A DNA stretch of 64,000 bases from Thiohalorhabdus sp. Cl-TMA. GTDB lineage: Bacteria; Pseudomonadota; Gammaproteobacteria; Thiohalorhabdales; Thiohalorhabdaceae. The stretch spans positions 1-64,000 of the forward strand of contig NZ_JBGUAW010000008.1 in the NCBI RefSeq assembly GCF_041821045.1, written 5' to 3'. The notes beneath the pieces were generated by a model. It was not told where the DNA came from. It was given only the letters and a program-made list of their open reading frames with translations, and ran no database searches. Positions 1 to 64,000 of this stretch are shown piece by piece. The first letter of the stretch is position 1; each line of letters begins with the position of its first letter. The position numbers and the translations under genes were made by a program.

Positions 1-61
1 CGAAGCTCCCAGCTCCATAGACCCCACAAACCACAGAGCCTACAACGCTTCCTCATCCCAG

Positions 62-75
62 ATTGTTAAAGAGCG
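62..75 (-). promoter_or_regulatory. boxA-like antitermination element
   Basis: Read on the minus strand this stretch is GCTCTTTAACAATC, identical over 13 bases to the boxA element of enterobacterial rRNA leaders and spacers (core GCTCTTTAACA). It lies 14 nt downstream of the initiator tRNA on the same strand. Known role: loading site for the NusB-NusE(S10)-NusA antitermination complex. This suggests that the tRNA transcript continues off the left edge into rRNA genes or another Nus-dependent unit; that part is inference because the sequence ends. Confidence 0.55.
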
Positions 76-89
76 AAAACCAAGCTGAT

Positions 90-166
<77 letters not shown>

Positions 167-221
167 ATCGTATTCAGTTTTCGGCGCCCGAATCGCCTTG
201 TTCCGCGAACCGAGAAAAACC

Positions 222-250
222 ACTTTAGACAAATCCGATTGGGCCGTCAA
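222..250 (-). promoter_or_regulatory. Sigma-70 promoter of tRNA-fMet
   Basis: On the minus strand: TTGACG at 250-245, a 17-bp spacer, then TAAAGT at 227-222. This is 5/6 and 4/6 to the sigma-70 consensus with ideal spacing. Transcription would begin near 215, about 50 nt before the 5' end of the mature tRNA at 166. Position and orientation fit the tRNA and nothing else nearby. Confidence 0.6.
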
Positions 251-700
251 CCATGTTTCGTCGGTTTTTTCTGCGCCCTTCCGGCCGTCCGCCGCGTCGC
301 CGTTAAGGGAGGCGTAATTTATCTATCCACGCCCCGGGCGTCAACACCTTTTCCTCATTACGCGCGCCCGGAGATCAAAGTCCCCATACCTCCACCCGCG
401 GCGACTCCGGACAAGAAGATTAGCCCCATACAGGTACCGGAAGTTCGCCTGGCGCGGGGAGTCTCCCGCTCGAACCCTTTCGGGGGCGGGAGCACCGGAC
501 CTGAAAAGGCGCGAGCCACCGGGATGATAAGGGGCAACCGGCCATTCACCCTATGGAACGATATGCTGGGACCCTTCGAACCTCCCCGGGCTCCCGGGGC
601 CCCACCACTTCTGAGCCACGCCTCTGCAGGCCGGCTTTTCCCAGTAGCGCACTCGGGTTATTCTTTCCGCAGAATCCCGGAAGCCTGGAGCGATCGCCGT
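251..700. other. Non-coding stretch
   Basis: 450 bases between the tRNA-fMet promoter and the small gene at 701. Several open frames cross it, but none has a ribosome binding site or a protein-like composition; the in-frame upstream extension of the gene at 701 is proline/arginine-rich translation typical of non-coding GC-rich DNA. I see no RNA gene or repeat in it. Confidence 0.5.
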
Positions 701-982
701 ATGCAGCCATTCGACAAGGAGCAAGCCGGGGATTGGAGCTATCTCCTGAACCTGGTGGGCCGTCACGCGGAATACGGCGGTGAGCCCTACACCGTACTCG
801 ATGTCCTGCCCGAGGGCCCGCAGCTGGTGCTCCAGCATCAGCGGGAGCAGAGCATACAATCGGACCTCCAGGGCAGACCCTACCGTCGAGTCCCCCGCAC
901 CGTCTGCCTCCATACCCGGAACGCCGACGGCGCCCCCAGCGAACTGCTTGACCTTCTGTACCTAGAGGAAACCGGCCACTAA
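701..982 (+). CDS. Small hypothetical protein
   Basis: 93 residues, soluble and acidic, with no signal peptide, membrane segment or recognised motif. The composition becomes protein-like only from the ATG at 701 (MQPFDKEQAGDWSYLL...), which is why I start it there although the frame is open much further upstream. The candidate ribosome binding site (TGGAG) is weak and distant. It runs convergent to ppa and ends just before a strong bidirectional terminator, which supports a real transcription unit. Function unknown. Confidence 0.55.
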   Translation: MQPFDKEQAGDWSYLLNLVGRHAEYGGEPYTVLDVLPEGPQLVLQHQREQSIQSDLQGRPYRRVPRTVCLHTRNADGAPSELLDLLYLEETGH

Positions 983-985
983 AGG

Positions 986-1014
986 CAAAAGCCCTCCCCG
1001 GCGGGGAGGGCTTT
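986..1014. terminator. Bidirectional intrinsic terminator
   Basis: Perfect hairpin AAAGCCCTCCCC-GG-CGGGGAGGGCTTT: a GC-rich stem flanked by A and T tracts, so it can work on both strands. It sits between two convergent genes, the small gene ending at 982 and ppa ending at 1037. Confidence 0.85.
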
Positions 1015-1036
1015 CGGGCGACAGCCACAGACCGGC

Positions 1037-1558
1037 TCAGGAAACGCGGGCGATATCGGCCTCGATAACGGACCGCGCCTCGGAGGCCCCCTTCCAGTCC
1101 TTGACCTTCACCCACTTGCCGGGCTCCAGGTCCTTGTAGTGCTCGAAGAAGTGCTTGATGGAGCTCCGGAGAGACTCCGGAAGGTCGGTCACTTCCTGGA
1201 TATCCACGTAGCCGTTGTCCACTTTTTCGTGAGGAACCGCCACGATCTTGGCGTCCACGCCGGCCTCATCCTCCATCTCCAGGATGCCCACCGGACGGGC
1301 ACGCAGCACCGAACCCGGGTACACCGCCTCCCGGGACACCACCAGCACATCGGTGGGGTCGTCGTCCTCGGAGAGGGTATTGGGAATGAAGCCGTAGTTC
1401 AGGGGGTAATACATGGGGGTGAACAGGAACCGGTCCACCTCCACCATCCCGGAATCCTTGTCGAGCTCGTACTTCACGGCCGAGCCCTGGGGGATCTCGA
1501 TCACCACGTTGATGTCGGTCGGCGGCTCCTTGCCCGCCTTAACCTTGCTCAGGTCCAT
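1037..1558 (-). CDS. ppa: Inorganic pyrophosphatase
   Basis: 173 residues, normal length for the soluble family I enzyme. Hydrolyses the pyrophosphate made by biosynthesis to two phosphates with Mg2+, driving nucleotide-activation reactions in the cytoplasm. The family signature DDDPTD is at residues 65-70, following the conserved [13 protein letters not shown] segment. It is the last gene of a minus-strand run DUF374-waaA-like-lpxK-Trm112-kdsB-ppa, 24 nt after kdsB. Pyrophosphate is a product of the KdsB reaction, so the neighbourhood makes biochemical sense. Identification is secure. Confidence 0.97.
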
Positions 1559-1582
1559 CAGGCTTCTCCTCAGGTTGCGAAG

Positions 1583-2383
1583 TTACTGGAGTGCGTCGGA
1601 ATCGGTTCGCGTCAGGCGCCGCTCCGCTTCCGCCAGGTCCTCGGGCGTATCCACGCCGAGCCCGGGAGGGCGGGTGCATTCGATGACCCGCAAACGGACG
1701 CCGTTCTCCAGGGCGCGCAGCTGCTCCAGGGATTCCAGCCGCTCCAGGGGGGTGGGCGTCCATTCCGGGTAGGCGCGCAAGAAGCCGGCGCGATAGGCGT
1801 ATATACCGATATGCAGCCAGAACCCCCGGGGCGGCTCCCGCAGATCCGGGCCCTCTGGTCCCGGCCACTCCCCTCCCAAGAGGTCCCGCGGCCAGGGCAC
1901 GGGGGCCCGCGAAAAATAGAGCGCATCCCCCTGGCGGTCGGTGACCACCTTGACGCAGTTCGGATCCAGGACCCTGCGCCATTCGCGCAGTGGATGCGCG
2001 GCAGTGGCCATTTCCCGCGCCGGCTCCGCATCCAGGGCCTCCGCCACCTCGCGGATCAGCTCCGACGGCATAAAGGGCTCGTCGCCCTGCACGTTCACCA
2101 CCGGCTCCCGCTCCGGCAGGTCCAGGGCGGCCACCGCCTCCGCCAGGCGGTCGGTGCCGCTGGCGCATTCCGGGGAAGTAAGCACCGCCTCACAGCCCCA
2201 CTCCCGAACCGCGGCACCGATACGCTCATCGTCCGTGGCCACCACCACGCGCCGGGCTCCGCTCGCCTTTGCCCGTTCCATAACCCGGCAAACCAGCGGT
2301 ACCCCGCCGATCTCCCGCAGAGGCTTCCCGGGTAGGCGACTGGCCTGGTAGCGCGCCGGGATCAGGACGGAAAAGTCGGTCAC
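1583..2383 (-). CDS. kdsB: CMP-KDO synthetase
   Basis: 266 residues (E. coli KdsB 248). 3-deoxy-manno-octulosonate cytidylyltransferase: CTP + KDO gives CMP-KDO + PPi for the LPS inner core. Near the N terminus is the nucleotide-binding motif PARYQASRLPGKPL and, about residue 100, VNVQGDEPF, both diagnostic of the family. I start at GTG 2383 because it overlaps the stop of the upstream Trm112 gene as GTGA, the coupling used repeatedly in this window, and because the protein begins there with the conserved DFSVLIPARY strand; the frame is open further upstream but reads as non-coding. Confidence 0.95.
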   Translation of the reverse strand: MTDFSVLIPARYQASRLPGKPLREIGGVPLVCRVMERAKASGARRVVVATDDERIGAAVREWGCEAVLTSPECASGTDRLAEAVAALDLPEREPVVNVQGDEPFMPSELIREVAEALDAEPAREMATAAHPLREWRRVLDPNCVKVVTDRQGDALYFSRAPVPWPRDLLGGEWPGPEGPDLREPPRGFWLHIGIYAYRAGFLRAYPEWTPTPLERLESLEQLRALENGVRLRVIECTRPPGLGVDTPEDLAEAERRLTRTDSDALQ

Positions 2384-2571
2384 CCTTCCTCCTCGGTCCC
2401 GGAGCCTTCCAGGGAGCGCGCTTCGTCCGGCAGCATCACCGGAATGTCGTCCTGGATGGGATATTCCAGCTTGCACTTGGAGCAGATCAGCCCGTCCTTC
2501 GCTCGGTTCAGCGCCACCTCCGCCTTGCAGACGGGACAAACCAGGATATCCAGCAGCTTACGGTCCAGCAC
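2380..2571 (-). CDS. Trm112 family zinc-ribbon protein (YcaR-like)
   Basis: 63 residues. Two CxxC pairs (Cys12/15 and Cys30/33) form the zinc ribbon of the Trm112/YcaR family, and the C-terminal IPVMLPDEAR segment is typical. Eukaryotic and archaeal Trm112 activate methyltransferases; the bacterial role is not settled. Small proteins of this family very often sit between lpxK and kdsB, exactly as here, so a link to LPS biosynthesis is inferred from synteny only. It overlaps kdsB by 4 nt. Confidence 0.9.
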   Translation of the reverse strand: MLDRKLLDILVCPVCKAEVALNRAKDGLICSKCKLEYPIQDDIPVMLPDEARSLEGSGTEEEG

Positions 2572-2615
2572 GGCGCTCCTCCTGCGGGTTTACGGGGTTC
2601 GGCGACGGGAATATC

Positions 2616-3620
2616 TCAGGATACACGTCCTGCGCCCCCCTCCGGCAAATCGGCCAGCCAGCGGGCGGGGTCGGGCTCCAGGCGCGCGGTCACGCGCAGG
2701 GCCCATCCCGCCACGCCCAGCTCCGCCAGCTTCACCGCATCTTTCTCGGTGGTGACCAGGACCTCGCCGGGATCCGTCCGTGCATCCTCGGCCCCATAGG
2801 CATAGTGATCGGGAAAGGGTCTGGGGACCACCTCCGCCCCGAGCGAACGCAAGGTGGCGAAGAAACGCTCGGGGTCCCCGATTCCCGCCAAGGCGCACAC
2901 CCGTCGCCCTTCCAGCCAATCCGTACCCTGAAGGGCCTCCGGGTCCCGGATTCCACGCAGGCCGTCCGGGTGCAGCTCCATGCGGATATCCGCTCGGATA
3001 CCGCTTCCCCGGCCTTCCCCGTGCAGCACCAGGGCATCCGCATCGGCAAGGGTGGAAACCGGCTCCCGCAAGGGCCCCGCCGGGAGACATCGGCCGTTGC
3101 CCAGGCCCCGCCGGGCGTCCACCACCACGAAGGCCCGGTGCCTGGCCAGGGACAACCGCTGGAATCCGTCGTCGGCCACCACGCAGTCAGCTTGCAGATC
3201 CGCGGCTGCGCGCACGGCATTGCTCCGGTCGGCGCCCACTACCACGGGCACCGGCAGGCGATCGGCCAGCAGGGCGGGCTCATCACCGCACTCGGCCACG
3301 GGTAGCCGCCGTCCGTCGCCCGCGGAGACCACTTCCACTCCGGAGCCACGGCGCCCGTATCCCCTGCTCACCACCGCCGGTCGGCGGCCCTGCGCCATCA
3401 GGCGCTCCACCAGGGCGATCACCAGCGGGGTCTTGCCCGTCCCGCCGACGGTCAGGTTGCCCACCACCAGCACCGGTACGGGCAGGGGATCCGGGCTTCG
3501 CCAGCCGCGCCGGTACATCTCACGACGCAGACGCATGACGGCGCCGTAGAGTCCGCCCAGCGGCCGGAGCAACGTGGCGAGCCCCCCTCCCTGGTACCAC
3601 TGGTCCGTCAGGGATTTCAC
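2616..3620 (-). CDS. lpxK: Tetraacyldisaccharide 4'-kinase
   Basis: 334 residues, close to the 328 of E. coli LpxK. Phosphorylates the 4' position of the lipid A disaccharide on the inner face of the cytoplasmic membrane. The P-loop GNLTVGGTGKTP lies at residues 54-65 after an N-terminal amphipathic membrane-associated segment; VSRGYGRRG and DDGFQRLSLAR further on are LpxK hallmarks. I chose GTG 3620, which forms a GTGA overlap with the upstream gene; ATG 3635 would add five residues and is a possible alternative. It is followed after 44 nt by the Trm112 gene. Confidence 0.95.
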   Translation of the reverse strand: MKSLTDQWYQGGGLATLLRPLGGLYGAVMRLRREMYRRGWRSPDPLPVPVLVVGNLTVGGTGKTPLVIALVERLMAQGRRPAVVSRGYGRRGSGVEVVSAGDGRRLPVAECGDEPALLADRLPVPVVVGADRSNAVRAAADLQADCVVADDGFQRLSLARHRAFVVVDARRGLGNGRCLPAGPLREPVSTLADADALVLHGEGRGSGIRADIRMELHPDGLRGIRDPEALQGTDWLEGRRVCALAGIGDPERFFATLRSLGAEVVPRPFPDHYAYGAEDARTDPGEVLVTTEKDAVKLAELGVAGWALRVTARLEPDPARWLADLPEGGAGRVS

Positions 3621-4783
3621 CAGCGATCCGCCCATCGGTCCAGGAGCGCCATGCCCTGCTCGGCCTGGCGCCGCACCTCCCAGAAGACCCGGCGCGCCCG
3701 CGCTTGCTGATCCCGCCAGGCGAAGGCCTCCTCGCTCCATTGCTCCCACTGCCGGCTGACCGCCTCCCAATCCTCCACCGGTACGGCGGCCACTTGCGGA
3801 TCCACGCCCAGATCGCGCAGCTTGGCCGCCGCCGCGGGCCCCACCGCGAGCGGCAGGCCGCTGGCCAGCGCCTGCCACAGGGCAGGTCGGCGGCCCTCCC
3901 ACTGGCAGCCGGCAAAGGCGGAAGCGGTTACGGCCGGCAGCCACTGGTCCGTATCCATCCACACCAGAGTATCGGGAGCCACGGGCTGGCGGGTCCGGTC
4001 CCAGTCCGAAAGCCGGATACCGGGATGCCCTCGACCGGCCTCCGAGCCGGGACCACTTACCGCGAGGGTCCGGTCCCCCGCCCCCCAATGTTCCAGCAGA
4101 GACTGGCGCGCCGTGGCCTGCGTCGGCAGCCGGTCGGTCCAAATCAGGCGGCGGCCCTCTCCCGGAATGAGCAGGGAGCGGAACGTGGGCTCCACGTCCA
4201 TCCGGGCCAGAAGCACCTCCAGATCCACGGGGGCCTCGGGCTCCGTACCGGCGCTCCGCCAGCGGCCGGCTTGGGCCGCGCCCACCGGAAGCACATGGTC
4301 GAACCGCAGTCCTCGCGGCCGTCGCCGAGGCGGTTCACAGTTCACCGCCGTGACCGGAACGCCGGATTCGGCAAGCCCCTTCATGACCTGGTAGGGCGGT
4401 AGCTCGTGCACGGCCAGCATGGCGTTGGGACGCAGGCGGCCCGCCGCCCTGCGCGCGGCCCGCTGGTGGTCGATTACCGCCGGCGCGGCCGCCGTTCCGG
4501 GATACTCGCGGAACAGCGGCCGCAGCGTATCGCCACAACCGTCCGCGGCCATGACCACCGCCCGCACGTCGACACGGACCGAACGGATTCCCCGGACGAT
4601 CTCGCCGCCGACCCGCGCTCCCGCGCAATCCGGCGCATATACCCACAACAGTGGCCCGGGGCCGCCGGGGGGGCGGAACCAGCCCCAGCGCCCCCAGGGC
4701 CGCTCGGGCCGCCGCTGGAGACGGTCCCAGAGGTCCCGTCCCCAGTAGAAGGGCGTCCGTGGATTCGGGGCGCGAACCTTCAT
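3617..4783 (-). CDS. Divergent KDO-transferase-like (WaaA/GT30) glycosyltransferase
   Basis: 388 residues (WaaA usually about 425). Position between a DUF374 acyltransferase and lpxK, the weak N-terminal match LLWVYAP...GEIVRGI to the WaaA segment xxWxHAASVGExxAA, and a late ALWQALASGLPLAVGP block resembling the nucleotide-binding region of GT30 enzymes suggest KDO transferase ancestry. The conserved SVGE motif with the catalytic Glu reads PDCAG here, so the usual general base is missing. It may be inactive, have changed function, or be another GT-B enzyme. The start forms an ATGA overlap with the preceding gene. Family assignment is moderate, activity unknown. Confidence 0.6.
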   Translation of the reverse strand: MKVRAPNPRTPFYWGRDLWDRLQRRPERPWGRWGWFRPPGGPGPLLWVYAPDCAGARVGGEIVRGIRSVRVDVRAVVMAADGCGDTLRPLFREYPGTAAAPAVIDHQRAARRAAGRLRPNAMLAVHELPPYQVMKGLAESGVPVTAVNCEPPRRRPRGLRFDHVLPVGAAQAGRWRSAGTEPEAPVDLEVLLARMDVEPTFRSLLIPGEGRRLIWTDRLPTQATARQSLLEHWGAGDRTLAVSGPGSEAGRGHPGIRLSDWDRTRQPVAPDTLVWMDTDQWLPAVTASAFAGCQWEGRRPALWQALASGLPLAVGPAAAAKLRDLGVDPQVAAVPVEDWEAVSRQWEQWSEEAFAWRDQQARARRVFWEVRRQAEQGMALLDRWADRW

Positions 4784-5439
4784 GCCGTGCGCCCCGCCAG
4801 CTCGTCCGCGTGCCGGGTGAGCTGCTGCATGGCCGTCTCCAGATCCGCCCGGGCCCGCTCGCTGTCGTCCCCCGCGTCCACCCAGTGCGGCTCCCCCCAG
4901 CAGAACACCCCGCGCGTGAATGGCCGGGGCAGAAGGAAGCCGTCCCAGCTGGAGAACACCTTGCCCCGCCGTACGCTGTAGGTGACGGGCAGGATGGGGT
5001 ATCCGGTCCGACGCGCCAGGTCGATCACCCCCGATTGGACCTGATGCGCCGGACCGCGCGGGCCGTCCGGGGTGAAGGCGAAATCGGCGCCCTCCTGGAC
5101 CTTGCGGATCAGGTCCCGCATGGCCTTGAGGGCGCCCCGCCGGCTGGAGCCGCGCACCGAGCCGAAGCCGAAGTGGGCGATGGTGCGGCTGATAAGCTCG
5201 CCGTCGCCGTGCTCGCTGATGAGCACGTTCACGCGCCGCCGCCCGGCACGCAGGTAGGCGACGGGGATCATGAGCAACCGGCCGTGCCAGAAGGCCAGGA
5301 TCACCGGCCGTTCCTCCGCGAGGAGGCGGGCGGTTGCCACGGGCACCTCCGTCCTCCAGCGCACCGCCCGGCCCAGGAAGCGTATCACCCAGGAGGCGAC
5401 ACGCGCCGCCCAGCGTTGCTGACCGGGTCCGAGCTTCAT
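4780..5439 (-). CDS. DUF374 lysophospholipid acyltransferase family protein
   Basis: 219 residues. Related to the LpxL/PlsC acyltransferase fold: WHGR at residues 51-54 carries the catalytic-type His, and TPDGPRGP at 123-130 is the family signature. An N-terminal hydrophobic stretch (VASWVIRFLG) would place it at the inner membrane. DUF374 genes commonly adjoin waaA and lpxK, as here, implying a role in lipid A or outer-membrane lipid synthesis. The precise substrate is unknown. It overlaps the WaaA-like gene by 4 nt and the small upstream gene by 4 nt. Confidence 0.88.
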   Translation of the reverse strand: MKLGPGQQRWAARVASWVIRFLGRAVRWRTEVPVATARLLAEERPVILAFWHGRLLMIPVAYLRAGRRRVNVLISEHGDGELISRTIAHFGFGSVRGSSRRGALKAMRDLIRKVQEGADFAFTPDGPRGPAHQVQSGVIDLARRTGYPILPVTYSVRRGKVFSSWDGFLLPRPFTRGVFCWGEPHWVDAGDDSERARADLETAMQQLTRHADELAGRTA

Positions 5440-5726
5440 GCGGACTCCGCCGGCGGGGCGTTCACGCCTGCGCGCCGCCGCCCCGGCAACCGAGCGCCAT
5501 CACCGTCCCGCACCGGGAGCACCCCATCGAGCCGCTGCTCCATGGTTCGCCCCCCTTCCATATCCCTCATGCGGACCCCCTGCTGGACCACGGAATCAGA
5601 CCGGCCAATACGCTCGAGCGGTTCATAGGGCATCATCAACGTCATCGGATTGAATGAGAAAGTATCCGCCATTGCGGTCCACGGGGCGAAAGCCGCTATC
5701 TCCATGGCGTTTATCCGGGACATCAT
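5436..5726 (-). CDS. Small hypothetical protein
   Basis: 96 residues from ATG 5726 (MMSRINAMEIAAFAPWTAMAD...). No recognised domain; methionine-rich in the first half, arginine-rich at the end. The main support is that its stop overlaps the start of the DUF374 gene as ATGA, the coupling pattern used by the genes after it, and that the composition changes to non-coding character upstream of this ATG. It might instead be leader sequence of the LPS run. Low certainty. Confidence 0.4.
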   Translation of the reverse strand: MMSRINAMEIAAFAPWTAMADTFSFNPMTLMMPYEPLERIGRSDSVVQQGVRMRDMEGGRTMEQRLDGVLPVRDGDGARLPGRRRAGVNAPPAESA

Positions 5727-5984
5727 AAGGGCCCCGGCCCGGGCAGCCCATGTTCCCGCGCCCGTGCCGCCCGGCGGTCGCCGGGAAACAGCCCGTTCCC
5801 CATCATGCCTTCTCCGGCACCCGAGCCAGGATGGTAGCTGCTGCAGCACAGCCTGCGGGCGGTTGGGAGCGGAATCGCGGGGATCCGGAGCAGGTGGGGC
5901 GGGACCCACCGCTCAGCCGGTGTGGGCGGTCCCGGGACCGCGACAACGGGCTCGGCATCCAGGGAGAATGGTGGGCACTGGCCG

Positions 5985-6653
5985 CTATTCCCGCCTGAGC
6001 ACCCGGTCCACGAACCAGCTCATGAACCCGGCGGGCTCCAGATCCTTGAGGGCGTCAGGATCGTATACCTCGTCCACCCAGGTCATGAAATCCATGGGCT
6101 CCCGCTGCGAATAGGCCACGTAGGATTCCACGAAATGGTCCAGAATGCCCGTGCGGGCCTGGCGGATGTGGCCGTACGGCCAGAAGCGGAGCTGCCGGGT
6201 CCGGTCCATGGGCACCCCCTCCATCAGGTGAAGATAGAGGGTGGAGAACAGACCCGCCCGGTCCGCCCCGGACTTGCAATGGAAAAGTGCCGGATACTCG
6301 ATCTCCTCCAGAAGCTCCTTGGCGGCGTGGATGCGCCAACGCGGCGGCGGCTTGTGGGAAGACATCTTGAAGTTGCGGAAGGTTACCCCGAGGTCCCCGC
6401 ACATCCGCTCCACCAAGTCGATATAGGGCCGCGATCCCTTGGTGCCGCGTAGGCAGACCACGGTTCGGATTCCGTGCCGGGACACGTATTTCTTCAAGTC
6501 GGGGGGCAGGGGCTGACCGGACCGGAAGGCGCGGTGGGAGATGCGGTGAAAATTATTGTTATTCACCTTGCGCAGGAAGCCATGATCCACAAAAAAGGCC
6601 CGTGCATGGGCCAGGGACCAAAACGCCGACTTGCTGGTTTCCTCGGTTTTCAT
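5985..6653 (-). CDS. Dual-specificity/tyrosine phosphatase-like protein
   Basis: 222 residues. The P-loop HCKSGADRAG at 125-134 gives the CX5R signature (Cys126, Arg132) of cysteine-based phosphatases, followed by a helix as expected; an upstream TVVCLRGTKG segment and a likely general-acid region fit the DSP-like family. No signal peptide or membrane segment is seen, so it is probably cytoplasmic. I start at ATG 6653 because GAAGGG precedes it; the frame runs further upstream but is arginine-rich noise. Substrate unknown (protein, nucleotide or lipid phosphate are all possible). Confidence 0.85.
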   Translation of the reverse strand: MKTEETSKSAFWSLAHARAFFVDHGFLRKVNNNNFHRISHRAFRSGQPLPPDLKKYVSRHGIRTVVCLRGTKGSRPYIDLVERMCGDLGVTFRNFKMSSHKPPPRWRIHAAKELLEEIEYPALFHCKSGADRAGLFSTLYLHLMEGVPMDRTRQLRFWPYGHIRQARTGILDHFVESYVAYSQREPMDFMTWVDEVYDPDALKDLEPAGFMSWFVDRVLRRE

Positions 6654-6978
6654 GCGGCCCTTCGGCGAATATTGCGTGCGTCGCGGTAGCCGGGCACCGA
6701 GCTGACGGGACTGCTCCGGCGCTGTCCGCCCGTGTCCGCGGAATGGACCTGTCCGCACCCGGGCGAGCGAGGATTGTAAACACGCAAGGAAGTACTGGCT
6801 AGCCCTTAGGCGCCATTCCTTAAGGGCTTACCCGCATATGGCCCAAAGGACGGGCCGTATGGTCATGGGCTTCCAGAAAACATCCGGGAGTTGGAATCCG
6901 GGCACGCCCCTCCCGGGGCGGGAGGAGGCGACGCCCGGCCCTTATCGGCAACCGGCCCGGGCCCTTGTTCGGCCACGC
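6654..6978. other. Intergenic region between msbA and the phosphatase gene
   Basis: 325 bases downstream of msbA. It holds an inverted repeat AGCCCTTA (6801-6808) / TAAGGGCT (6821-6828) with a 12-nt loop, and a GC hairpin near 6904-6920 (GCCCC...GGGGC). Neither is followed by a T tract on the minus strand, so termination is only plausible. The promoter of the phosphatase gene probably lies between 6654 and 6790, but I cannot point to clear -35/-10 boxes. Confidence 0.4.
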
Positions 6979-8763
6979 TCATTCGGCCCCCAGGGCCTGC
7001 TCCTCGGCGCTGGCGAACTGGGTCTCCCAGAGGTAGGCATAGATACCGCCGCGGGCCAGCAGCTCGTCATGCCCGCCCTGCTCCACGATCCGGCCGGATT
7101 CCATGACGGCGATGGAGTCGGCGCGCTGAATGGTGGCCAGTCGGTGGGCGATGACCAGGGTGGTACGGCCCTGCATGAGCCGCTCGAAACCGCGCTGGAC
7201 CAGCTTCTCCGATTGCGGGTCCAGACTCGAGGTGGCCTCGTCCAGGATCAGGATGGGCGCATCGCGGAGCAGAGCCCGCGCAATGGCGAGACGCTGGCGC
7301 TGGCCGCCGGACAACCGCGCCCCGCCCTCGCCGACGATATGGTCAAGTCCGTATTCCAGCCGGTCCACGTATTCCATCACCCCGGCGGCATTGGCGGCAT
7401 CCTCCACCTCGGCGCGGGTGGCCTCCGGTTTGCCGTAGGCGATGTTGGCGGCGAGCGTGTCGTTGAACAGGATCACCTCCTGGCTGACGATGGCCACTTG
7501 GTCGCGCAGGAAGCGCAGATTCAGATCGGCCGTGTCCTCGCCGTCCAGCAGGATCCGCCCCTGGTCCGGCCGGTAGAACCGGGGAACCAGATTCACCAGG
7601 GTCGACTTGCCCGCCCCCGAAAGCCCCACCAGGGCGACCACGTTGCCCGCCGGGACCTCCAGATCGATGCCCTGCAGTACCGGGGTGTCCGGGTCGTAGC
7701 CGAACCAGACTCCGTCCAGCGTCAGGGCGCCGCGGACCGTTTCCAGAGAGCGGCCCCCGCCGTCCTGCTCGGGACGCAGATCCAGCATCTGGAAGATTCG
7801 CTCGCCGGCGGCCACGCCCTGCTGGATCACGGGATTGATCTTGGTGAGCCGCTTCAGGGGGTCGTACATCATCAGCAGCGCGGCGAGGAAGGAGAAGAAG
7901 GTCCCGGGGGAGGTCTCCCCGCCCGAGGAGATCACCCGGTACCCGCCGTAGTAGATGACCAGGGCGATGCAGATGGCCGCGGTGATCTCCATGACCGGCA
8001 GCGACAGGGCCGTGGCCTGGGCCTTGCGCATGTTCTGCTTGCGGTGGACCTCCGACTCCTTGTGGAACCGGGCGTGCTCGTAGTCCTCGCCGTTGAAGGC
8101 CTTGATCACCCGGTTGCCTACCACGCCCTCCTCGATGACCCGGGTCATGGTAGCCCGGGCCTGCTGAGAGGAGCGGCTGCTCTTGCGCAGCTTGCGGGTG
8201 AGCTCAGCCAGCGGCCAGATGACGATGGGCAGACCGATTAGGGAGACCAGCGCCAGCTGCCAGTCGTGGAAGAAGACCACCGCGAGCAGGAACACCGCGG
8301 TCAGGCTGTCCTTCAAAATGGTGCTCAGGCCCCGGGTGACGGACTTCTCCACCTGGTCCACGTCATAGGTCAGGCGGGAGATCAGGGTGCCGGCGGCGTG
8401 CTCGCTGAAGAAGCCGAGCGGCATGTGCAGTAGCCGGCCGAAGAGGTCGTCGCGCAGCTGGCGCATGGCCCGCTGCCCCACCCAGCTCAGCAGGTAGGTC
8501 TCCAGGTAGTTGGCGACCCCCTTCATCAGGTAGAGCACGATCACCCCCAGCGGCAGTACCACCAGCAGGGCCTCGTTCTTGTTGATGAAGATCTGGTCGA
8601 TCACCGGCTTGAGCAGATAGGCCACCCCCGCTGTGGTCGCCGCCACCAGCACCATGGCCACCAACGCCACCGTGAGCCGCCCCCAGAACGGCCACACATA
8701 GGTAAGCAGCCTGCGGTAGATGTCGGTGGTGGATTGGGTGGGTGCCTCGCTTCCGGTACTCAT
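6979..8763 (-). CDS. msbA: Lipid A export permease/ATP-binding protein MsbA
   Basis: 594 residues, a fused half-transporter of the exporter ABC class. Six membrane helices occupy about residues 30-300; the nucleotide-binding domain has Walker A GLSGAGKST (380-388), signature LSGGQ (484-488), Walker B ILILDE (504-509) and the H-loop IAHRL. It flips lipid A-core across the inner membrane. The context (exbB-exbD immediately upstream, ATGA overlap with exbD) is the arrangement known for msbA in many gammaproteobacteria and separates it from other half-transporters. Last gene of the prfB-to-msbA run. Confidence 0.95.
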   Translation of the reverse strand: MSTGSEAPTQSTTDIYRRLLTYVWPFWGRLTVALVAMVLVAATTAGVAYLLKPVIDQIFINKNEALLVVLPLGVIVLYLMKGVANYLETYLLSWVGQRAMRQLRDDLFGRLLHMPLGFFSEHAAGTLISRLTYDVDQVEKSVTRGLSTILKDSLTAVFLLAVVFFHDWQLALVSLIGLPIVIWPLAELTRKLRKSSRSSQQARATMTRVIEEGVVGNRVIKAFNGEDYEHARFHKESEVHRKQNMRKAQATALSLPVMEITAAICIALVIYYGGYRVISSGGETSPGTFFSFLAALLMMYDPLKRLTKINPVIQQGVAAGERIFQMLDLRPEQDGGGRSLETVRGALTLDGVWFGYDPDTPVLQGIDLEVPAGNVVALVGLSGAGKSTLVNLVPRFYRPDQGRILLDGEDTADLNLRFLRDQVAIVSQEVILFNDTLAANIAYGKPEATRAEVEDAANAAGVMEYVDRLEYGLDHIVGEGGARLSGGQRQRLAIARALLRDAPILILDEATSSLDPQSEKLVQRGFERLMQGRTTLVIAHRLATIQRADSIAVMESGRIVEQGGHDELLARGGIYAYLWETQFASAEEQALGAE

Positions 8764-9191
8764 GGTGCCTCTCCGGCCTCCGGCCGTACGGTTGATATGG
8801 CCACCCGGCCCAGGCCCGCGGCGGATCCCGCGTCCATGGCCGCAACCACGGCGCCGTGCCGAGCGTTGCGGTCGGCCCGGATCACCAGGAGCGGGTGCTC
8901 GGTGTTTTCCACCTGCTCGGACCTCCGGCGTAGGACGGCAGCAAGGGCCTTCTCCCCGGCCAACTCCTCGCCGTCCACCAGGTAATCCCCCTTCTCCGTC
9001 ACCATCACCTCCACGCGGGCGGAATCCGGGTTGGCCGCCGCGCTGTCCGCCTCCGGAACCTGAATCTGCAGGCCGGTGCGGGAAACGAAGGTGGTGGAGA
9101 TCATCAGGAAGATCAGCAGCAGGAACACCACGTCGATGAGCGGCGTCAGCTCGATAGAGGGCGACTCGGCCTCGCGGGCGCGGAATCTCAA
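8760..9191 (-). CDS. exbD: ExbD/TolR family biopolymer transport protein
   Basis: 143 residues: short cytoplasmic N terminus, one membrane helix containing the proton-relay Asp (PLIDVVFLLLIFLM, about 17-30) and a periplasmic domain ending in VAISTVRPE. Works with the adjacent ExbB/TolQ-type protein to couple proton motive force to an envelope process. Its overlap with both exbB and msbA (4 nt each) ties it to LPS export genes, a common arrangement; whether it serves TonB or another partner cannot be told from here, since no tonB lies in the window. Confidence 0.93.
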   Translation of the reverse strand: MRFRAREAESPSIELTPLIDVVFLLLIFLMISTTFVSRTGLQIQVPEADSAAANPDSARVEVMVTEKGDYLVDGEELAGEKALAAVLRRRSEQVENTEHPLLVIRADRNARHGAVVAAMDAGSAAGLGRVAISTVRPEAGEAP

Positions 9192-9820
9192 GGACGGTCC
9201 CCCTGAAGGATCTCCGCCATGCGCAGCGCGTGCTGCTCCATGTCCACCACCAGGCGGTCCAGCTTGGCGTTGAAATAGCGGTGCATGGCCAACGCCGGGA
9301 TGGCGATGCTCATGCCGAAGGCCGTGGTCAGCAGGGCCTGGGATATGCCCCCCGCCAGCACGCTGGGATCGCCCACTCCCTGGCTGGTGATGACGGTGAA
9401 CACATTGATCATGCCCAGCACCGTACCCAGCAGACCCAGCAGGGGGGAGATGGCCGCGATGGTGCCGAGTAGGGTGAGATAGCGGGAAAGGTCCGCCACC
9501 ACGTGGCGGCCGGTCTCCTCGATGGACTCCTTGATCACTTCCCGCCGGAGTCCGGAATTCCGGAGCCCGCTGGCGAGGACGGCGGCGAGCGGGCTGGGAT
9601 CGCGCTCCGCCCGCTCCCGGGCCTGCCCCAGATCCCCCCGTTCGATATCCGCCTCCAGCGCCGAAACCAGCTCCGGGGGCAGGATCCGGCGGGCACGGAG
9701 GCTGAACAACCGTTCCGCGATAATGGCCAGGGCCAACAGGGAAAGGACGAGCAGCGGCAACATCATCCAGCCGCCACGAATCAGGAGCTCGATCAAGGGT
9801 GATTCCCTCCGCCTTGGCAC
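9188..9820 (-). CDS. exbB: MotA/TolQ/ExbB proton channel family protein
   Basis: 210 residues with three membrane helices (about 15-35, 110-140 and 150-175). The conserved core LLGLLGTVLGMINVF followed by a second helix ISQALLTTAFGMSIAIPAL is typical of ExbB/TolQ channel subunits. Forms the pentameric stator channel with the overlapping ExbD. It begins 16 nt after the end of comEC on the same strand. Confidence 0.94.
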   Translation of the reverse strand: MPRRRESPLIELLIRGGWMMLPLLVLSLLALAIIAERLFSLRARRILPPELVSALEADIERGDLGQARERAERDPSPLAAVLASGLRNSGLRREVIKESIEETGRHVVADLSRYLTLLGTIAAISPLLGLLGTVLGMINVFTVITSQGVGDPSVLAGGISQALLTTAFGMSIAIPALAMHRYFNAKLDRLVVDMEQHALRMAEILQGDRP

Positions 9821-9836
9821 CCCGGAATGGAAAAGC

Positions 9837-12215
9837 TCACAGTATACTAGCCATATCCGCCAGCGACGAAAGGGGTGGTGGCGCGGCCCCGGCGTGCCAG
9901 TAGCGGTCCGCGGCCTGCCGGTACCCGTTCACGCGCACTTCCGCCCCCAGGCGGATGCGCACCGCGCCGTCGGTAGCGGTATTGAGCGCCGCCGCGCCCA
10001 CCCGCGCATAGCGGGCCGCCACTTCGGGACGGGGGAAGCCCCAGCGGTTGCGGTACCCGGTGGAGTACACCACCCACTCGGGATCGGTTGCGGCGACGAA
10101 GGCCGGTGACGAGGAGGTGGCGCTGCCGTGGTGGGGCGCCACCACCACGGCCTGCTCCCGGAGCTCGCCCGCGCGGACCAACCGCCGCTCGCCGGCTTCC
10201 TCCAGATCCCCGGGGAGCAGGACCCGTTGGCCGGCGGCCGTCACCTCCAGTACCCGGGAAGCCGCATTACCCTCGGCGGAGCCCCCCGGGGCCGGTGCCA
10301 GGACGCGGAAGCGCACACCGTCCCAGCGCCAGCCATCCCCGGCGTTCAGGACCCGTCCGCCGCCGGCGGGCGCCCCGGCCGTCTCCCGGATGGCCACCCG
10401 TTCCCGCAGCCCCGCGCACCCGCCCAGGTGGTCGTTATCGCCGTGGCTGACCACCAGCCGGTCCACCGCGGCCCACCCTCGGGAGTGAAGGAACGGCGCC
10501 ACGAGCGCCTCACCGGCGTTGAAGGTGGCGCTGAACCTGGGCCCGCAGTCCACCACCGCCACGTGGCGGGCGGTCTCCACCACGGTGGCGCTGCCCTGCC
10601 CAACGTCCAGCACCCAGACCCGGGCCTGCCCCGTGGGCAGATCGGGCGGACCCATCCAGGCCAGCGGCGCCGCAACCAGGGCGGGGCCCAGCCACCGGAA
10701 AGGGCGCGGCGCCTTCAACAACAGCCCCAGCCCGGCCAGCATCAGCCCCACGCCCGCAACCCCCGGACGCGGGAGGCTCCAAGAGACGCCTGGCCAGGTC
10801 TCCAGCCATTCCAGAAAGTGCATGGCCACGCTCAGGAGCCAGCCGGTAGCCGCCATGGCGTGCTCGGCCAGCTCCGCCAGCCCCAGCACCGCCGCGAGGG
10901 CGCCCACCAGCCCCAGGGGCACCACGACGAAGCTGAAGTAGGGGATCGCCACCGCGTTGGCCAGGGGCGCCACCAGCGAGACCTGGCCGAACCAGTACGC
11001 CAGCCAGGGGCTCACGGCCGCCACCACCGCGAGCTGCACCGCGGCGGCCCGTCGCCATCGGTCCCACCCGGCCCCCGGCCCGGACAGCAGCAGGCCGATG
11101 GCACCCACCGCCGTGAAGCTCAGCCAGAAGCCGGGACCCAGCAGGCTGTCGGGGCTCCAGAGCAGCACCAGCAGGGCCGCCATGGCCAGGGCGCGCGGAA
11201 AATGGAACGGCCGGCCCAGCAGCCAGGCCCCCAGGCCCACCGCCACCATGATCAGGGCCCGCTGGGTGGGGAGGCTGAGTCCCGCCAGCAGAGCGTAGGC
11301 CGTTGCCCCAACGAGGGCCGCCACCGCGGCGAACCGGGGCGCGGGTACTAGCAGCGCCGCGCCCGGCAGCCGGCCCCATGCGTACCGGGTCACGAGGAAC
11401 AGCAGGAAGGCCACCCAGCCCACGTGCAGGCCGCTGATGGCCACCAGATGGGCGGTTCCGGTTGCCTGCAGCACCGTCCAGGTCTCGGGCGCGAGCCGGT
11501 CGCGCTTGCCCACGGTGAGGGCTCGCGCCAGAGGAGCGGCGGTCCCCGCGGCCTCGGTGGCCGCCTGCACCCGACGTCGGAGCGCTTCCAGTCCGCCGCG
11601 GAAGGAGCGCCCCGCCCCGGTCGCCAGCTTGCGGGGCGCCGGCTCCCGCCGGACGTAGCCCGTCCCGGAAAGGCCCCGGCTGCGCAGGTAGCGGGCATAG
11701 TCGAAACCACCCGGATTGCGGAACCCGCGCGGCCGCCGGACCCGCACGGAAAGGCGCCAGCGCTGACCGTATGCCAGATCCGCCGGCGCGGTCCGGTACC
11801 AGGAGAGCCGCAGATCCCCGCCGTACTTCCGCCACGGCCCCTCCGGCCCCCGCAGGCGGGCGGCCCGGAACCGGAAACGGCGCCGTCCGGGCTTTTCCTC
11901 CACCGATCCCGCCACCCGGCCTTCAATCTGCACCGTGCGCCGTTCCAGAGCGCCGGGAAAGGGATTCGCCTGCTGCTGGATGGCGGTCAGACCCTGCCAG
12001 AAGAAGCCCGCCAGCAGGGCGGTGATCAGGGCCGGGGCCCAACCGGGGCGGAGATACAGCCAGATCACCGCGCCCAGCAAGGGCAGCCCCAGCAGCCAGG
12101 GCGGTAGCAGATAGGGAAGCCGGTGGAAGGCCAGGATGCCGAGGGCGAACGTGGCGATGCCGGCCCACATGGCCGGCGTTCGGATCCCGGTTGCAAATGC
12201 TCCGGTATGGCGCAT
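9837..12215 (-). CDS. comEC: DNA internalization competence protein ComEC/Rec2
   Basis: 792 residues, normal for full-length ComEC. Domain order: N-terminal membrane helices and DUF4131 OB-like domain (to about 200), the Competence membrane channel (about 225-500, many hydrophobic helices, LVAISGLHVGWVA motif), then a C-terminal metallo-beta-lactamase-like nuclease domain with SHGDNDHLGG and PHHGSATSSS. It transports single-stranded DNA across the inner membrane during natural transformation. All three domains are intact, so the organism may be transformable. Flanked by lolD upstream and exbB downstream, a frequent synteny in gammaproteobacteria. Confidence 0.95.
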   Translation of the reverse strand: MRHTGAFATGIRTPAMWAGIATFALGILAFHRLPYLLPPWLLGLPLLGAVIWLYLRPGWAPALITALLAGFFWQGLTAIQQQANPFPGALERRTVQIEGRVAGSVEEKPGRRRFRFRAARLRGPEGPWRKYGGDLRLSWYRTAPADLAYGQRWRLSVRVRRPRGFRNPGGFDYARYLRSRGLSGTGYVRREPAPRKLATGAGRSFRGGLEALRRRVQAATEAAGTAAPLARALTVGKRDRLAPETWTVLQATGTAHLVAISGLHVGWVAFLLFLVTRYAWGRLPGAALLVPAPRFAAVAALVGATAYALLAGLSLPTQRALIMVAVGLGAWLLGRPFHFPRALAMAALLVLLWSPDSLLGPGFWLSFTAVGAIGLLLSGPGAGWDRWRRAAAVQLAVVAAVSPWLAYWFGQVSLVAPLANAVAIPYFSFVVVPLGLVGALAAVLGLAELAEHAMAATGWLLSVAMHFLEWLETWPGVSWSLPRPGVAGVGLMLAGLGLLLKAPRPFRWLGPALVAAPLAWMGPPDLPTGQARVWVLDVGQGSATVVETARHVAVVDCGPRFSATFNAGEALVAPFLHSRGWAAVDRLVVSHGDNDHLGGCAGLRERVAIRETAGAPAGGGRVLNAGDGWRWDGVRFRVLAPAPGGSAEGNAASRVLEVTAAGQRVLLPGDLEEAGERRLVRAGELREQAVVVAPHHGSATSSSPAFVAATDPEWVVYSTGYRNRWGFPRPEVAARYARVGAAALNTATDGAVRIRLGAEVRVNGYRQAADRYWHAGAAPPPLSSLADMASIL

Positions 12216-12270
12216 GGCCGTCCCGCCCCCCCCCTTGCGAGTGGCCGCCGATCCGTGTGGTGCGCCCCGT

Positions 12271-12951
12271 TCAGTCCGTGTGCAGATGGCCCTCGACGAG
12301 TCGGAACTGACGCTGCATGAGGCCCGCCAGCTCCGGGTCGTGGCTCACCACCACCAGGGCCGTGCCCAGCTCCCGGTTCAGGGAGAGCAGCAGCTCGTGA
12401 ATGCGCTCCGCGGTCCGGCCATCCAGATTGCCCGTGGGCTCGTCGGCCAGGATCAGGGAGGGCCGGCTCACCACCGCCCGGGCGATGGCCGTGCGCTGGC
12501 GCTCACCGCCGGACAGCTCGCTGGGCTTGTGGTGGAGCCGTTCGCCCAGCCCGACCCGCTCCAGGGTCTCGCGGGCCGCCGACTCCGCCGCCGCCCGGCC
12601 CTGTCTGCGTATGAGCAGCGGCATCATGACGTTCTCCTGGGCGTCGAATTCGGCCATCAGGTGATGGAACTGGTAGACGAAGCCCAGCTCCCGGTTGCGC
12701 AAGGCGCCCCGCTCCGCCTCGCCCAGGGCGAACAGGTCGCGCCCACCGATGCGGACACTGCCCGCGGTGGGCCGGTCGAGGCCGCCGAGCAGATGCAGCA
12801 GCGTGCTCTTCCCGGAGCCGGAGGAGCCGGTGACAGCCACCGCTTCCCCTTGCCCCACGCCGAAGGAGACGTCCTCCAGCACCTGGATCTCCCGGTCGCC
12901 GTCCCAGAACCGCCGGGTCAGCCCTTCAGCTTCCAGTACCGGCTCACTCAT
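12271..12951 (-). CDS. lolD: Lipoprotein-releasing ABC transporter ATP-binding protein LolD
   Basis: 226 residues. Walker [10 protein letters not shown] (42-50), signature LSGGE (146-150), Walker [13 protein letters not shown]. The segment [21 protein letters not shown] around 91-111 is the LolD-specific Q-loop region. It energises release of lipoproteins from the inner membrane to LolA. The gene overlaps the 3' end of the permease gene by 8 nt. Confidence 0.95.
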
Positions 12952-14188
12952 ACCGCAGGGCCTCCACGGGATCGGTCTTGGCGGCCCGCCGGGACGGATA
13001 GATGGTGGCGAGGAAGCTCATGAGCAGGCCGGCCACGGTGATCCAGGCCACGTCCGCCCAGTGGAGCTCGGAGGGCAGCCGGCTCACCGAATAGACGTTA
13101 CTGGGCAGGAACTGGGTCTGGAAAAGGCTCTCCAGACCAGCCACCAGTCCCTCCACGTTCAGAGCTAGCGCCACTCCGCCGATCCCGCCGAGCAGCACCC
13201 CGAACAGTCCGATCACGGTGCCCTGCACCATGAAGATGGCGGTCACGTTGCCCGGCGATGCGCCCAGTGTCCGGAGGATGGCGATATCGCCCCGCTTCTC
13301 GTTCACCAGCATCACCAGGCTGGACACGATGTTGAAGGCGGCCACCATGACGATCAGGGACAGGATCACGAACATGACCACCTTCTCGGTATGCAGGGCC
13401 TGGAAGAAGTTGCGGTTGCGCTGGGTCCAGTCGCGCACGAAGTAGGCCCCGCCCAGGCGCTCCCGCAGCTTGGCCGCCACGCGGGGCGCCTCCATGGGCT
13501 CGGCTAGGCGCAGACGGACCCCCGAGACGTTGCCGTTCATGCGGTACAGCTTCTGAACATCCGCCATGTGGGCGTAGATCATGCCCGAGTTATACTCGTA
13601 CATGCCCGCGTCGAAGATGCCCACCACCGTGAAGCGCTTGAGGCGGGGCAGCATGCCGGCGGGCGTCACCTGACCGGTGGGCGCCACCAGGGTGATGGGA
13701 TCTCCCTTCTCCAAAGCCAGATTGTGGGCCAGGGTCTTGCCGACCACCACGCCGTATTCCCCGGCCTCCAGATCCTTGAGGCGGCCCGCGACCATGTTGG
13801 CTGCGAGGTCGCTCACCTTCCGCTCCCATTCCGGGAGGACACCGCGCACCAGCACCCCGCTCACGGAGCCGCCCTTGGTGAGCATGCCCTGCTCGCGCAC
13901 GTACGGGGCGCCGCCCTTGACGTCGGGCACCTCGGTGGCGGTATCGATCACCTGCTCCCAGGAACCGTTCAGGTGCCGGTAGCCGCTGACCACCACGTGG
14001 CTGGTCACCCCGAGAATCCGGTCGCGCAGCTCTCCCTGGAAGCCGTTCATCACGGAGATGACCGTGATCAGGGCCGCCACGCCCAGGGCGATACCCAGGG
14101 CGGAGATCACCGTGATCAGGCTCAGAAAGCCGTTCCGGCGCTTGGTGCGCAGATAGCGCAGGCTGATGAAGAGCTCAAAAGGTCGCAC
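12944..14188 (-). CDS. lolC: Lipoprotein-releasing permease LolC/LolE family
   Basis: 414 residues: an N-terminal membrane helix, a large periplasmic MacB-type domain and three C-terminal helices (about 275-400), ending near the conserved [21 protein letters not shown]. Partner of LolD in the lipoprotein sorting complex. Only one permease gene is present; many gammaproteobacteria have a single LolC/E-type permease (LolF) working as a homodimer rather than the LolC-LolE pair, which seems to be the case here unless a second gene lies elsewhere. It starts 28 nt after lysS. Confidence 0.93.
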   Translation of the reverse strand: MRPFELFISLRYLRTKRRNGFLSLITVISALGIALGVAALITVISVMNGFQGELRDRILGVTSHVVVSGYRHLNGSWEQVIDTATEVPDVKGGAPYVREQGMLTKGGSVSGVLVRGVLPEWERKVSDLAANMVAGRLKDLEAGEYGVVVGKTLAHNLALEKGDPITLVAPTGQVTPAGMLPRLKRFTVVGIFDAGMYEYNSGMIYAHMADVQKLYRMNGNVSGVRLRLAEPMEAPRVAAKLRERLGGAYFVRDWTQRNRNFFQALHTEKVVMFVILSLIVMVAAFNIVSSLVMLVNEKRGDIAILRTLGASPGNVTAIFMVQGTVIGLFGVLLGGIGGVALALNVEGLVAGLESLFQTQFLPSNVYSVSRLPSELHWADVAWITVAGLLMSFLATIYPSRRAAKTDPVEALRYE

Positions 14189-14216
14189 GTACGGCCTCGG
14201 CCACGGAGGGTGAGCG

Positions 14217-15734
14217 TTACTCGTCCCGGTCGGAGGGACGCATGTGGGGGAACAGGATCACCTCGCGGATGGAGTCCTGGTCGGCGAAGACCATGGCCAT
14301 CCGGTCGATGCCGAGGCCGGCGCCCGCCGCCGGCGGCATACCGTACTCCAGGGCGCGGATGTAATCGGCGTCGTAATGCATGGCCTCGTCGTCGCCGCCC
14401 GCCTTCTTCTCGGCCTGCTCCTTGAAGCGCGCCGCCTGGTCCTCGGGGTCGTTGAGCTCGGAGAAGCCGTTGCCCACCTCGCGGCCGCCGAAGAAAAGCT
14501 CGAAGCGGTCCACCACCTCGGGGTCGTCGTCGTTGCGCCGGGCCAGCGGGCTGACCTCGGTGGGATAGTGGGTGATGAAGGTGGGCTCGACGAGGCGATC
14601 CTCCACGGTCTGCTCGAAGATCTCCACCAGGAGTCCGCCCCAGCCCAGCTCCTCGTCGGGCTCCACGCCGAGGCCGGTCAGGTACTGCCGCAAGGCCACC
14701 GGTTCGCGCAGCTCCGCCGCCGACAGCCCCTCGTTGTGCTCCAGCACCGCTTCCTCGATGGTCAGGCGGCGATACGCTTGGCCGAGATCGAAATGCTTGC
14801 CCTGATGCGTGAGCACCGGCGTCCCCAGCACCGCCAGGGCCGCCTCGCGGGTCATCTCCTCGATGAGGTCCATAAGGTCCTGGAATCCGGCGTAGGCCTG
14901 GTAGAACTCCAGCATGGTGAATTCGGGGTTGTGCCGGGTGGAGACGCCCTCGTTGCGGAAGTTGCGGTTGATCTCGAAAACCCGCTCGAAGCCGCCCACC
15001 ACCAGCCGCTTGAGGTAGAGCTCCGGCGCCACCCGCAGGTACAGGTCCATGTCCAGGGCATTATGGTGGGTTACGAACGGCCGCGCCGTGGCGCCCCCCG
15101 GGATGGGCTGCATCATGGGGGTCTCCACCTCCAGGTAATCCCGGTTCAGGAGATAGCGGCGGATGGCGCTGATCATGGACGACCGGATGCGGAAGGTCTC
15201 GCGGGTCTCCCGGTTGACGATCAGGTCCACGTAGCGCTGCCGCAGGCGCGCCTCGTCGTCGGTGAGCCCGTGCCACTTCTCCGGGAGCGGGCGCAGAGAC
15301 TTGGTCAGGAGCTGCACCTCGTCCACGCTCACGGTGAGCTCGCCGGTCTTGGTGCGGAACAGGACGCCGCTGGCCCCGACGATGTCGCCCACGTCCCATT
15401 TCTTGAATCCAGCGTTGTATTCGCCCTCGGGAAGGGCGTCCCGGGTGACGAAGAGCTGGATCTGGCCATCGGAGCCGTCGCCGATGTGGGCGAAGCTCGC
15501 CTTGCCCATCACCCGCTTGGCCACCATGCGGCCGGCCACGCGCACCCGCTGGGGCTCGGCATCCAGCGTTTCTGCGTCCAGCTCACCGAACCGCTCGTGG
15601 ATCTCGGCCGCCCAGTGGGTGCGCCGGAAGGTATTGGGGAAGGCGTTACCCTGCTCGCGCCAGGCGGCCAGCTTGCTGCGGCGCTGCTGGATCTGCTCGT
15701 TCTCCTCGTTGCTCAACGGCACGGCTCCGGTCAC
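14217..15734 (-). CDS. lysS: Lysyl-tRNA synthetase (class II)
   Basis: 505 residues as in E. coli LysS. N-terminal OB-fold anticodon-binding domain (about 60-170), then the class II catalytic core with motif 2 ([14 protein letters not shown]) and motif 3 ([14 protein letters not shown]) near the C terminus. Charges tRNA-Lys. Located directly after prfB, the classical prfB-lysS order, but separated by a strong hairpin. Confidence 0.97.
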
Positions 15735-15756
15735 GGATGAAGGTGGATAGAAACGA

Positions 15757-15786
15757 GGCGGCCGGGGCGTTCATGCCCCGGCCGCC
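15757..15786 (-). terminator. Strong hairpin between prfB and lysS
   Basis: Perfect 12-bp stem GGCGGCCGGGGC / GCCCCGGCCGCC with a 6-nt loop, in the 76-nt gap between prfB and lysS. On the minus strand it is followed by TCGTTTCTATCC rather than a clean T tract, so it may attenuate or stabilise mRNA rather than terminate fully. Confidence 0.5.
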
Positions 15787-15810
15787 AGAGAAGGCGGCTT
15801 TCGGCTCGGG

Positions 15811-16918
15811 CTAGGCCCCCACCCCCTGCTTGAGCGCCGCCTCGATGAAGGAGTCCAGCTCGCCGTCCAGGACCGCCTGGGTATTGCCGATCTCCACGCC
15901 GGTGCGCAGGTCCTTGATCCGGCTCTGGTCCAGGACGTAGGACCGGATCTGGTTGCCCCAGCCGATATCGCCCTTCTCGGCGGACTCTGCCTGCTGCTTC
16001 TCGCGCTGCTTCTGCAGCTCCAGCTCGTACAGCCGGGCGCGCAGGATCCGCCAAGCCTCGGCCCGGTTGGAGTGCTGGCTGCGCGAGTTCTGGCACTGTA
16101 CCACGATGCCCGTAGGCTGATGGGTCAGGCGCACGGCGGAATCGGTCTTGTTAACGTGCTGCCCGCCGGCACCGCTCGCCCGGTAGGTATCGGTCCGCAC
16201 GTCCTCGGGATTGACCTCCACCTCTATGGACTCGTCCACCTCCGGGTAGACGTAGACCGAGGCGAAGGAGGTGTGGCGGCGCCCCCCGGAATCGAACGGC
16301 GATTTCCGAACCAGACGGTGGACGCCGGATTCCACCTTGAGGTGGCCGTAGGTGTATTCGCCGCCCACCTTGACGATGGCGCTCTTGATCCCGGCCTCGT
16401 CGCCCGGGCTGGCCTCCACCAGCTCCGCCTGGAAGCCCCGGGCCTCGCACCAGCGCAGATACATGCGCAGCAGCATCTCCGCCCAGTCCTGCGCCTCCGT
16501 GCCGCCCGCCCCGGCCTGGATCTCCAGGAAGGCATTGTTGGCGTCCATCTCCCCGGAGAACATGCGGCGGAACTCCAGGCGCTGGACGCGGCGCTCCATG
16601 TCCTCCAGGTCGCCGCGCACCTCCGCCAGGGTCTCCTCGTCGTCTTCCGCCTCGGCCAGCTCCAGCAGGTCGGCGCTGCTGTCGATGTCAGCGGCGAGGG
16701 CATCCAGGGGCTCCACCTGCTCCTTGAGGCGGTGGAACTCCTGGCTCAGCTGCTGGGCGCGGTCGGGGTCGTCCCAGAGGTCGGGGGCGGCGAGCTCGTG
16801 CTCCAGCTCGTCGAGGCGCTCCTTCAGTCGCGGTACGTCAAAGATACCCCCGTAGGCCGTCAATACGGCCGCGCAGGTCTTCGATCCACTCCTGAGGCTT
16901 GCGCTGCTCTTCGATCAA
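15811..16918 (-). CDS. prfB: Peptide chain release factor 2 with programmed +1 frameshift
   Basis: Two frames joined by the autoregulatory RF2 frameshift. Translation starts at TTG 16918 after AGGAG, reads 26 codons to CTT-TGA (TGA at 16840-16838) and shifts +1 to GAC at 16839, continuing to 15811: 368 residues in all (E. coli 365). The site reads GGGGGTATCTTTGAC, with the internal Shine-Dalgarno-like G run at the usual distance. The main part has the SPF stop-codon recognition tripeptide (RKSPFDSG) and GGQ motif ([10 protein letters not shown]). It terminates at UGA/UAA; low RF2 favours the shift. Confidence 0.96.
16838..16853 (-). promoter_or_regulatory. RF2 programmed frameshift site
   Basis: The minus strand reads CGGGGGTATCTTTGA. 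Compared with the E. coli site (AGGGGGTATCTTTGAC) only the first base of the SD-like element differs; the slippery CTT codon, in-frame TGA and following C are conserved. Recoding allows RF2 to autoregulate. Confidence 0.95.
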
Positions 16919-16986
16919 GGCGGTCTCCTGGATTCAGTTGGTCGCCGGTCCCCGGGAAACGCAATATTCTGCCATAAGCCCGCCCG

Positions 16987-19563
16987 CTACTCACGCGCCA
17001 ACCGCCCGCAGCCATTCCCCCGCAGCTCGGGGGCAGCATCCGGCCCGACGGTCAGCCCGCCCCCGCCGTTGTCGCCGCACTGGTTATCCACCAGCGCCGG
17101 CCGGCCGGAACCGGCCACCGTTATCCCGGGCCCCTCGTTCTGCCGGCTGCGGTTACCGCGCGCCTCGCCGGCGGCCTCTTCCCGGTAGAGCAGGCCGGAT
17201 TTCTTGTTGTTGCGAAGCAGGTTCCCGACCACCACGGGCTGCGCCGTCCCGGCCACCACCAGGCCGTGGAGGCGGTTGGCCAGGCAGGAATTGGCGCGGG
17301 CGGTGCCGCCGCTCTGATCGAAATAGACGAGGCCGCTCTGACGGTTGTCCCGGAAGGTATTCTCGGTCAGGAGCGGGCGCGCGCTCCTGCGAACCACGCC
17401 GCCGTGCTCCCGGTTGCCGCGGACGGTGTTCCCCTCGGCGGCCCCCTCGGCGGCGCCGGTGAACAGCAGGCCCGTTCCCCCATTACCGCCGATGGTGTTC
17501 GTCTTCAGGGCCGGAGCCGCATCGTCCCGGACCACGATGCCGTGGGTGCCGTTCTCCGCCACCCGGTTCTCCCGAGCCCGCCCGCCGCTGTTGCCGGCAT
17601 AGACGAGACCGGCCTCCCCGTTGGACCGGAACGTATTGCCCACCACGGCCGGTTCGGCGCTCCCGCCGACGCCGCCGCCGTGCAGGCGATTCTCGCTGCT
17701 GGTGTTGCGCAGCGCGGTACCGCCGGCCTGCTCCGCGAAGCTGATGCCGAATCCACCGTTGGCGCGGAGCCGGTTCTCCCGAAGCTCCACATGGGCACGG
17801 CCCCGAATGAGCACGCCGTGCTTGCCGCTCCGGCGGATGCGGTTGCCCTTCAAGCGCGCGCGGCTTTCGTCGGCCACCAGCACCCCGTGCTCGCCGCTGC
17901 CGCGCACCAGGTTCTCCGCCAGCATGGGCCGTGCCTGGTCCAGGACCTCCATGCCGTTCACCGGATGGCCGAGGATGCGATTGTTCGCGGCCCGGCCCTC
18001 GGACCGCCCCACGAACACCAGCCCGCTTTCCCCGTTGGCCTCCAGCAGGTTATCCGAGAGCATGGGCCCGGCCTGCTGCTGGACCACGATGCCGTACTCC
18101 CCGTTGTCCCGGGCCTCGTTAGCCTCGGCGCGGCCGGCGCTCTCATCGAAGTAGCCGATGGCGAAATGCTTGTTGTCCGTCAGGTAGTTCCCCGTCAGTC
18201 GGGGATGGGCGCGGTCCTTCAGGGAAACGCCGTGAAAGCCGTTGTCCAGGCTGCGGTTGTTCCGGGCGGTACCCCCCGAGCGCCCGAAATAGGCAAGCCC
18301 GTTCTGCCCGTTCCCCTCCAGTACGTTGCCGGTCAGCACCGGACGCGCGCGGTCCAGGACCGCCACGCCGTGGTAGCGGTTGCCCCCGGCCCGGTTCTCC
18401 CGGGCCTGAACCGCCGTCCGGTCCGCCAGCACCAGGCCGTTCTCCCGATTCTCCGCGAGTGTGTTGCCGGTAATCCGGGGAGCCGACCGGTGCCGCACGG
18501 CGATGCCGTTCTCGCGGTTACCGCTGGCGCGGTTGAAGCGCGCCGTTCCTTCCGCCCTTGCCGAATAGGCGAGACCGTCCCGGCCGTTGCCCTCCAGGCG
18601 GTTTTCAGAGATCGCGGGGCGCGCCGACCCGCCCACACGGATCCCGTGGTGGCCGTTGGCCGCCACCAGATTCCCCCGCGCCGCGCCCCTGGTCTTGTCG
18701 AAATAGGCGATGCCAACGGCCCCGTTGTCGCGGAGCACATTGCCGATCACGTCCGGATCCGTGCGCCCTTGCAGGGAGACCCCGTTCAGGCCGTTGCCCG
18801 TTATCCGGTTCTCCACCAGCCGGCCCCGCGCGCCCTTGAGGAAAACGATGCCGTTGGCGCCGTTATCCCGGATCCGATTGCTCATCAGCTCGACATGTGC
18901 CAGCTCGTCCACGCCGATACCGTGGCCGGCGTTGCGTGCCACGTCGGCGTCACGCAAGGCGAGGCGCGCCCCGTCGGAGGCCACCAAGCCCGCCCCACCG
19001 TTGCCGGTCAGGACCATGCCGTCCGCTTCCAGCCGGGCATGCCCCGCGACCACGAGGCCCGCGGCCTCGTTGTTGACGGAGCCGCCGCCGGACAGCCGGC
19101 CGCCGTCGCTCCGCTTCCAGAAGACCACCCCGGCGCCGCGTCCATCGGAGCCCGCAATGCCGCCGCTGAAGCGGCAACGGACCAGCTCGCCCCGGCCGCC
19201 TTCCAGGGAGACCACATTGGCGGGCTCATCCCCCTGGTGCCGGAAGGCCACCCCTTCCACGCGCAGGGTGCCGCTGCCCGTGTAGCGCAGCACCGCGCCA
19301 GGCGCCCCGGATACCACGCGGGTCTGGTCCGGACCGGCCCCCTTGAGGGTTATGGAACGGCGGATCCGCAGCGGGCGATCCAGCGTATAGCGCCCGGCGG
19401 CCAGATGGAGGGTGCTTCCCGTCTCCAGGTGGGCCACGGCACGGGCCAGGTCCGCTTGCGGGGAAAGGCGGAGCTGATCGGAGGAAGGCGTGGAGGCACA
19501 ACCTCCGAGCAGCCACACCAGGATTCCCAGGAGCACCGGCCTGGAGGTCACCGCCCGCCTCAC
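16987..19563 (-). CDS. Giant parallel beta-helix repeat lipoprotein
   Basis: 858 residues from GTG 19563, which overlaps the stop of the FecR gene as GTGA. The N terminus is a lipoprotein signal with lipobox LLGGC (Cys about residue 21). After a pectate-lyase-like start (LARAVAHLETGSTLHLAAGRYTL, a motif common in right-handed beta-helix proteins), almost all the rest consists of about 30 NosD-like repeats of about 23 residues with the pattern GNxLxxNGxxGLxxxxxAxxxxxxN. Two repeat types alternate: one with HGVxVxDxARPxL, one with GLxYFxxSGGTAR. Likely a long surface or periplasmic beta-solenoid, perhaps carbohydrate-binding. No catalytic motif recognised. Function unknown. Confidence 0.85.
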   Translation of the reverse strand: MRRAVTSRPVLLGILVWLLGGCASTPSSDQLRLSPQADLARAVAHLETGSTLHLAAGRYTLDRPLRIRRSITLKGAGPDQTRVVSGAPGAVLRYTGSGTLRVEGVAFRHQGDEPANVVSLEGGRGELVRCRFSGGIAGSDGRGAGVVFWKRSDGGRLSGGGSVNNEAAGLVVAGHARLEADGMVLTGNGGAGLVASDGARLALRDADVARNAGHGIGVDELAHVELMSNRIRDNGANGIVFLKGARGRLVENRITGNGLNGVSLQGRTDPDVIGNVLRDNGAVGIAYFDKTRGAARGNLVAANGHHGIRVGGSARPAISENRLEGNGRDGLAYSARAEGTARFNRASGNRENGIAVRHRSAPRITGNTLAENRENGLVLADRTAVQARENRAGGNRYHGVAVLDRARPVLTGNVLEGNGQNGLAYFGRSGGTARNNRSLDNGFHGVSLKDRAHPRLTGNYLTDNKHFAIGYFDESAGRAEANEARDNGEYGIVVQQQAGPMLSDNLLEANGESGLVFVGRSEGRAANNRILGHPVNGMEVLDQARPMLAENLVRGSGEHGVLVADESRARLKGNRIRRSGKHGVLIRGRAHVELRENRLRANGGFGISFAEQAGGTALRNTSSENRLHGGGVGGSAEPAVVGNTFRSNGEAGLVYAGNSGGRARENRVAENGTHGIVVRDDAAPALKTNTIGGNGGTGLLFTGAAEGAAEGNTVRGNREHGGVVRRSARPLLTENTFRDNRQSGLVYFDQSGGTARANSCLANRLHGLVVAGTAQPVVVGNLLRNNKKSGLLYREEAAGEARGNRSRQNEGPGITVAGSGRPALVDNQCGDNGGGGLTVGPDAAPELRGNGCGRLARE

Positions 19564-20387
19564 GGCTCCTCCCTCGACTCCACCCCCATCACCTCGCCAC
19601 TCTCGTCGAGGAGCAGATCCGGTCCCGATTCGCTGGAGGGACCCTGCTTCCACAAAGAGCGGTCATCCGAGGAATCCTGGCGGAGCCGAACCCCGTCCTC
19701 ACCCCCCTGGATGGGCGTCTCTCCCGAGAAAATGGGGCCCGGGGGCCGTTCGATGGTCTCAATCGGGGCAGTGCGGGACGCCACGTAGGAGTACTTGTCC
19801 CGGCCGAACACCTGGGCGTCTTTCAGGTTCGAGAGCCGCACCTGACCGTCCTCCACCCGCAGGTACAGACCGCTGGGCACCTTCTCGCCCGTCCGGAAGT
19901 CCCGGCCGCAGGCCGACTCGCAATAGCGGGCCGCGTAGCGGGTGCCGCGGATGCCGATGGTGGCGGCGGGCGTGCGGACCCGATAGCTGTCCTTCTCCTC
20001 CTCGCCCACCCAGCCGGTTACCGTCCGGAAGGCCCCCTTCCACAGACGCATGAGGACGCCTTTGTCGCGGCCGTCCCCCGCCTTCGCGCGGTAGCGCTCC
20101 ACCTCGAAGCGGGTATTCGGCTTCAGCTCCACCAGCCCGTTATCGAAAAAGCGGATCCGCGTACGGCCGTCCGGTCCCGTTCTGATCACGTCCTCCTCGT
20201 AGACCGGATCGCCCCGGCGGAGGGTACGCTCCTCCCAGGCGCCGCCAACCGCGTGGACGTCTCCCACCCGGCTTACCACCTTCCCCACGGAGCGGGATTC
20301 CGCGCTCCAGACGGCGGAGGAAGCCAGCATCAGGATCAGGCCCAGCCAGACAAGCCGGATTCCGCTTCGGTTTTCGCGCATGTTCAA
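19560..20387 (-). CDS. Secreted FecR-domain protein
   Basis: 275 residues with a cleavable-looking signal peptide (hydrophobic LVWLGLILMLASSAVWSA, about 10-29). The FecR domain follows: VGKVVSRVGDVHA, then GDPVYEEDVIRTGPDGRTRIRF and LKPNTRFEVE, and TPAATIGIRGTRYA about residue 137. Unlike classical FecR it has no cytoplasmic anti-sigma part and no membrane anchor, so it is a periplasmic or exported FecR protein. Two cysteines (YCESACG) may form a disulfide. It is translationally coupled to the beta-helix lipoprotein and divergent from the outer-membrane protein gene at 20558. Exact role unknown. Confidence 0.88.
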   Translation of the reverse strand: MNMRENRSGIRLVWLGLILMLASSAVWSAESRSVGKVVSRVGDVHAVGGAWEERTLRRGDPVYEEDVIRTGPDGRTRIRFFDNGLVELKPNTRFEVERYRAKAGDGRDKGVLMRLWKGAFRTVTGWVGEEEKDSYRVRTPAATIGIRGTRYAARYCESACGRDFRTGEKVPSGLYLRVEDGQVRLSNLKDAQVFGRDKYSYVASRTAPIETIERPPGPIFSGETPIQGGEDGVRLRQDSSDDRSLWKQGPSSESGPDLLLDESGEVMGVESREEP

Positions 20388-20557
20388 AACCCTTCCAATC
20401 GGGCAGGCGGCCGTTCGCTCCCGTCCGAAAATACCCCTTGCCGCAGAACCTGTACAGACACGTCGCCCGACCGTGGCGGACAGTCCGCGAAAGGAGTAGA
20501 CTTGCGGCCCAATCGTCCCCCGATCCCGGAAGACCCTAACGGCTCACGAGGTGACCC

Positions 20558-21670
20558 ATGCGGGCAAACGGAACCTTACACGAATGCCGGAAGCGGGCAG
20601 GCGGTCTGCTCGCTCTGGCACTGACCCTGGTGCTGGCGGCCTCCGCCGCCCATGGCGCCAGCGAATCCGCGGCAAAATCCGCCGAGACCCCGAGCTGGAA
20701 GCAGGAGCAGCTGGCCAACGGTGACGCCTACACGCGCTTCATGGCCCTCCTGAACCAGCCCGACACCCTGTCCCCGGCCACCATGCGCCAAGCGGACATC
20801 GCCGGAGACCGGATCGCCCTGTACCGGGTGGGCGACCCGCGCAACCGCCGCTTCCCGGCCGAGCTCTACGAGGCCATGGAAAGCCAGATGTTCGACCGCC
20901 TCTTGGCGGGGGGCGCCTTCCAGGTGTACGAGTGCATGGAGTGCAAGACCGTGCGGGTCACCATCAAGAACGACCACCTCTCCATGGCCCGGCGTGCCGC
21001 TTCCAACGCCCGCCTGCGCCAGATCGCCGAATCGGTGGGGGTGGACGGGATGCTGCTCTGGGACGCCTACTTCCAGGGTGACCGGGCGGTGCTCGATACC
21101 CGCATGATGGACGTGGAGACGGGAAGGATCGTCTGGAGCCACCAGTACACCCACAGCACCGAATGGCAGAGCAACTGGGCCGTTTACGGGGGCCTGTGGG
21201 GCATCGAGGCCACCAAGTTCGGCTACGGTCCGGAGCCCGACGTGGAGGTGGACCGCCTCGTGGCCGTCGGTGCCGAATTCCGCGAGGCCACCTCCCTGGC
21301 GGAGGGGCTGACCTACGGGCTGGGCATCACCACCTTCCAGAACACGGCCCGGTCCGATGCGGTGGAGGCGGAAGGCGGCGCCCTGTATGTCCGGCTCGGC
21401 CTGGCCCTGGACCCCCTGCTCGGCTGGCCGGACAAGGATTACAACAACTTCGAGCTGTACTTGGCCCCCGGTGACGCCTTCATAGACGACACCAACAACC
21501 TCCTGGTACGCACGGGCCTGGAGATCCGGTTCACCCAGACCCTGTTCATGAACCTGGGGCTGGTGTACCTGGAGGAAAGGGAGCTGGACATGGGCCACGC
21601 CCCTCCGGGCCGGACCGGTGGGGAAGTGGGCGGGACCGGCTACGACATCAGCATCGGAGCCCGCTTCTAA
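20558..21670 (+). CDS. Secreted CsgG-like / outer-membrane protein
   Basis: 370 residues. An N-terminal signal peptide (GGLLALALTLVLAASAAHGA) is followed by a region (about 75-190) with the nucleotide-exchange-like CsgG/FlgO fold character (ARLRQIAESVGVDGMLLWDAYFQGDRAVLDTRMMDVETGRIVWS). The C-terminal half has amphipathic strands and ends in SIGARF, the terminal Phe expected for an outer-membrane beta-barrel. GAGGTG precedes the ATG. It forms an apparent operon with the lipoprotein gene 17 nt downstream and is divergent from fecR. Function unknown; an export or surface-assembly role is inferred from the fold only. Confidence 0.75.
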   Translation: MRANGTLHECRKRAGGLLALALTLVLAASAAHGASESAAKSAETPSWKQEQLANGDAYTRFMALLNQPDTLSPATMRQADIAGDRIALYRVGDPRNRRFPAELYEAMESQMFDRLLAGGAFQVYECMECKTVRVTIKNDHLSMARRAASNARLRQIAESVGVDGMLLWDAYFQGDRAVLDTRMMDVETGRIVWSHQYTHSTEWQSNWAVYGGLWGIEATKFGYGPEPDVEVDRLVAVGAEFREATSLAEGLTYGLGITTFQNTARSDAVEAEGGALYVRLGLALDPLLGWPDKDYNNFELYLAPGDAFIDDTNNLLVRTGLEIRFTQTLFMNLGLVYLEERELDMGHAPPGRTGGEVGGTGYDISIGARF

Positions 21671-21687
21671 TGGGTAAGGAGGAGCGC

Positions 21688-21984
21688 ATGCGTCGATTCC
21701 TGGGAACGTACCTCCCGGCCCTGTTCGGTGGCCTCCTCCTGGCCGGCTGCGCGAGCGACTCCGGCAAGATGCCGAAGATAGGCGATGCCGCAGAGCCCGA
21801 GACCGCCAAGGCCGAGGAGCGCAAACGGGGCGCCGAAGGCCTGCTCAAGCCGGCTGAGGCCGAGCCGGGAATGCTCTACATCCGGCGCCGGAATGCCGAT
21901 TACACCCTGGAGCTGCTGCTGGACACCTCCAGCGTGAATACGGCCTACGACATTGAACTGCCGGCACGCTCCGGAGCGGAATAG
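21688..21984 (+). CDS. Small lipoprotein
   Basis: 98 residues. Lipobox LLAGC after a short hydrophobic segment (YLPALFGGLLLAGC), followed by a charged Lys/Glu-rich linker and a hydrophobic strand (TLELLLDTSS). AAGGAGG sits immediately before ATG 21688, which I prefer to the ATG at 21670 that overlaps the upstream stop. Probably an accessory lipoprotein of the outer-membrane protein encoded just before it. Confidence 0.8.
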   Translation: MRRFLGTYLPALFGGLLLAGCASDSGKMPKIGDAAEPETAKAEERKRGAEGLLKPAEAEPGMLYIRRRNADYTLELLLDTSSVNTAYDIELPARSGAE

Positions 21985-22061
21985 CGCCGGCTTGCCGGGC
22001 CGGGCAGGAGTACCGTGGTTTTCCTCGCCGGCAGAGTACGATATGCTAGCGCCTTCGGGTT

Positions 22062-22135
<74 letters not shown>

Positions 22136-22172
22136 TTCTTCCGGCCCGGAGATTCCGGAGCCGCGTTGCCGG

Positions 22173-22248
<76 letters not shown>

Positions 22249-22316
22249 GATACCCGCCCCGAGTCCGCAGGACACGGCGCCCGGAGCGCCGCGGGGCCAT
22301 TTGCGATCGATTCCGT

Positions 22317-22400
22317 GGGACGGTGGCGGAACTGGTAGACGCGCTGGATTTAGGATCCAGTACCTCCGGTGTGCGGGTTCGAGTCCCGCCCGTCCCACCA
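22317..22400 (+). tRNA. tRNA-Leu (TAG)
   Basis: 84 nt with long variable arm (class II). Acceptor GGGACGG/CCGTCCC, discriminator A, encoded CCA; anticodon loop TTTAGGA gives anticodon TAG. Confidence 0.95.
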
Positions 22401-22453
22401 GAGCGCGACTCGCGCGGTGCAGAAGCAGGCAGTAACGGGGAATCCCCCGCACC

Positions 22454-22542
22454 GGAGGGGTGGCCGAGTGGACGAAGGCGCCTGACTCGAAATCAGGTGA
22501 CGGTACTGCCGTCCGGGGGTTCGAATCCCTCCCCCTCCGCCA
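22454..22542 (+). tRNA. tRNA-Ser (CGA)
   Basis: 89 nt with long variable arm. Acceptor GGAGGGG/CCCCTCC, discriminator G, encoded CCA; anticodon loop CTCGAAA gives anticodon CGA. Last gene of the array, followed by a strong terminator. Confidence 0.95.
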
Positions 22543-22558
22543 AAAATTGATGATCAAT

Positions 22559-22592
22559 CAGCGCTCTACCAAAAGGTAGAGCGCTTTTTTTG
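22559..22592 (+). terminator. Intrinsic terminator of the tRNA array
   Basis: Stem AGCGCTCTACC / GGTAGAGCGCT with AAAA loop, followed by seven T residues. Textbook rho-independent terminator 17 nt after tRNA-Ser. Confidence 0.95.
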
Positions 22593-22694
22593 TTCTCCTA
22601 CCCCCCGGAAAACCCCGTAAAATATTGCTTTAGCCAACTGGGTTTTCCCACCCCAAAAGTGCGAATTCACGCTCCGCCCTTTAAAGCACTTCCA

Positions 22695-22712
22695 ATGACC
22701 GACACCGGTCAT
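22695..22712. promoter_or_regulatory. Palindromic operator-like site
   Basis: Perfect inverted repeat ATGACCG-ACAC-CGGTCAT. The GACCG/CGGTC half-sites are typical of TetR-family operators. It lies upstream of the ECF sigma gene and on the far side of the tRNA terminator. The regulator is not known; the TetR at 35077 is one candidate. Confidence 0.4.
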
Positions 22713-22789
22713 CTTGCGGGAGGCTTCCCAATCTAGGGGGTCTGGGCACCAAAAAGAAGATTGCAGCAGGGTTAGCTTTCTGCAATTAT

Positions 22790-22810
22790 TTACCGACCGG
22801 TCAACTACTG
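22790..22810. promoter_or_regulatory. Candidate TetR operator (site B)
   Basis: Read on the minus strand this is CAGTAGTTGACCGGTCGGTAA. It shares AGTAGTT-ACCGGTCG with the site upstream of the AhpD-like gene at 35012-35036, and TTGACYGGTYG with the site upstream of tetR at 35692. The shared sequence suggests that one TetR-family protein binds all three. Target here would be transcription toward the sigma gene at 23087. Confidence 0.45.
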
Positions 22811-23086
22811 ACCCAAGTCCGGCCATGGAACGGTTCTTTCCCGGCGAAACACCCGAGGGTCGAACTCCATGCGGAAAGGAAAGCGCGGACCTTGAGCTCA
22901 AATCTTTACCCCGCTCAACTCCGCCAAATCACAAGCAGAAAATTTCCCAAGCAGGGCCCAATTCTCTGCTCGGGGAAAGGCCATCGATACCCCGGTCCCC
23001 TCGACGAAGGGGTTGGGGAGCTTGAGCCTCCTGCTTCAGGGCTCGGTGAGCAAGCGTCCAGGGGATTTCGCCAGGAGAATTCAGTC

Positions 23087-23740
23087 ATGAACAGTACAGC
23101 CCTACAATCCCTTTTTGTCCGCGGTGCGCGCCAAGCCACCGACCCCCGAAGGTCCGTGTCGAGCTCACAGCCGTCCCCCTCCTCCCAACACCACTTCGAG
23201 CACCTCGCAGCCTTGGTCGAGGCATCAGCCCAAGGCGACCAAGACGCCTTTGCCCAGCTCTACGGGGCAACCTCCGCGAAACTGTATGGCTTTGCGCTGC
23301 GTATATTGAAAAACGAAGGCCTGGCTCAGGAATGCTTGCAGGATGCCTACATCCGGATCTGGGAGCACTCGGGTAGCTATCGAAGGACTCGCGGTGCTCC
23401 CTTGACCTGGATGGGAATAATCGTTCGCCGGCGAGCATTGGACATGATCCGTTGCGCCAACCGGGAGCATGTCCTCGATGACCCCGAGGAGCTGTTCCGG
23501 CACAAGGACCAAATGGACCATGCCGAAGGTCCCGAATCGGGGCTGGACTTCAGTGAACGAGAGAGGCTGGCCGCTTGCCTCGGGAAGCTGGGCAGGAACC
23601 AGCAACAAGTTCTGCGTCTGGCATTCTTCGACGGTCTTGCCTATCCCGAGGTAGCGGAACATCTGCAAGCCCCTCTGGGAACGGTCAAGACCTGGATTCG
23701 AGGGGGGATGGAGAAATTAAGAAAGTGCCTGGAAGCCTGA
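23087..23740 (+). CDS. ECF-type RNA polymerase sigma factor (SigK-like)
   Basis: 217 residues. Region 2 (about 50-115: DAFAQLYGATSAKLYGFALRIL...AYIRIWEHS) and region 4 (about 165-215: RNQQQVLRLAFFDGLAYPEVAEH..., then GTVKTWIRGGMEKLR) give the two-domain ECF architecture. An N-terminal Ser-rich extension of about 40 residues precedes region 2. AGGAG stands before ATG 23087. It overlaps the RskA-like anti-sigma gene by 16 nt, so the pair is co-transcribed and coupled. Target promoters are unknown. Confidence 0.93.
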   Translation: MNSTALQSLFVRGARQATDPRRSVSSSQPSPSSQHHFEHLAALVEASAQGDQDAFAQLYGATSAKLYGFALRILKNEGLAQECLQDAYIRIWEHSGSYRRTRGAPLTWMGIIVRRRALDMIRCANREHVLDDPEELFRHKDQMDHAEGPESGLDFSERERLAACLGKLGRNQQQVLRLAFFDGLAYPEVAEHLQAPLGTVKTWIRGGMEKLRKCLEA

Positions 23741-24480
23741 AGGGAGGCAGGCCGGGAGTATACCCATTCCGCTGGAATGCGGAGGCCCGCGAGGTCCTGG
23801 CTGGCGATTACGCCTTGGGTACCCTGCACGGCAAGGCCCGCGTCCGCTTTGAACGGCTCTTGGCGGTAGACGCGGACTTGCGCATCAAGACCCAAAAATG
23901 GGAAGAACGCCTGGCCCCCCTGGCCGAGGAGGCCCATCCGGAGCGGCCCCCCGAGGCCGTCTGGACGCATATCCGCGACCGGCTACCAACATCGGATCCC
24001 TTGCGGCCGGCCGCTCCAGCCGACAAGCCGCGGATTTCACACTGGTGGGATAGCCTGGCGTTTTGGCGCGGCCTGGCGGCCGCCGCCCTCCTACTACTCG
24101 CATTCGTTTCCTGGTCCGGGCTGGGAGTACACCCGGGCTTGGCTCCGGAACGCATCGCAGTGATCAGTAATGCACGACAGGAACCTGTCTGGGTTCTGAG
24201 TACCGGGTCGCCTGCAGGATTGCTGCGCGTGCGGACTGTGCAGGCACCGGGGATGGGCCCGGGACGCGTCTGCCCGCTTTGGCTGCAGTGGGACGGTGGG
24301 AAGGAAGTGCGCAGAATTGCCATTCTTCCCGAAGAGAAGGGGAGCTCTACTTTCCGCATTCCGGAAAATATGCCTTTGGACCGGGCCCGCCTGGCGGTCA
24401 GCGTCGAGCCGGCCGGCGACCTTCCCCAAGAAGGGCCCCGTGGGCGGCTGATTTACCAGGGCAACTGGACCCGACTATAA
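23725..24480 (+). CDS. RskA-family membrane anti-sigma factor
   Basis: 251 residues from GTG 23725. Cytoplasmic N-terminal anti-sigma region (about 18-90, LAGDYALGTLHGKARVRFE...W), a single membrane helix (about 114-134, RGLAAAALLLLAFVSWSGLG) and a periplasmic RskA domain with the family features WVLSTG, LWLQWDGG and LAVSVEPAG near the C terminus. It should hold the preceding sigma factor at the membrane until a periplasmic signal arrives. The periplasmic part contains one Cys only, so redox sensing by a disulfide is unlikely. Confidence 0.9.
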   Translation: MPGSLKGGRPGVYPFRWNAEAREVLAGDYALGTLHGKARVRFERLLAVDADLRIKTQKWEERLAPLAEEAHPERPPEAVWTHIRDRLPTSDPLRPAAPADKPRISHWWDSLAFWRGLAAAALLLLAFVSWSGLGVHPGLAPERIAVISNARQEPVWVLSTGSPAGLLRVRTVQAPGMGPGRVCPLWLQWDGGKEVRRIAILPEEKGSSTFRIPENMPLDRARLAVSVEPAGDLPQEGPRGRLIYQGNWTRL

Positions 24481-24521
24481 CGCAACCAGGCGGGGTCCCC
24501 GCCTAGAAACAGGGAGGATGT

Positions 24522-26474
24522 ATGGTAAGTACCGGTGCCTGGCTGAGGAGGCTCCCTATCCGCCCGAAATTAGCCCTTTTGTCCGGACTTCCGCTGGCTG
24601 CGGTATTACTTCTGGTCCTGACTCAGATCCAGGCCCAGTTGGAAGAAGCGGCACGGGCTCATGCGGTCCAGGATGCCGGGCGTCTTGCCCAGCACTTGCA
24701 CGCGGTGATCCAGACCCACGGGGTTGAACGGGACCAGTCCGTGGGTGTTCTCCAGCAATCGGGAGGCACGGCTTCCCAGGAGCTCCCCACTTCCCGGGAA
24801 AACGCCGATCGCGCCGCCCGCGAGCTGAACACCCTCTTTCGCGAGGGACTTCCCTATTTCGACACCGGTTACTTGAAGGAGCCCATCCACCAACTGCGGC
24901 AGGCATTCCAACGCCGCAGCGAGGTCCGCCATTGGGTGGATAACGGGCGCCACCCCGAAAAAGTGTTTGCCTTTTATTCCGACCTAAACGCCAATGCCCT
25001 GCACATTTTGCGACAGGTAGCAGGCAGGATCGACGAGGCCGCCTTGGCCCGGCAGCTACGCTCCCTATACGGGGTGATCGGCCTGCAGGAACAGGCGGCA
25101 AAGGCCCGCGGCAAGCTTACCGAGGCCTTCGCGGCGGGAGAGACCACCCCGAGTCAATTCCTCGCCATCCGCGGCTTCGCCCGAGCCCAGGACCGTTACC
25201 GGGAAACCTTTTCCCTGAATGCCACTTCGGGCCAACGGGACTTTCTGGAGCGCAACCTACAGGCCGACGCAGTGGAGCGGGTCCGCCAGATTCGAGAAGA
25301 TTTCCTAAACACTTCCAAGGAGGTGGGCTCGGGACCGGAGGCCGATGCCTGGTTCCGCCTTGCCTCGCAGCGCATCAAGCGGATCCAGGAAGTGGCGGAC
25401 CATGTGGCCTCTGAGCTGGCCGCCCAGGCCGACCGGCGGGTAGCCGCGGCCCAGCTGGCCCTTTGGGGGTATTCCGGGTTCGCGGGATTAATCGTGCTGG
25501 CGACCATCGGTCTGGTGGCCGCCGTTGGGCGCAGTATCGTGCGTCCCCTGCAGGATGCGGCGGGAATGACGCAGCGCATCACCCAGTCGGAGCGCTGGGA
25601 CCTGTCTCTCCGCATCGAAGCCAATGGCCGCGACGAGGTCGCCCAACTGGGGCAGGCGTTCAACACCTTCCTGGATGCCCTCCAGGAGGTGGTGGCCACA
25701 TTGGATGACAAGACCCATGACCTTACTCGCGGGCGCTCGAATCTGACCGCAGGAGCCGAGGCCATCGCGGGGGGCGCCAACGAGGCCCGGGAACAGGTGC
25801 AGCAAATGACCACCTCGGCCGAGGAGGTCAACGGCGTTGTCCAAGAGGTGGCCGGCAACATAACGGGTGTATCGGAATCGGCCACCGAAACCGCCCAGAC
25901 CACCCGGCAGGGCAAGCAGGCAGTGGATGAGGCCGCGAACAAGATCCGGGCACTCAGGGAAGCCAGCGGTCGCGCTGATGAGATCCTCAACTCCATCCAG
26001 ACCGTGGCCAAGAAGACCGACTTGCTGGCGCTCAATGCCGCCATCGAGGCCGCAAATGCCGGTGATCAGGGCAAGGGCTTCGCGGTGGTCGCCGACGAGG
26101 TCCGGCAGCTGGCCGAGCAAACCCGTCAGGCCACCGGCCAGGTCGGAAACATTGTCGGCGAGGTCCAGGGGCATTCGAAAGAGTCCGAGGAGGCAATGAA
26201 CCAGGTCCTGGAGCGCATGGATGCCATTCTTGAGCGCGTCAGCGAGATCGATCGCTCCGCCGACCAGATTGCCGCAAGCGCGGAGGAGCTGGCCGCCACC
26301 ATGGGCGAGACCACGGACAACATGCAGGTCATCAGCAACCACACCGACCAGGTGGCCGACCAGGTGGCCGCCATCCAGGGCACGGCCACGGAGATCGGTG
26401 CGCTCGCCGATGAGCTACAGGCCGTTACGACCCGCTTTCGGCCGAAGGAGGGGCCCCAGCCAGCCCATTCTTAG
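24522..26474 (+). CDS. Methyl-accepting chemotaxis protein with NIT-type sensor
   Basis: 650 residues. Membrane helix about 17-36, periplasmic sensor to about 310, second helix about 312-332, HAMP (about 335-390) and a cytoplasmic signalling domain whose hairpin tip includes [20 protein letters not shown] and [16 protein letters not shown]. The sensor contains an ERDQSVG segment and a helical LREL-type arrangement reminiscent of NIT (nitrate/nitrite-sensing) domains; this assignment is moderate. It follows the sigma/anti-sigma pair by 41 nt with GGGAGG before ATG. No che genes are nearby. Ligand could be nitrate or another small anion. Confidence 0.88.
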
Positions 26475-26606
26475 CTCTGTCCCGCTGCCGGGACGAGGCT
26501 CCTGGGGCCATGAGGCGGGCGAGAAGGACAGGGGTATTGATAAATGCGGAGCTCACGCCGTACCACTCGGCGGCTGTGATGCAAACCAGCCCGGGAGCTG
26601 ACCGAG

Positions 26607-28019
26607 ATGCAAGGCCCAATCGCACCGAATGATGCCGTAATGGCGTCCCGATCACGCCAGGAGGGCCAACGCTTGTTGAAACAGGCGTTCGTTACCTATC
26701 GCGGGGACCCGATCGGAACCCTGGCCGCCTCCGATCCCGCGCGTGGGCTTCTCAACTACGATCAGATCTTCGTACGGGATTTCATTCCCGTGGCCTTGTA
26801 CTTCCTGGCTACCGGGGAGCCGGCCTTGGTTCACCGCTTCCTGGAGCGTTGCTGCCAACTGCAGGCCAAGGAGCGCTCCATGGACTGCTATCGCCCGGGT
26901 GCCGGCCTGATTCCCGCCAGCTTCAAGGTAAGCGATGACGGTACCCGACTTGTGCCGGATTATGGAGGCCAGGCCATCGCCCGGATTGCCCCGGTGGATT
27001 CCAGCCTTTGGTGGCTCTACCTGCTGCGGGTCTACACCCGCGCAACCGGCGATCGGGAATTGGCGGCCCGGACCGAGTTTCAGGAGGCCATAAAGCGCGT
27101 CCTCGAGCTATGCCTGATCGGGCGGTTTGACATGTACCCCACCCTGCTCGTCCCCGATGGATCATTCATGGTGGACCGGCGGCTCGGTGTCTACGGATAC
27201 CCCCTGGAAGTCCAGGTACTGTTCTATATGGCTCTGCGCTCCGCCGACGAACTGCTCGGTGACTGCGAGGAGAGCTTGCCCTACCGCGAGGCGGTACGGG
27301 ACCGCCTGGGCAAGCTGATCCATTACGTGCGCACCTATTACTGGCTGGATCTAGCCGCGCTCAACCGCATTTACCGGGCCAGCACCGAGGAATACGGGGT
27401 TGCGGGAAGCAACGCCTTCAACATCTTGCCCGCTTCCATCCCCGACTGGCTACCCGACTGGCTGCCGGAGGAGGGCGGCTACCTGGTTGGGAATTTGGGG
27501 CCTTCGCGGATGGATTTCCGATTCTTTTCCCTGGGTAACCTGTTGGCCGTGATCTCCGGGCTGGCCAACAAAAAACAAGGAGAGGCCATTCTGGCTCTGG
27601 TAACCGCCAAGGCCGACGACCTCGTGGCGGATATGCCACTCAAGCTGTGCTTCCCCGCTCTAGAAGGCCAGGATTGGCGCACCGTCACGGGCAGCGACCC
27701 CAAGAACATTCCCTGGTCCTACCACAATGGGGGCAGCTGGCCGGTACTCCTGTGGATCCTGGCCGCCGCGGGGCTACGTTATGGCCAAACGGCGCTGGCC
27801 CGCTCCGCCCTGGAAAATGCAGCCCCGCGGCTGCAGGCCACGCAATGGCCGGAATATTTCGACAGTCGACGGGGCCGCCTGGTGGGGAAAGAAGCGCGCC
27901 TATATCAGACCTGGACCATCGCCGGGAGCCTGCTGGCTGACCACCTGCTGGCGGAGCCAGCCCTGATGGATGCCATCACCTTCGCCGATAACATTACGGC
28001 CGAGGACTGCACCTTCTGA
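26607..28019 (+). CDS. GH100 alkaline/neutral invertase
   Basis: 470 residues, the normal length of bacterial GH100 enzymes. Conserved segments NYDQIFVRDFIPVALYFLA, GAGLIPASFKV, VDSSLWWLYLLRVYTRATGD, DMYPTLLVPDGSFMVDRRLG, LGPSRMDFRFFSLGNLLAV and PWSYHNGGSWPVLLW are typical. Hydrolyses sucrose to glucose and fructose in the cytoplasm. In cyanobacteria and halotolerant sulfur bacteria the enzyme accompanies sucrose used as osmolyte; no sucrose synthase or phosphatase is in this window. ATG 26607 has GAG upstream; an internal ATG at 26640 is a possible start. Confidence 0.93.
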   Translation: MQGPIAPNDAVMASRSRQEGQRLLKQAFVTYRGDPIGTLAASDPARGLLNYDQIFVRDFIPVALYFLATGEPALVHRFLERCCQLQAKERSMDCYRPGAGLIPASFKVSDDGTRLVPDYGGQAIARIAPVDSSLWWLYLLRVYTRATGDRELAARTEFQEAIKRVLELCLIGRFDMYPTLLVPDGSFMVDRRLGVYGYPLEVQVLFYMALRSADELLGDCEESLPYREAVRDRLGKLIHYVRTYYWLDLAALNRIYRASTEEYGVAGSNAFNILPASIPDWLPDWLPEEGGYLVGNLGPSRMDFRFFSLGNLLAVISGLANKKQGEAILALVTAKADDLVADMPLKLCFPALEGQDWRTVTGSDPKNIPWSYHNGGSWPVLLWILAAAGLRYGQTALARSALENAAPRLQATQWPEYFDSRRGRLVGKEARLYQTWTIAGSLLADHLLAEPALMDAITFADNITAEDCTF

Positions 28020-28381
28020 ATCCGCCACCGAATCATGGTCATCGGTGGTCCCCTTGCGCATTTTCCAAAGGGCTATTCCATACCTGCGAACCGCTGAGGA
28101 AAAAGCTCCCAGCCGGCTCCAGGGACAATACAAGCACGCCCCAGAAAAGCCCGACTCCTCTGACCGAGGATTCGGAACTGACCGCTGCCCCCTCCTCACT
28201 CAAAGGCCACAACGGCCGGACAGAGGCTAAACCGTAGAAACGCCCGAGATTCCTAAAAAAGGCAAATCACTCCCATGAAAAATCCGGAGGCGAATCCGCA
28301 GCCGTTGGGTCTCCGTATATCTATATGCACCGGGCCCATACGGGCCCCCTTGGAACCAACTGTCCATCTGGAGGCAGCACC
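28020..28381. other. Intergenic region before the HvfA-like gene
   Basis: 362 bases, AT-richer than average. A TATATCTATATGC stretch at 28315-28327 could carry a -10 element for the downstream gene. No convincing gene, RNA or terminator seen. Confidence 0.35.
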
Positions 28382-28648
28382 ATGTCCGTCAATTTCAAGA
28401 AAAACACCGCCTACCTAAGCGCCGCTGGCGCTGCCTTCGCGGTCAGCCTGGCCCTTTCCCCCAGCCCGGCCGCAGCCGACAGCGCCAATCCCTTCATGGT
28501 CGCGGACCTCGGAAGCGGCTACTCCGTCGCCGCCGCGGAGGGAAAATGCGGCGAAGGGAAATGCGGGAGCAAGGGTGACGGCAAAGATGACGGCGACAAA
28601 AAAGGCGGGGAAGGCAAATGCGGAGAGGGCAAGTGCGCTAGCGGTTGA
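28382..28648 (+). CDS. HvfA/bufferin-like Cys-rich RiPP metallophore precursor
   Basis: 88 residues. Signal peptide about 1-33 (AAGAAFAVSLALSPSPAAA), then a short linker and a low-complexity C-terminal part with two tandem EGKCGEGKC blocks (Cys56, 61, 80, 85) separated by a Lys/Asp/Gly linker. The EGKCG repeat is the signature of the HvfA family of copper-binding peptides whose cysteines are modified by MNIO (DUF692) enzymes to oxazolone/thioamide. GGAGG precedes ATG. No MNIO (HvfB) or HvfC gene is adjacent; a DoxX/HvfX-like gene follows 179 nt downstream. If the maturases are elsewhere this is an orphan precursor; unmodified it may still bind metal. Confidence 0.85.
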   Translation: MSVNFKKNTAYLSAAGAAFAVSLALSPSPAAADSANPFMVADLGSGYSVAAAEGKCGEGKCGSKGDGKDDGDKKGGEGKCGEGKCASG

Positions 28649-28680
28649 GTCCGCATAGATTCCATAAGGACGAGCTGGGG

Positions 28681-28697
28681 GCGGGCCCTAGGCCCGC
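28681..28697 (+). terminator. Hairpin after the HvfA-like gene
   Basis: Stem GCGGGCC / GGCCCGC with CTA loop, 32 nt after the stop. It lacks a T tract, so it may attenuate rather than stop transcription into the DoxX gene. Confidence 0.4.
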
Positions 28698-28827
28698 TCC
28701 CGGCTAATTAAACGGGTACCTATGGGGCATCCGCACAGTGGAAATTGTATCCCGTTTACCCGGGACACTTTGACGCGGCTTTCGGGAGAGGATGCTCCCC
28801 GGAACGAGAGCACGAGGGACGGAAACA

Positions 28828-29367
28828 ATGGATAAATGGATGGCGCGCATGCTGGGCCTGTACTCCGGCCTTGACCGGGTTGGTGACTACCTGGCCCCGT
28901 TGGGGCTGCGGCTGGTACTGGCCTACGAATTCTGGGAGTCCGGGGTCATGAAGTTCATGGCCAACGGCGCCTTCGGCCCGGCACCCGGATGGTTCGCGGC
29001 TCTTGACTATCCCTTCCCGTTCAACGTGCTTCCCGACGCGCTGAACTGGATCATCGCCATGTGGGCGGAGCTGATCGGCGCGGTCTTGCTGCTTCTGGGC
29101 CTCGCGACCCGTCCGGCTGCTCTGGTACTGATTATTCTGGATCTCGTAGCGTGGGTCAGCGTCCACGCCGGCCACGGGTACAACGTAAGCGACAATGGCT
29201 GGAAGCTGCCCTTGCTGTTCCTGGTCATGTTGCTCCCCTTGCTCCTGAAGGGCGGCGGCAAACTGAGCCTGGATTATCCGATCAGCACCCGGATGAACCG
29301 TTTCTGGAATCGGCGGCCCCGCCACGCCCCGTCTCCCGCCGGGCCCGCGGCCAACCGTCTGGAGTAG
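28828..29367 (+). CDS. DoxX family membrane protein (HvfX-like)
   Basis: 179 residues with four membrane helices (about 22-45, 70-95, 98-118, 128-150). The LAYEFWESGVMKF segment and helix pattern fit DoxX/SURF4-like proteins. DoxX-type proteins called HvfX accompany HvfA metallophore precursors, so I infer that it works with the gene at 28382. ATG 28828 is preceded by GAGGGA. Biochemical function of this family is not established. Confidence 0.85.
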   Translation: MDKWMARMLGLYSGLDRVGDYLAPLGLRLVLAYEFWESGVMKFMANGAFGPAPGWFAALDYPFPFNVLPDALNWIIAMWAELIGAVLLLLGLATRPAALVLIILDLVAWVSVHAGHGYNVSDNGWKLPLLFLVMLLPLLLKGGGKLSLDYPISTRMNRFWNRRPRHAPSPAGPAANRLE

Positions 29368-29411
29368 GAAGGCGTAGCGCTATTCGTTGGATTCGTTACC
29401 GAGGACCTCTA

Positions 29412-31031
29412 ATGTCCGGTTCCCAACTGCAATCCCTCCCGGCCCTGGCCCGCTTCCCGCAGATCAATCCGGAACCCGTCATGGCGGTCACCACTGACGG
29501 GGAAATTGCGTATGCCAACGAGGCCGCCGCGGTCCTGCTCCGGGGGTGGGACGCCGTCGAGGGCGGCCCCCTGCCCCCTGCTTGGCGCCAGGCCGTATCG
29601 GAAGTAATGGCGGGAGAAGAGGCGGTAGAGCTCAATGCCCCCGTTGCCGATCGTCTGTTCAGCTTCCGCCTGGTCCCGGATATGGAGACCGGCTGTCTGC
29701 ACCTGTATGCCACCGATGACACCGATGCCCACGAAGCCCGCATGCGCCTTCGGCATCTGGCGTATTACGACCTGCTCACCGGCCTGCCCAACCGGACACA
29801 CCTCCTTCAATATCTGGAGCGCACCTGGCCGCACGAGACGGCCACCTCCGCCTTCGCCCTCCTCTACCTGGGGGCCGACCGCTTCAAAAACATCGTTTCC
29901 GGGCTGGGGCATACCCAAGGGGACCGTGTGCTTTCCGCCGTGGCCGAGCGTCTGTCCGGACTGTTCCCCCGAGGGTTCGTGGCACGCGTGCACGGAGACG
30001 AATTTGCCGTGGTGGTTCCCGATATCGCGGATATGAACGCGGCTCGGTCGGAGGCGGCCCGTATCCAGCAGGCCTTTTCCAGCCCCGTGTGCTCCGAGCG
30101 GGCCCCCTTCCCCATTTCCTTGAGCGTCGGCATCGTCCTCGGATGGTCCGGCCGCGACGGTGCGGGGCTACTGCGGGATTCCCACAGCGCCATGGCGCGG
30201 GCCAAGAGCACCGGACCCGGCCGCGAGCGGGTATTCGATGAATCCCTGCAAAAAGCGTTTCGGGACCGCTTGCGGCTGGAGACCGATCTGGGCGCCGCGC
30301 TGGAGGCCGATGGGCAGCTGGTTGTCCATTACCAGCCCATCCTGACCCTGCCAGAGATCCAGCCGGTGGCCGTCGGCTTCGAGGCCCTTGTCCGCTGGAA
30401 CCACCCCGACTTTGGCCGGCTGGGACCGGGGGCTTTCATCGCATTGGCCGAGGATGCGGGCCTGGTGGGGCGCCTGGGCTGGCGGGTGCTGGAACAGGCA
30501 GCGCAACAGGCTGCCGTCTGGAACCGGGGGACCGCCAGTCCCGCCACGGTCAGCGTCAACCTGGCGCCCCAGCAGGTAGTCGAGGCGGGTCTGGTCGAGA
30601 AAGTGGAGACCATCTTGCAGGAGGTGGACTGCGAACCGGCCTGGATCCGCCTGGAGCTCACCGAGTCCGCGCTGGTTGGGGACCCCGACTGGGTTCGGGG
30701 CAACCTGGAAGGTTTGCGGGAAATCGGCTGCAGCCTGAGCATTGACGACTTCGGAACCGGCTATTCCTCCCTGTCGCACCTCCACCGCTTTCCCTTCGAT
30801 ACCCTGAAGGTGGACCGGGCTTTCGTCGTCGACGCCCCCACCCATTCACGCTCCTTTGAGCTTGTACGCGCCATCATGGCCATGTCCGAAAGCCTCGGCC
30901 TGGCTGTGGTGGCGGAGGGCGTAGAGACCGATGAGCAATTGGAGCTCGTCCGTGGCGCCGGGGCCGCATACGTCCAGGGTTTCCGGTTCGCCCCCGCCCT
31001 GCCCGCACCCGAGGCCGAAGCCTGGCTGTAG
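29412..31031 (+). CDS. PAS-GGDEF-EAL c-di-GMP signalling protein
   Basis: 539 residues, no membrane segment. N-terminal PAS-like domain (about 15-105, PEPVMAVTTDGEIAYANEAAA), GGDEF domain (about 118-280) and EAL domain (about 290-535). The GGDEF motif reads HGDEF with an unusual first residue, so cyclase activity is doubtful; it may bind GTP and regulate. The EAL part keeps EALVRW, NLAPQQ, ELTESAL, DDFGTGYSSL and EGVET, so phosphodiesterase activity is likely. It lowers c-di-GMP, favouring motility over attachment. Convergent with the AraC gene. Confidence 0.92.
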   Translation: MSGSQLQSLPALARFPQINPEPVMAVTTDGEIAYANEAAAVLLRGWDAVEGGPLPPAWRQAVSEVMAGEEAVELNAPVADRLFSFRLVPDMETGCLHLYATDDTDAHEARMRLRHLAYYDLLTGLPNRTHLLQYLERTWPHETATSAFALLYLGADRFKNIVSGLGHTQGDRVLSAVAERLSGLFPRGFVARVHGDEFAVVVPDIADMNAARSEAARIQQAFSSPVCSERAPFPISLSVGIVLGWSGRDGAGLLRDSHSAMARAKSTGPGRERVFDESLQKAFRDRLRLETDLGAALEADGQLVVHYQPILTLPEIQPVAVGFEALVRWNHPDFGRLGPGAFIALAEDAGLVGRLGWRVLEQAAQQAAVWNRGTASPATVSVNLAPQQVVEAGLVEKVETILQEVDCEPAWIRLELTESALVGDPDWVRGNLEGLREIGCSLSIDDFGTGYSSLSHLHRFPFDTLKVDRAFVVDAPTHSRSFELVRAIMAMSESLGLAVVAEGVETDEQLELVRGAGAAYVQGFRFAPALPAPEAEAWL

Positions 31032-31057
31032 GTTACAAGCGGGGGATCCCTTCCGAG

Positions 31058-31998
31058 TCATAGCCCTCCCGCCTCCTCGTCCAGGGGCTCGGCCTGCTCC
31101 CGCCGCAACCGTCCGGGCCCGCACCCCACCTCACGGCGAAAGGCCTTGCGGAATGCAACCTCACTGGTATATCCGAGCGACTCGGCAACGGCGATCACTG
31201 ACTCCCCTCCATTCCGCAAGCGTTCCGCGGCCAACTGCATGCGCCATTGCGTCAGGTACTGGGCCGGGGTTCTGTCCAAAAAACGCCGGAACCGATCCAC
31301 GAAGGCGGAGCGGCTGAGTGCCGCTTTTCGCGCCAGCTCCTCCACCTGCCAGGGGTGTCCAGGGTCCCCATGGATCGCGGCAAGGGCCCGGCACAGAGCC
31401 GGATCCCTCACCGCGGCCCAAAAACCGACCTGCTCTGTCCAGCCTTCCATGAAAATCCGAACAACTTCAATGAACAAAAGGTCGGCCAAGCGGTCGACCG
31501 CGGCCTCGCCACCCGGACGCTCCCGCTCCAGCTCCACCATCAAGAGCTGCCAAATTCCTTCCAGTCCCGCCCTCTCCCTTGCAGGATCCAAATGCAGCAT
31601 GTCCGGCAAGGCCTCCAGGACCGGGTTGACCCCAGCGTGCTCAAACTCGATATAGCCGCATACCAGCCGGGTCGCTGCCCCCTCCTCAACCCCGCCGATT
31701 CGGTTGCGTGGGAATGGATCTGGGGGCTCTGGCGAGTGGCTGAGCACATGGCGAGCGTCGTGCGGGAACACCACCAGCTCCCCGCCCCCCAGAGCCAGCG
31801 GCTTCCGGCCTTCGCGATGCAGCCAGGCGCGCCCTCCGGCAACAAGGTGGAAGGTGGCGGCATATTGCCCCGAGGTATCCACCGCCCAGTGACCACAGAA
31901 ATCAGCGTGCAGAATGACCCGGGCCCGGAGCCGAAGGTTGCGGAGGACATCGCTTAGCGGGTCGATGGCAGTGGCCTTTTTTCTGGATTTTCAGACAT
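31058..31998 (-). pseudogene. AraC-family regulator, N terminus out of frame
   Basis: Two C-terminal AraC helix-turn-helix motifs (about the last 100 residues, LSRSAFVDRFRRFL and GYTSEVAFRKAFRREVG) follow an N-terminal cupin-type AraC_binding domain. The open frame has its first canonical start at GTG 31882, but upstream codons in the same frame encode the conserved family N terminus IDPLSDVLRNLRLRARVILH with no ATG/GTG/TTG. An ATG at 31998 leads in a different frame into a run of six A, and adding one A there would join both parts into one protein. So this is a frameshifted gene, a slippage-dependent gene, an ATC/ATT start, or a sequencing error. Confidence 0.7.
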
Positions 31999-32098
31999 AA
32001 AAACAGCCGAAATGGACATAGCTCCTTTCCGCCGGACCGCCCAGACTATCCCGCAATACCCCGGGCCTCGCCCGGTCATTCATCCAAGGGAGGTAACC

Positions 32099-32476
32099 AT
32101 GAGAAGATTCACCGCGCTGCTCGGAATGGCCCTGGCCGTCCTGCTGACCACCACCACGGCCCAGGCCGGGAAACCGGAGACCGTGGATGGCGTAACCGTT
32201 ATCCACCTGGACGAGTACAACGGCTATTTCGCCGCCGAGGATACCCTGGGCGGACTGCAACCGGGCCGGTACAAATTCGTGGTCACCAATAAGGCGCCCA
32301 AGGTGGTGGGGTTCCAGGTCCAGCACATGGAAAGCCACGAGACCCTGGCCAAATTCCCGCTGAAACCGGGACATACCAAGAGCGCCACGGTACGAGTGGG
32401 CGAAGCCGGGGTCCGCTACCGGTGCCCCATCAACCCCACGCCCTGGTACAACCTGGACAACATCACCACCGACTGA
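32099..32476 (+). CDS. Exported cupredoxin-like small protein
   Basis: 125 residues. Signal peptide about 1-23 (LLGMALAVLLTTTTAQA), then a beta-rich domain: GLQPGRYKFVVTNKAPKVVGFQVQH resembles the N-terminal strands of cupredoxin-like domains, and the end contains a single Cys109 in YRCPINPTPWYN. The classical cupredoxin ligand pattern (Cys-His-Met/His) is not complete, so copper binding is uncertain. GGGAGG precedes ATG. Monocistronic, with a terminator behind it. Confidence 0.75.
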   Translation: MRRFTALLGMALAVLLTTTTAQAGKPETVDGVTVIHLDEYNGYFAAEDTLGGLQPGRYKFVVTNKAPKVVGFQVQHMESHETLAKFPLKPGHTKSATVRVGEAGVRYRCPINPTPWYNLDNITTD

Positions 32477-32493
32477 ACCTCCGGCACGAAAGG

Positions 32494-32517
32494 GCCGGCC
32501 CAGAGGGCCGGTCTTTT
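32494..32517 (+). terminator. Intrinsic terminator
   Basis: Stem CCGGCCC / GGGCCGG with AGA loop (32495-32511), followed by TCTTTT. It ends the transcription unit of the cupredoxin-like gene 18 nt after its stop. Confidence 0.85.
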
Positions 32518-32693
32518 CGAATCAGCCTGCCGCCCGCCCCCTTTAACCGGGCACGGAGGCGGCAAGAATCCGGGTCTTACGGGCTGTACCAAGACCACAG
32601 AAACATGGCTGGCGATCTCCGGCCCGGAGACCGCTTCTTGGGTCCCCAGGCTTCACCCCGGGGCACATCCGGAAGCCGCATGGTATGGGGCCG

Positions 32694-33369
32694 CTACGCC
32701 AGGCGGGCCAGGACATCCATGCGGCCAATAAGGCTCTGGAGGTCCGGGGCCTGGATATCGGGGGCAGGCGCCAAATCCTCGGGGACCTGGCCGGGCCGGG
32801 CAATGAAGGCGGAGCGGCAGCCCGCAGCCGCGGCACCGGCAAGATCCCAACCGTGCGCGGCGCACCATCACCATCTCTTCCGGAGCGACGCCCAAGCGCT
32901 CCGCCGCATTCCGATACACCAAGGGTGCGGGCTTGAGCGCGCCCGCCTCCTCCACCGAAATCCTGTCGGTGAAAAAGGCATCCAAGCCCGCATTGGCGAG
33001 CTGCGCTTCCATCACCGTGGTCGGGGAGTTGGTCAGCACGGCCAGATGGTGGCCCTCCCACCGCAGCTCGGCGAGGGCATCGGTAACCTCCGGATGGGGC
33101 GGGAGCCGGCGAAGCGCCTCCGTCACCCGGGCAGTTTCTTCCGCTCCAATGGCAATGCCATGCCGCTCGCCTAGTTTACGAAGGGCGGAGCTGCCTACCT
33201 CATTGAAAGGGCGGTATCGGCCCGTTGCACCAAGGGTAAGGGTCGAAACGACCACCTGCCCGAACCATTCCGTGCGCTTTCGGGCATCGCCGAAAACCGC
33301 CTCGAAGGCCGGGTCGAGCCCTTTCAGGTCAAGCAGGGTCTCATTGAGGTCAAAAACGAAGAGGGGCAT
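32694..33369 (-). pseudogene. Haloacid dehalogenase type II (HAD), frameshifted
   Basis: The first 170 residues match the type II haloacid dehalogenase pattern: FDLNETLLD with the nucleophile Asp7, LTNSP (motif II) and LKPAPLVY with the motif III Lys. At about 32856-32862 the frame shifts by one base: EEMVMV runs into RRARLG, but skipping one C restores AAHGWDLAGAAAAG (motif IV) and continues to a stop TAG at 32694-32696, giving about 224 residues, the normal length. The family hydrolyses 2-haloalkanoates. Either a young pseudogene or a sequencing error; all catalytic motifs remain if the shift is repaired. Confidence 0.8.
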
Positions 33370-33570
33370 TTTATTAGCAATCCCTGGGGAAGCGATTGAT
33401 TACACGGCAATCGGTTGGGCAGGAATGGACGAAGTAGGAAGCCTGGATGGGTATGCGATTATTGGGTACTTCCAGACCAGGCAACATCCAGACTGCATAC
33501 ACCACGACAATCTTTGGGCCATCCTTCAACGGCTGTCGTTCAGGTAGGGAATGGCTCTTCGGTTCCTTCT

Positions 33571-34335
33571 CTATTCTTGGTCTTCGGGGGCGGGTAATCG
33601 GCGCAAGGCCTTAAGGATGGCTGTCGGCTCCATGCGCTGCTTGTAATCCACCTCGGCGAAGGCGGCCCGGACAATTCCTTGCCGGTCGATCACGAAAGTG
33701 CCGGGCACGGGCAGGACATGGCGCCCATCGCCGTTGTAGTCGGCCAGATCGAGCCCGAGCTCCCGCTTGTACACCGCCACCAGATCCTCAGGAACCTGGA
33801 AGAGCAGGCGATAGTCACGCATTACCCGGCTATCCAGGTCACTCAAGATCTCGAACGGAAAGCCGTCCTCCTTGACCTGCTCAAGGGAGCGCCCAGGCTT
33901 CTGGGGAGTGACAGCGAGGACACGGGCGCCGTGCTTGCGGAAGGCGGGCAGGCTTTCCTTCAGGGCCCGCAGCTCCAGATTGCAGTACGGACACCAAGCT
34001 CCCCGGTAGAAGGTAAGGACGACCGGACCTTTCTTCAGGTACTCCGCAAGGCTTATGGGCTCGCCAAAGGCATTGGGGAGCCTGAACCCCGGCGCCTCGG
34101 CTCCGACCTTCAAGCCCGGATCAGGCAGCTCCTCGCGGACCTGCTCCATGGAGCGCTGTACGGTCTCGCGGGTGGCGGGATTTAGCTGCTCACCCTCCTC
34201 CCGACGCTCCTGCTGATAGCTGTCGATTCGCTCATCCAGATCCGGTACCGACTGCTCGTCGGCACTAGCCGCCCCCAATCCTCCGGAAAGGAGTGCCAGG
34301 CTACCCAGGGCAAGGGGCAAAATCCTCTTTCGCAT
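33571..34335 (-). CDS. Exported AhpC/TSA-type peroxiredoxin
   Basis: 254 residues with signal peptide (about 1-25). Thioredoxin-fold peroxiredoxin domain begins about residue 75; the active site is FYRGAWCPYCNLEL with Cys115 as peroxidatic position and Cys118, as in the Prx-like group (CxxC). The N-terminal linker is Glu/Gln-rich and helical. It should reduce peroxides in the periplasm. It lies 108 nt downstream of an AhpD-like gene on the same strand, a functionally plausible pair. Confidence 0.9.
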   Translation of the reverse strand: MRKRILPLALGSLALLSGGLGAASADEQSVPDLDERIDSYQQERREEGEQLNPATRETVQRSMEQVREELPDPGLKVGAEAPGFRLPNAFGEPISLAEYLKKGPVVLTFYRGAWCPYCNLELRALKESLPAFRKHGARVLAVTPQKPGRSLEQVKEDGFPFEILSDLDSRVMRDYRLLFQVPEDLVAVYKRELGLDLADYNGDGRHVLPVPGTFVIDRQGIVRAAFAEVDYKQRMEPTAILKALRRLPAPEDQE

Positions 34336-34443
34336 AGACGTCCTCCTGTACTTCGACCGTCCCCTCTTTCGGGGGTCTTCCGGCAGTTCCCCAACGGGAT
34401 GGGCGGACTGCTGCCCTGTTCCGCACTGAAGCCGATGAGGGAA

Positions 34444-34998
34444 TCAAACTGGCGGATTCCACTCCTTGCCTGCGAAGGCCTTGTCCAACGGGGTCTCGGC
34501 AATATGATTGGTGTAGTTGGACAGGGTCTTCATACCTACCCCCAGCACCACCTCCAGGACGTTCTGCGGAGTAAACCCGGCCTCGTAGAAGGCCTGAAGC
34601 TGGGACTCGGGCATGTGCCCTCGGTCTTCCACCACGGCCTGAGTAAAGCGCCGCAAGGCGTTCAGGCGTTGATCGGGCAAGGGACTCCCCTGGCGCAACT
34701 CGGCGATGCAATCCTCGGGGACCCCCGCCATCTCGGCCAGGGCAGTATGAACACTCATGCAGTAGTCGCAGGTGTTGGTGAAGCTTGCGGCCAGCAGGAC
34801 CACCTGGCGCTCCGGGGCGGAAAGACTGGTCTTCTCGAAGAGTTGATTGAGGTTGAAGTATCCCTGCACGAGGGCGGGGGCAGTGGCCATTACGCCTGCC
34901 AAGTTGGGAATGAATCCATACCCCTTTTCCAGCTCGCGCATGAAGTCGCCAGCCTCGTTAGGGGCGGATTCGGGAGTGTGAACTGGGTAGTCGCTCAT
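34444..34998 (-). CDS. Carboxymuconolactone decarboxylase / AhpD-like protein
   Basis: 184 residues, all helical. The AhpD-type redox motif CDYCMSVH (Cys77, Cys80, His84) identifies an alkylhydroperoxidase-like CMD family protein. Such proteins reduce peroxides or peroxiredoxin partners. Upstream lies a palindromic operator (35012-35036) resembling the one in front of the neighbouring tetR gene, so repression by that TetR is likely. GGAGG stands close before the ATG. Confidence 0.9.
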   Translation of the reverse strand: MSDYPVHTPESAPNEAGDFMRELEKGYGFIPNLAGVMATAPALVQGYFNLNQLFEKTSLSAPERQVVLLAASFTNTCDYCMSVHTALAEMAGVPEDCIAELRQGSPLPDQRLNALRRFTQAVVEDRGHMPESQLQAFYEAGFTPQNVLEVVLGVGMKTLSNYTNHIAETPLDKAFAGKEWNPPV

Positions 34999-35011
34999 GA
35001 AGCCTCCAGAC

Positions 35012-35036
35012 TTAGTAGTTTACCGGTCGTCTACTA
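35012..35036. promoter_or_regulatory. TetR operator (site A)
   Basis: Inverted repeat TAGTAG (35013-35018) / CTACTA (35031-35036) around a TTACCGGTCG core, only 14 nt before the AhpD-like start codon. It shares TTxACYGGTYGTCTA with site C upstream of tetR. Proposed binding site of the TetR protein encoded at 35077-35679. Confidence 0.6.
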
Positions 35037-35076
35037 GAGATTAAAAAAACGCCGCTACTCCTTGCCCTCTTCCCCT

Positions 35077-35679
35077 TCAAAAGCCTGTAGCGATAGCCAC
35101 CGCAACAGGAGCCATGCGGCGTATAACCTCAGGGTCGGAATGGGTCTTGGCCAGAACTTGGGCCCCTTGCAAGCATACGAAGATTTGTTCCGACCGGCGC
35201 TCGATCTCGGAAGAATTTGCCTCTAGCTCACCGGCATCCCTAGCTGCGTGCAGTAGTTCGGCTAAGTATCCGACGATCCTGCCAAAGATATCCGATACCC
35301 GCTCCCGGATCGGATCATGGATACTACCGAGCTCCACCGATAAATTCCCGAATGGGCACCCCGGGACGTGACCCGACTCCCTCCGGTATTGCTCGTGTAC
35401 ATCCGCCAGGGCATGGAAAAAATGGGATAGGCGCTGCAAGGGAGGAATTGTCTCGTCACCGAGAATGCGCTCGAACCGACCTTGCATTCGCTTCCAGGAG
35501 TGCTCCAACGCTGCCAAGACTAGGTCGTCTTTGGAGTCGAAGAAGTAGTAAAAGCTGCCCCGCTTGACCTCGGCGGACGAGCACAAGGACCCAACACTCA
35601 CCGAACCGTAGCTACCCTGCCAAAGCTCGTTGGCGGCCGTAGTGACCAAATCCTCTCTTGCGGTGCTGGGGCGGCCCAT
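35077..35679 (-). CDS. TetR/AcrR family transcriptional regulator
   Basis: 200 residues. N-terminal HTH (about 8-55: AREDLVTTAANELWQGSYGSVSVGSL, KRGSFYYFFDSKDDLVLAAL) followed by an all-helical ligand domain of the TetR_C type with a Cys in GHVPGCPFGNL. Homologues of this kind (YcdC/NemR-like) sense electrophiles or quinones through such cysteines. It lies upstream of the AhpD-like and peroxiredoxin genes on the same strand and probably autoregulates via site C, 13 nt before its ATG. Confidence 0.92.
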   Translation of the reverse strand: MGRPSTAREDLVTTAANELWQGSYGSVSVGSLCSSAEVKRGSFYYFFDSKDDLVLAALEHSWKRMQGRFERILGDETIPPLQRLSHFFHALADVHEQYRRESGHVPGCPFGNLSVELGSIHDPIRERVSDIFGRIVGYLAELLHAARDAGELEANSSEIERRSEQIFVCLQGAQVLAKTHSDPEVIRRMAPVAVAIATGF

Positions 35680-35691
35680 GACTACCTCTAT

Positions 35692-35710
35692 TTGACTGGT
35701 TGTCTATAAA
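35692..35710. promoter_or_regulatory. TetR operator (site C)
   Basis: TTGACTGGTTGTCTATAAA, immediately upstream of the tetR start codon. Aligned to site A (TTTACCGGTCGTCTACTA) it keeps 13 of 18 bases, including GGT-GTCTA. Suggests autorepression. Confidence 0.55.
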
Positions 35711-35822
35711 GACTCGCCCTTTTACCTCCCGCCGTCAACCCATTCCGGCAGACCGGTAAACAGGTTCCTATGTGCAGGGCCTTCCCCGCGGCAGCGCTTT
35801 GATTGGAAACCGGCCGGGGGGT

Positions 35823-36602
35823 CTATCCCGCCAAAAATCGCTCGACCGGCTGCCCAAACGTATCGCTGTGGCATTTGAGCGCGCGGAGCACCTCTACGCC
35901 CGAAAACCGGCTAGCGTCGTATTGGCAGAGACTGACTACAGGGTATTGCTTGGCCAGGAAGTGCTCATAGCGCATTTCAAAGGCGTTCATGGCCTCCACG
36001 TCCAACCCGGCGTCGAGCATCCAGGCCATGTCCCCCAGAAGCCGGAAGGCATTCCGGCCTCTGGCTACGGCCTCGGAGAAGGCCTCCTCGAAGAAGCGGA
36101 ATGCCTCGTCGCCCGTAGGGAAGCCGCTGGCTTCCACCAGATACCCTTCGTCCCTTGCCTGCTGGACGGAGACCCGTTCGGAAAGCCTCTCCAGCAAGGC
36201 TTCACGGGACCCTTCAGGCGCCACCAGAAAGCAGAGCTCGCCCCGAGACAGCCCCTGCTCCAGGAATGGCAGGGCGAGCTTCAATCGACCACGTTCGCTT
36301 TCGTACACGGTGCAGAGGTGACTACCGGATTTCACTTTAAGGCCTTCCAGGGTGACCTCCGTCGGAGTTTCCCCCTCAAGGACCGGGCCATGCTCCTCTG
36401 CATTTGGCATTCCCCCCACGAAGGCCATGAGGTCCTCCCGGCGGAAACGACGAACGCCACGGCGCCCCATCCGAATACAGGGTAGCCTGCCCTCGTTGGT
36501 CCACCGGCGCACCGAAACCTCACTGACGTTCAGCAATTCGGCGGCCTCCCGAGTTGTCAGCAGAGGCTCCGAGGCGGTTTCTAGGTCCGCTGGCGGGGCC
36601 AT
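35823..36602 (-). CDS. HTH-MEDS regulator (DcmR-like)
   Basis: 259 residues from ATG 36602, which follows AAAGGAG. N-terminal excisionase/MerR-like HTH (about 15-62: LLTTREAAELLNVSEVSVRRW) and a MEDS sensory domain (about 92-255: GSHLCTVYESERGRLKLALPFLEQGL...GELCFLVA). The same arrangement is known in DcmR, the regulator of dichloromethane dehalogenase in methylotrophs; MEDS is also found in other sensory proteins of archaea and bacteria. The ligand is unknown. It stands alone on its strand between tetR and the plus-strand NrtS gene, with which it shares a divergent promoter region. Confidence 0.88.
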   Translation of the reverse strand: MAPPADLETASEPLLTTREAAELLNVSEVSVRRWTNEGRLPCIRMGRRGVRRFRREDLMAFVGGMPNAEEHGPVLEGETPTEVTLEGLKVKSGSHLCTVYESERGRLKLALPFLEQGLSRGELCFLVAPEGSREALLERLSERVSVQQARDEGYLVEASGFPTGDEAFRFFEEAFSEAVARGRNAFRLLGDMAWMLDAGLDVEAMNAFEMRYEHFLAKQYPVVSLCQYDASRFSGVEVLRALKCHSDTFGQPVERFLAG

Positions 36603-36746
36603 TAGGGCTCCTTTAGGTCTTGGGCTTACAGGTCCCAGAGAATTTACCAACCAATCTGAGAAGGGCCAAGCGATCATACGCGAACGTTGACATGCCTCGT
36701 TAACGATCTATGATTATCTTAATTGCTCTTTGCGAACACTGGAACC

Positions 36747-36986
36747 ATGATCAGGAAAGACTACACCATTCGAGCCGGGAAGGTCGCTCTGGTGGTTGGT
36801 ACCGCCTTGAATGCGATCAACCAAGGGGACCTCCTTCTGGGTGCGCCCATGACCTTGGGGCGGGGTGCCCAGATGATCCTTACCTTCCTGGTCCCCTTTC
36901 TGGTTTCCCTGCATGGCCAGCTTTCCAGCAGTCCCAAGCCTGACCCCCAGGCACCCGGGGGTCACCAACCTCCCAGCGGGGGGTAG
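36747..36986 (+). CDS. NrtS-like small membrane protein (nitrate/nitrite transport)
   Basis: 79 residues. Two hydrophobic segments (KVALVVGTALNAINQGDLLL and MILTFLVPFLVSLHGQL) with the NAINQGD and LTFLVPFLVSxxG features of the NrtS family, small proteins implicated in nitrate/nitrite uptake in some bacteria. The C-terminal tail is Pro/Gly-rich. ATG 36747 has a weak ribosome binding site. It is followed after only 4 nt by the hydrolase gene, so the two are probably co-transcribed, though their functions do not obviously match. Confidence 0.75.
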   Translation: MIRKDYTIRAGKVALVVGTALNAINQGDLLLGAPMTLGRGAQMILTFLVPFLVSLHGQLSSSPKPDPQAPGGHQPPSGG

Positions 36987-36990
36987 CAAA

Positions 36991-38277
36991 ATGACCGCAC
37001 AACCGCATAACGCCTATACCGCCTTGAGCCATCACCCCGAGCGGGCCGCAGGAAACGAGGTGGACCGCTCCATATACCGGAACCCGGGGCCCATGACCTT
37101 TGGCCGTTTCCCCTTTCAGGGGCCGACGCAAGGGCTGGTCCCTACTGGAGACCGCGATTCAAGCGGCTGGCCTACCCAAGCGGAATGGACGGACCGCTTC
37201 GAGATCGCCTGGACCAAACACGGCGACCAGGGCCCCCTGGTCCTGATGCTGCACGGGGTGCCCTGCAACCGGGGGCAGTGGGAAGAGGTACAGCGGCTTC
37301 TGGCGCCTTTCTGCGAAACCATCAATGTCGACATGCTGGGCATGGGGGAAAGCAGCAAGCCCCGGCGATACGGAGAGAAGATCGGAGCAGGCGTCGATCA
37401 GGCCATCCCGGAGGGCAAGGCTACGCAGTGGGATTGGGCCAATGACGTTGACTACCTCGAAGCCCTCATGCAGCACGAGTACCCGGGGCGCAAATTCTTC
37501 CTGATCGCCGACGACTGGGGCGCCGGGATCGCCTCCCATTACGCCGCGCGCCTTAGCGACCGGCTTCTGGGACTGATCGAGCTCGATGCCATTGCCTTCG
37601 ACGGGTACCCCGTCAATGAGATCCAGGCCATCGGCCGCGCAGCAATGCTCCCCAATGACGAGGAGGGCGACCGGCAGTTCGCGGCGGCCTTCGGGGCCTT
37701 CGACCAAGCCCTGGTGCAGATCCTCAAAACCATGGTCCACAACAAGCAGGTCTACAACCAGTACAAGCTGCGCCTGCTGACCTTCCCGTACGTGGATGTG
37801 GACTATGCCCGCAACCGGAACGGAGACGGTGTCACCGACGTCTTCCGTTCCGCCACCGCCCCCCTGAACTTCCACAACATCCGGGTCCTGTCCGACCGGG
37901 CGGCGGCCCTCAGCCCGGCCCAGCTACTTCCCTACGATCCGGACCGTCAGCCGCTGGGGGTCGATTATTCCGCCATCCACTGCCCCTGCCTGATCGCCTG
38001 GGGAGAGAACGACACCATGATGCCGGCGGCCCAGATTCACCGCTACGCCAACGTGCTCGGCACCGATAATGTGCAGACCGCCCTCATCCCGAACGCGGGG
38101 CACTTTGCCCATACCGACCAGCCCCGACGGGTGGCGGAGACCATGATCGATTTCATGCGACGCGTCGTGGGCCGGAAAAACATGGGTGACATCTATCTCG
38201 GCAATGAGGGCATCTGGAAGGGGGACGAAAGGGCCATGATCAATGAGCTGCGGACCCTCGACGGGATAGAAGTCTAA
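36991..38277 (+). CDS. Alpha/beta hydrolase, haloalkane dehalogenase / epoxide hydrolase type
   Basis: 428 residues. Alpha/beta-hydrolase fold with oxyanion HGVP at 88-91, a nucleophile elbow that reads ADDWGAG (Asp175 followed by Trp, the haloalkane dehalogenase/epoxide hydrolase form rather than Ser) and a late His in AGHFAH. An N-terminal extension of about 70 residues is longer than in classical DhaA/DhlA. The substrate is not predictable; the nearby haloacid dehalogenase and GST suggest organohalide or epoxide detoxification. GGGGGG precedes ATG 36991. Confidence 0.87.
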   Translation: MTAQPHNAYTALSHHPERAAGNEVDRSIYRNPGPMTFGRFPFQGPTQGLVPTGDRDSSGWPTQAEWTDRFEIAWTKHGDQGPLVLMLHGVPCNRGQWEEVQRLLAPFCETINVDMLGMGESSKPRRYGEKIGAGVDQAIPEGKATQWDWANDVDYLEALMQHEYPGRKFFLIADDWGAGIASHYAARLSDRLLGLIELDAIAFDGYPVNEIQAIGRAAMLPNDEEGDRQFAAAFGAFDQALVQILKTMVHNKQVYNQYKLRLLTFPYVDVDYARNRNGDGVTDVFRSATAPLNFHNIRVLSDRAAALSPAQLLPYDPDRQPLGVDYSAIHCPCLIAWGENDTMMPAAQIHRYANVLGTDNVQTALIPNAGHFAHTDQPRRVAETMIDFMRRVVGRKNMGDIYLGNEGIWKGDERAMINELRTLDGIEV

Positions 38278-38338
38278 CGACGACAGGAAAGGAGGGCAGG
38301 GCCCCTTGGAGCCTGGAGGCCTTGCCCCCGCCGCTCGG

Positions 38339-38358
38339 CCTTGGCCTTGGCCTTGGCC
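38339..38358. repeat. Short tandem repeat (TTGGCC)3
   Basis: Three perfect copies of TTGGCC plus flanks in the gap before the DUF3179 gene. Too short to be an identifiable element; possibly a slippage-prone tract. Confidence 0.6.
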
Positions 38359-38419
38359 GTACGAGGACTATTCCATGCGCGGCGTCGAGGAGCCTTTTTC
38401 TTAAACTTAGGAGGAAAAC

Positions 38420-39730
38420 TTGCCGGAATTGGCCCTCAATTCGTTTCTCTTTTTGGCCGGGGTTGGAGCGCTGTTGGTCATCTTCCTCCCCTTCTCCCCC
38501 ATGACGGTGGATTTTGTCCTCGTGCCCCGTAACCAGGTGGTCCGGATCTATCGCTACCGTCACTTCTTCTGGGCCATTGGGCTCCTTGCCTTGGGGACCT
38601 TGCTGCTTCGGGGGCTAGCGGGCGCAATCGGCCCCTTCGCAGAGGGGGCGGCCGCCCTGCCATTCCCGGCGGGCTCCACCGACCCCTTCTGGCTCTGGCT
38701 CACCCTAGGCTCGGGGGCTTTCCTTGCCTTCCTGTTCTGGAGCGGCTACGTCCCCTACGTAATGACACCACCGGAAGGACAACAAATCCTGTCGGCGGAG
38801 GAGGGCGACGAGCTCCTTGACCCGGATACCCATGTATTGGGGCTTTTCCACAATGAGGAGACCCGAGCCTATCCCCGGAGTTTGCTGGCGCGGCCCCATT
38901 ACCTGCATGACGAATTGGGCGGCCACCCGGTCACCGTTTCCTATTGCATCCTGTGCAATAGCGGCATCGCCTTCGAGGCAGAGCTGGACGGTCGCCCCCT
39001 GAACCTCCGGGCCCTGACCGCCACCAACAACAACATCATTTTCTTCGAACCGGAACGGGGAAACTTCATCCAGCAGCTGGATGGCCGGATTTTTGCGGGC
39101 CCCGACGAGGGCAGAGAGCTTCAGGCCCTCCCCCTCCTGCTGACCACTTGGGCGGAATGGAAGGCCTTGCACCCGGAGACCCGGGTCCGTTTCGCCCCGC
39201 CACGCACCCTGCGCGACCGAATGGTCAACTGGATGCTGCAAAAGCTCATCCCGCTGGAAAAGCTGACCCGTCGCCGGAGCCCGTGGCACCGGCTTGAGGC
39301 TCCGGTCGATGACCGGCTGCCGGCCATGTCCTTCGTTTTGGGTGTGGAGCAGGGCGGGGAACGTCGCGCCTATCCCGTGGACATTGCCAAGAAAAAAGGC
39401 GTCATACAGGACACCCTCGGCGGGGAGCCCTTAGTGGTTCTATACGACGCCGCCTCAGACGTGGGGTCCGTGTTCTCCCGGCGACTGGATGCGCAAACCT
39501 TGAGGTTTGAGCCCTACCGCCTTGAGCAGGAAGGGATCGTAGCCAGGGACCTGGAAACGGGAAGCCTGTGGGACATCCATGGCAGGGCCAGGGAGGGAGG
39601 CCTGGCGGGCAGGAACCTCACCGAGCTCCCCCATTTCAACAAGCTCTTCTGGTTTGCCTGGGCCCATTTCAAACCCGACACCAAAGTCTTTGCCGAGACC
39701 CAGCCCGCCGAACAGAGGAAAGCCGCCTAG
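38420..39730 (+). CDS. DUF3179 domain membrane protein
   Basis: 436 residues. The TTG start at 38420 is fixed by a perfect AGGAGG 5 nt upstream. Three N-terminal hydrophobic helices (about 7-25, 50-72, 92-112) are followed by a large soluble DUF3179 domain with VSYCILCNSGIAFE (Cys-x2-Cys, near 175) and a C-terminal LWDIHGRA...NKLFWFAWAHFKP block. DUF3179 proteins are widespread in halophiles and oligotrophs, function unknown; the Cys pair could bind metal. Probably a transmembrane protein with the domain outside or inside, unresolved. Confidence 0.85.
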   Translation: MPELALNSFLFLAGVGALLVIFLPFSPMTVDFVLVPRNQVVRIYRYRHFFWAIGLLALGTLLLRGLAGAIGPFAEGAAALPFPAGSTDPFWLWLTLGSGAFLAFLFWSGYVPYVMTPPEGQQILSAEEGDELLDPDTHVLGLFHNEETRAYPRSLLARPHYLHDELGGHPVTVSYCILCNSGIAFEAELDGRPLNLRALTATNNNIIFFEPERGNFIQQLDGRIFAGPDEGRELQALPLLLTTWAEWKALHPETRVRFAPPRTLRDRMVNWMLQKLIPLEKLTRRRSPWHRLEAPVDDRLPAMSFVLGVEQGGERRAYPVDIAKKKGVIQDTLGGEPLVVLYDAASDVGSVFSRRLDAQTLRFEPYRLEQEGIVARDLETGSLWDIHGRAREGGLAGRNLTELPHFNKLFWFAWAHFKPDTKVFAETQPAEQRKAA

Positions 39731-39864
39731 AAAACTGACACCTACAGGGTTCGGCCCGGGTGGTCTCCGACCCGGAATAATGGACTATCAGGCAACAATC
39801 GGATCCACCCAAGCCCATCGGTAGCTTTTGAATTTGATCCTGCCGTTAAATGGGGAAGTAATCT

Positions 39865-40617
39865 GTGTCTACGAAAAACCAGGAAAATACCCAGCCCGTG
39901 GAGGGCTTTTCCAATCTGAACGCCCTGTTCATCAATACCTCCCTCCAAAAGGAGTCCGCCAGGAGCCACACCCGGCTTTTGCTCAACGCTTCCAGCGACA
40001 TCATGAAGAAAAATGGGGTCCAGGTTAGTCACCTGCATCTGCTCGACCATCAGGTCCCGCCGGGTATCTACCCGGATATGACCAAGCATGGCTGGGACCG
40101 GGATGACTGGCCCGCCATCTGGGAGAAGATACAGGACGCCGACATTCTGGTGATCGGAACGCCAATCTGGCTCGGCGAGGAAAGCTCCGTCTGCCGCGTA
40201 TTAATTGAGCGGCTCTACGGCATGTCCGGCCAGCTAAACGCCCGGGGTCAGTCGGTGTACTACAACAAGGTAGGAGGCACCATAGTCACCGGCAATGAGG
40301 ACGGCATCAAGCACATTGCCATGACCGTTGGCTACGCCCTTTCGCACTTGGGATATACCATCCCGCCGCAGGCCGATTGTGGCTGGATTGGCGAGGCAGG
40401 CCCCGGCCCCTCCTACGGGGATGTTCTAGAGGATGGCTCACAAGCCGGCCTCGATAACGACTTTACCCAACGAAACACCACCATCATGACCTGGAACCTG
40501 ATGCACATGGCCCGGATCCTTAAGGACGCCGGAGGCATCCCCAACCAGGGGAACGACCGCGAGGCATGGCAGGCCGGATGCCGCTTTGATTACGCCAACC
40601 CCGAGTATCGGAGATAG
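39865..40617 (+). CDS. Flavodoxin-fold NAD(P)H-dependent oxidoreductase
   Basis: 250 residues from GTG 39865 (GGGGAAG upstream). Flavodoxin-like fold: LNALFINTSLQKESARSHTR (FMN phosphate-binding loop region, about 18-37), DADILVIGTPIWLGEESSVCRVLIER (about 87-112) and GTIVTGNEDGIKHI. Such proteins reduce quinones, nitro compounds or flavin with NAD(P)H. It lies between the DUF3179 and GST genes in the detoxification stretch. Substrate unknown. Confidence 0.88.
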   Translation: MSTKNQENTQPVEGFSNLNALFINTSLQKESARSHTRLLLNASSDIMKKNGVQVSHLHLLDHQVPPGIYPDMTKHGWDRDDWPAIWEKIQDADILVIGTPIWLGEESSVCRVLIERLYGMSGQLNARGQSVYYNKVGGTIVTGNEDGIKHIAMTVGYALSHLGYTIPPQADCGWIGEAGPGPSYGDVLEDGSQAGLDNDFTQRNTTIMTWNLMHMARILKDAGGIPNQGNDREAWQAGCRFDYANPEYRR

Positions 40618-40668
40618 ACCCCTGCAGAGCTCTATCTCCTGGCCTCTATGTCCCTGGACGAGCGCCAG

Positions 40669-41337
40669 CTAGATCAGGATGCCCGAGCCCTTGCGCTTTT
40701 TTTCTTCCTCCGACTCGCCCGCCCCCTCGGGCTCGGGGATATTGCGTCCCCTCTGAACCGCGGGGCGGTTTCCCACGGCGGTCAGCCAGCGCTGGAGATG
40801 GGGCAGGCCGTCCACCGAAACCCCGGACCACTCGTGGGCGTGCACCCAGGCCCAGTGGGCGATGTCGGCGATGGAGTAGTCCCCCGCCACGAATTCATGC
40901 TCGGTGAGCTGGCGGTCCAGCACCTCGTACAGGCGCCGGGTTTCTTTCTGGTAACGCTGGATGGCGTAGTCGATGGTCTCCGGGGCATAGCGGTAGAAGA
41001 CATTCGCTTGGCCCTGCATGGGACCCACCCCACCCATTTGGAACATCAGCCACTGCATAACCCGGGAGCGGCCTTTGGTATCCTTCGGCAGGAGCTGGCC
41101 TGTCTTTTCGGCCAAGTAAACCAGCACGGCTCCGGATTCGAAGACAGGGAAGTCCTCATTGTCCCGGTCCACAATGGCCGGAATTCGGCCATTGGGATTG
41201 ATTGCTAGATACCACTCGGCTTTCTGCTCCCCCGCCTTCAAATCAATGGGTCGGACCGTATACTCCAGCCCCATTTCCTCCAGGGCGATGGAGGCCTTCC
41301 ACCCGTTGGGCGTGGCGGCGGTATAAAGCTCAATCAT
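40669..41337 (-). CDS. Glutathione S-transferase (YfcG/YghU type)
   Basis: 222 residues. N-terminal thioredoxin-like domain ([45 protein letters not shown] with the GSH-binding Glu-Ser) and C-terminal helical domain ([37 protein letters not shown]). The TPNG motif at the N terminus matches the nu-class YfcG/YghU group, which have disulfide reductase activity with GSH. The last 15 residues are a charged, low-complexity tail. Convergent with the oxidoreductase gene. Confidence 0.93.
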
Positions 41338-41735
41338 GGATATCCCCTCTCTCGGTTGTGGAGGACCGGATCAGCAGAGCAAGAACCAGCCTCCGCCTTG
41401 GGCATCTCCTGAGGATAAGGCGGCAACTTCAGTCTTAGCTGCACCGGGCCCTATTCCCGTTCTTTGCTACCAATAGCATACGTCCGGAGACCGCGAGCGG
41501 ATTCGACCAGCCAGGAGAGCCGGGGGGAAAGACACACCGTTTCTGTTAAATAAGGTCTTTTTGAGCCTAATCCGGGACTCAAGAAGACAATTTTAGAATC
41601 ATCGTGGCGCTTGTTCAGCACCCATCTCCTCGACGTTCAAGGGCACGAGGACAGGGCAGCCAATGAAACCCCCTCCTCTCCGCCAATCCCTTGCGACAAA
41701 GCCCGGATGATTCTCCTTCCACCCAAACCGCCCCT
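41338..41735. other. Intergenic region between GST and the nickel transporter
   Basis: 398 bases separating the minus-strand GST gene from the end of nikO. It should hold the GST promoter and the end of the nickel transporter transcript. AT-rich around 41540-41610. No clear hairpin terminator with a T tract, no gene seen. Confidence 0.4.
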
Positions 41736-42512
41736 TCAATCCCAGTCGTGCAGGTGGTAGTGACGGTGCTCCAGGGCGCCGTGCCGATGCCGGTGGGTGT
41801 GCATGAGGTTGGCGGCATACAGGGTTTCCGTGTCCGCCAGGGTTTCCGCCGTGGGCTGGTCGCTTATCAGCCGATGATCCTCCCCGAGCACCAGGGCCCG
41901 TCCGCCCAGCTCGGCGGCCAGCGACAGATTGTGGGTGCTGGTCACCACCGTAGCCGGAAGCTCCTCCAGGAGGTCCACCAGCCAGCCGGTACTGCGGGGA
42001 TCCAGGCTGCTGGTGGGCTCGTCCATGAGCAGCACCTCCGGCTCCAGCACCAGGAGGGCGGCGAGACAGGTACGCTGCTTTTCCCCCTGGCTTAGCGCCA
42101 GGGGGGAGGCGGACAGCCGCCGGCTGAGGTCCAGCCGGTGGGCCCAGCTCCGCACCCGCTCCTCCACGCCCTCCACCCCGGCCCGCCGCAGCCCGAAGGC
42201 GATCTCGTCGTGCACGGTCGGGTTGAACAGCATGGCCTCCGGATTCTGGAACAGGAGCACCACCCGGCGCCGGAAATCGCGGGCCCAGGCCTTGTTCCGG
42301 AGGCGCCGGCCGCTTACGGCCTCCCCGCGAAAGCGAAACGTGCCCGCCTGAGGCATCTCCAGGGCGTCGAGGATCCGGAGCAGGGTGCTTTTCCCGGAAC
42401 CGTTGGCACCCAGGAGAACGACCTTCTCCCCCGCCTCCAGGCGCATGGAAACGTCGCTCAGGGCCGTTTCTCCGCCCGGGTAGCGGAAGCTCACTCCGTC
42501 GAGCTCAATCAT
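41736..42512 (-). CDS. nikO: Nickel/cobalt ECF transporter ATP-binding protein (NikO/CbiO)
   Basis: 258 residues. Walker A LGANGSGKST (about 34-43), Walker B LLMDEPTS and an LSQGEKQR-like signature. Energises nickel import with NikM and NikQ. The last 20 residues are strikingly His-rich (HTHRHRHGALEHRHYHLHD), so the ATPase tail may bind Ni2+. It overlaps nikQ by 8 nt. Cobalt specificity cannot be excluded, but adjacency to the hydrogenase genes favours nickel. Confidence 0.92.
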   Translation of the reverse strand: MIELDGVSFRYPGGETALSDVSMRLEAGEKVVLLGANGSGKSTLLRILDALEMPQAGTFRFRGEAVSGRRLRNKAWARDFRRRVVLLFQNPEAMLFNPTVHDEIAFGLRRAGVEGVEERVRSWAHRLDLSRRLSASPLALSQGEKQRTCLAALLVLEPEVLLMDEPTSSLDPRSTGWLVDLLEELPATVVTSTHNLSLAAELGGRALVLGEDHRLISDQPTAETLADTETLYAANLMHTHRHRHGALEHRHYHLHDWD

Positions 42513-43056
42513 CGAAGACTCCCCGGGAGCGCATGGCCCGAACCACTTCCGCGGACCGCTCCACGGCCAGGTCCAGGAGATGACCGGCCAGCGTGGCCGC
42601 GAACCGGTAGCGGTCCGCCAGGGTCATGGGGCCCACGCCGCGGCTCCGGAAGGCCTGCCTGAACTCCCCCACCAGCCGCCGGAAGGCCAGGGCCTGACCG
42701 GCCGACAGGGTTACCAGGACCATAAGCGACCGGGAAAAGGCGAGCGCGCGCGCCAGGTTGACGCGCTCCACCAGCCAGAAGCCTAGGAAGACGAGCAGGA
42801 GCACGCGCAGGTTGATCCGCAGCAGGTACTCCGCCGGGAAGTGGCCCTGCCACCAGGCCACCGCCGCGTAGCTGAGGGAAACCGTCAGGTTGAAGAGCAG
42901 GATCGCCCGGACGCTCCGCCCGAGCAGCCGGGGCGCCGCCCGTCCGGAGAGGGCCAGGGCGGCCAGGATGCAGACGCCCAGGGCGGGAATGCTGTGCAGG
43001 AAGGTGAGCGCCACCACCGCCGCAAGATACCCCGCCAGCAGGAAGCGGTCCCTCAT
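42505..43056 (-). CDS. nikQ: Nickel/cobalt ECF transporter T component (NikQ/CbiQ)
   Basis: 183 residues, shorter than classical CbiQ (about 230). Starts at ATG 43056, overlapping the nikM stop as ATGA. Four or five membrane helices (about 8-25, 40-62, 65-90, 95-118) and the cytoplasmic coupling motif region with AMRSRGV (usual ARG-type coupling helix) at the C terminus. Couples the ATPase to NikM. The frame continues upstream through nikM but is only a shadow there. Confidence 0.88.
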   Translation of the reverse strand: MRDRFLLAGYLAAVVALTFLHSIPALGVCILAALALSGRAAPRLLGRSVRAILLFNLTVSLSYAAVAWWQGHFPAEYLLRINLRVLLLVFLGFWLVERVNLARALAFSRSLMVLVTLSAGQALAFRRLVGEFRQAFRSRGVGPMTLADRYRFAATLAGHLLDLAVERSAEVVRAMRSRGVFDD

Positions 43057-43703
43057 TCCCGGAGCTCCAGCCAGCCGCGCCGGCGGGCGTAGCGCCAGAC
43101 GAGAACCGTCAGAACCCCTTCCCCCACGCCCACCAGCGCCGCCGGAAAACCCACGGCGGGCAGGGTCACGACCAGCCCGAAGGGGAAGAACAGGGGCTCG
43201 CCGTCCGGAGTGTGCGCCAACCGCGGCTGCAGCCCGAGCACCACCGCCAGGACGCCGCCGGAAGCCACCACGCCGGTCCACCCTGCGACACCCACCGCCA
43301 GCTCCTCCCGGAGGCTCCGCAGCATCCGATACGTCCCCACGGCCGCCGCCGGACCCGCCAGCCCCATGGCCAGGGCGTTGACCGGCAGGGAGGTGATGCC
43401 GCCCGCGCCCAGCAGAAGGGCCTGAAGCAGCAGCACCAGGCTCATGGAGATGAAGGCCTGCCAGACGCCGAAGAGCAAGGCGAGCAAAGCGATACCGGAT
43501 GCATGGACGGAGGTTCCTCCGGGAATCGGGATCATGACGGTAGTAAGGACGAAGGCCAGGGCCGTCATCACGGCCAATCTCGGAATGACTTCCTCCGCCA
43601 GGCCGGTCCGGGCCCGCCGGGCGGCGAGCATCCAGAGGCCGCCGCAGACGGCGTAGGCGGGCAGATAGCACTGCGGCGCGATGAACCCGTCAGGAATGTG
43701 CAA
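43053..43703 (-). CDS. nikM: Nickel/cobalt ECF transporter S component (NikM/CbiM)
   Basis: 216 residues. The extreme N terminus MHIPDGFI supplies His2, the metal ligand of CbiM/NikM proteins. Six membrane helices follow, with IPGGTSVHASG in the second/third. Metal-binding subunit of the ECF transporter. The usual extra small subunit NikN is absent; two exported genes (nikK- and nikL-like) precede the OMP gene instead. Confidence 0.93.
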   Translation of the reverse strand: MHIPDGFIAPQCYLPAYAVCGGLWMLAARRARTGLAEEVIPRLAVMTALAFVLTTVMIPIPGGTSVHASGIALLALLFGVWQAFISMSLVLLLQALLLGAGGITSLPVNALAMGLAGPAAAVGTYRMLRSLREELAVGVAGWTGVVASGGVLAVVLGLQPRLAHTPDGEPLFFPFGLVVTLPAVGFPAALVGVGEGVLTVLVWRYARRRGWLELRE

Positions 43704-43815
43704 ACCGCCTCCTCAAGCATCCGTTCCGCCTGCGACTCGCTGAACCCTCCGCGATCCGGATCCGGCCGCCGAATCTGGTGCTCCGTCGCGAAAACGCGCG
43801 GCGAAACAAGGAGCG

Positions 43816-44799
43816 CTAGAACAGGGCGGAGAACGTCACGATGACCCGGTACTTCTCGCTGCCTTCTCCGCCCTGCTGGCGTTCCTCCTCATTGAGCGCC
43901 GTCCACACGGGCACCTTGAGGCCGGCACCGATGCTGAGTGCATCCGCGTACGCCCGCACGCCCGGCAGGGCATAGAGCATATCGCCACCGGTGGCCGCCT
44001 CCGGTTCGCCATCCACCTCGTCCCGCCCCAGGCGCAGGAACTGGGCCTCCAGGTTGGCGTCGAGCCGGAATCGGCGTTCCGGAAACGAGAGCAAACGATA
44101 GGAAAACGCGCTGTTCACCCGCAGCTCACTCCCGAACTGGACGCGCTGGCCATCGGCGTAGGTATGCGGGCGGAAATGGATATAGGAGGTTTCCGCGACC
44201 CAGGTCAGCCGGAGCCCCAGGGCCTTGGTGGCCGTGGCGCCCACCGTGAGCGACGGCTCGCCGAAGCTCAGGGACATGCCCGGATCGATGTTTCCGGAGG
44301 CGTCCCGGGTATTGGGATCCCCGGTGGGCAGGGTGCCTCCGCCGTAGACGGTGAAATGCCAGTCCTCCAGGTCAGCCAGGGACTCCCTTTCCGGCACCAG
44401 CCTGAAGCCCTCGTCGTACTTGAATCCGAGCACCGCCATAAGCGATATGTCGGCGAAGCCGGCGGTATTGTAGCTGTTGTCCTCCACCACCTTGTCATGC
44501 TTGGGCAAAAAGACGTACCCGGACAGGTAGGGAGTGAAGCCATAGCCGAGGCCGAACAGCCAGAACTCGGCATATTCCAGCTCGTCGTCCCGCGCGGCGG
44601 TCTTGCGCTCATACTCGGCGCGGTCCAGCTTCATGTAGGCGAGCGCGCTCCCTTCGGGAAGCGTCTGCGAGCTGGACGTCTCGATGGGCGCCCCCGGGCC
44701 TTCCAGCCCAATGGCACCGAGACTGGCGACCCCGTGATGGGCGCCGGCGAGCGCCGGCCACAAGGCCGCCCCTGCGGCCAGTATCCGGTGCGGGATCAC
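43816..44799 (-). CDS. Outer-membrane transporter-like protein in nickel locus
   Basis: 327 residues from GTG 44799, which overlaps the preceding stop as GTGA. N-terminal signal peptide (LAAGAALWPALAGAHHG), then amphipathic beta strands (YAEFWLFGLGYGFTPYLSGYVFLP, GLRLTWVAETSYIHFR) ending in TFSALF with the terminal Phe of outer-membrane barrels. Resembles the phenol-degradation meta-pathway OMP/transporter group. Located between nikL and nikM, so it is likely the outer-membrane entry for nickel; this role is inferred from context. Confidence 0.82.
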   Translation of the reverse strand: MIPHRILAAGAALWPALAGAHHGVASLGAIGLEGPGAPIETSSSQTLPEGSALAYMKLDRAEYERKTAARDDELEYAEFWLFGLGYGFTPYLSGYVFLPKHDKVVEDNSYNTAGFADISLMAVLGFKYDEGFRLVPERESLADLEDWHFTVYGGGTLPTGDPNTRDASGNIDPGMSLSFGEPSLTVGATATKALGLRLTWVAETSYIHFRPHTYADGQRVQFGSELRVNSAFSYRLLSFPERRFRLDANLEAQFLRLGRDEVDGEPEAATGGDMLYALPGVRAYADALSIGAGLKVPVWTALNEEERQQGGEGSEKYRVIVTFSALF

Positions 44800-45239
44800 G
44801 TTTTCCCCTTTCGGTTTTGGAACAGGGTGAAACCTCCGAACAGGGCGAGGATGAGCCCCACGGCAAAGACCATCCGTGACCAGCGCGTGCCGGTTCCGGA
44901 ACCTTCCGCCGGCTCCCGGGCGGACGCGCCGCCGGCCTCGACGGTCAGGACCTGGCCGTGACCGCTTGCTGACTGCGCCTTGATTCGCCAGGGCCCCTTC
45001 CCTTCCGGAACGAATACGATGCGCCCCCGGGCGTCGGTCCGACCCCGCTGGAAGGGGGCTTCCGCCCCCGCGCGACGGACCGTGTATCGCTCATGGCGAA
45101 AGGGGTGGTCGTCGGCATAGCGCAGCTGCACCACCACGGCTTCCTGGTGGAGCACGCGGTGGTGGACCTCGTGGCCGCCGGCGAGCTGCGGGAGGCAAAG
45201 ACCTCCACAGAGCATGGTCGCGGTAGCCACCCGTCTCAT
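44796..45239 (-). CDS. nikL: NikL-like exported protein with C-terminal membrane anchor
   Basis: 147 residues. Signal peptide (about 1-22), a small beta domain rich in His near its N terminus (GHEVHHRVLHQEAV), and a C-terminal membrane helix (WSRMVFAVGLILALFGGFTLF) with basic tail. Resembles NikL of NikKLMQO nickel transporters. It probably helps capture metal in the periplasm. It overlaps nikK by 4 nt (ATGA) and the OMP gene by 4 nt (GTGA). Confidence 0.75.
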   Translation of the reverse strand: MRRVATATMLCGGLCLPQLAGGHEVHHRVLHQEAVVVQLRYADDHPFRHERYTVRRAGAEAPFQRGRTDARGRIVFVPEGKGPWRIKAQSASGHGQVLTVEAGGASAREPAEGSGTGTRWSRMVFAVGLILALFGGFTLFQNRKGKT

Positions 45240-45958
45240 TCCCCTGCTCCGGCAGTGAAGGTGAGGACGGTCCGGTACTCCGTTCGCTCCGCCTCGGGAC
45301 CGTCAAAGGGCACCGCGTGGGCCGCGCCGAACCGCTGCGCTCCGGCCTGGCGCAGGCGCACGTTGATGGCGCCGTTCTTCCGGGTCACGCCCACCACGCG
45401 GCCGTCATTGGTGACTTCGGCCCCGCCCAGCGGCTCGCCCCGGAAGTACAGGCGCAGGGTCCACTTCTCCCCCACCGACAGCGTTCGCGGATCGGTTTCC
45501 GGAACCAGCTCGAGGCCCTCGCTGATGGGTCCGTCGGGCAGCCGCCCTGCGGTGGAGAGGCGTTTCAGGGATTCCACGGAGCGCCAGGCCTCCAGGGGCT
45601 CCCCGGCCTCGGTGGCGGGGATGTTGCGCAGCCCGCTGGCGGTCTGGGTCCAGAACCCGGATCCGGTCCGGACCAGCAGGGCGGCACAGTTCCCGGGCAC
45701 GCGCACCGGCCATTCCGCTTCGAAATCCACGGAGCGGGCTCCCTCGGCAGGCTTCCAGCATCGGACCGCTTTGACCAGGGAGGGCTCGTAGGTCACGCGC
45801 TTGTCGCCCTGGTGGCCGCCGTCTCGGTGCCCCCTCTGGAGCGCCAGGTCCCCGTCCACGGGCTCGAGCCACAGCTCGTGCCCGGAGGCCGGAGCGGCCT
45901 GCGCCATAAGCAGCGCCAGCAAACCCTGCCGGGCGATTCGCGCGCTTCCCCGTTTCAA
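45236..45958 (-). CDS. nikK: NikK-like DUF4198 periplasmic nickel-binding protein
   Basis: 240 residues from TTG 45958, preceded by a perfect AGGAGG 4 nt away. Signal peptide about 1-27, mature protein starting HELWLEP (N-terminal His typical of DUF4198 metal proteins). The C-terminal half is a beta domain (LRLYFRGEPLGGAEV...). First gene of the nickel uptake unit nikK-nikL-OMP-nikM-nikQ-nikO. Confidence 0.82.
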   Translation of the reverse strand: MKRGSARIARQGLLALLMAQAAPASGHELWLEPVDGDLALQRGHRDGGHQGDKRVTYEPSLVKAVRCWKPAEGARSVDFEAEWPVRVPGNCAALLVRTGSGFWTQTASGLRNIPATEAGEPLEAWRSVESLKRLSTAGRLPDGPISEGLELVPETDPRTLSVGEKWTLRLYFRGEPLGGAEVTNDGRVVGVTRKNGAINVRLRQAGAQRFGAAHAVPFDGPEAERTEYRTVLTFTAGAGE

Positions 45959-46307
45959 TGCCTTCCTCCTGACCTTATCCGGACCGGTCGCTCCCCTTCC
46001 GGGCTCACTGAGCCCCGGATGCCGACGGCCATGGGGCGGAGCGATCCAGGCAAGAACCGGGCCAAGCGGCGTCTACCCGATCGACCGAATTTCCCGGCGC
46101 GGGATGGGCACGGAACCGGCACCCCATCAGCCAGTATTCCTAAAAACCGGAAGGCAGCTTTCCGGTCGCCGAGCGCCCAACGGTGGAGGGGGAAGGAAGC
46201 CCTTCCACCCGTCCAGGGGCAGGGTGGCTCAAAAGCGGTAGCGATTTCATCGCGGGACAGGCGCGGGCCTGGCTCGCTGTCCCGAGCCGGGCCCGCGCGG
46301 CCGGCGG
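45959..46307. other. Leader region of the nickel transporter unit
   Basis: 349 bases between the end of hoxJ and nikK. It holds a terminator for the hydrogenase operon (46142-46167) and then about 180 nt of structured-looking leader (minus strand) with a GGTGCC start, a GGGAA-NNN-CGGT block and GAGCCCGGA...GACCGG before nikK. This partly resembles cobalamin riboswitch elements but the core is incomplete; see findings. Confidence 0.4.
46142..46167 (-). terminator. Intrinsic terminator of the hydrogenase operon
   Basis: On the minus strand: stem ACCGGAA / TTCCGGT with a 7-nt loop, followed by TTTTT. It lies 140 nt downstream of the hoxJ stop and ends the hup-hyp unit before the nickel genes. 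Confidence 0.8.
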
Positions 46308-47654
46308 TCACACCGCGCCCTCCAGGGGCAGGCTCAGGGAGAGCTCCGCGCCGCCCTCGGGCCGGTTGGCGGCCTGCAGGGTGCCGCCGTGCTCGCTGAC
46401 GATGCCGTAGGCGATGTAAAGGCCCAGGCCGGTTCCCTGGCCGGGCGGCTTGGTGGTGAAGAAGGGCTCGAAGAGCTCGGGGATCCGGTCCGGTTCAAGG
46501 CCGGGGCCGTCGTCCCGGATGGAGGCGCGCACCTCCCCGCCGGTGCGGGCGGCAACCACGGTGACACCGCCCGAGCCCCGGTGCTCGGATACCGCGTCCA
46601 CGGCGTTCTGGATTAGGTTCACGAAAACCTGGTGCATCTGGCCGGAATAACCGCGGACCGGCAGCTCTTCGGCCAGGTCGAGATCCACGGACACGATACT
46701 GCCCGCGCCCTTCTGAACCCATTGCGAGGCGGTGCGGATCACCGGGCTCAGGTTGAAGGTCTCCGGACTGCCCCGCCGGCCCCCGGAATATCCCTTGAGC
46801 TCCCCCACCAGGTCGCCGACGCGCTGGGCGCCTTCGAGGGTGCCCTCCAGTACCGGATCCAGGTCCTCCAGCAGCTCGCCGATACGAAGCTCCTCGCGGA
46901 GCCGCAGCCGCTCCTCCTCGTCAGCCCCCTCCTCGAGGGTCCGGATATAGCGCTCCAGACGCCCGGCGTAGCGGCGCAGCACGTGGACATTGCCGTAGAG
47001 GAAGGAGATGGGGTTGTTCAGCTCGTGGGCCACGCCCGCGATAAGGCGCCCCAGGGAGGCCATCTTCTCCGACTGGACCAGCTGGTGCTGGGTCTCCTGT
47101 AGCTCCCGGTGGGCCTGGTCCAGCTCCGTGTAGGCGCGCCGCAGCTCGCCGACATTGCGCGCCGTGAGCACCATGCCCACCAGGCGGCCCCGGTGGTCGT
47201 AGCGACTGGTGCAGTTCATGGCCACCGGCTGCCAGTGCCCGGCGGCGTCCACCAGCCGCACCTCGCAGTCGGTCACCGAGTCATTGCGGATGACCTGCGG
47301 GAAGGTGCGCAGGCGCTCCTGGTCCGGTTCGGCGAACAGCCGGTGGAACTCCGTGTCCTGGAGGAACGTGGCCGCGCGGCCCACCAGCTCCTCCAAGGCC
47401 GGGTTGACCCGCTTGATGCGGCCGGCCACGTCGCAGACGATCAGGAGGTCCGACATGGAGCCCAGGACGCTCTCGATAAAGCGCTGGGCCTCCTCCAGGG
47501 CGGAATTCTTCTCCTCGAGCGCCACCTGCTGCTGGACGAGCTCCTCGTAGGTCTCGTCCATCTTCCGCACCACCTCCACCCAGGCCTGCTCGCCTTCCGC
47601 GGAAAGTCCGGGATCCTGGTTTTCCGAGGCGGTTGGCTCCTTGCGGCGCGCCAT
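46308..47654 (-). CDS. hoxJ: Hydrogen-sensing histidine kinase HoxJ/HupT
   Basis: 448 residues, no membrane helix. Coiled coil about 30-60, PAS domain (about 60-170), HisKA with MASLGRLIAGVAHELNNP (His near 210), and HATPase_c with NLIQNAVDAV and DDGPGLEPDRIPELFEPFFTTKP. The cytoplasmic PAS-HisKA layout is that of HoxJ/HupT, which receives the H2 signal from HupUV and controls HoxA phosphorylation. Last gene of the operon, 5 nt after hypX. Confidence 0.92.
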   Translation of the reverse strand: MARRKEPTASENQDPGLSAEGEQAWVEVVRKMDETYEELVQQQVALEEKNSALEEAQRFIESVLGSMSDLLIVCDVAGRIKRVNPALEELVGRAATFLQDTEFHRLFAEPDQERLRTFPQVIRNDSVTDCEVRLVDAAGHWQPVAMNCTSRYDHRGRLVGMVLTARNVGELRRAYTELDQAHRELQETQHQLVQSEKMASLGRLIAGVAHELNNPISFLYGNVHVLRRYAGRLERYIRTLEEGADEEERLRLREELRIGELLEDLDPVLEGTLEGAQRVGDLVGELKGYSGGRRGSPETFNLSPVIRTASQWVQKGAGSIVSVDLDLAEELPVRGYSGQMHQVFVNLIQNAVDAVSEHRGSGGVTVVAARTGGEVRASIRDDGPGLEPDRIPELFEPFFTTKPPGQGTGLGLYIAYGIVSEHGGTLQAANRPEGGAELSLSLPLEGAV

Positions 47655-47659
47655 TGGGG

Positions 47660-49393
47660 TCAGGCCTCCGCTGCAGCGGCTCCCGGCCCGTAGCGCAGGC
47701 TCCGATGACGGGCCAGATACAGTGGGGTCCGGGAGTGGGGGACCTTATGCACGAAGTTGTACCGGGCCACGTGGTAGCTGGGATCGAAGCCGAAAAAGTT
47801 GAGCCGCATGCGCTCCAGCTCCTCGGCCCGGTATTCGTCGATGGGCTTGTCGGCCTCGTCGGCGGCCCGGCGCTGCCGCTTGGCGGCAAGCTCCTGGTCA
47901 AGCGCCGGATCGGCGGCCCGGGCCACGGCCCAGTCCTCCACCGCCCGGCCGGCCTGCTCGGGCGTCGTTCCGAGCACGCCGTCGATCAGGCCGATCTCGG
48001 CGGCCTCGGCGGCCAGCAGGGGAAGCCGGCGCTGCATGATGGCGCGGCCCTGCTCCTGCCCCACCCTGCGGGGGAGCAGATAGGTCCAGTACTCCGATCC
48101 GTAGAGGTTACCCATGTTCTTGTAGTGGGGATTCAGGACCACCCCGTCGCGGGCGAAGACCCGGTCTGCCGCCAGGGCCATGAACACCCCGCCGGCGCCG
48201 GCGTTGCCGCGCATCACCGAAACGGTCAGGCGGTCCTCGGTGGTCAGGACGGCCCGCACCAGGTCGTTCATGGCCTGGATGTTGCGCCAGGACTCCTCGC
48301 CCGGACTCGGTGCCGCCTCGATGCGGTTGAGGTCGAGGCCGTTGGACCAGAAGTCCGGCCCGCCCGTCAGCACCAGGACCCGGGTGGGCCGCTCCAGGGC
48401 CTCGCGGTAGGCCGCGAGGAGGCGCTCGCATTCGGGCGTGCCCATGGCACCGTTGTAGAAGGGGAAGTCGAGAAAGCCCACGCCGTCCCGCTCCCTGTAT
48501 ATCAAATCCCGGAACGTGCGCCCGGAGCCTTTCTCCAGCGGCACGGGGACCTCCGGAAGTGCCCGCGCCGCCTCGCCGAGCACCTCCACCGCCGGCCGCT
48601 TGAAGGCGGGGCCGGCCTCCTCGTCCTCGGCCCGCAGGTGCCCGATCCAGACCGCCCCGTCCACGGTTGCCCGGCAGACTGCCCCGTGCCGCCGGGCGAG
48701 CAGCGTCCCCGGCTCACCCCGCAGTCGGTCCTCCGGATGGGCATCGAACAGCCGCACCGGGCGGCCGGCCAGCTCGTCGCGGACGCCGGGCTGGCCGTCG
48801 GCGGCCCGGATCCTGCGCAGGATGGCCCGCGTGTCCTCCCGGCTCCAGTCGATGCGGCGGTCCGCCTGCCGCATTAGGGGCCGCCAGCCCCCTTGGTGGT
48901 CCAGCGGCAGCGCGCTCGCCGGCAGGGGCCGATAATCGCCGGCCGCCAACCGCTCCAAGGCGCGGAGCACCGCCGCCACGGCCGCCTCCGTCACCTCGTT
49001 GCGGTACAGGCTGCTCTTTCGGGCGTCCCGCATGGGGAGCTCCTCCCAGGCCCAGACGGGGCCCGCGTCCATCTCCGCCTCCGCCTGAAGCACGGTCACC
49101 CCCCAGCGCTCGATGCCCTCCTGGACCGCCCAATCCAGCGCGGAAGGCCCCCGATCCCCGGGAATGCCCGGGTGAACCACCAGGCATGGTCGCTGCCGCC
49201 AGATCTCCGCGGGAATGGCCCGCTTCAGAATGGGAGCGAGGACCACGTCGGGCTCGAAGGCGGCCACCGCCTCCCGGGTCACCGCGTCGTTAACGTCCAG
49301 CTCCAGGGACAGCTCGTGGCCGCGCCGCTCCAGCTCGGCGAACAGCCGCTGGGTGAGGCTGTTGAAGGCATGGGTGAGGAACAGGATGCGCAT
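47660..49393 (-). CDS. hypX: Hydrogenase maturation factor HypX (CO synthase)
   Basis: 577 residues from ATG 49393 (AAGGAG upstream). N-terminal formyltransferase-like domain (about 1-270, HPGIPGDRGPSALDWA, ADRRIDWSRE) and C-terminal enoyl-CoA hydratase/isomerase-like domain (about 275-540, LTGGPDFWSNGLDLNRIE, GNAGAGGVFMALAADRVF). HypX takes the formyl group of formyl-tetrahydrofolate to make the CO ligand of the NiFe site under aerobic conditions, so it marks organisms with O2-tolerant hydrogenases. Normal length. Located between hypE and hoxJ. Confidence 0.94.
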   Translation of the reverse strand: MRILFLTHAFNSLTQRLFAELERRGHELSLELDVNDAVTREAVAAFEPDVVLAPILKRAIPAEIWRQRPCLVVHPGIPGDRGPSALDWAVQEGIERWGVTVLQAEAEMDAGPVWAWEELPMRDARKSSLYRNEVTEAAVAAVLRALERLAAGDYRPLPASALPLDHQGGWRPLMRQADRRIDWSREDTRAILRRIRAADGQPGVRDELAGRPVRLFDAHPEDRLRGEPGTLLARRHGAVCRATVDGAVWIGHLRAEDEEAGPAFKRPAVEVLGEAARALPEVPVPLEKGSGRTFRDLIYRERDGVGFLDFPFYNGAMGTPECERLLAAYREALERPTRVLVLTGGPDFWSNGLDLNRIEAAPSPGEESWRNIQAMNDLVRAVLTTEDRLTVSVMRGNAGAGGVFMALAADRVFARDGVVLNPHYKNMGNLYGSEYWTYLLPRRVGQEQGRAIMQRRLPLLAAEAAEIGLIDGVLGTTPEQAGRAVEDWAVARAADPALDQELAAKRQRRAADEADKPIDEYRAEELERMRLNFFGFDPSYHVARYNFVHKVPHSRTPLYLARHRSLRYGPGAAAAEA

Positions 49394-49403
49394 TCCCGGC
49401 TCC

Positions 49404-50432
49404 TTAGCAGATGCGGGGCAGCTGTTCGCCGTGCAGCCAGTCCACCAGGCGGGTGCCGCCGAAGGCGGTCTCCATCTCCACCAGGGGGCGATCGGAATCG
49501 GCCACCTCGCCGATGATTGCGGACGCACGGCCCAGGGGATGGGCCCGCATGGTTTCCAGGAGGACTTCCGCCGATTCGGGCGGGCAGACGGCCACGAGCT
49601 TGCCCTCGTTGGCCGCGTTCAGGGGATCGAGCCCCAGAAACTCGCAGGCGGCGTGCACCTCCTCCCGTACGGGCAGCTCCGCCTCGCGGACGCGCACGCC
49701 CACTTCCGACTGGTGGGCGAGCTCGTTCAGCGTGGCGGACAGCCCGCCGCGCGTGGGGTCGCGCAGGCAGCGGATTCCGGGCACGGCCTCCAGCATAGCG
49801 GCAACCAGCCCGTGCAGGGCGGCACTGTCCGATTGCAGGTCGGTTCCGAAGCCCAGGTCCTCGCGCACGGAGAGGATGGCCATGCCGTGATCGCCGAGGG
49901 TGCCGTTCACCAGGATGCGATCCCCGGGCCGGGCCCGGTTGCCGCCCACGGTCACGCCCTCGGGCACCACGCCGACGCCGGTGGTATTGATGTACACACC
50001 GTCCGCCTTGCCCTGCTCCACCACCTTGGTGTCCCCGGTAACGACGGGCACCCCAGCTTCCCGGGAGGCCGCGGCCATGGAATCGACGATGCGCTTGAGA
50101 TCCGCCAGCGGGAAGCCCTCCTCCAGCACGAAGCCGGCGGAAAGGTAGAGGGGCCGGCCACCGCCCATGGCCACGTCGTTGAGGGTGCCGTGCACGGAAA
50201 GCGCACCGATGTCGCCGCCGGGGAAGAACAGCGGCGTGACCACATGGCTATCGGTGGCCATGACCATGCGCCCGGCCGGCGCGGTGAAGGCCGCGGCGTC
50301 GTTGCCGGCCGCCATCCATTCGTTGTCGAAGGCGGCCGCGAACAGCTCGTCGATGAGCCGGCTCATGGCGCGGCCCCCCCCACCGTGGGCCATCTCCACC
50401 CGGCCGCGCTTAAGATCCAGTTTTCCGCTCAA
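49404..50432 (-). CDS. hypE: Hydrogenase maturation protein HypE
   Basis: 342 residues with the TTG start at 50432, chosen because GAGGAGG lies 5 nt upstream; ATG 50450, which overlaps the hypD stop, would add 6 residues. HypE-type GHMP/PurM fold: MAHGGGGRAMSRLI near the start, GGDIGALSVHGTLNDVAM, and the C terminus PRIC whose final Cys is carbamoylated by HypF and dehydrated to thiocyanate to make the CN ligands. Confidence 0.95.
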   Translation of the reverse strand: MSGKLDLKRGRVEMAHGGGGRAMSRLIDELFAAAFDNEWMAAGNDAAAFTAPAGRMVMATDSHVVTPLFFPGGDIGALSVHGTLNDVAMGGGRPLYLSAGFVLEEGFPLADLKRIVDSMAAASREAGVPVVTGDTKVVEQGKADGVYINTTGVGVVPEGVTVGGNRARPGDRILVNGTLGDHGMAILSVREDLGFGTDLQSDSAALHGLVAAMLEAVPGIRCLRDPTRGGLSATLNELAHQSEVGVRVREAELPVREEVHAACEFLGLDPLNAANEGKLVAVCPPESAEVLLETMRAHPLGRASAIIGEVADSDRPLVEMETAFGGTRLVDWLHGEQLPRIC

Positions 50433-50442
50433 GGCGCCCTCC

Positions 50443-51588
50443 TCAGGCATCCACCGGCGCGACGGCCGGCTCCCGGGTTCGGCCGTAGGCGTAGTAGGCG
50501 GCACAGGCCCCCTCCGAGGACACCATGCAGGAGCCGATGGGGTTGTCCGGGGTGCAGGTGGTGCCGTAGAGGGTGCAGTCCGTGGGCTTGGCCACGCCGC
50601 GCAGGACCGAGGGACAGAGGCAGGCCTGGTTCTCGCGCGGCCGGCCCACCTCCACGGCGAAGCGGCGCTCCGCGTCGAAGGCGGCGTAGGCCTCCTTGAT
50701 CCGCAGGCCGCTGTAGGGAACGGTGCCCAGTCCCCGCCACTCGAACTGCTTGCGCAGCTCGAAGACATCCGCCACCAGCGCCTGCGCCTTGCGGTTGCCC
50801 GCCCGGGTCACCGCCCGGGTGAACTCGTTCTCCACCTCCGCCCTCCCCGCATTCACCTGCCGCACCAGCATGCGGATGGCCTGGAGCACATCCAGCGGCT
50901 CGAAGCCACCGATCACCACCGGCTTCTCGTACTCCTCGGCGAAGAACTCGTAGGGCGCGCTGCCGATGACGGTGGAGACATGGGAGGGGCCGATGAAGCC
51001 GTCCAACGGCAGGGTGCCCAGCTCGCGCACCTCCGGCGACTCCAGGATGTGGGTGATTGCGGCGGGGGTCAGAACGTGGTTGCAGGCCACGCTGAAGTTC
51101 TCGATGCCCTCCGCGTGCGCTTGCTTGAGCACCACGGCCGTGGGCGGCGTGGTGGTCTCGAAGCCAATGGCGAAGAACACCACCTCGCGGTCCGGATTGT
51201 CGCGCGCGATCTGCAGGCTGTCGGCGGCCGAATAGATCATGCGCACGTCCGCCCCCGCCGCCCGGGCCTGAAGCAGGCTGGACTTCCGCGACCCCGGCAC
51301 CCGCAGCAGGTCGCCATAGGTGCACAGGATCACCTCCGGGCGTCGGGCCAGGTCGATGGCGGCGTCCACCCGGCCCATGGGTAGGACGCACACTGGGCAG
51401 CCCGGACCGTGGACCATGTGCACGTTCTCCGGCAGCAGGTCCGGGACCCCGTAGCGGAATATGGCGTGGGTGTGCCCGCCGCAGAACTCCATGAAGTGGT
51501 AGCTCCGCTCCTCCTCCACCTCCTCGGCGATGGCACCCGCCAGCTGCCGGGCCCTCTGGCCGTCACGGAACTCGTCTACGTATTTCAT
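50443..51588 (-). CDS. hypD: Hydrogenase maturation protein HypD
   Basis: 381 residues. Fe-S scaffold with the conserved segments FCGGHTHAIFRYG, VHGPGCPVC and FFAIGFETTTPPTA, then PCLCPSVLRG-type C-terminal cysteines (QACLCPSVLRG). With HypC it assembles the Fe(CN)2CO unit. Begins 65 nt after hypC. Confidence 0.97.
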   Translation of the reverse strand: MKYVDEFRDGQRARQLAGAIAEEVEEERSYHFMEFCGGHTHAIFRYGVPDLLPENVHMVHGPGCPVCVLPMGRVDAAIDLARRPEVILCTYGDLLRVPGSRKSSLLQARAAGADVRMIYSAADSLQIARDNPDREVVFFAIGFETTTPPTAVVLKQAHAEGIENFSVACNHVLTPAAITHILESPEVRELGTLPLDGFIGPSHVSTVIGSAPYEFFAEEYEKPVVIGGFEPLDVLQAIRMLVRQVNAGRAEVENEFTRAVTRAGNRKAQALVADVFELRKQFEWRGLGTVPYSGLRIKEAYAAFDAERRFAVEVGRPRENQACLCPSVLRGVAKPTDCTLYGTTCTPDNPIGSCMVSSEGACAAYYAYGRTREPAVAPVDA

Positions 51589-51653
51589 GCCGCAAACCGC
51601 CTTTCAGGAACACAACCACGCCAGGCATCCGAGCCGGCGTTCGCCCATTTCTG

Positions 51654-51881
51654 TTACCCGCCTTGCAGCTGCTCCATCTCCGCGAACAGCGCCAGGGTCC
51701 GCTCCGCCTCCTCGGGGTCGATCCGCTGGAGCGCGTAGCCCACGTGCACGAGCACGTATTCGTCCACTTCCACACCGTCCACCAGGGCCAGGCTCACCTC
51801 CTTCCGAACCCCGGAGAAATCAACCAGCGCGGTTTCGTCCTCCCGCACCTCGGCAACCCTTCCCGGAACCGCCAGGCACAT
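51654..51881 (-). CDS. hypC: Hydrogenase assembly chaperone HypC
   Basis: 75 residues, starting MCLAVPGRV with the conserved Cys2 that binds the Fe unit. Followed by an OB-like fold and the ALQRIDPEEAERTL helix. Complex partner of HypD. Four nucleotides separate it from hypF. Confidence 0.95.
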   Translation of the reverse strand: MCLAVPGRVAEVREDETALVDFSGVRKEVSLALVDGVEVDEYVLVHVGYALQRIDPEEAERTLALFAEMEQLQGG

Positions 51882-51884
51882 GAC

Positions 51885-54227
51885 CTACTCCTTGTTCATG
51901 GTTCGCGCCGCCACCCAGGCCTGGCCCAGGCTCAGCCCGCCGTCGCCAGGCGGCAGCGCCTCCGCCGTGAATACCCGCAGGCCGGCCGCCGCCAGGCCGG
52001 ACCGCACGTCCTCCTCCAGGATCCGATTCGCCCAGCAGCCGCCGCCCAGCAGCACCCGGTCCAGACCCTGCGCCGCGGCCGCCGAGGCCACCCAGTCCAC
52101 AATTCCGGCGGCCAGGGTGGCATGGAACACGGCCGCCCCCCATCCGGAATCCCGGCAGTCCGCGAGGGCCTCCATCAGGGGAGCCGGGTCCAGCTGCCCC
52201 CCAGCGATCCGATAGCCGCCGGACATGGCGGGTACCGGTCCCCGCGATTGCGCGCGACCCTCCAGCTCCATGGCCGCCTGCCCCTCGAATCCCGTAATCT
52301 CCCGAAGCCCGAGGAGGGCCGCGGCGGCGTCGAAGAGCCGCCCCGCGCTGGAGGTCCAGGGGCAATTGAGGCCCCGGTCCATCAAGTCGGCGATCCGTTC
52401 CGCGCCCTCCCGGCGGAAGCGTGCGGGGATCTCCTCCCGCTGACCGAGCAGGTACAGCAGCCCGGCGGCCGTGCGCCACGGCTCGCGCGCCGCCCGGTCG
52501 CCGCCGGGAAGGGGAATGGGCCGGAGCCCGCCGAGGGCCCGGTAATCCGCACCGTCCACCCGCAGCAGCTCGCCGCCCCAGACCTCCCCGGCCGGTCCCA
52601 GCCCCACGCCGTCCAGGGCCACGCCCAGGACCGGTCCGGTTAGGCCGTGCTCGGCGGCAACGGCGGCGATGTGGGCGTGGTGGTGCTGCACCGCCACCAG
52701 GGGCACATCCCAACGGTCGGCGAGCTCCTGGGCGAACCGGGTGCTTGGGAAATCGGGATGGAGGTCGCAGGCCACCACCCGCGGGTCTACCTCCAGCACC
52801 CGCCGCAGGTGCGCCGCCGCACTCTCCATGACGCGGATGGTGGCCCCGTTAGCCAGGTCGCCCACGTGCTGGGAGGGGAAGGCCTCCCCGCCCCGCGTCA
52901 GGCAGACGGTGTTCTTCAGCCAGCCGCCCGTCGCCAGCACGCTCGGTCCTTCCTCGGGCAGGACCACCGGCGCTGGAACGTGGCCGCGCGAGCGCCGCAG
53001 GAACACCGGTGCGCCCCGGTCCCGGGGCCGGACCACGCTGTCGTCGCAGCCCACCAGGATGGGGCGGTCGTGCTCCAGGAAGGCGTCGGCGATGCCGGAA
53101 AGCCGGCGCTCCGCCTCGTGATTGTCCGTGACCAGCGGCTCTCCGCCCGGGTTGGCGCTAGTCATAACCAGCAGCAGGGGCTGGGGCGCCTCGAGCCACT
53201 CCCGCCCCGCCGGGCGTCCGGCGGCCTCGTGGAAGAGCAGGTAATGGATCGGCGCGTAGGGGAGCATGAAGCCGATGTGGACGAGGCCAGGCGCGATGCC
53301 CGGCAGGCGCCGCTCGCCCGCTTCCGTCTTAGGCAGTAGCACGATGGGCCGGGCCGGGCCTTCCAGCGCCGCCCGAGCCGCCTCGTCCAGCACCGCGACC
53401 CCGTCCAGGGAGGCCGTATTGGCCGCCATGAGGGCGAAGGGCTTGCCGCCGCGCTCCTTGCGCTCTCGGAGGCGCTCCACGGCCCGCTCATTACGGGCGT
53501 CCACGGCCAGGTGATAGCCGCCGAGGCCCTTGATTGCCACCACTGCGCCCGCTCCCAGCGCCCCCAGGGCGGCGGCGATGGCATCACCCCCCTCCGGCTC
53601 GTCCCCCGCCCGGCGGAAGACCAAGCGCGGCCCGCAGGCCGGGCAGGCGGTGGCCTGGGCATGGAAGCGGCGGTCGCCGGGATCCGCATACTCCGCCGCG
53701 CAGTCGGGACACATGGGGAATCCGGCGAGGGCGGTGGAGGGTCGGTCGTAGGGGACCGCGCCGGTGATGGTATAGCGCGGACCGCAGTGGGTGCAGTTCA
53801 GGAAGGCGTAGCGGTTGCGGCGGCCGGCGGGATCGAACAGCTCCTCCAGGCAGGCGGCGCAGACCGGGGCGTCGGGTACGATGCCCGTGCGCGCCGGCCC
53901 CTCGCCGCTGGAAACGATGGTGAAATCCGCCGGAGGCCGCTCCTCCCCGACCGGCACGGACCGGACCGCGTCGATGCGGGCCAGGGGCGGCGCCTCTGCC
54001 CGGAGGCGGCGGCGGAAGCGCTCCCGTCCGGCCTGCGGGCCCCAGAGCGCGATCCCCACCCCCTCGGCGTCGTTCCAGACCCGGCCGCGCAGACCCTCCT
54101 CGCGCGCCAGGTGCCACACGAAGGGGCGGAACCCCACACCCTGCACCAGGCCGTCCACCCGCAGCCCTTCCCACGCCGGGGTGACGGCGCGGGAGGTGGC
54201 GGACGGCGAATGCTCGGAGGGGATCAT
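51885..54227 (-). CDS. hypF: Carbamoyltransferase HypF
   Basis: 780 residues from ATG 54227. Domain order: acylphosphatase (about 15-100, VDGLVQGVGFRPFVW), two zinc fingers (CAACLEELFDP, FLNCTHCGPRYT, MCPDCAAEY, CPACGPRL), YrdC-like (about 200-385) and Kae1-like (about 400-780, VQHHHAHIAAVAAEHG). Makes thiocarbamate on HypE from carbamoyl phosphate. The frame is open upstream, but MIPSEH... is the first reasonable start. It begins 10 nt after hupV. Confidence 0.96.
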   Translation of the reverse strand: MIPSEHSPSATSRAVTPAWEGLRVDGLVQGVGFRPFVWHLAREEGLRGRVWNDAEGVGIALWGPQAGRERFRRRLRAEAPPLARIDAVRSVPVGEERPPADFTIVSSGEGPARTGIVPDAPVCAACLEELFDPAGRRNRYAFLNCTHCGPRYTITGAVPYDRPSTALAGFPMCPDCAAEYADPGDRRFHAQATACPACGPRLVFRRAGDEPEGGDAIAAALGALGAGAVVAIKGLGGYHLAVDARNERAVERLRERKERGGKPFALMAANTASLDGVAVLDEAARAALEGPARPIVLLPKTEAGERRLPGIAPGLVHIGFMLPYAPIHYLLFHEAAGRPAGREWLEAPQPLLLVMTSANPGGEPLVTDNHEAERRLSGIADAFLEHDRPILVGCDDSVVRPRDRGAPVFLRRSRGHVPAPVVLPEEGPSVLATGGWLKNTVCLTRGGEAFPSQHVGDLANGATIRVMESAAAHLRRVLEVDPRVVACDLHPDFPSTRFAQELADRWDVPLVAVQHHHAHIAAVAAEHGLTGPVLGVALDGVGLGPAGEVWGGELLRVDGADYRALGGLRPIPLPGGDRAAREPWRTAAGLLYLLGQREEIPARFRREGAERIADLMDRGLNCPWTSSAGRLFDAAAALLGLREITGFEGQAAMELEGRAQSRGPVPAMSGGYRIAGGQLDPAPLMEALADCRDSGWGAAVFHATLAAGIVDWVASAAAAQGLDRVLLGGGCWANRILEEDVRSGLAAAGLRVFTAEALPPGDGGLSLGQAWVAARTMNKE

Positions 54228-54237
54228 GGAGGCGCTC

Positions 54238-55689
54238 CTAGTGGACCGTGCAGACCATGCACGGGTCGAAAGAGCGGACCACGTGCTGAACCGCCACCGG
54301 CGTCCGCTCGTCGGCCCCCACCGGGGCTCCTTCCAGGGCCGCTTCCAGGGGCCCCGGCACGCCGTCCCGGTCACGCGGCGAGAAGTTCCAGGTGGTGGGG
54401 GCCACGATCTGGTAGTTCAGGATCCGGCCGTTGTGCACCCGGATCCAGTGGCCCAGGCTGCCGCGGGCGGCCTCCACCAGGCCCGCCCCTTCACCCTCCT
54501 GGAGCGCGCCGGGCTCCCGGTAGAAAGGCTCACCGGGCTCGATGGCCCGGGCCCACGCCTCCATGGCCGGCACCACCCGGGCCAGCTCCAGCAGCCGGGC
54601 CACCACGCGGTTGCGGACATTCCCGCCGGTTTCCGCCACCAGTTCCCGGATCAGGGGATGCCCGGCCACCACCTGCCGGGCCAGCGCCCCCACCTCCACG
54701 GGTCGGCCCGCCAGCCGCGGCGCCTTGCACCAGCTGTAGGCCTCCTCCCGCTCCGCGTCGGGGAGGGTCACGCCCTCGTAGGGATGCACGGGCTCCCGGG
54801 CGCCGCTCATCCAGCTGGAATACAGGTCTTCGCGGATGGCGTCGGCATCGAGCGGCATGAGGTCGCCGCCCGCGAATACCCCGCCGGGGAACAGCCGCTC
54901 GCCCTGGAACGGGTAGCTGCCGTAGCTCATGAAGCGGTCATGGGAACGGCCCAGCTCCGCCAGCCCCACGTCCTCCGCCACCCGCAGGAAGCGCGCCAGA
55001 TCGCTGCCCTCCGGTCCCCGCTCGGCGGCCCAGGCCGCCAGATCGCTTCCTCCGGCGAGGGCGGCCACGGTCTCCAGCCGGTCGCCGAAGGTATGCTCCT
55101 CCAGATAGCGGCGGAACTGGCCCAGGAGGGAAAGCACCCGGAGCTTCTCCGCCCCGGTTACGCCCTTGGCCGCCCCTCCGGCCTGCACCGTGTGGGTATG
55201 AGGCCACTTCCCGGCCAGCACGCCCATGAGGTTCATGAAGGCCGCCCGGGCCGCCACCGCGTCGGTGGCCGCGGCCCCCTGCTCCGCCCGGAAGCGGCGA
55301 ACCACGTCGGGGTGCCAGGCGCGGCCCTCGTACGCGGCCCGGGCGAAATCGGGCATAAAGAACAGGTAGAAGTGGGTGAAGTGATCCGCCAGGTTCTCGG
55401 CGGCCAGCACCAGGTTGGTGAGCCGTTCGCCGTTGGGCGGCGCCTCGGCGCCCAGGGCGTCGCGCACGGCGTGCGCGGCGGCCACGGACTGGGAGACGGA
55501 ACAGATGCCGCAGATGCGCGGCGCGTAGACCAGGGCGTCCCCGGGATCCTTGCCGTGAAGGATCTGCTCGAATCCGCGATACATGGGCGAATTCACCCAC
55601 GCCGAGGAGACCTGTCCGGCTTCCGCCTCGATACGGACCTCCAGATCCCCTTCCACGCGGTTGAACGGACCCACGACGAGGCGGCTCAT
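54238..55689 (-). CDS. hupV: H2-sensor [NiFe] hydrogenase large subunit HupV/HoxC
   Basis: 483 residues. L1 motif RICGICSVSQSVA (about 58-70) and L2 DPCMVCTVH at the very C terminus supply the four Cys ligands of the NiFe site. The chain ends on the L2 His, without the C-terminal extension that HupD-type proteases remove from catalytic large subunits; this is characteristic of regulatory (group 2b) hydrogenases. Together with the small subunit upstream it detects H2 and signals to HoxJ. Confidence 0.95.
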   Translation of the reverse strand: MSRLVVGPFNRVEGDLEVRIEAEAGQVSSAWVNSPMYRGFEQILHGKDPGDALVYAPRICGICSVSQSVAAAHAVRDALGAEAPPNGERLTNLVLAAENLADHFTHFYLFFMPDFARAAYEGRAWHPDVVRRFRAEQGAAATDAVAARAAFMNLMGVLAGKWPHTHTVQAGGAAKGVTGAEKLRVLSLLGQFRRYLEEHTFGDRLETVAALAGGSDLAAWAAERGPEGSDLARFLRVAEDVGLAELGRSHDRFMSYGSYPFQGERLFPGGVFAGGDLMPLDADAIREDLYSSWMSGAREPVHPYEGVTLPDAEREEAYSWCKAPRLAGRPVEVGALARQVVAGHPLIRELVAETGGNVRNRVVARLLELARVVPAMEAWARAIEPGEPFYREPGALQEGEGAGLVEAARGSLGHWIRVHNGRILNYQIVAPTTWNFSPRDRDGVPGPLEAALEGAPVGADERTPVAVQHVVRSFDPCMVCTVH

Positions 55690-55734
55690 GGTCGCTGCTC
55701 CCTGCTGGTGAACGCGGCCCTGCGGCGGCCGCGG

Positions 55735-56754
55735 CTATTCCCCGTCATGCTCCTTGGCCGGGGAGTTGACGATGTGGTCCGCCACGGCGTTCTCCCGGAC
55801 CCGCCTGGGAGTGGCCGACTTGGCCAGCGAGGCCAGGGCCACGAACCAGGCCTTGGGCATGTCGGTAGGCAGTCCGATGGGGATGCCCGCCACCTTGGGC
55901 GTTTCCAGGAAGTGGTGGCCAGGCTCCTCGAACTCCGGGGCAGTGCAGTTGACGCAGGGGTAGCCGCCGTCGGTGCAGCTGCCGGTTCCGTTCCAGGGCC
56001 GGATGTTGCAGTCGGCGCGCGCCTGCGTGCCCAGGCACCCCATGTGCTCCATCATGCAGCCGAGGTCCGAGGGCACCTCCGCCGAGGCCTTGTACTCGTA
56101 ATACTCGTTGCGAGCGCAGCCGTGGTGGACCAGGTGGTCCGTGTACAGGGCGGGCCGCGCCAGGTCGTCCAGCAGCGGATCGCCCATGCCGTCCAGGGCG
56201 AGGGTCATGAGGGTCTCCAGCACCCATCCGGGATGGGTCGGGCATCCGGCCACGTTAATCACCGGCAGGCCCGCCCCGGAGCGATAGGCGTCCCCCAGCA
56301 GGCCGCCGCTCTGCTCGCCCTCGTATTGCAGGCCGCAGGCCTCGGTGGGATTGGGGCCGGCAGAGGTGACCCCGCCGAAGGCGGCGCAGGTACCGATGGC
56401 CAGGGTGTAGCGCGCCACCGCCGCCAGCCGCTCCACCCACCGCACCATGGGCGTGTCCGTGCCGGCGAGCACGTGGAACCGCCCGGTGCCGTTGGGACCG
56501 CGCAGCAGGGAGCCCTCCACGCATAGGGCGTCGAGCCGCGTTTCGCCGGCGCACACCGCCTCCAGCATGGCGGTGACCTCCTCGCCGGTGGCCTCGGAGA
56601 AGGAGGGATGCCAGAGGAAACGGATGCCGGCGCTGTCCAGGGTGGTGAACAGGTCCGGGGCCTCCGCGCACAATAGCGACATGGTGCAGCCGCCGCAGCC
56701 TCCAGACTGCAGCCACAGCACGGTGAATCCGTCTTCCCGCTCGCTCGCCGCCAT
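55735..56754 (-). CDS. hupU: H2-sensor [NiFe] hydrogenase small subunit HupU/HoxB
   Basis: 339 residues from ATG 56754, preceded by GGAGGG; ATG 56772, overlapping the hoxA stop, is an alternative. The chain starts directly with VLWLQSGGCGGC, with no twin-arginine signal peptide, so the sensor remains in the cytoplasm. Cys residues for three Fe-S clusters are present (GCPTHPGW, HHGCARNEYYE, CNIRPWNGTGSC, PCVNCTAPEF). Subunit of the group 2b hydrogen sensor. Confidence 0.95.
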   Translation of the reverse strand: MAASEREDGFTVLWLQSGGCGGCTMSLLCAEAPDLFTTLDSAGIRFLWHPSFSEATGEEVTAMLEAVCAGETRLDALCVEGSLLRGPNGTGRFHVLAGTDTPMVRWVERLAAVARYTLAIGTCAAFGGVTSAGPNPTEACGLQYEGEQSGGLLGDAYRSGAGLPVINVAGCPTHPGWVLETLMTLALDGMGDPLLDDLARPALYTDHLVHHGCARNEYYEYKASAEVPSDLGCMMEHMGCLGTQARADCNIRPWNGTGSCTDGGYPCVNCTAPEFEEPGHHFLETPKVAGIPIGLPTDMPKAWFVALASLAKSATPRRVRENAVADHIVNSPAKEHDGE

Positions 56755-56768
56755 GGGCTTCCCTCCGC

Positions 56769-58229
56769 TCATTCTCCGGTGGCCTTGGTGGGCTCCAGGC
56801 CGTGGCGCTCCAGTTTGCCCCGCAGCCCCACGCGGGAAAGTCCCAGCTCCTGCGCGGCACGGGTCTTGTTCCAGCGGTTGCGGATCAGGGTCTCGCGCAG
56901 CACCCGCGCCTCCAGGGCCTCCAGGCGATCCTGCAGGGTGCCGCCCTGCTCTGCCACGTCCTCGAGCTCCCGCGGGCGGGGCTCCTCCGAGAGATTGCGC
57001 AGGATCCGGGGACTAAGCAGGTCCGCGCCCAGCCACGGGTCCTCGGCCATAACCACCATGCGCTGGATCTCGTTCTGCAGCTCCCGGACATTGCCGGGCC
57101 AGCCATAGGACTGCATGCAGGCGACGGCCTCCTCGGTGAATCCCTCCACCGGCCTCTCCAGCGCCTCGCAAACCTCCTCCAGGATGTACCGGGCCAGGAC
57201 CGGGATGTCCTCCGTGCGCTCCCGAAGCGCCGGTATGGGCACGGGCAGGGTGGCCAGCCGGAAGTACAGGTCCTCGCGAAAGCGGCCGGCGCGCACCTCC
57301 TCCTCAAGATCCTTGTTGGTGGCGGCGATGATCCGGCAGTCCACCCGGCGGCGCTCGGTGCTGCCCAGGGGCCGGATCTCGCCCTCCTGGAGCACCCGCA
57401 GCAGCTTGACCTGGAGGGCCGGGGTGATGTCGCCCACCTCGTCCAGCAGGATGGTGCCCCCGTCCGCCTGCTCGAAGAGGCCCATGCGGTTCTCGATGGC
57501 GCCCGTGAAGGCCCCCTTGCGGTGGCCGAAGAGCTCGCTTTCCAGGAGCTCGTCGGGGAGCGCGCCGCAGTTCTCCGCCAGGAAGGGCGCATCGGCCCGC
57601 GGGCTGTTGTAGTGGATGGCGCGGGCGAACAGCTCCTTCCCGGTACCGGATTCGCCCGTGAGCAGGACCGAGATGTTGTAGGGCGCCACCCGCACGATCT
57701 GGTCGCAGACGCTGTTGAGGCGGCTGTCCGGGCAGCGGATGATGCGGTCCAGGGCGTATTCCTGGCGCACCCGGGCGCGCTTGCCCTCCACCCGGCCCTG
57801 GACCTGGCCCGGTGTGAAGCGGAGCTCGCCGGTGAGCCGGTCGTTCTCGCGCTGGAGCTGGTAGAGCTGCGCCGCGCCGCGCACCGTGAGCAGGAGGCTG
57901 TCGGGATGCCAGGGCTTGGTGATGTACTGGTAGATCCCCGCCTCGTTGACCCCGGTGATGATGTCCTCGGAATCCGTGTAGGCGGAGATGATCATGCGGA
58001 TGGTGCTCGGCCAGCGCTCGCGCACCTCCTTGAGCAGCTCCACCCCGGAAATATCCGGCATCCGCTGATCGCACAGGATGACCTGCACCGGCACGCTCTC
58101 CAGGATGCCCCGGGCGGTGGACGCATCCTCGGCGACGTGGACCGCGAACTCCTCCTCGAGCAGGCGCCGAATGGTCTCCAGGGCACGCCGCTCGTCGTCC
58201 ACCACCAGGATGGGAAGCCGTTCGCTCAT
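56769..58229 (-). CDS. hoxA: Hydrogenase response regulator HoxA/HupR (NtrC family)
   Basis: 486 residues. Receiver domain with phospho-acceptor region ILCDQRMPD (about 50-58), sigma-54 AAA+ domain with Walker A GESGTGKE and the intact ELFGHRKGAFTGA loop, Walker B GTILLDEVGD, and a C-terminal Fis-type HTH (NRWNKTRAAQELGLSRVGLRGKL). It receives the signal of HoxJ and activates sigma-54 promoters. The intact GAFTGA motif and the sigma-54 site before hupD suggest HoxA-like, sigma-54-dependent control rather than the sigma-70 mode of R. capsulatus HupR. Confidence 0.95.
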   Translation of the reverse strand: MSERLPILVVDDERRALETIRRLLEEEFAVHVAEDASTARGILESVPVQVILCDQRMPDISGVELLKEVRERWPSTIRMIISAYTDSEDIITGVNEAGIYQYITKPWHPDSLLLTVRGAAQLYQLQRENDRLTGELRFTPGQVQGRVEGKRARVRQEYALDRIIRCPDSRLNSVCDQIVRVAPYNISVLLTGESGTGKELFARAIHYNSPRADAPFLAENCGALPDELLESELFGHRKGAFTGAIENRMGLFEQADGGTILLDEVGDITPALQVKLLRVLQEGEIRPLGSTERRRVDCRIIAATNKDLEEEVRAGRFREDLYFRLATLPVPIPALRERTEDIPVLARYILEEVCEALERPVEGFTEEAVACMQSYGWPGNVRELQNEIQRMVVMAEDPWLGADLLSPRILRNLSEEPRPRELEDVAEQGGTLQDRLEALEARVLRETLIRNRWNKTRAAQELGLSRVGLRGKLERHGLEPTKATGE

Positions 58230-58256
58230 GGGAGCCCTTCCGACGGCGCCCCGCGC

Positions 58257-59170
<914 letters not shown>

Positions 59171-59171
<1 letters not shown>

Positions 59172-59512
59172 CAGTCCACCTCCAATTCCTTGATCTGCAG
59201 CGTATCCCCACCCGTTACCTGGGTCTGGTGGCTGCCGCACAGGGGGCAGGCATCGAGCAGCCCCCCTACCGTAACCGGTTGGGCGCAAACCAAACACCAC
59301 GCCTCCCCGGCCACTTCGATAAGCTCCAGCCCCGCCCCCTCGGCGAGGGAGCCGCGGGTCACCACCTCGAAATTGAAGCGTAGTGCTTCGCTTTCCACGC
59401 AGGAAAGGGCGCCCACCTCCAGGCGGACGGTCCTTACCCGCGAGAACCGCTGGGCCTTGGCCTGCTCCTGCAGGATATCGAGGATGCTCTCGCAAAGGGC
59501 CATCTCATGCAT
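59171..59512 (-). CDS. hypA: Hydrogenase nickel-incorporation protein HypA
   Basis: 113 residues from ATG 59512 ([11 protein letters not shown], with nickel-ligand His2). Zinc-binding site CLVCAQ...CPLCGS (two CxxC pairs). Works with HypB to deliver Ni2+. Its start overlaps the end of hupK by 8 nt. An ATG 18 nt upstream would displace the essential N-terminal His and is rejected. Confidence 0.96.
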
Positions 59513-60695
59513 GGTAAACCTCGACGCCATAGCCGATGCAGGGATCCAGGGCCCGCGCGAGGAGATCGACCTCCGCCGCCTCGTCCTCTCCGGGCACCGG
59601 TCTTCCCCGCATGCCCCGGGCCAACGCTCCTTCCGGATGGAAGTTCCACTCCGTGGGCGCTAGCACCTGATAGTCCCGGACGCTTTCGCCCTCCAGGGTC
59701 GCGCGGTGCACCAGCCGGCCCCGGGCGGCCTCCACCACGCCGACGCCGGCGCCCGAGGCGGTCCCGGTCGTCCGGGCCGCCCGATCCGGCTCCAGCCCGG
59801 CGGCCAGCGCCTCCATGCGGCCCGGAATCCCGGCCAGCTCCACCAGCCGGGCGGTGTGACGCGCCAGCACCCCGGCCCCCCAGTGGTGGATGGCGGAAGC
59901 CACCAGATGGTGGTCCCGGTTGCGGGTAAGCGGGCTGGTCTCCCGCGGGGCACCGTCCCATTCGGGCCGGGCCAGGAAGGCATCGCCGCCCGCGGCCATA
60001 CGACCGGCCACCTCCGCCTCCCCGAAATCCGGAAGCGGGTCCAGCGGCGCGCTTCCCGACCCCGCGCGCCCTGTCCTCCGCAGCCAGGCCAGCATGGCCG
60101 GCCCCAGGGGGCCGCTTCGCCAGCGACTGGGCGCCTCGGCGGCCCCGATCTCCGGCAGGTCCAGGAACGCCTCCGGAGGCATGCCCAGCACCCGCTCTTC
60201 CAGCACCCGGGCCATCTCCGACCGCAAAGCGGCAAGCCCTCCCCGCTCCGGGGTCAGCGGGCCGCCACCCAACGTTTCGAAACCGCCTTCCGGATAGAGC
60301 AGATCCCGGGCTCGCTTCGGCCACTTATGGATCTCTTCCCGACCCGCCGCCCGTGGTTCCCGGTCCAGGCAACGCGCCCAGTCCGTAAGGATCGCGGTCA
60401 GGTGCTCCCGGGCCGTCTCCGCCAGCACGGTGATCCGGCGGGCGCTCTGGTGGGCGGCGCCGGGTAGGATACCGCGCGCCCCTTCCAGGGCCCCGAGGGC
60501 GGCCACCGTCTGGGCGGTACCGCAGACCGCGTACACCAGGGGCACCATGGCCGGAACCCCCTCCGCCATCCGTCCGCGGAACAGCTTACCGGCATGGACC
60601 GGCCGCGAGGAGCGTACCGACACCGCCCGGATACGCCCAGCGGCCACGGTCACCCTTACCGTCAGCCGGCCCTCGATTCCCGGGGACGCCGTCAC
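59505..60695 (-). CDS. hupK: Hydrogenase large-subunit-like scaffold HupK/HoxV
   Basis: 396 residues from GTG 60695, overlapping the hupJ stop as GTGA. Distantly related to the hydrogenase large subunit but keeps only one Cys of each ligand pair: VCGTAQ in the L1 region and DPCIGYG near the C terminus (DPC without the second Cys), ending VYHA. HupK/HoxV is thought to act as a scaffold on which the Fe(CN)2CO unit is handed to the membrane hydrogenase under oxic conditions. Confidence 0.88.
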   Translation of the reverse strand: MTASPGIEGRLTVRVTVAAGRIRAVSVRSSRPVHAGKLFRGRMAEGVPAMVPLVYAVCGTAQTVAALGALEGARGILPGAAHQSARRITVLAETAREHLTAILTDWARCLDREPRAAGREEIHKWPKRARDLLYPEGGFETLGGGPLTPERGGLAALRSEMARVLEERVLGMPPEAFLDLPEIGAAEAPSRWRSGPLGPAMLAWLRRTGRAGSGSAPLDPLPDFGEAEVAGRMAAGGDAFLARPEWDGAPRETSPLTRNRDHHLVASAIHHWGAGVLARHTARLVELAGIPGRMEALAAGLEPDRAARTTGTASGAGVGVVEAARGRLVHRATLEGESVRDYQVLAPTEWNFHPEGALARGMRGRPVPGEDEAAEVDLLARALDPCIGYGVEVYHA

Positions 60696-61165
60696 GAAGC
60701 CCCCGCCCCTCCGCCCCGCAGGAAGCCGCGCCGGGACATGGTTCGCTTGGCGGCATCCTGCCCGGCCTCCGGGGCTTCCCTGTCCGCGTCGAGCACCTCC
60801 GATACCGCCGCTTCCGCCGTCGTCCGCGCCGCCTGCTGGTCGGCAAACTCCAGCACCGGAGAAAACAAGGAGCACATGGCGTAGGCGCCGAACCCCTCGT
60901 CCGCCGCCTCCACGAATTCGAAGGCGCCTGCCGGGAACCGGTACTCCGTCTTCCGGCCGGACCGGGAGCCCCCGGTCGGAACCGGCGGCAGGCGCACCAG
61001 GTTGAGGGCCCAGGGGGTCACCAGTGCGCCCAGCCAGGCCCCTTCCCACGGGCGGAAGCCCACGGCCTCCACGGCGAGCGCGCCGTTGGCCAGCGGAAAA
61101 TCGGCCATACGGCCCCGGGCGACGGCGGCGTAATGGCGCTCCAGCTCGCTCACCCTTGGATCCAT
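60692..61165 (-). CDS. hupJ: HybE-family hydrogenase assembly chaperone HupJ
   Basis: 157 residues. HybE/HupJ family: FRPWEGAWLGALVTPWALNLVRLPP and FPAGAFEFVEA are family landmarks. The C terminus carries SRRGFLRG, a sequence resembling the Tat signal of hydrogenase small subunits, followed by a short Gly/Ala tail. HybE chaperones bind the small subunit and delay its export. ATG 61165 lies 5 nt after the rubredoxin stop. Confidence 0.9.
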   Translation of the reverse strand: MDPRVSELERHYAAVARGRMADFPLANGALAVEAVGFRPWEGAWLGALVTPWALNLVRLPPVPTGGSRSGRKTEYRFPAGAFEFVEAADEGFGAYAMCSLFSPVLEFADQQAARTTAEAAVSEVLDADREAPEAGQDAAKRTMSRRGFLRGGGAGAS

Positions 61166-61170
61166 GCCCT

Positions 61171-61377
61171 CTACCCCAGCGGTAGGAATTTTTCCGGGCC
61201 GGCATCGCACACCGGACACCGCCACTCCGCAGGCAGGTCCTGGAAGGGCGTGCCGGGCGGTACCTGCCAGACCTCGTCCCCCTCGGCCGGATCATAGACG
61301 TACCAGCAGATATTACACTCCAGGGGGTCCTGCGGGCCGACGGCCCGACCCTCCAGATGGGAGAACCCGGTGCTCAT
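61171..61377 (-). CDS. hupI: Hydrogenase-associated rubredoxin HupI
   Basis: 68 residues. Rubredoxin with the two Cys pairs ECNICWYVYDP and CPVCDAG binding one iron. Hydrogenase-linked rubredoxins protect assembly or pass electrons under aerobic conditions. Overlaps hupH by 4 nt (ATGA). Confidence 0.94.
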   Translation of the reverse strand: MSTGFSHLEGRAVGPQDPLECNICWYVYDPAEGDEVWQVPPGTPFQDLPAEWRCPVCDAGPEKFLPLG

Positions 61378-62219
61378 TGCAGCTGCTCCAGCATCTCCCG
61401 CAGGCGCACGGCGCTCTCGTCGATGTCCTCCTGCGCCGCCTGGGCCACCTTGGGGACCCGGACCACCTCCAGGGTGTCCAGGATCAGCTGATCGGTGGAA
61501 TTGAAATACTGCACCCGCCACAGGTTGCGCACGGCGGTGGCAGTGATCCGGCAGTTGCCGTAGCCCCGCGAGAGCATGGTCACCGGCCCGCGACCGATCC
61601 GCTCCAGGTCGGCCTGGTCGGCCTCGGTCATGGGCAGCAGGGTGAGATTGATCACGTGCGCCTCCTGCTCCGGCTCGAAGGCCGCCACGTGGTGCGCCAG
61701 CTCCACCCGCAGGGCGCGGGCGTTCACGGCCTCGGGCTCCGCGGGCTCCTCGTGCACGCCGGCCGCCGTCTCCAGCAGCATTGCCCGGGTGACCACCTCC
61801 GGGATGGCGCCCACCTCCACGCGGTCGGCCGCCACCGTTCCGTCGGGGTCCAGGCGGCGCAGGCGCCATATGCCGGCCATCACTGCCTCCTGGATCTGCC
61901 AGGTTTCCCCGCCGTCGATCCGGATGCTCACCTCCCCTTCCCCGAGCACGTCGTTCACCAGCTGCCGGCTGCGGTCGTCCAGGTCTTCCAGCTCTATGCC
62001 CGCGGACGCGCTGCCGACGGTGTGGAAGTCCGCCTCGGCCTGGATCCGCTGCAGGCGTGCCACCGCCTCCGGGAAGGTATGGACCGCGCCCTCCCAGTCG
62101 GTGAGGTCGGGGGGCATGTAGGTCGCCATGTCGTCGGGCATGACCGTGTATTCGGGCTCCGGGTCTTCCCCGGAATCGCCGCCCCCGTTGGGGACGATGG
62201 ATATGTCTTCGAGCCGCAT
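61374..62219 (-). CDS. hupH: Hydrogenase expression/formation protein HupH (HyaF-like)
   Basis: 281 residues. HupH/HyaF family, with the C-terminal region GRGPVTMLSRGYGNCRITATAVRNLWRVQYFNS containing the conserved Cys and the expected helical end. Implicated in assembly of the small subunit. Between hupG and the rubredoxin gene, the usual order. Confidence 0.93.
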   Translation of the reverse strand: MRLEDISIVPNGGGDSGEDPEPEYTVMPDDMATYMPPDLTDWEGAVHTFPEAVARLQRIQAEADFHTVGSASAGIELEDLDDRSRQLVNDVLGEGEVSIRIDGGETWQIQEAVMAGIWRLRRLDPDGTVAADRVEVGAIPEVVTRAMLLETAAGVHEEPAEPEAVNARALRVELAHHVAAFEPEQEAHVINLTLLPMTEADQADLERIGRGPVTMLSRGYGNCRITATAVRNLWRVQYFNSTDQLILDTLEVVRVPKVAQAAQEDIDESAVRLREMLEQLQ

Positions 62220-62241
62220 GGCCTGTTCCTCGCCTTGCCGT

Positions 62242-62649
62242 TCAATCCGCTTGGTAATTCAGGCGCAGGTCGGGGCTGTCCGGCTGCACCGCCAGGATCT
62301 CCGGAATCCGCCGGAGATAGACGTCCCAGTCCTGCATCCGGCTGATGGCGCCGAGGTAGCAGCCGTCCCGGAAAAAGGCCAGGGCCGGCCATACCGCGAA
62401 GCCGTAGCGGGCTTCCAGCTCCTTCTCCGATTCACGGGCCACCACGCCCGCACGCAGGTGCCCTCCGAGCTCCTTGAGAAGCTCCGGAAGCACCACGGCT
62501 ACGTCATCGGCCTCCTTGTAGCGCCCCGGATCCCCCGTGAAAAACAGGACGCACTCGCCGCCGGCGCCCAGGAATTCGTCGGCCCCGTCGCGATCCAGCA
62601 GGGGCAGCCCCAGCTCCTCGGTGAGGCGCCGAATCAGTGGCGTGCTCAT
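62242..62649 (-). CDS. hupG: Hydrogenase chaperone HupG (HyaE-like)
   Basis: 135 residues, thioredoxin-like fold without the catalytic Cys pair (LFFTGDPGRYKEADDVAVVLPEL, RYGFAVWPALAFFRDGCYLGAI). HyaE/HupG bind the Tat signal of the hydrogenase small subunit. Start overlaps hupF by 4 nt. Confidence 0.92.
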   Translation of the reverse strand: MSTPLIRRLTEELGLPLLDRDGADEFLGAGGECVLFFTGDPGRYKEADDVAVVLPELLKELGGHLRAGVVARESEKELEARYGFAVWPALAFFRDGCYLGAISRMQDWDVYLRRIPEILAVQPDSPDLRLNYQAD

Positions 62650-62960
62650 TGCGAATCCTCCGGATATTGATCGCGCAGGAAATCCGGAAGCGGTGGCTCC
62701 CGGTCCACGAGGTCGGGGAAGTAGGCATCCACGGACTCCCCGCGCAGGGCCGCCTCCAGCCCGTCCAGGGCTGCACCCACGCGGGCCGCCTCTTCCGCCG
62801 ACAGCACCTGGCGCGCGGCGTCCAGGTGCACCAGTACCCAGGCCTCCGGCCCGGGGTCGTCTACCAGCAGGGTGCTCACCCAGCGCTCCTCCCCGCGCCC
62901 GGCCACCAGGGCCCGACCCGGCTGCTGCTCCTGGATCTGCATGGGCTGGCCAATACACAT
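62646..62960 (-). CDS. hupF: HypC-family hydrogenase chaperone HupF
   Basis: 104 residues. Starts MCIGQPMQI with the HypC-type conserved Cys2; longer than HypC, with a C-terminal extension. In rhizobia HupF protects the unprocessed large subunit against oxygen. Overlaps hupG by 4 nt. Confidence 0.94.
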   Translation of the reverse strand: MCIGQPMQIQEQQPGRALVAGRGEERWVSTLLVDDPGPEAWVLVHLDAARQVLSAEEAARVGAALDGLEAALRGESVDAYFPDLVDREPPLPDFLRDQYPEDSQ

Positions 62961-63002
62961 GGGCGCCCTTCCTCCTTTTCGGGGTGGAATTCCGCGGACC
63001 GG

Positions 63003-63647
63003 CTACTCGGCTGCACCGTTCGGCCCGCCGGTCAACGGCAGGAAGCGGGCATCGCCGAACCGGCAGGCCTCCTCCGGCCCCGGCCGCCCCTCCTCGTAGG
63101 CACTCCGGGCCAGGGCGGCCGCCGGCTTCCCGGCCTCCTCCTCCGGCTCGGCGGACCGGGGCAGGGGCTCGACGCCGAAAGCGCGGAGGTACTCCACCGC
63201 TTCCACCACCGCCGGCTCCAGCTGCGCGGCCACCGTGTCCGTCAGGCTGCCCCCGTAATCCTCCAGCACCTCCGGCTGCACGCCCACCAACAACATGGAG
63301 CCTGGCGGATCCCCGAGCAGCTCCGCCGTGGCCAGTACCTCTTGGAATCCGGTCTGGTGCAGGCTCATCTTCTTGGCGCCCAGGAACTGGGGCACCTCCT
63401 CATCCCGGACCCGATGGAGCGTGCCAGGCGCGCTGCCGAAATCCACCGCGTCCAGCACCACCAGCACATCCGCCTCGCGCACCGGCCCCACCAGATTCAG
63501 CCCCTGGGTGCCGCCGTCGAGCACGGTCACCTCCTCGGGGAAGCGGTAGCTGCGCTGCAGATACTCCACGGCCCGGACCCCGAACCCTTCGTCCGCCCAC
63601 AGCAGATTGCCGATGCCCAGAACCAATATGTGTCCGGCCTGCCCCAT
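63003..63647 (-). CDS. hupD: Hydrogenase maturation endopeptidase HupD
   Basis: 214 residues (usual 180-200). ATG 63647 follows GGGAG. LVLGIGNLLWADEGFGVRAVE with the metal-binding Glu, VVLDAVDFG with Asp and SLHQTGF with His are the nickel-recognition residues of HupD/HyaD. It cleaves the C terminus of the large subunit after nickel insertion. The HupV sensor subunit needs no cleavage, so the target must be a catalytic hydrogenase encoded outside this window. First gene of the 18-gene operon. The C-terminal extension is Pro/Glu-rich. Confidence 0.95.
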   Translation of the reverse strand: MGQAGHILVLGIGNLLWADEGFGVRAVEYLQRSYRFPEEVTVLDGGTQGLNLVGPVREADVLVVLDAVDFGSAPGTLHRVRDEEVPQFLGAKKMSLHQTGFQEVLATAELLGDPPGSMLLVGVQPEVLEDYGGSLTDTVAAQLEPAVVEAVEYLRAFGVEPLPRSAEPEEEAGKPAAALARSAYEEGRPGPEEACRFGDARFLPLTGGPNGAAE

Positions 63648-63976
63648 TAGCGCGCTCCCTGAAAAATTCCCGACACCAGGAGTAAGGCAACGGCCGTGCC
63701 ACTCGTTCAATCCCACATAAAGCACTGTTTTATTGATTTTTTAATGTATGGCGCCGTGATCCATCCATTCCGAACTGAAAGCTATCTTTTCATAAATATC
63801 CCGAACCGGAAATTTACCTTCCATGCCTTTCGGGCGTGGTGGCTCGGATCAAGACGCCGGAAGCTGATCACCCCATTACCGCTTCCGCGCCCCCGGCGGA
63901 AGCGGCCTTTCCGCCTTGCCCGCCGCCCACGCTCCCGAACAAAAACTAATAGATTGTTTTAAAGGGATTAATTTCG
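63648..63976. other. Divergent promoter region before hupD
   Basis: 329 bases between hupD and the gene at 63977. The sigma-54 promoter for hupD (63687-63701) and a long AT-rich stretch upstream (63716-63760, possibly for DNA bending) lie in it, as does an inverted repeat GGCGGAA / TTCCGCC at 63895-63915 of unknown role. The large lower-GC part fits enhancer/IHF-type sites, but I cannot identify HoxA binding sites exactly. Confidence 0.5.
63687..63701 (-). promoter_or_regulatory. Sigma-54 promoter of the hupD operon
   Basis: On the minus strand TGGCAC (63701-63696), 5 bp, TTGC (63690-63687): an exact match to the -24/-12 consensus TGGCAC-N5-TTGC with the essential GG and GC. Transcription would start near 63675, about 28 nt upstream of the hupD ATG. 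HoxA, a NtrC-type activator with GAFTGA encoded in the same operon, is the natural activator, so the unit is probably induced by H2 and autoregulated. Confidence 0.85.
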
Positions 63977-64000
63977 ATGGCACGAAAGGTGCTCAGGACC
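63977..64000 (+). CDS. Start of a divergent gene (partial)
   Basis: ATG at 63977 preceded by AAAGGGA; the first eight codons (MARKVLRT) run off the window. It is divergent from hupD. Identity cannot be determined; it does not look like the twin-arginine start of a hydrogenase small subunit. Confidence 0.4.

Follow-up and report, generated by a model that had tools for sequence, protein, structure and literature searches.

HvfX/GigT-type DoxX proteins are the uncharacterized fourth component of very widespread copper-peptide clusters, and a locus in which such a protein is encoded beside a peptide precursor with no maturation enzyme nearby raises the question of where the peptide would be modified and what HvfX would do for it. 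A pair of this kind, hvfA2-hvfX, lies in the 64,000-nucleotide stretch of contig C8 of Thiohalorhabdus sp. Cl-TMA that was analyzed here as a whole (the window); the assembly comprises 3.74 Mb and is 99.2% complete. A preliminary description had presented the pair as an orphan, i.e., a precursor with HvfX and without an MNIO maturase, and had offered two options: maturation in trans by a distant enzyme, or function with unmodified cysteines.

Both genes were what that description had taken them for, as their products exceeded the cut-offs of NF050137 ('KCGExKCG_twice') and NF050144 ('HvfX family'), respectively (see table). HvfA2 (88 aa, MSVNFKKNTAYLSAAGAAFAVSLALSPSPAAADSANPFMVADLGSGYSVAAAEGKCGEGKCGSKGDGKDDGDKKGGEGKCGEGKCASG) has a GGAGG approximately 8 nt 5' of its start, a Sec-type signal peptide (hydrophobic residues 14-25) with the motif NPF-x4-L-x2-GY-x2-A after it, and two EGKCGEGKC repeats containing four cysteines. 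Its score against the HvfA equivalog model NF050188 was 25.3 bits, below the cut-off of 95, and we therefore regard this protein, with just two repeat blocks, as an EGKCG-family precursor and not as a strict HvfA equivalog. A genome-wide search for DNA coding for EGKCGEGKC returned four sites, of which hvfA2 accounts for two, while the reversed pattern, used as a control, gave no match. The entire hvfA2-hvfX spacer folded at -79.9 kcal/mol (z -3.9 vs. shuffles), and its stem-loop is probably a message-end stabilizer or a partial terminator; a strong stem-loop was also present 3' of hvfA in almost every other hvfA-hvfX pair examined, as would be expected if the output of the precursor far exceeds that of HvfX.

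Table. Features annotated in and around the hvfA2-hvfX pair (window coordinates)
Feature	Position	Strand	Description
ECF-type sigma factor	23089..23740	+	Sigma70_r2 50.6 bits, Sigma70_r4_2 41.6 bits
RskA-type anti-sigma factor	23725..24480 (start codon not fixed)	+	RskA_C 46.1 bits
NIT-HAMP-MCP chemoreceptor	24522..26474	+	Pfam; between ECF/RskA pair and hvfA2
GH100 alkaline/neutral invertase	26607..28019	+	Pfam Glyco_hydro_100 642.8 bits; directly 5' of hvfA2
hvfA2	28382..28648	+	EGKCG-type precursor; NF050137 29.7 bits (cut-off 19.5)
Stem-loop	28673..28705	+	15-bp stem; between hvfA2 and hvfX; no T-run
hvfX	28828..29367	+	DoxX-type integral membrane protein, 179 aa; NF050144 117.7 bits (cut-off 80)
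GGDEF-EAL protein	29412..31031	+	Pfam; 44 bp 3' of hvfX

Membership of the DoxX gene in another DoxX subgroup was ruled out, since its product passed the HvfX cut-off; it also matched Pfam DoxX (1.3e-17), and hvfX is the sole intact copy in the genome and its sole full match above that cut-off. Among the residues invariant across loci with hvfA and hvfX, with hvfX alone, and with hvfABCX (hereafter A-X, X, and A-B-C-X), the window HvfX keeps R28, E34, G39, K42, W55, F56, P64, W74, W79, E81, and G91, and further T94, R95, A108, H113, G117, Y118, G142, G144, S147, and D149; four positions that are invariant or nearly so in its relatives are substituted (G45A, N54G, F61Y, and T78M). Cysteine occurs at none of the well-conserved positions of the HvfX alignment, making it less likely that HvfX itself carries out thiol-disulfide chemistry. 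The model of the window protein had a mean pLDDT of 85.5; a fold search with it returned nothing at E < 1 (NACHO/TMEM35A and vitamin K-dependent carboxylase had the top probabilities but were non-significant), and a PDB sequence search using an HvfX profile gave no matches. On the HvfX tree the branch of the window HvfX measured 1.06 (median 0.17), and its placement is unsure.

Profile searches detected neither MNIO (DUF692, as the preliminary description had it) nor DUF2063 in the window, and an overlooked maturase was ruled out, the only MNIO (C7:265067-265852, 339 bits) and the only DUF2063 (85 bits, adjoining it) of the genome being located on contig C7. There they belong to an hvfA1-hvfB-hvfC operon (C7:264.2-266.2 kb; both enzymes confirmed by Pfam), in which the gene directly 5' of hvfB encodes another precursor, HvfA1 (112 aa, four Cys), and near which no hvfX was found. 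If an MNIO with a DUF2063 partner is taken to define an hvf cluster, the window locus is not one and the genome as a whole has one. The pair is thus an orphan at its locus but not genome-wide: the window precursor is not the only one, the notion of an hvf system without a maturase did not hold, and hvfBC with its own hvfA elsewhere, part of what had been named as evidence against the preliminary description, is what the genome-wide search for MNIO and HvfC (one of each) returned. Of the two options offered, the evidence now favors maturation in trans, and since the second cluster lacks hvfX, the window pair does isolate HvfX, as had been suggested. The genome represents a natural experiment with two precursors, one maturase pair, and one HvfX. 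Aligned with each other, HvfA2 and HvfA1 have the post-signal motif and a C-terminal KKGGEGKCGEGKCAS in common, with four cysteines each. A same-genus genome (99% complete) kept hvfA1BC in the absence of HvfX, so that the maturation operon can be retained without X.

The oxazolone/thioamide modification initially assumed is outdated, as that of oxazolin is now assigned to 5-thiooxazoles (PMC13097082, PMC13419390). FonBC and HvfBC require nothing beyond a precursor that has its leader and no fewer than two repeats; the related FonBC also tolerates Ala following Cys and accepts DGKCG (PMC13097082), and the leader of HvfA is its signal peptide (PMC13419390). Given these tolerances and a signal peptide as leader, HvfA2, in which KCA places Ala after Cys, agrees with what is known of FonBC/HvfBC substrates, and modification in trans is therefore the simplest reading. 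With moderate confidence we favor a split hvf system, in which HvfBC modifies HvfA2 in trans and the ECF/RskA-linked A-X pair is an envelope output module where HvfX serves the mature peptide. For this envelope half of an hvf (oxazolin/captophorin) system, we infer maturation in trans, control by the ECF/RskA pair, and a role for HvfX along the following lines. Stress would be sensed by the RskA-type anti-sigma factor, which would free the ECF sigma factor and switch on hvfA2 and hvfX; HvfA2 would be synthesized in the cytoplasm, where its cysteines would be converted to copper-binding 5-thiooxazoles by HvfB-HvfC of the hvfA1BC operon before Sec export; and HvfX, a quinone-oxidoreductase-like DoxX protein, would act in the envelope with the mature copper-loaded peptide, e.g., in electron transfer or the handling of bound Cu(I), and not in cysteine modification. 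The gigPABT operon (Cupriavidus, Legionella; DUF2282 bufferin) likewise combines a periplasmic peptide with a DoxX-like protein, GigT, and has an ECF sigma and an anti-sigma factor beside it, although its precursor belongs to the DUF2282 family and its maturases lie within the operon; GigP-GigT was proposed to oxidize periplasmic Cu(I) into the quinol pool (PMC10304878), and quinol-linked Cu(I) oxidation would, by analogy, be a role for HvfX that fits the A-X linkage.

The separation of A-X from A-B-C recurs in other sulfur-oxidizing bacteria, which points to HvfX as a likely partner of the finished peptide rather than of the enzymes. In several of 56 genomes sampled around that of the window (e.g., G004, G005, G011, G012, and G034), an HvfX above the cut-off and an MNIO were located on separate contigs, with an A-X pair present in G004. 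A collection of 84,980 species was then scanned with an alignment of the short type of HvfX, and the 80 best loci comprised 34 with A, B, C, and X, five B-C-X, two C-X (at contig ends), 14 A-X, and 25 with X alone; two of the 34 (L076 and L080) have an A-X pair beside a separate maturase cluster. Around four A-X loci (L094, L096, L098, and L121) approximately 8 kb on either side were free of maturases, and some other A-X loci stop near a contig edge. An MNIO was found elsewhere in 10 of the 14 A-X genomes, and its flanks (~ 1.5 kb) were read in nine: five showed A-B-C without X (L158, L164, L165, L167, and L168), and in the other four, with or without DUF2063, neither X nor A was detected within that distance (no A within ~ 1.5 kb in the flanks L157, L150, L153, L155, and L176). 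The A-X label needed seven changes when mapped on the HvfX tree, at least three of them forced by well-supported branches, with labels that depend on how far each contig extends; within the 80 related HvfX loci, A-X pairs with no maturase nearby would accordingly have at least three separate origins. Such repeated separation of A with X from A with maturases parts the maturation step from the role of HvfX. ECF/RskA lay within 5.6 kb of X at 22 of the 48 loci that have hvfA vs. 1 of the 25 with X alone (p 1.5e-4, uncorrected for relatedness); ECF-RskA pairs stand upstream of the complete A-B-C-X clusters L106, L113, and L142, and RskA upstream of the A-X pair in L117. The rule that X always follows A was rejected, given the 25 loci with no detectable neighboring precursor; X is thus not tied to an adjacent precursor, which counts against the split-system reading. 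Precursors were detected by their repeat pattern, and divergent ones near lone-X or B-C-X loci could therefore escape.

It could also be argued that HvfA2 and HvfX operate with unmodified cysteines, as a small periplasmic thiol peptide and a DoxX redox protein that do not depend on HvfBC. In four of the 14 A-X genomes (three of them interrelated), no MNIO or DUF2063 was detected; all four are metagenome-assembled genomes of unknown completeness, so that these maturase-free pairs are a lead and not a result. The precursors of L096, L117, and L121 lack the L-x2-GY-x2-A motif kept by most maturase-linked precursors (rough p 0.004, from a hand count in which the three sequences are related). The tree places L096 next to L121 as its sister and joins L117 to L113, whose precursor motif is also altered; L117 has A-X near argG and its close relative L113 A-B-C-X near the same argG, as if B-C had been lost. 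Among 40 genomes around that of L121 (completeness not given), MNIO was absent from 11. For the window pair, we nevertheless consider function with unmodified cysteines unlikely, as its genome has HvfBC and HvfA2 has lost neither the motif nor the pairing of its EGKCG repeats; in addition, a published survey found an MNIO in 97% of the complete genomes that encode EGKCG precursors (67 of 2583 without; PMC12452194). The broader proposal, that A-X is a free-standing functional unit able to work with unmodified cysteines, and that, alongside split genomes with maturation in trans, L096, L117, L121, and perhaps the window genome keep A-X after loss of the maturases, with the leader motif lost, is likewise doubtful, if anything slightly more so.

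The ECF sigma factor of the window is the probable regulator of the hvfA2-hvfX locus, although the MCP and invertase genes intervene between the ECF/RskA genes and hvfA2 and a motif for an ECF promoter was not identified; a sigma-70 promoter scan upstream of hvfA2 returned no site. A second A-X place in the genome is in ruins (C7:112.0-112.4 kb): all that is left is a EGKCGEGKCANT end and, after it, HvfX pieces broken over three frames (61%, 43%, and 50% identical), which rules out a third intact hvfA on C7. Each of the two places is preceded by an ECF sigma and RskA-type anti-sigma pair (at the ruin, L007 10783-9483, minus strand). The two RskA genes, 44-45% identical, are the sole matches in the genome, and the homologue of the window ECF sigma factor at the decayed locus scored 215 bits. 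A GGDEF-EAL gene follows both places as well, which we rejected as proof of duplication: the protein next to hvfX has 42 matches in this genome, making the adjacency weak evidence, and the two are not closest paralogues. A duplication is better supported by the RskA pair, and the window locus probably descended from an ECF-RskA-A-B-C-X cluster after loss of B-C.

The long HvfX branch, the changed positions, and the decayed second A-X mean that the window pair could be drifting. At the extreme it would be a functionless remnant of such a cluster minus B-C, as the clear ruin on C7, the fast evolution of the window HvfX, and the same-genus genome without any HvfX might suggest, but this is improbable considering that many genomes keep A-X pairs and that neither window gene is damaged: both have ribosome-binding sites, hvfA2 still encodes the signal peptide, motif, and repeats, and the invariant residues of HvfX are in place. 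A role of HvfX in maturation or export, aiding HvfBC in trans for both precursors and with an incidental linkage to hvfA2, would agree with the NCBI family name 'Cu-binding RiPP maturation protein' and with the clustering of X with A-B-C in 34 of 80 loci but is very unlikely, as experiments in E. coli or in vitro showed full modification of the precursors by HvfBC and FonBC without HvfX (PMC13097082, PMC13419390) and the same-genus genome has A1BC and no X.

The split system inferred here resembles hvfABCX of Haemophilus influenzae (oxazolin) in its EGKCG-repeat precursor with a signal peptide and its HvfX-family DoxX protein, and differs from it in that hvfB-hvfC is not beside the pair but in another operon, which includes a precursor gene of its own and no hvfX. 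With the captophorins (fontiphorin, FonABC) it has the EGKCG precursor and the expected 5-thiooxazole chemistry in common, whereas the Fon maturases are encoded beside their precursor (PMC13097082). Passages of the Buf_EGKCG/oxazolin survey report that precursors can stand alone and that the four core genes occur in 'various combinations', including precursors unlinked to MNIO for which an MNIO at another locus was suggested as the modifier (PMC12452194, Microb Genom 2025), and the basic idea is therefore not new. The recurrent split between A-X and A-B-C within genomes, its ECF/RskA setting, and the decayed paralogue are new, and the same passages do not describe them. Counting clusters by MNIO proximity misses precursors likely modified in trans.

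Several minor observations concern gene neighborhoods. Four tRNA genes (Gly, Gly, Leu, and Ser; window 22062-22542) lie just 5' of the ECF gene and are a possible insertion site, and the 42 GGDEF-EAL matches constitute a rich cyclic-di-GMP set for a 3.7 Mb genome. Sugar genes occur at both A-X places, the GH100 invertase in the window and two kinases at the ruin (glucokinase-like and PfkB-type, L007 8460-9446 and 10885-11805, named by sequence inspection only); together they would form a sucrose pathway divided between two loci. ECF genes, often of another type, stand 5' of hvfA in many relatives. Lone HvfX proteins fall into several separate clades (L072, L093, and L102; L104, L118, L124, L128, and L148; L120, L125, and L127). 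One hvfABCX locus, L132 (JAHREJ010000007.1), titled Bacillus subtilis SK7B5, grouped with Stenotrophomonas on the HvfX tree, and its assembly is probably mislabeled or contaminated. In Thiobacillus-type genomes (L158, L159, L160, L164, L165, and L179), the precursor on the hvfBC side often carries an EF-hand-like insert between its EGKCG motifs, and the precursor on the hvfX side is without it.
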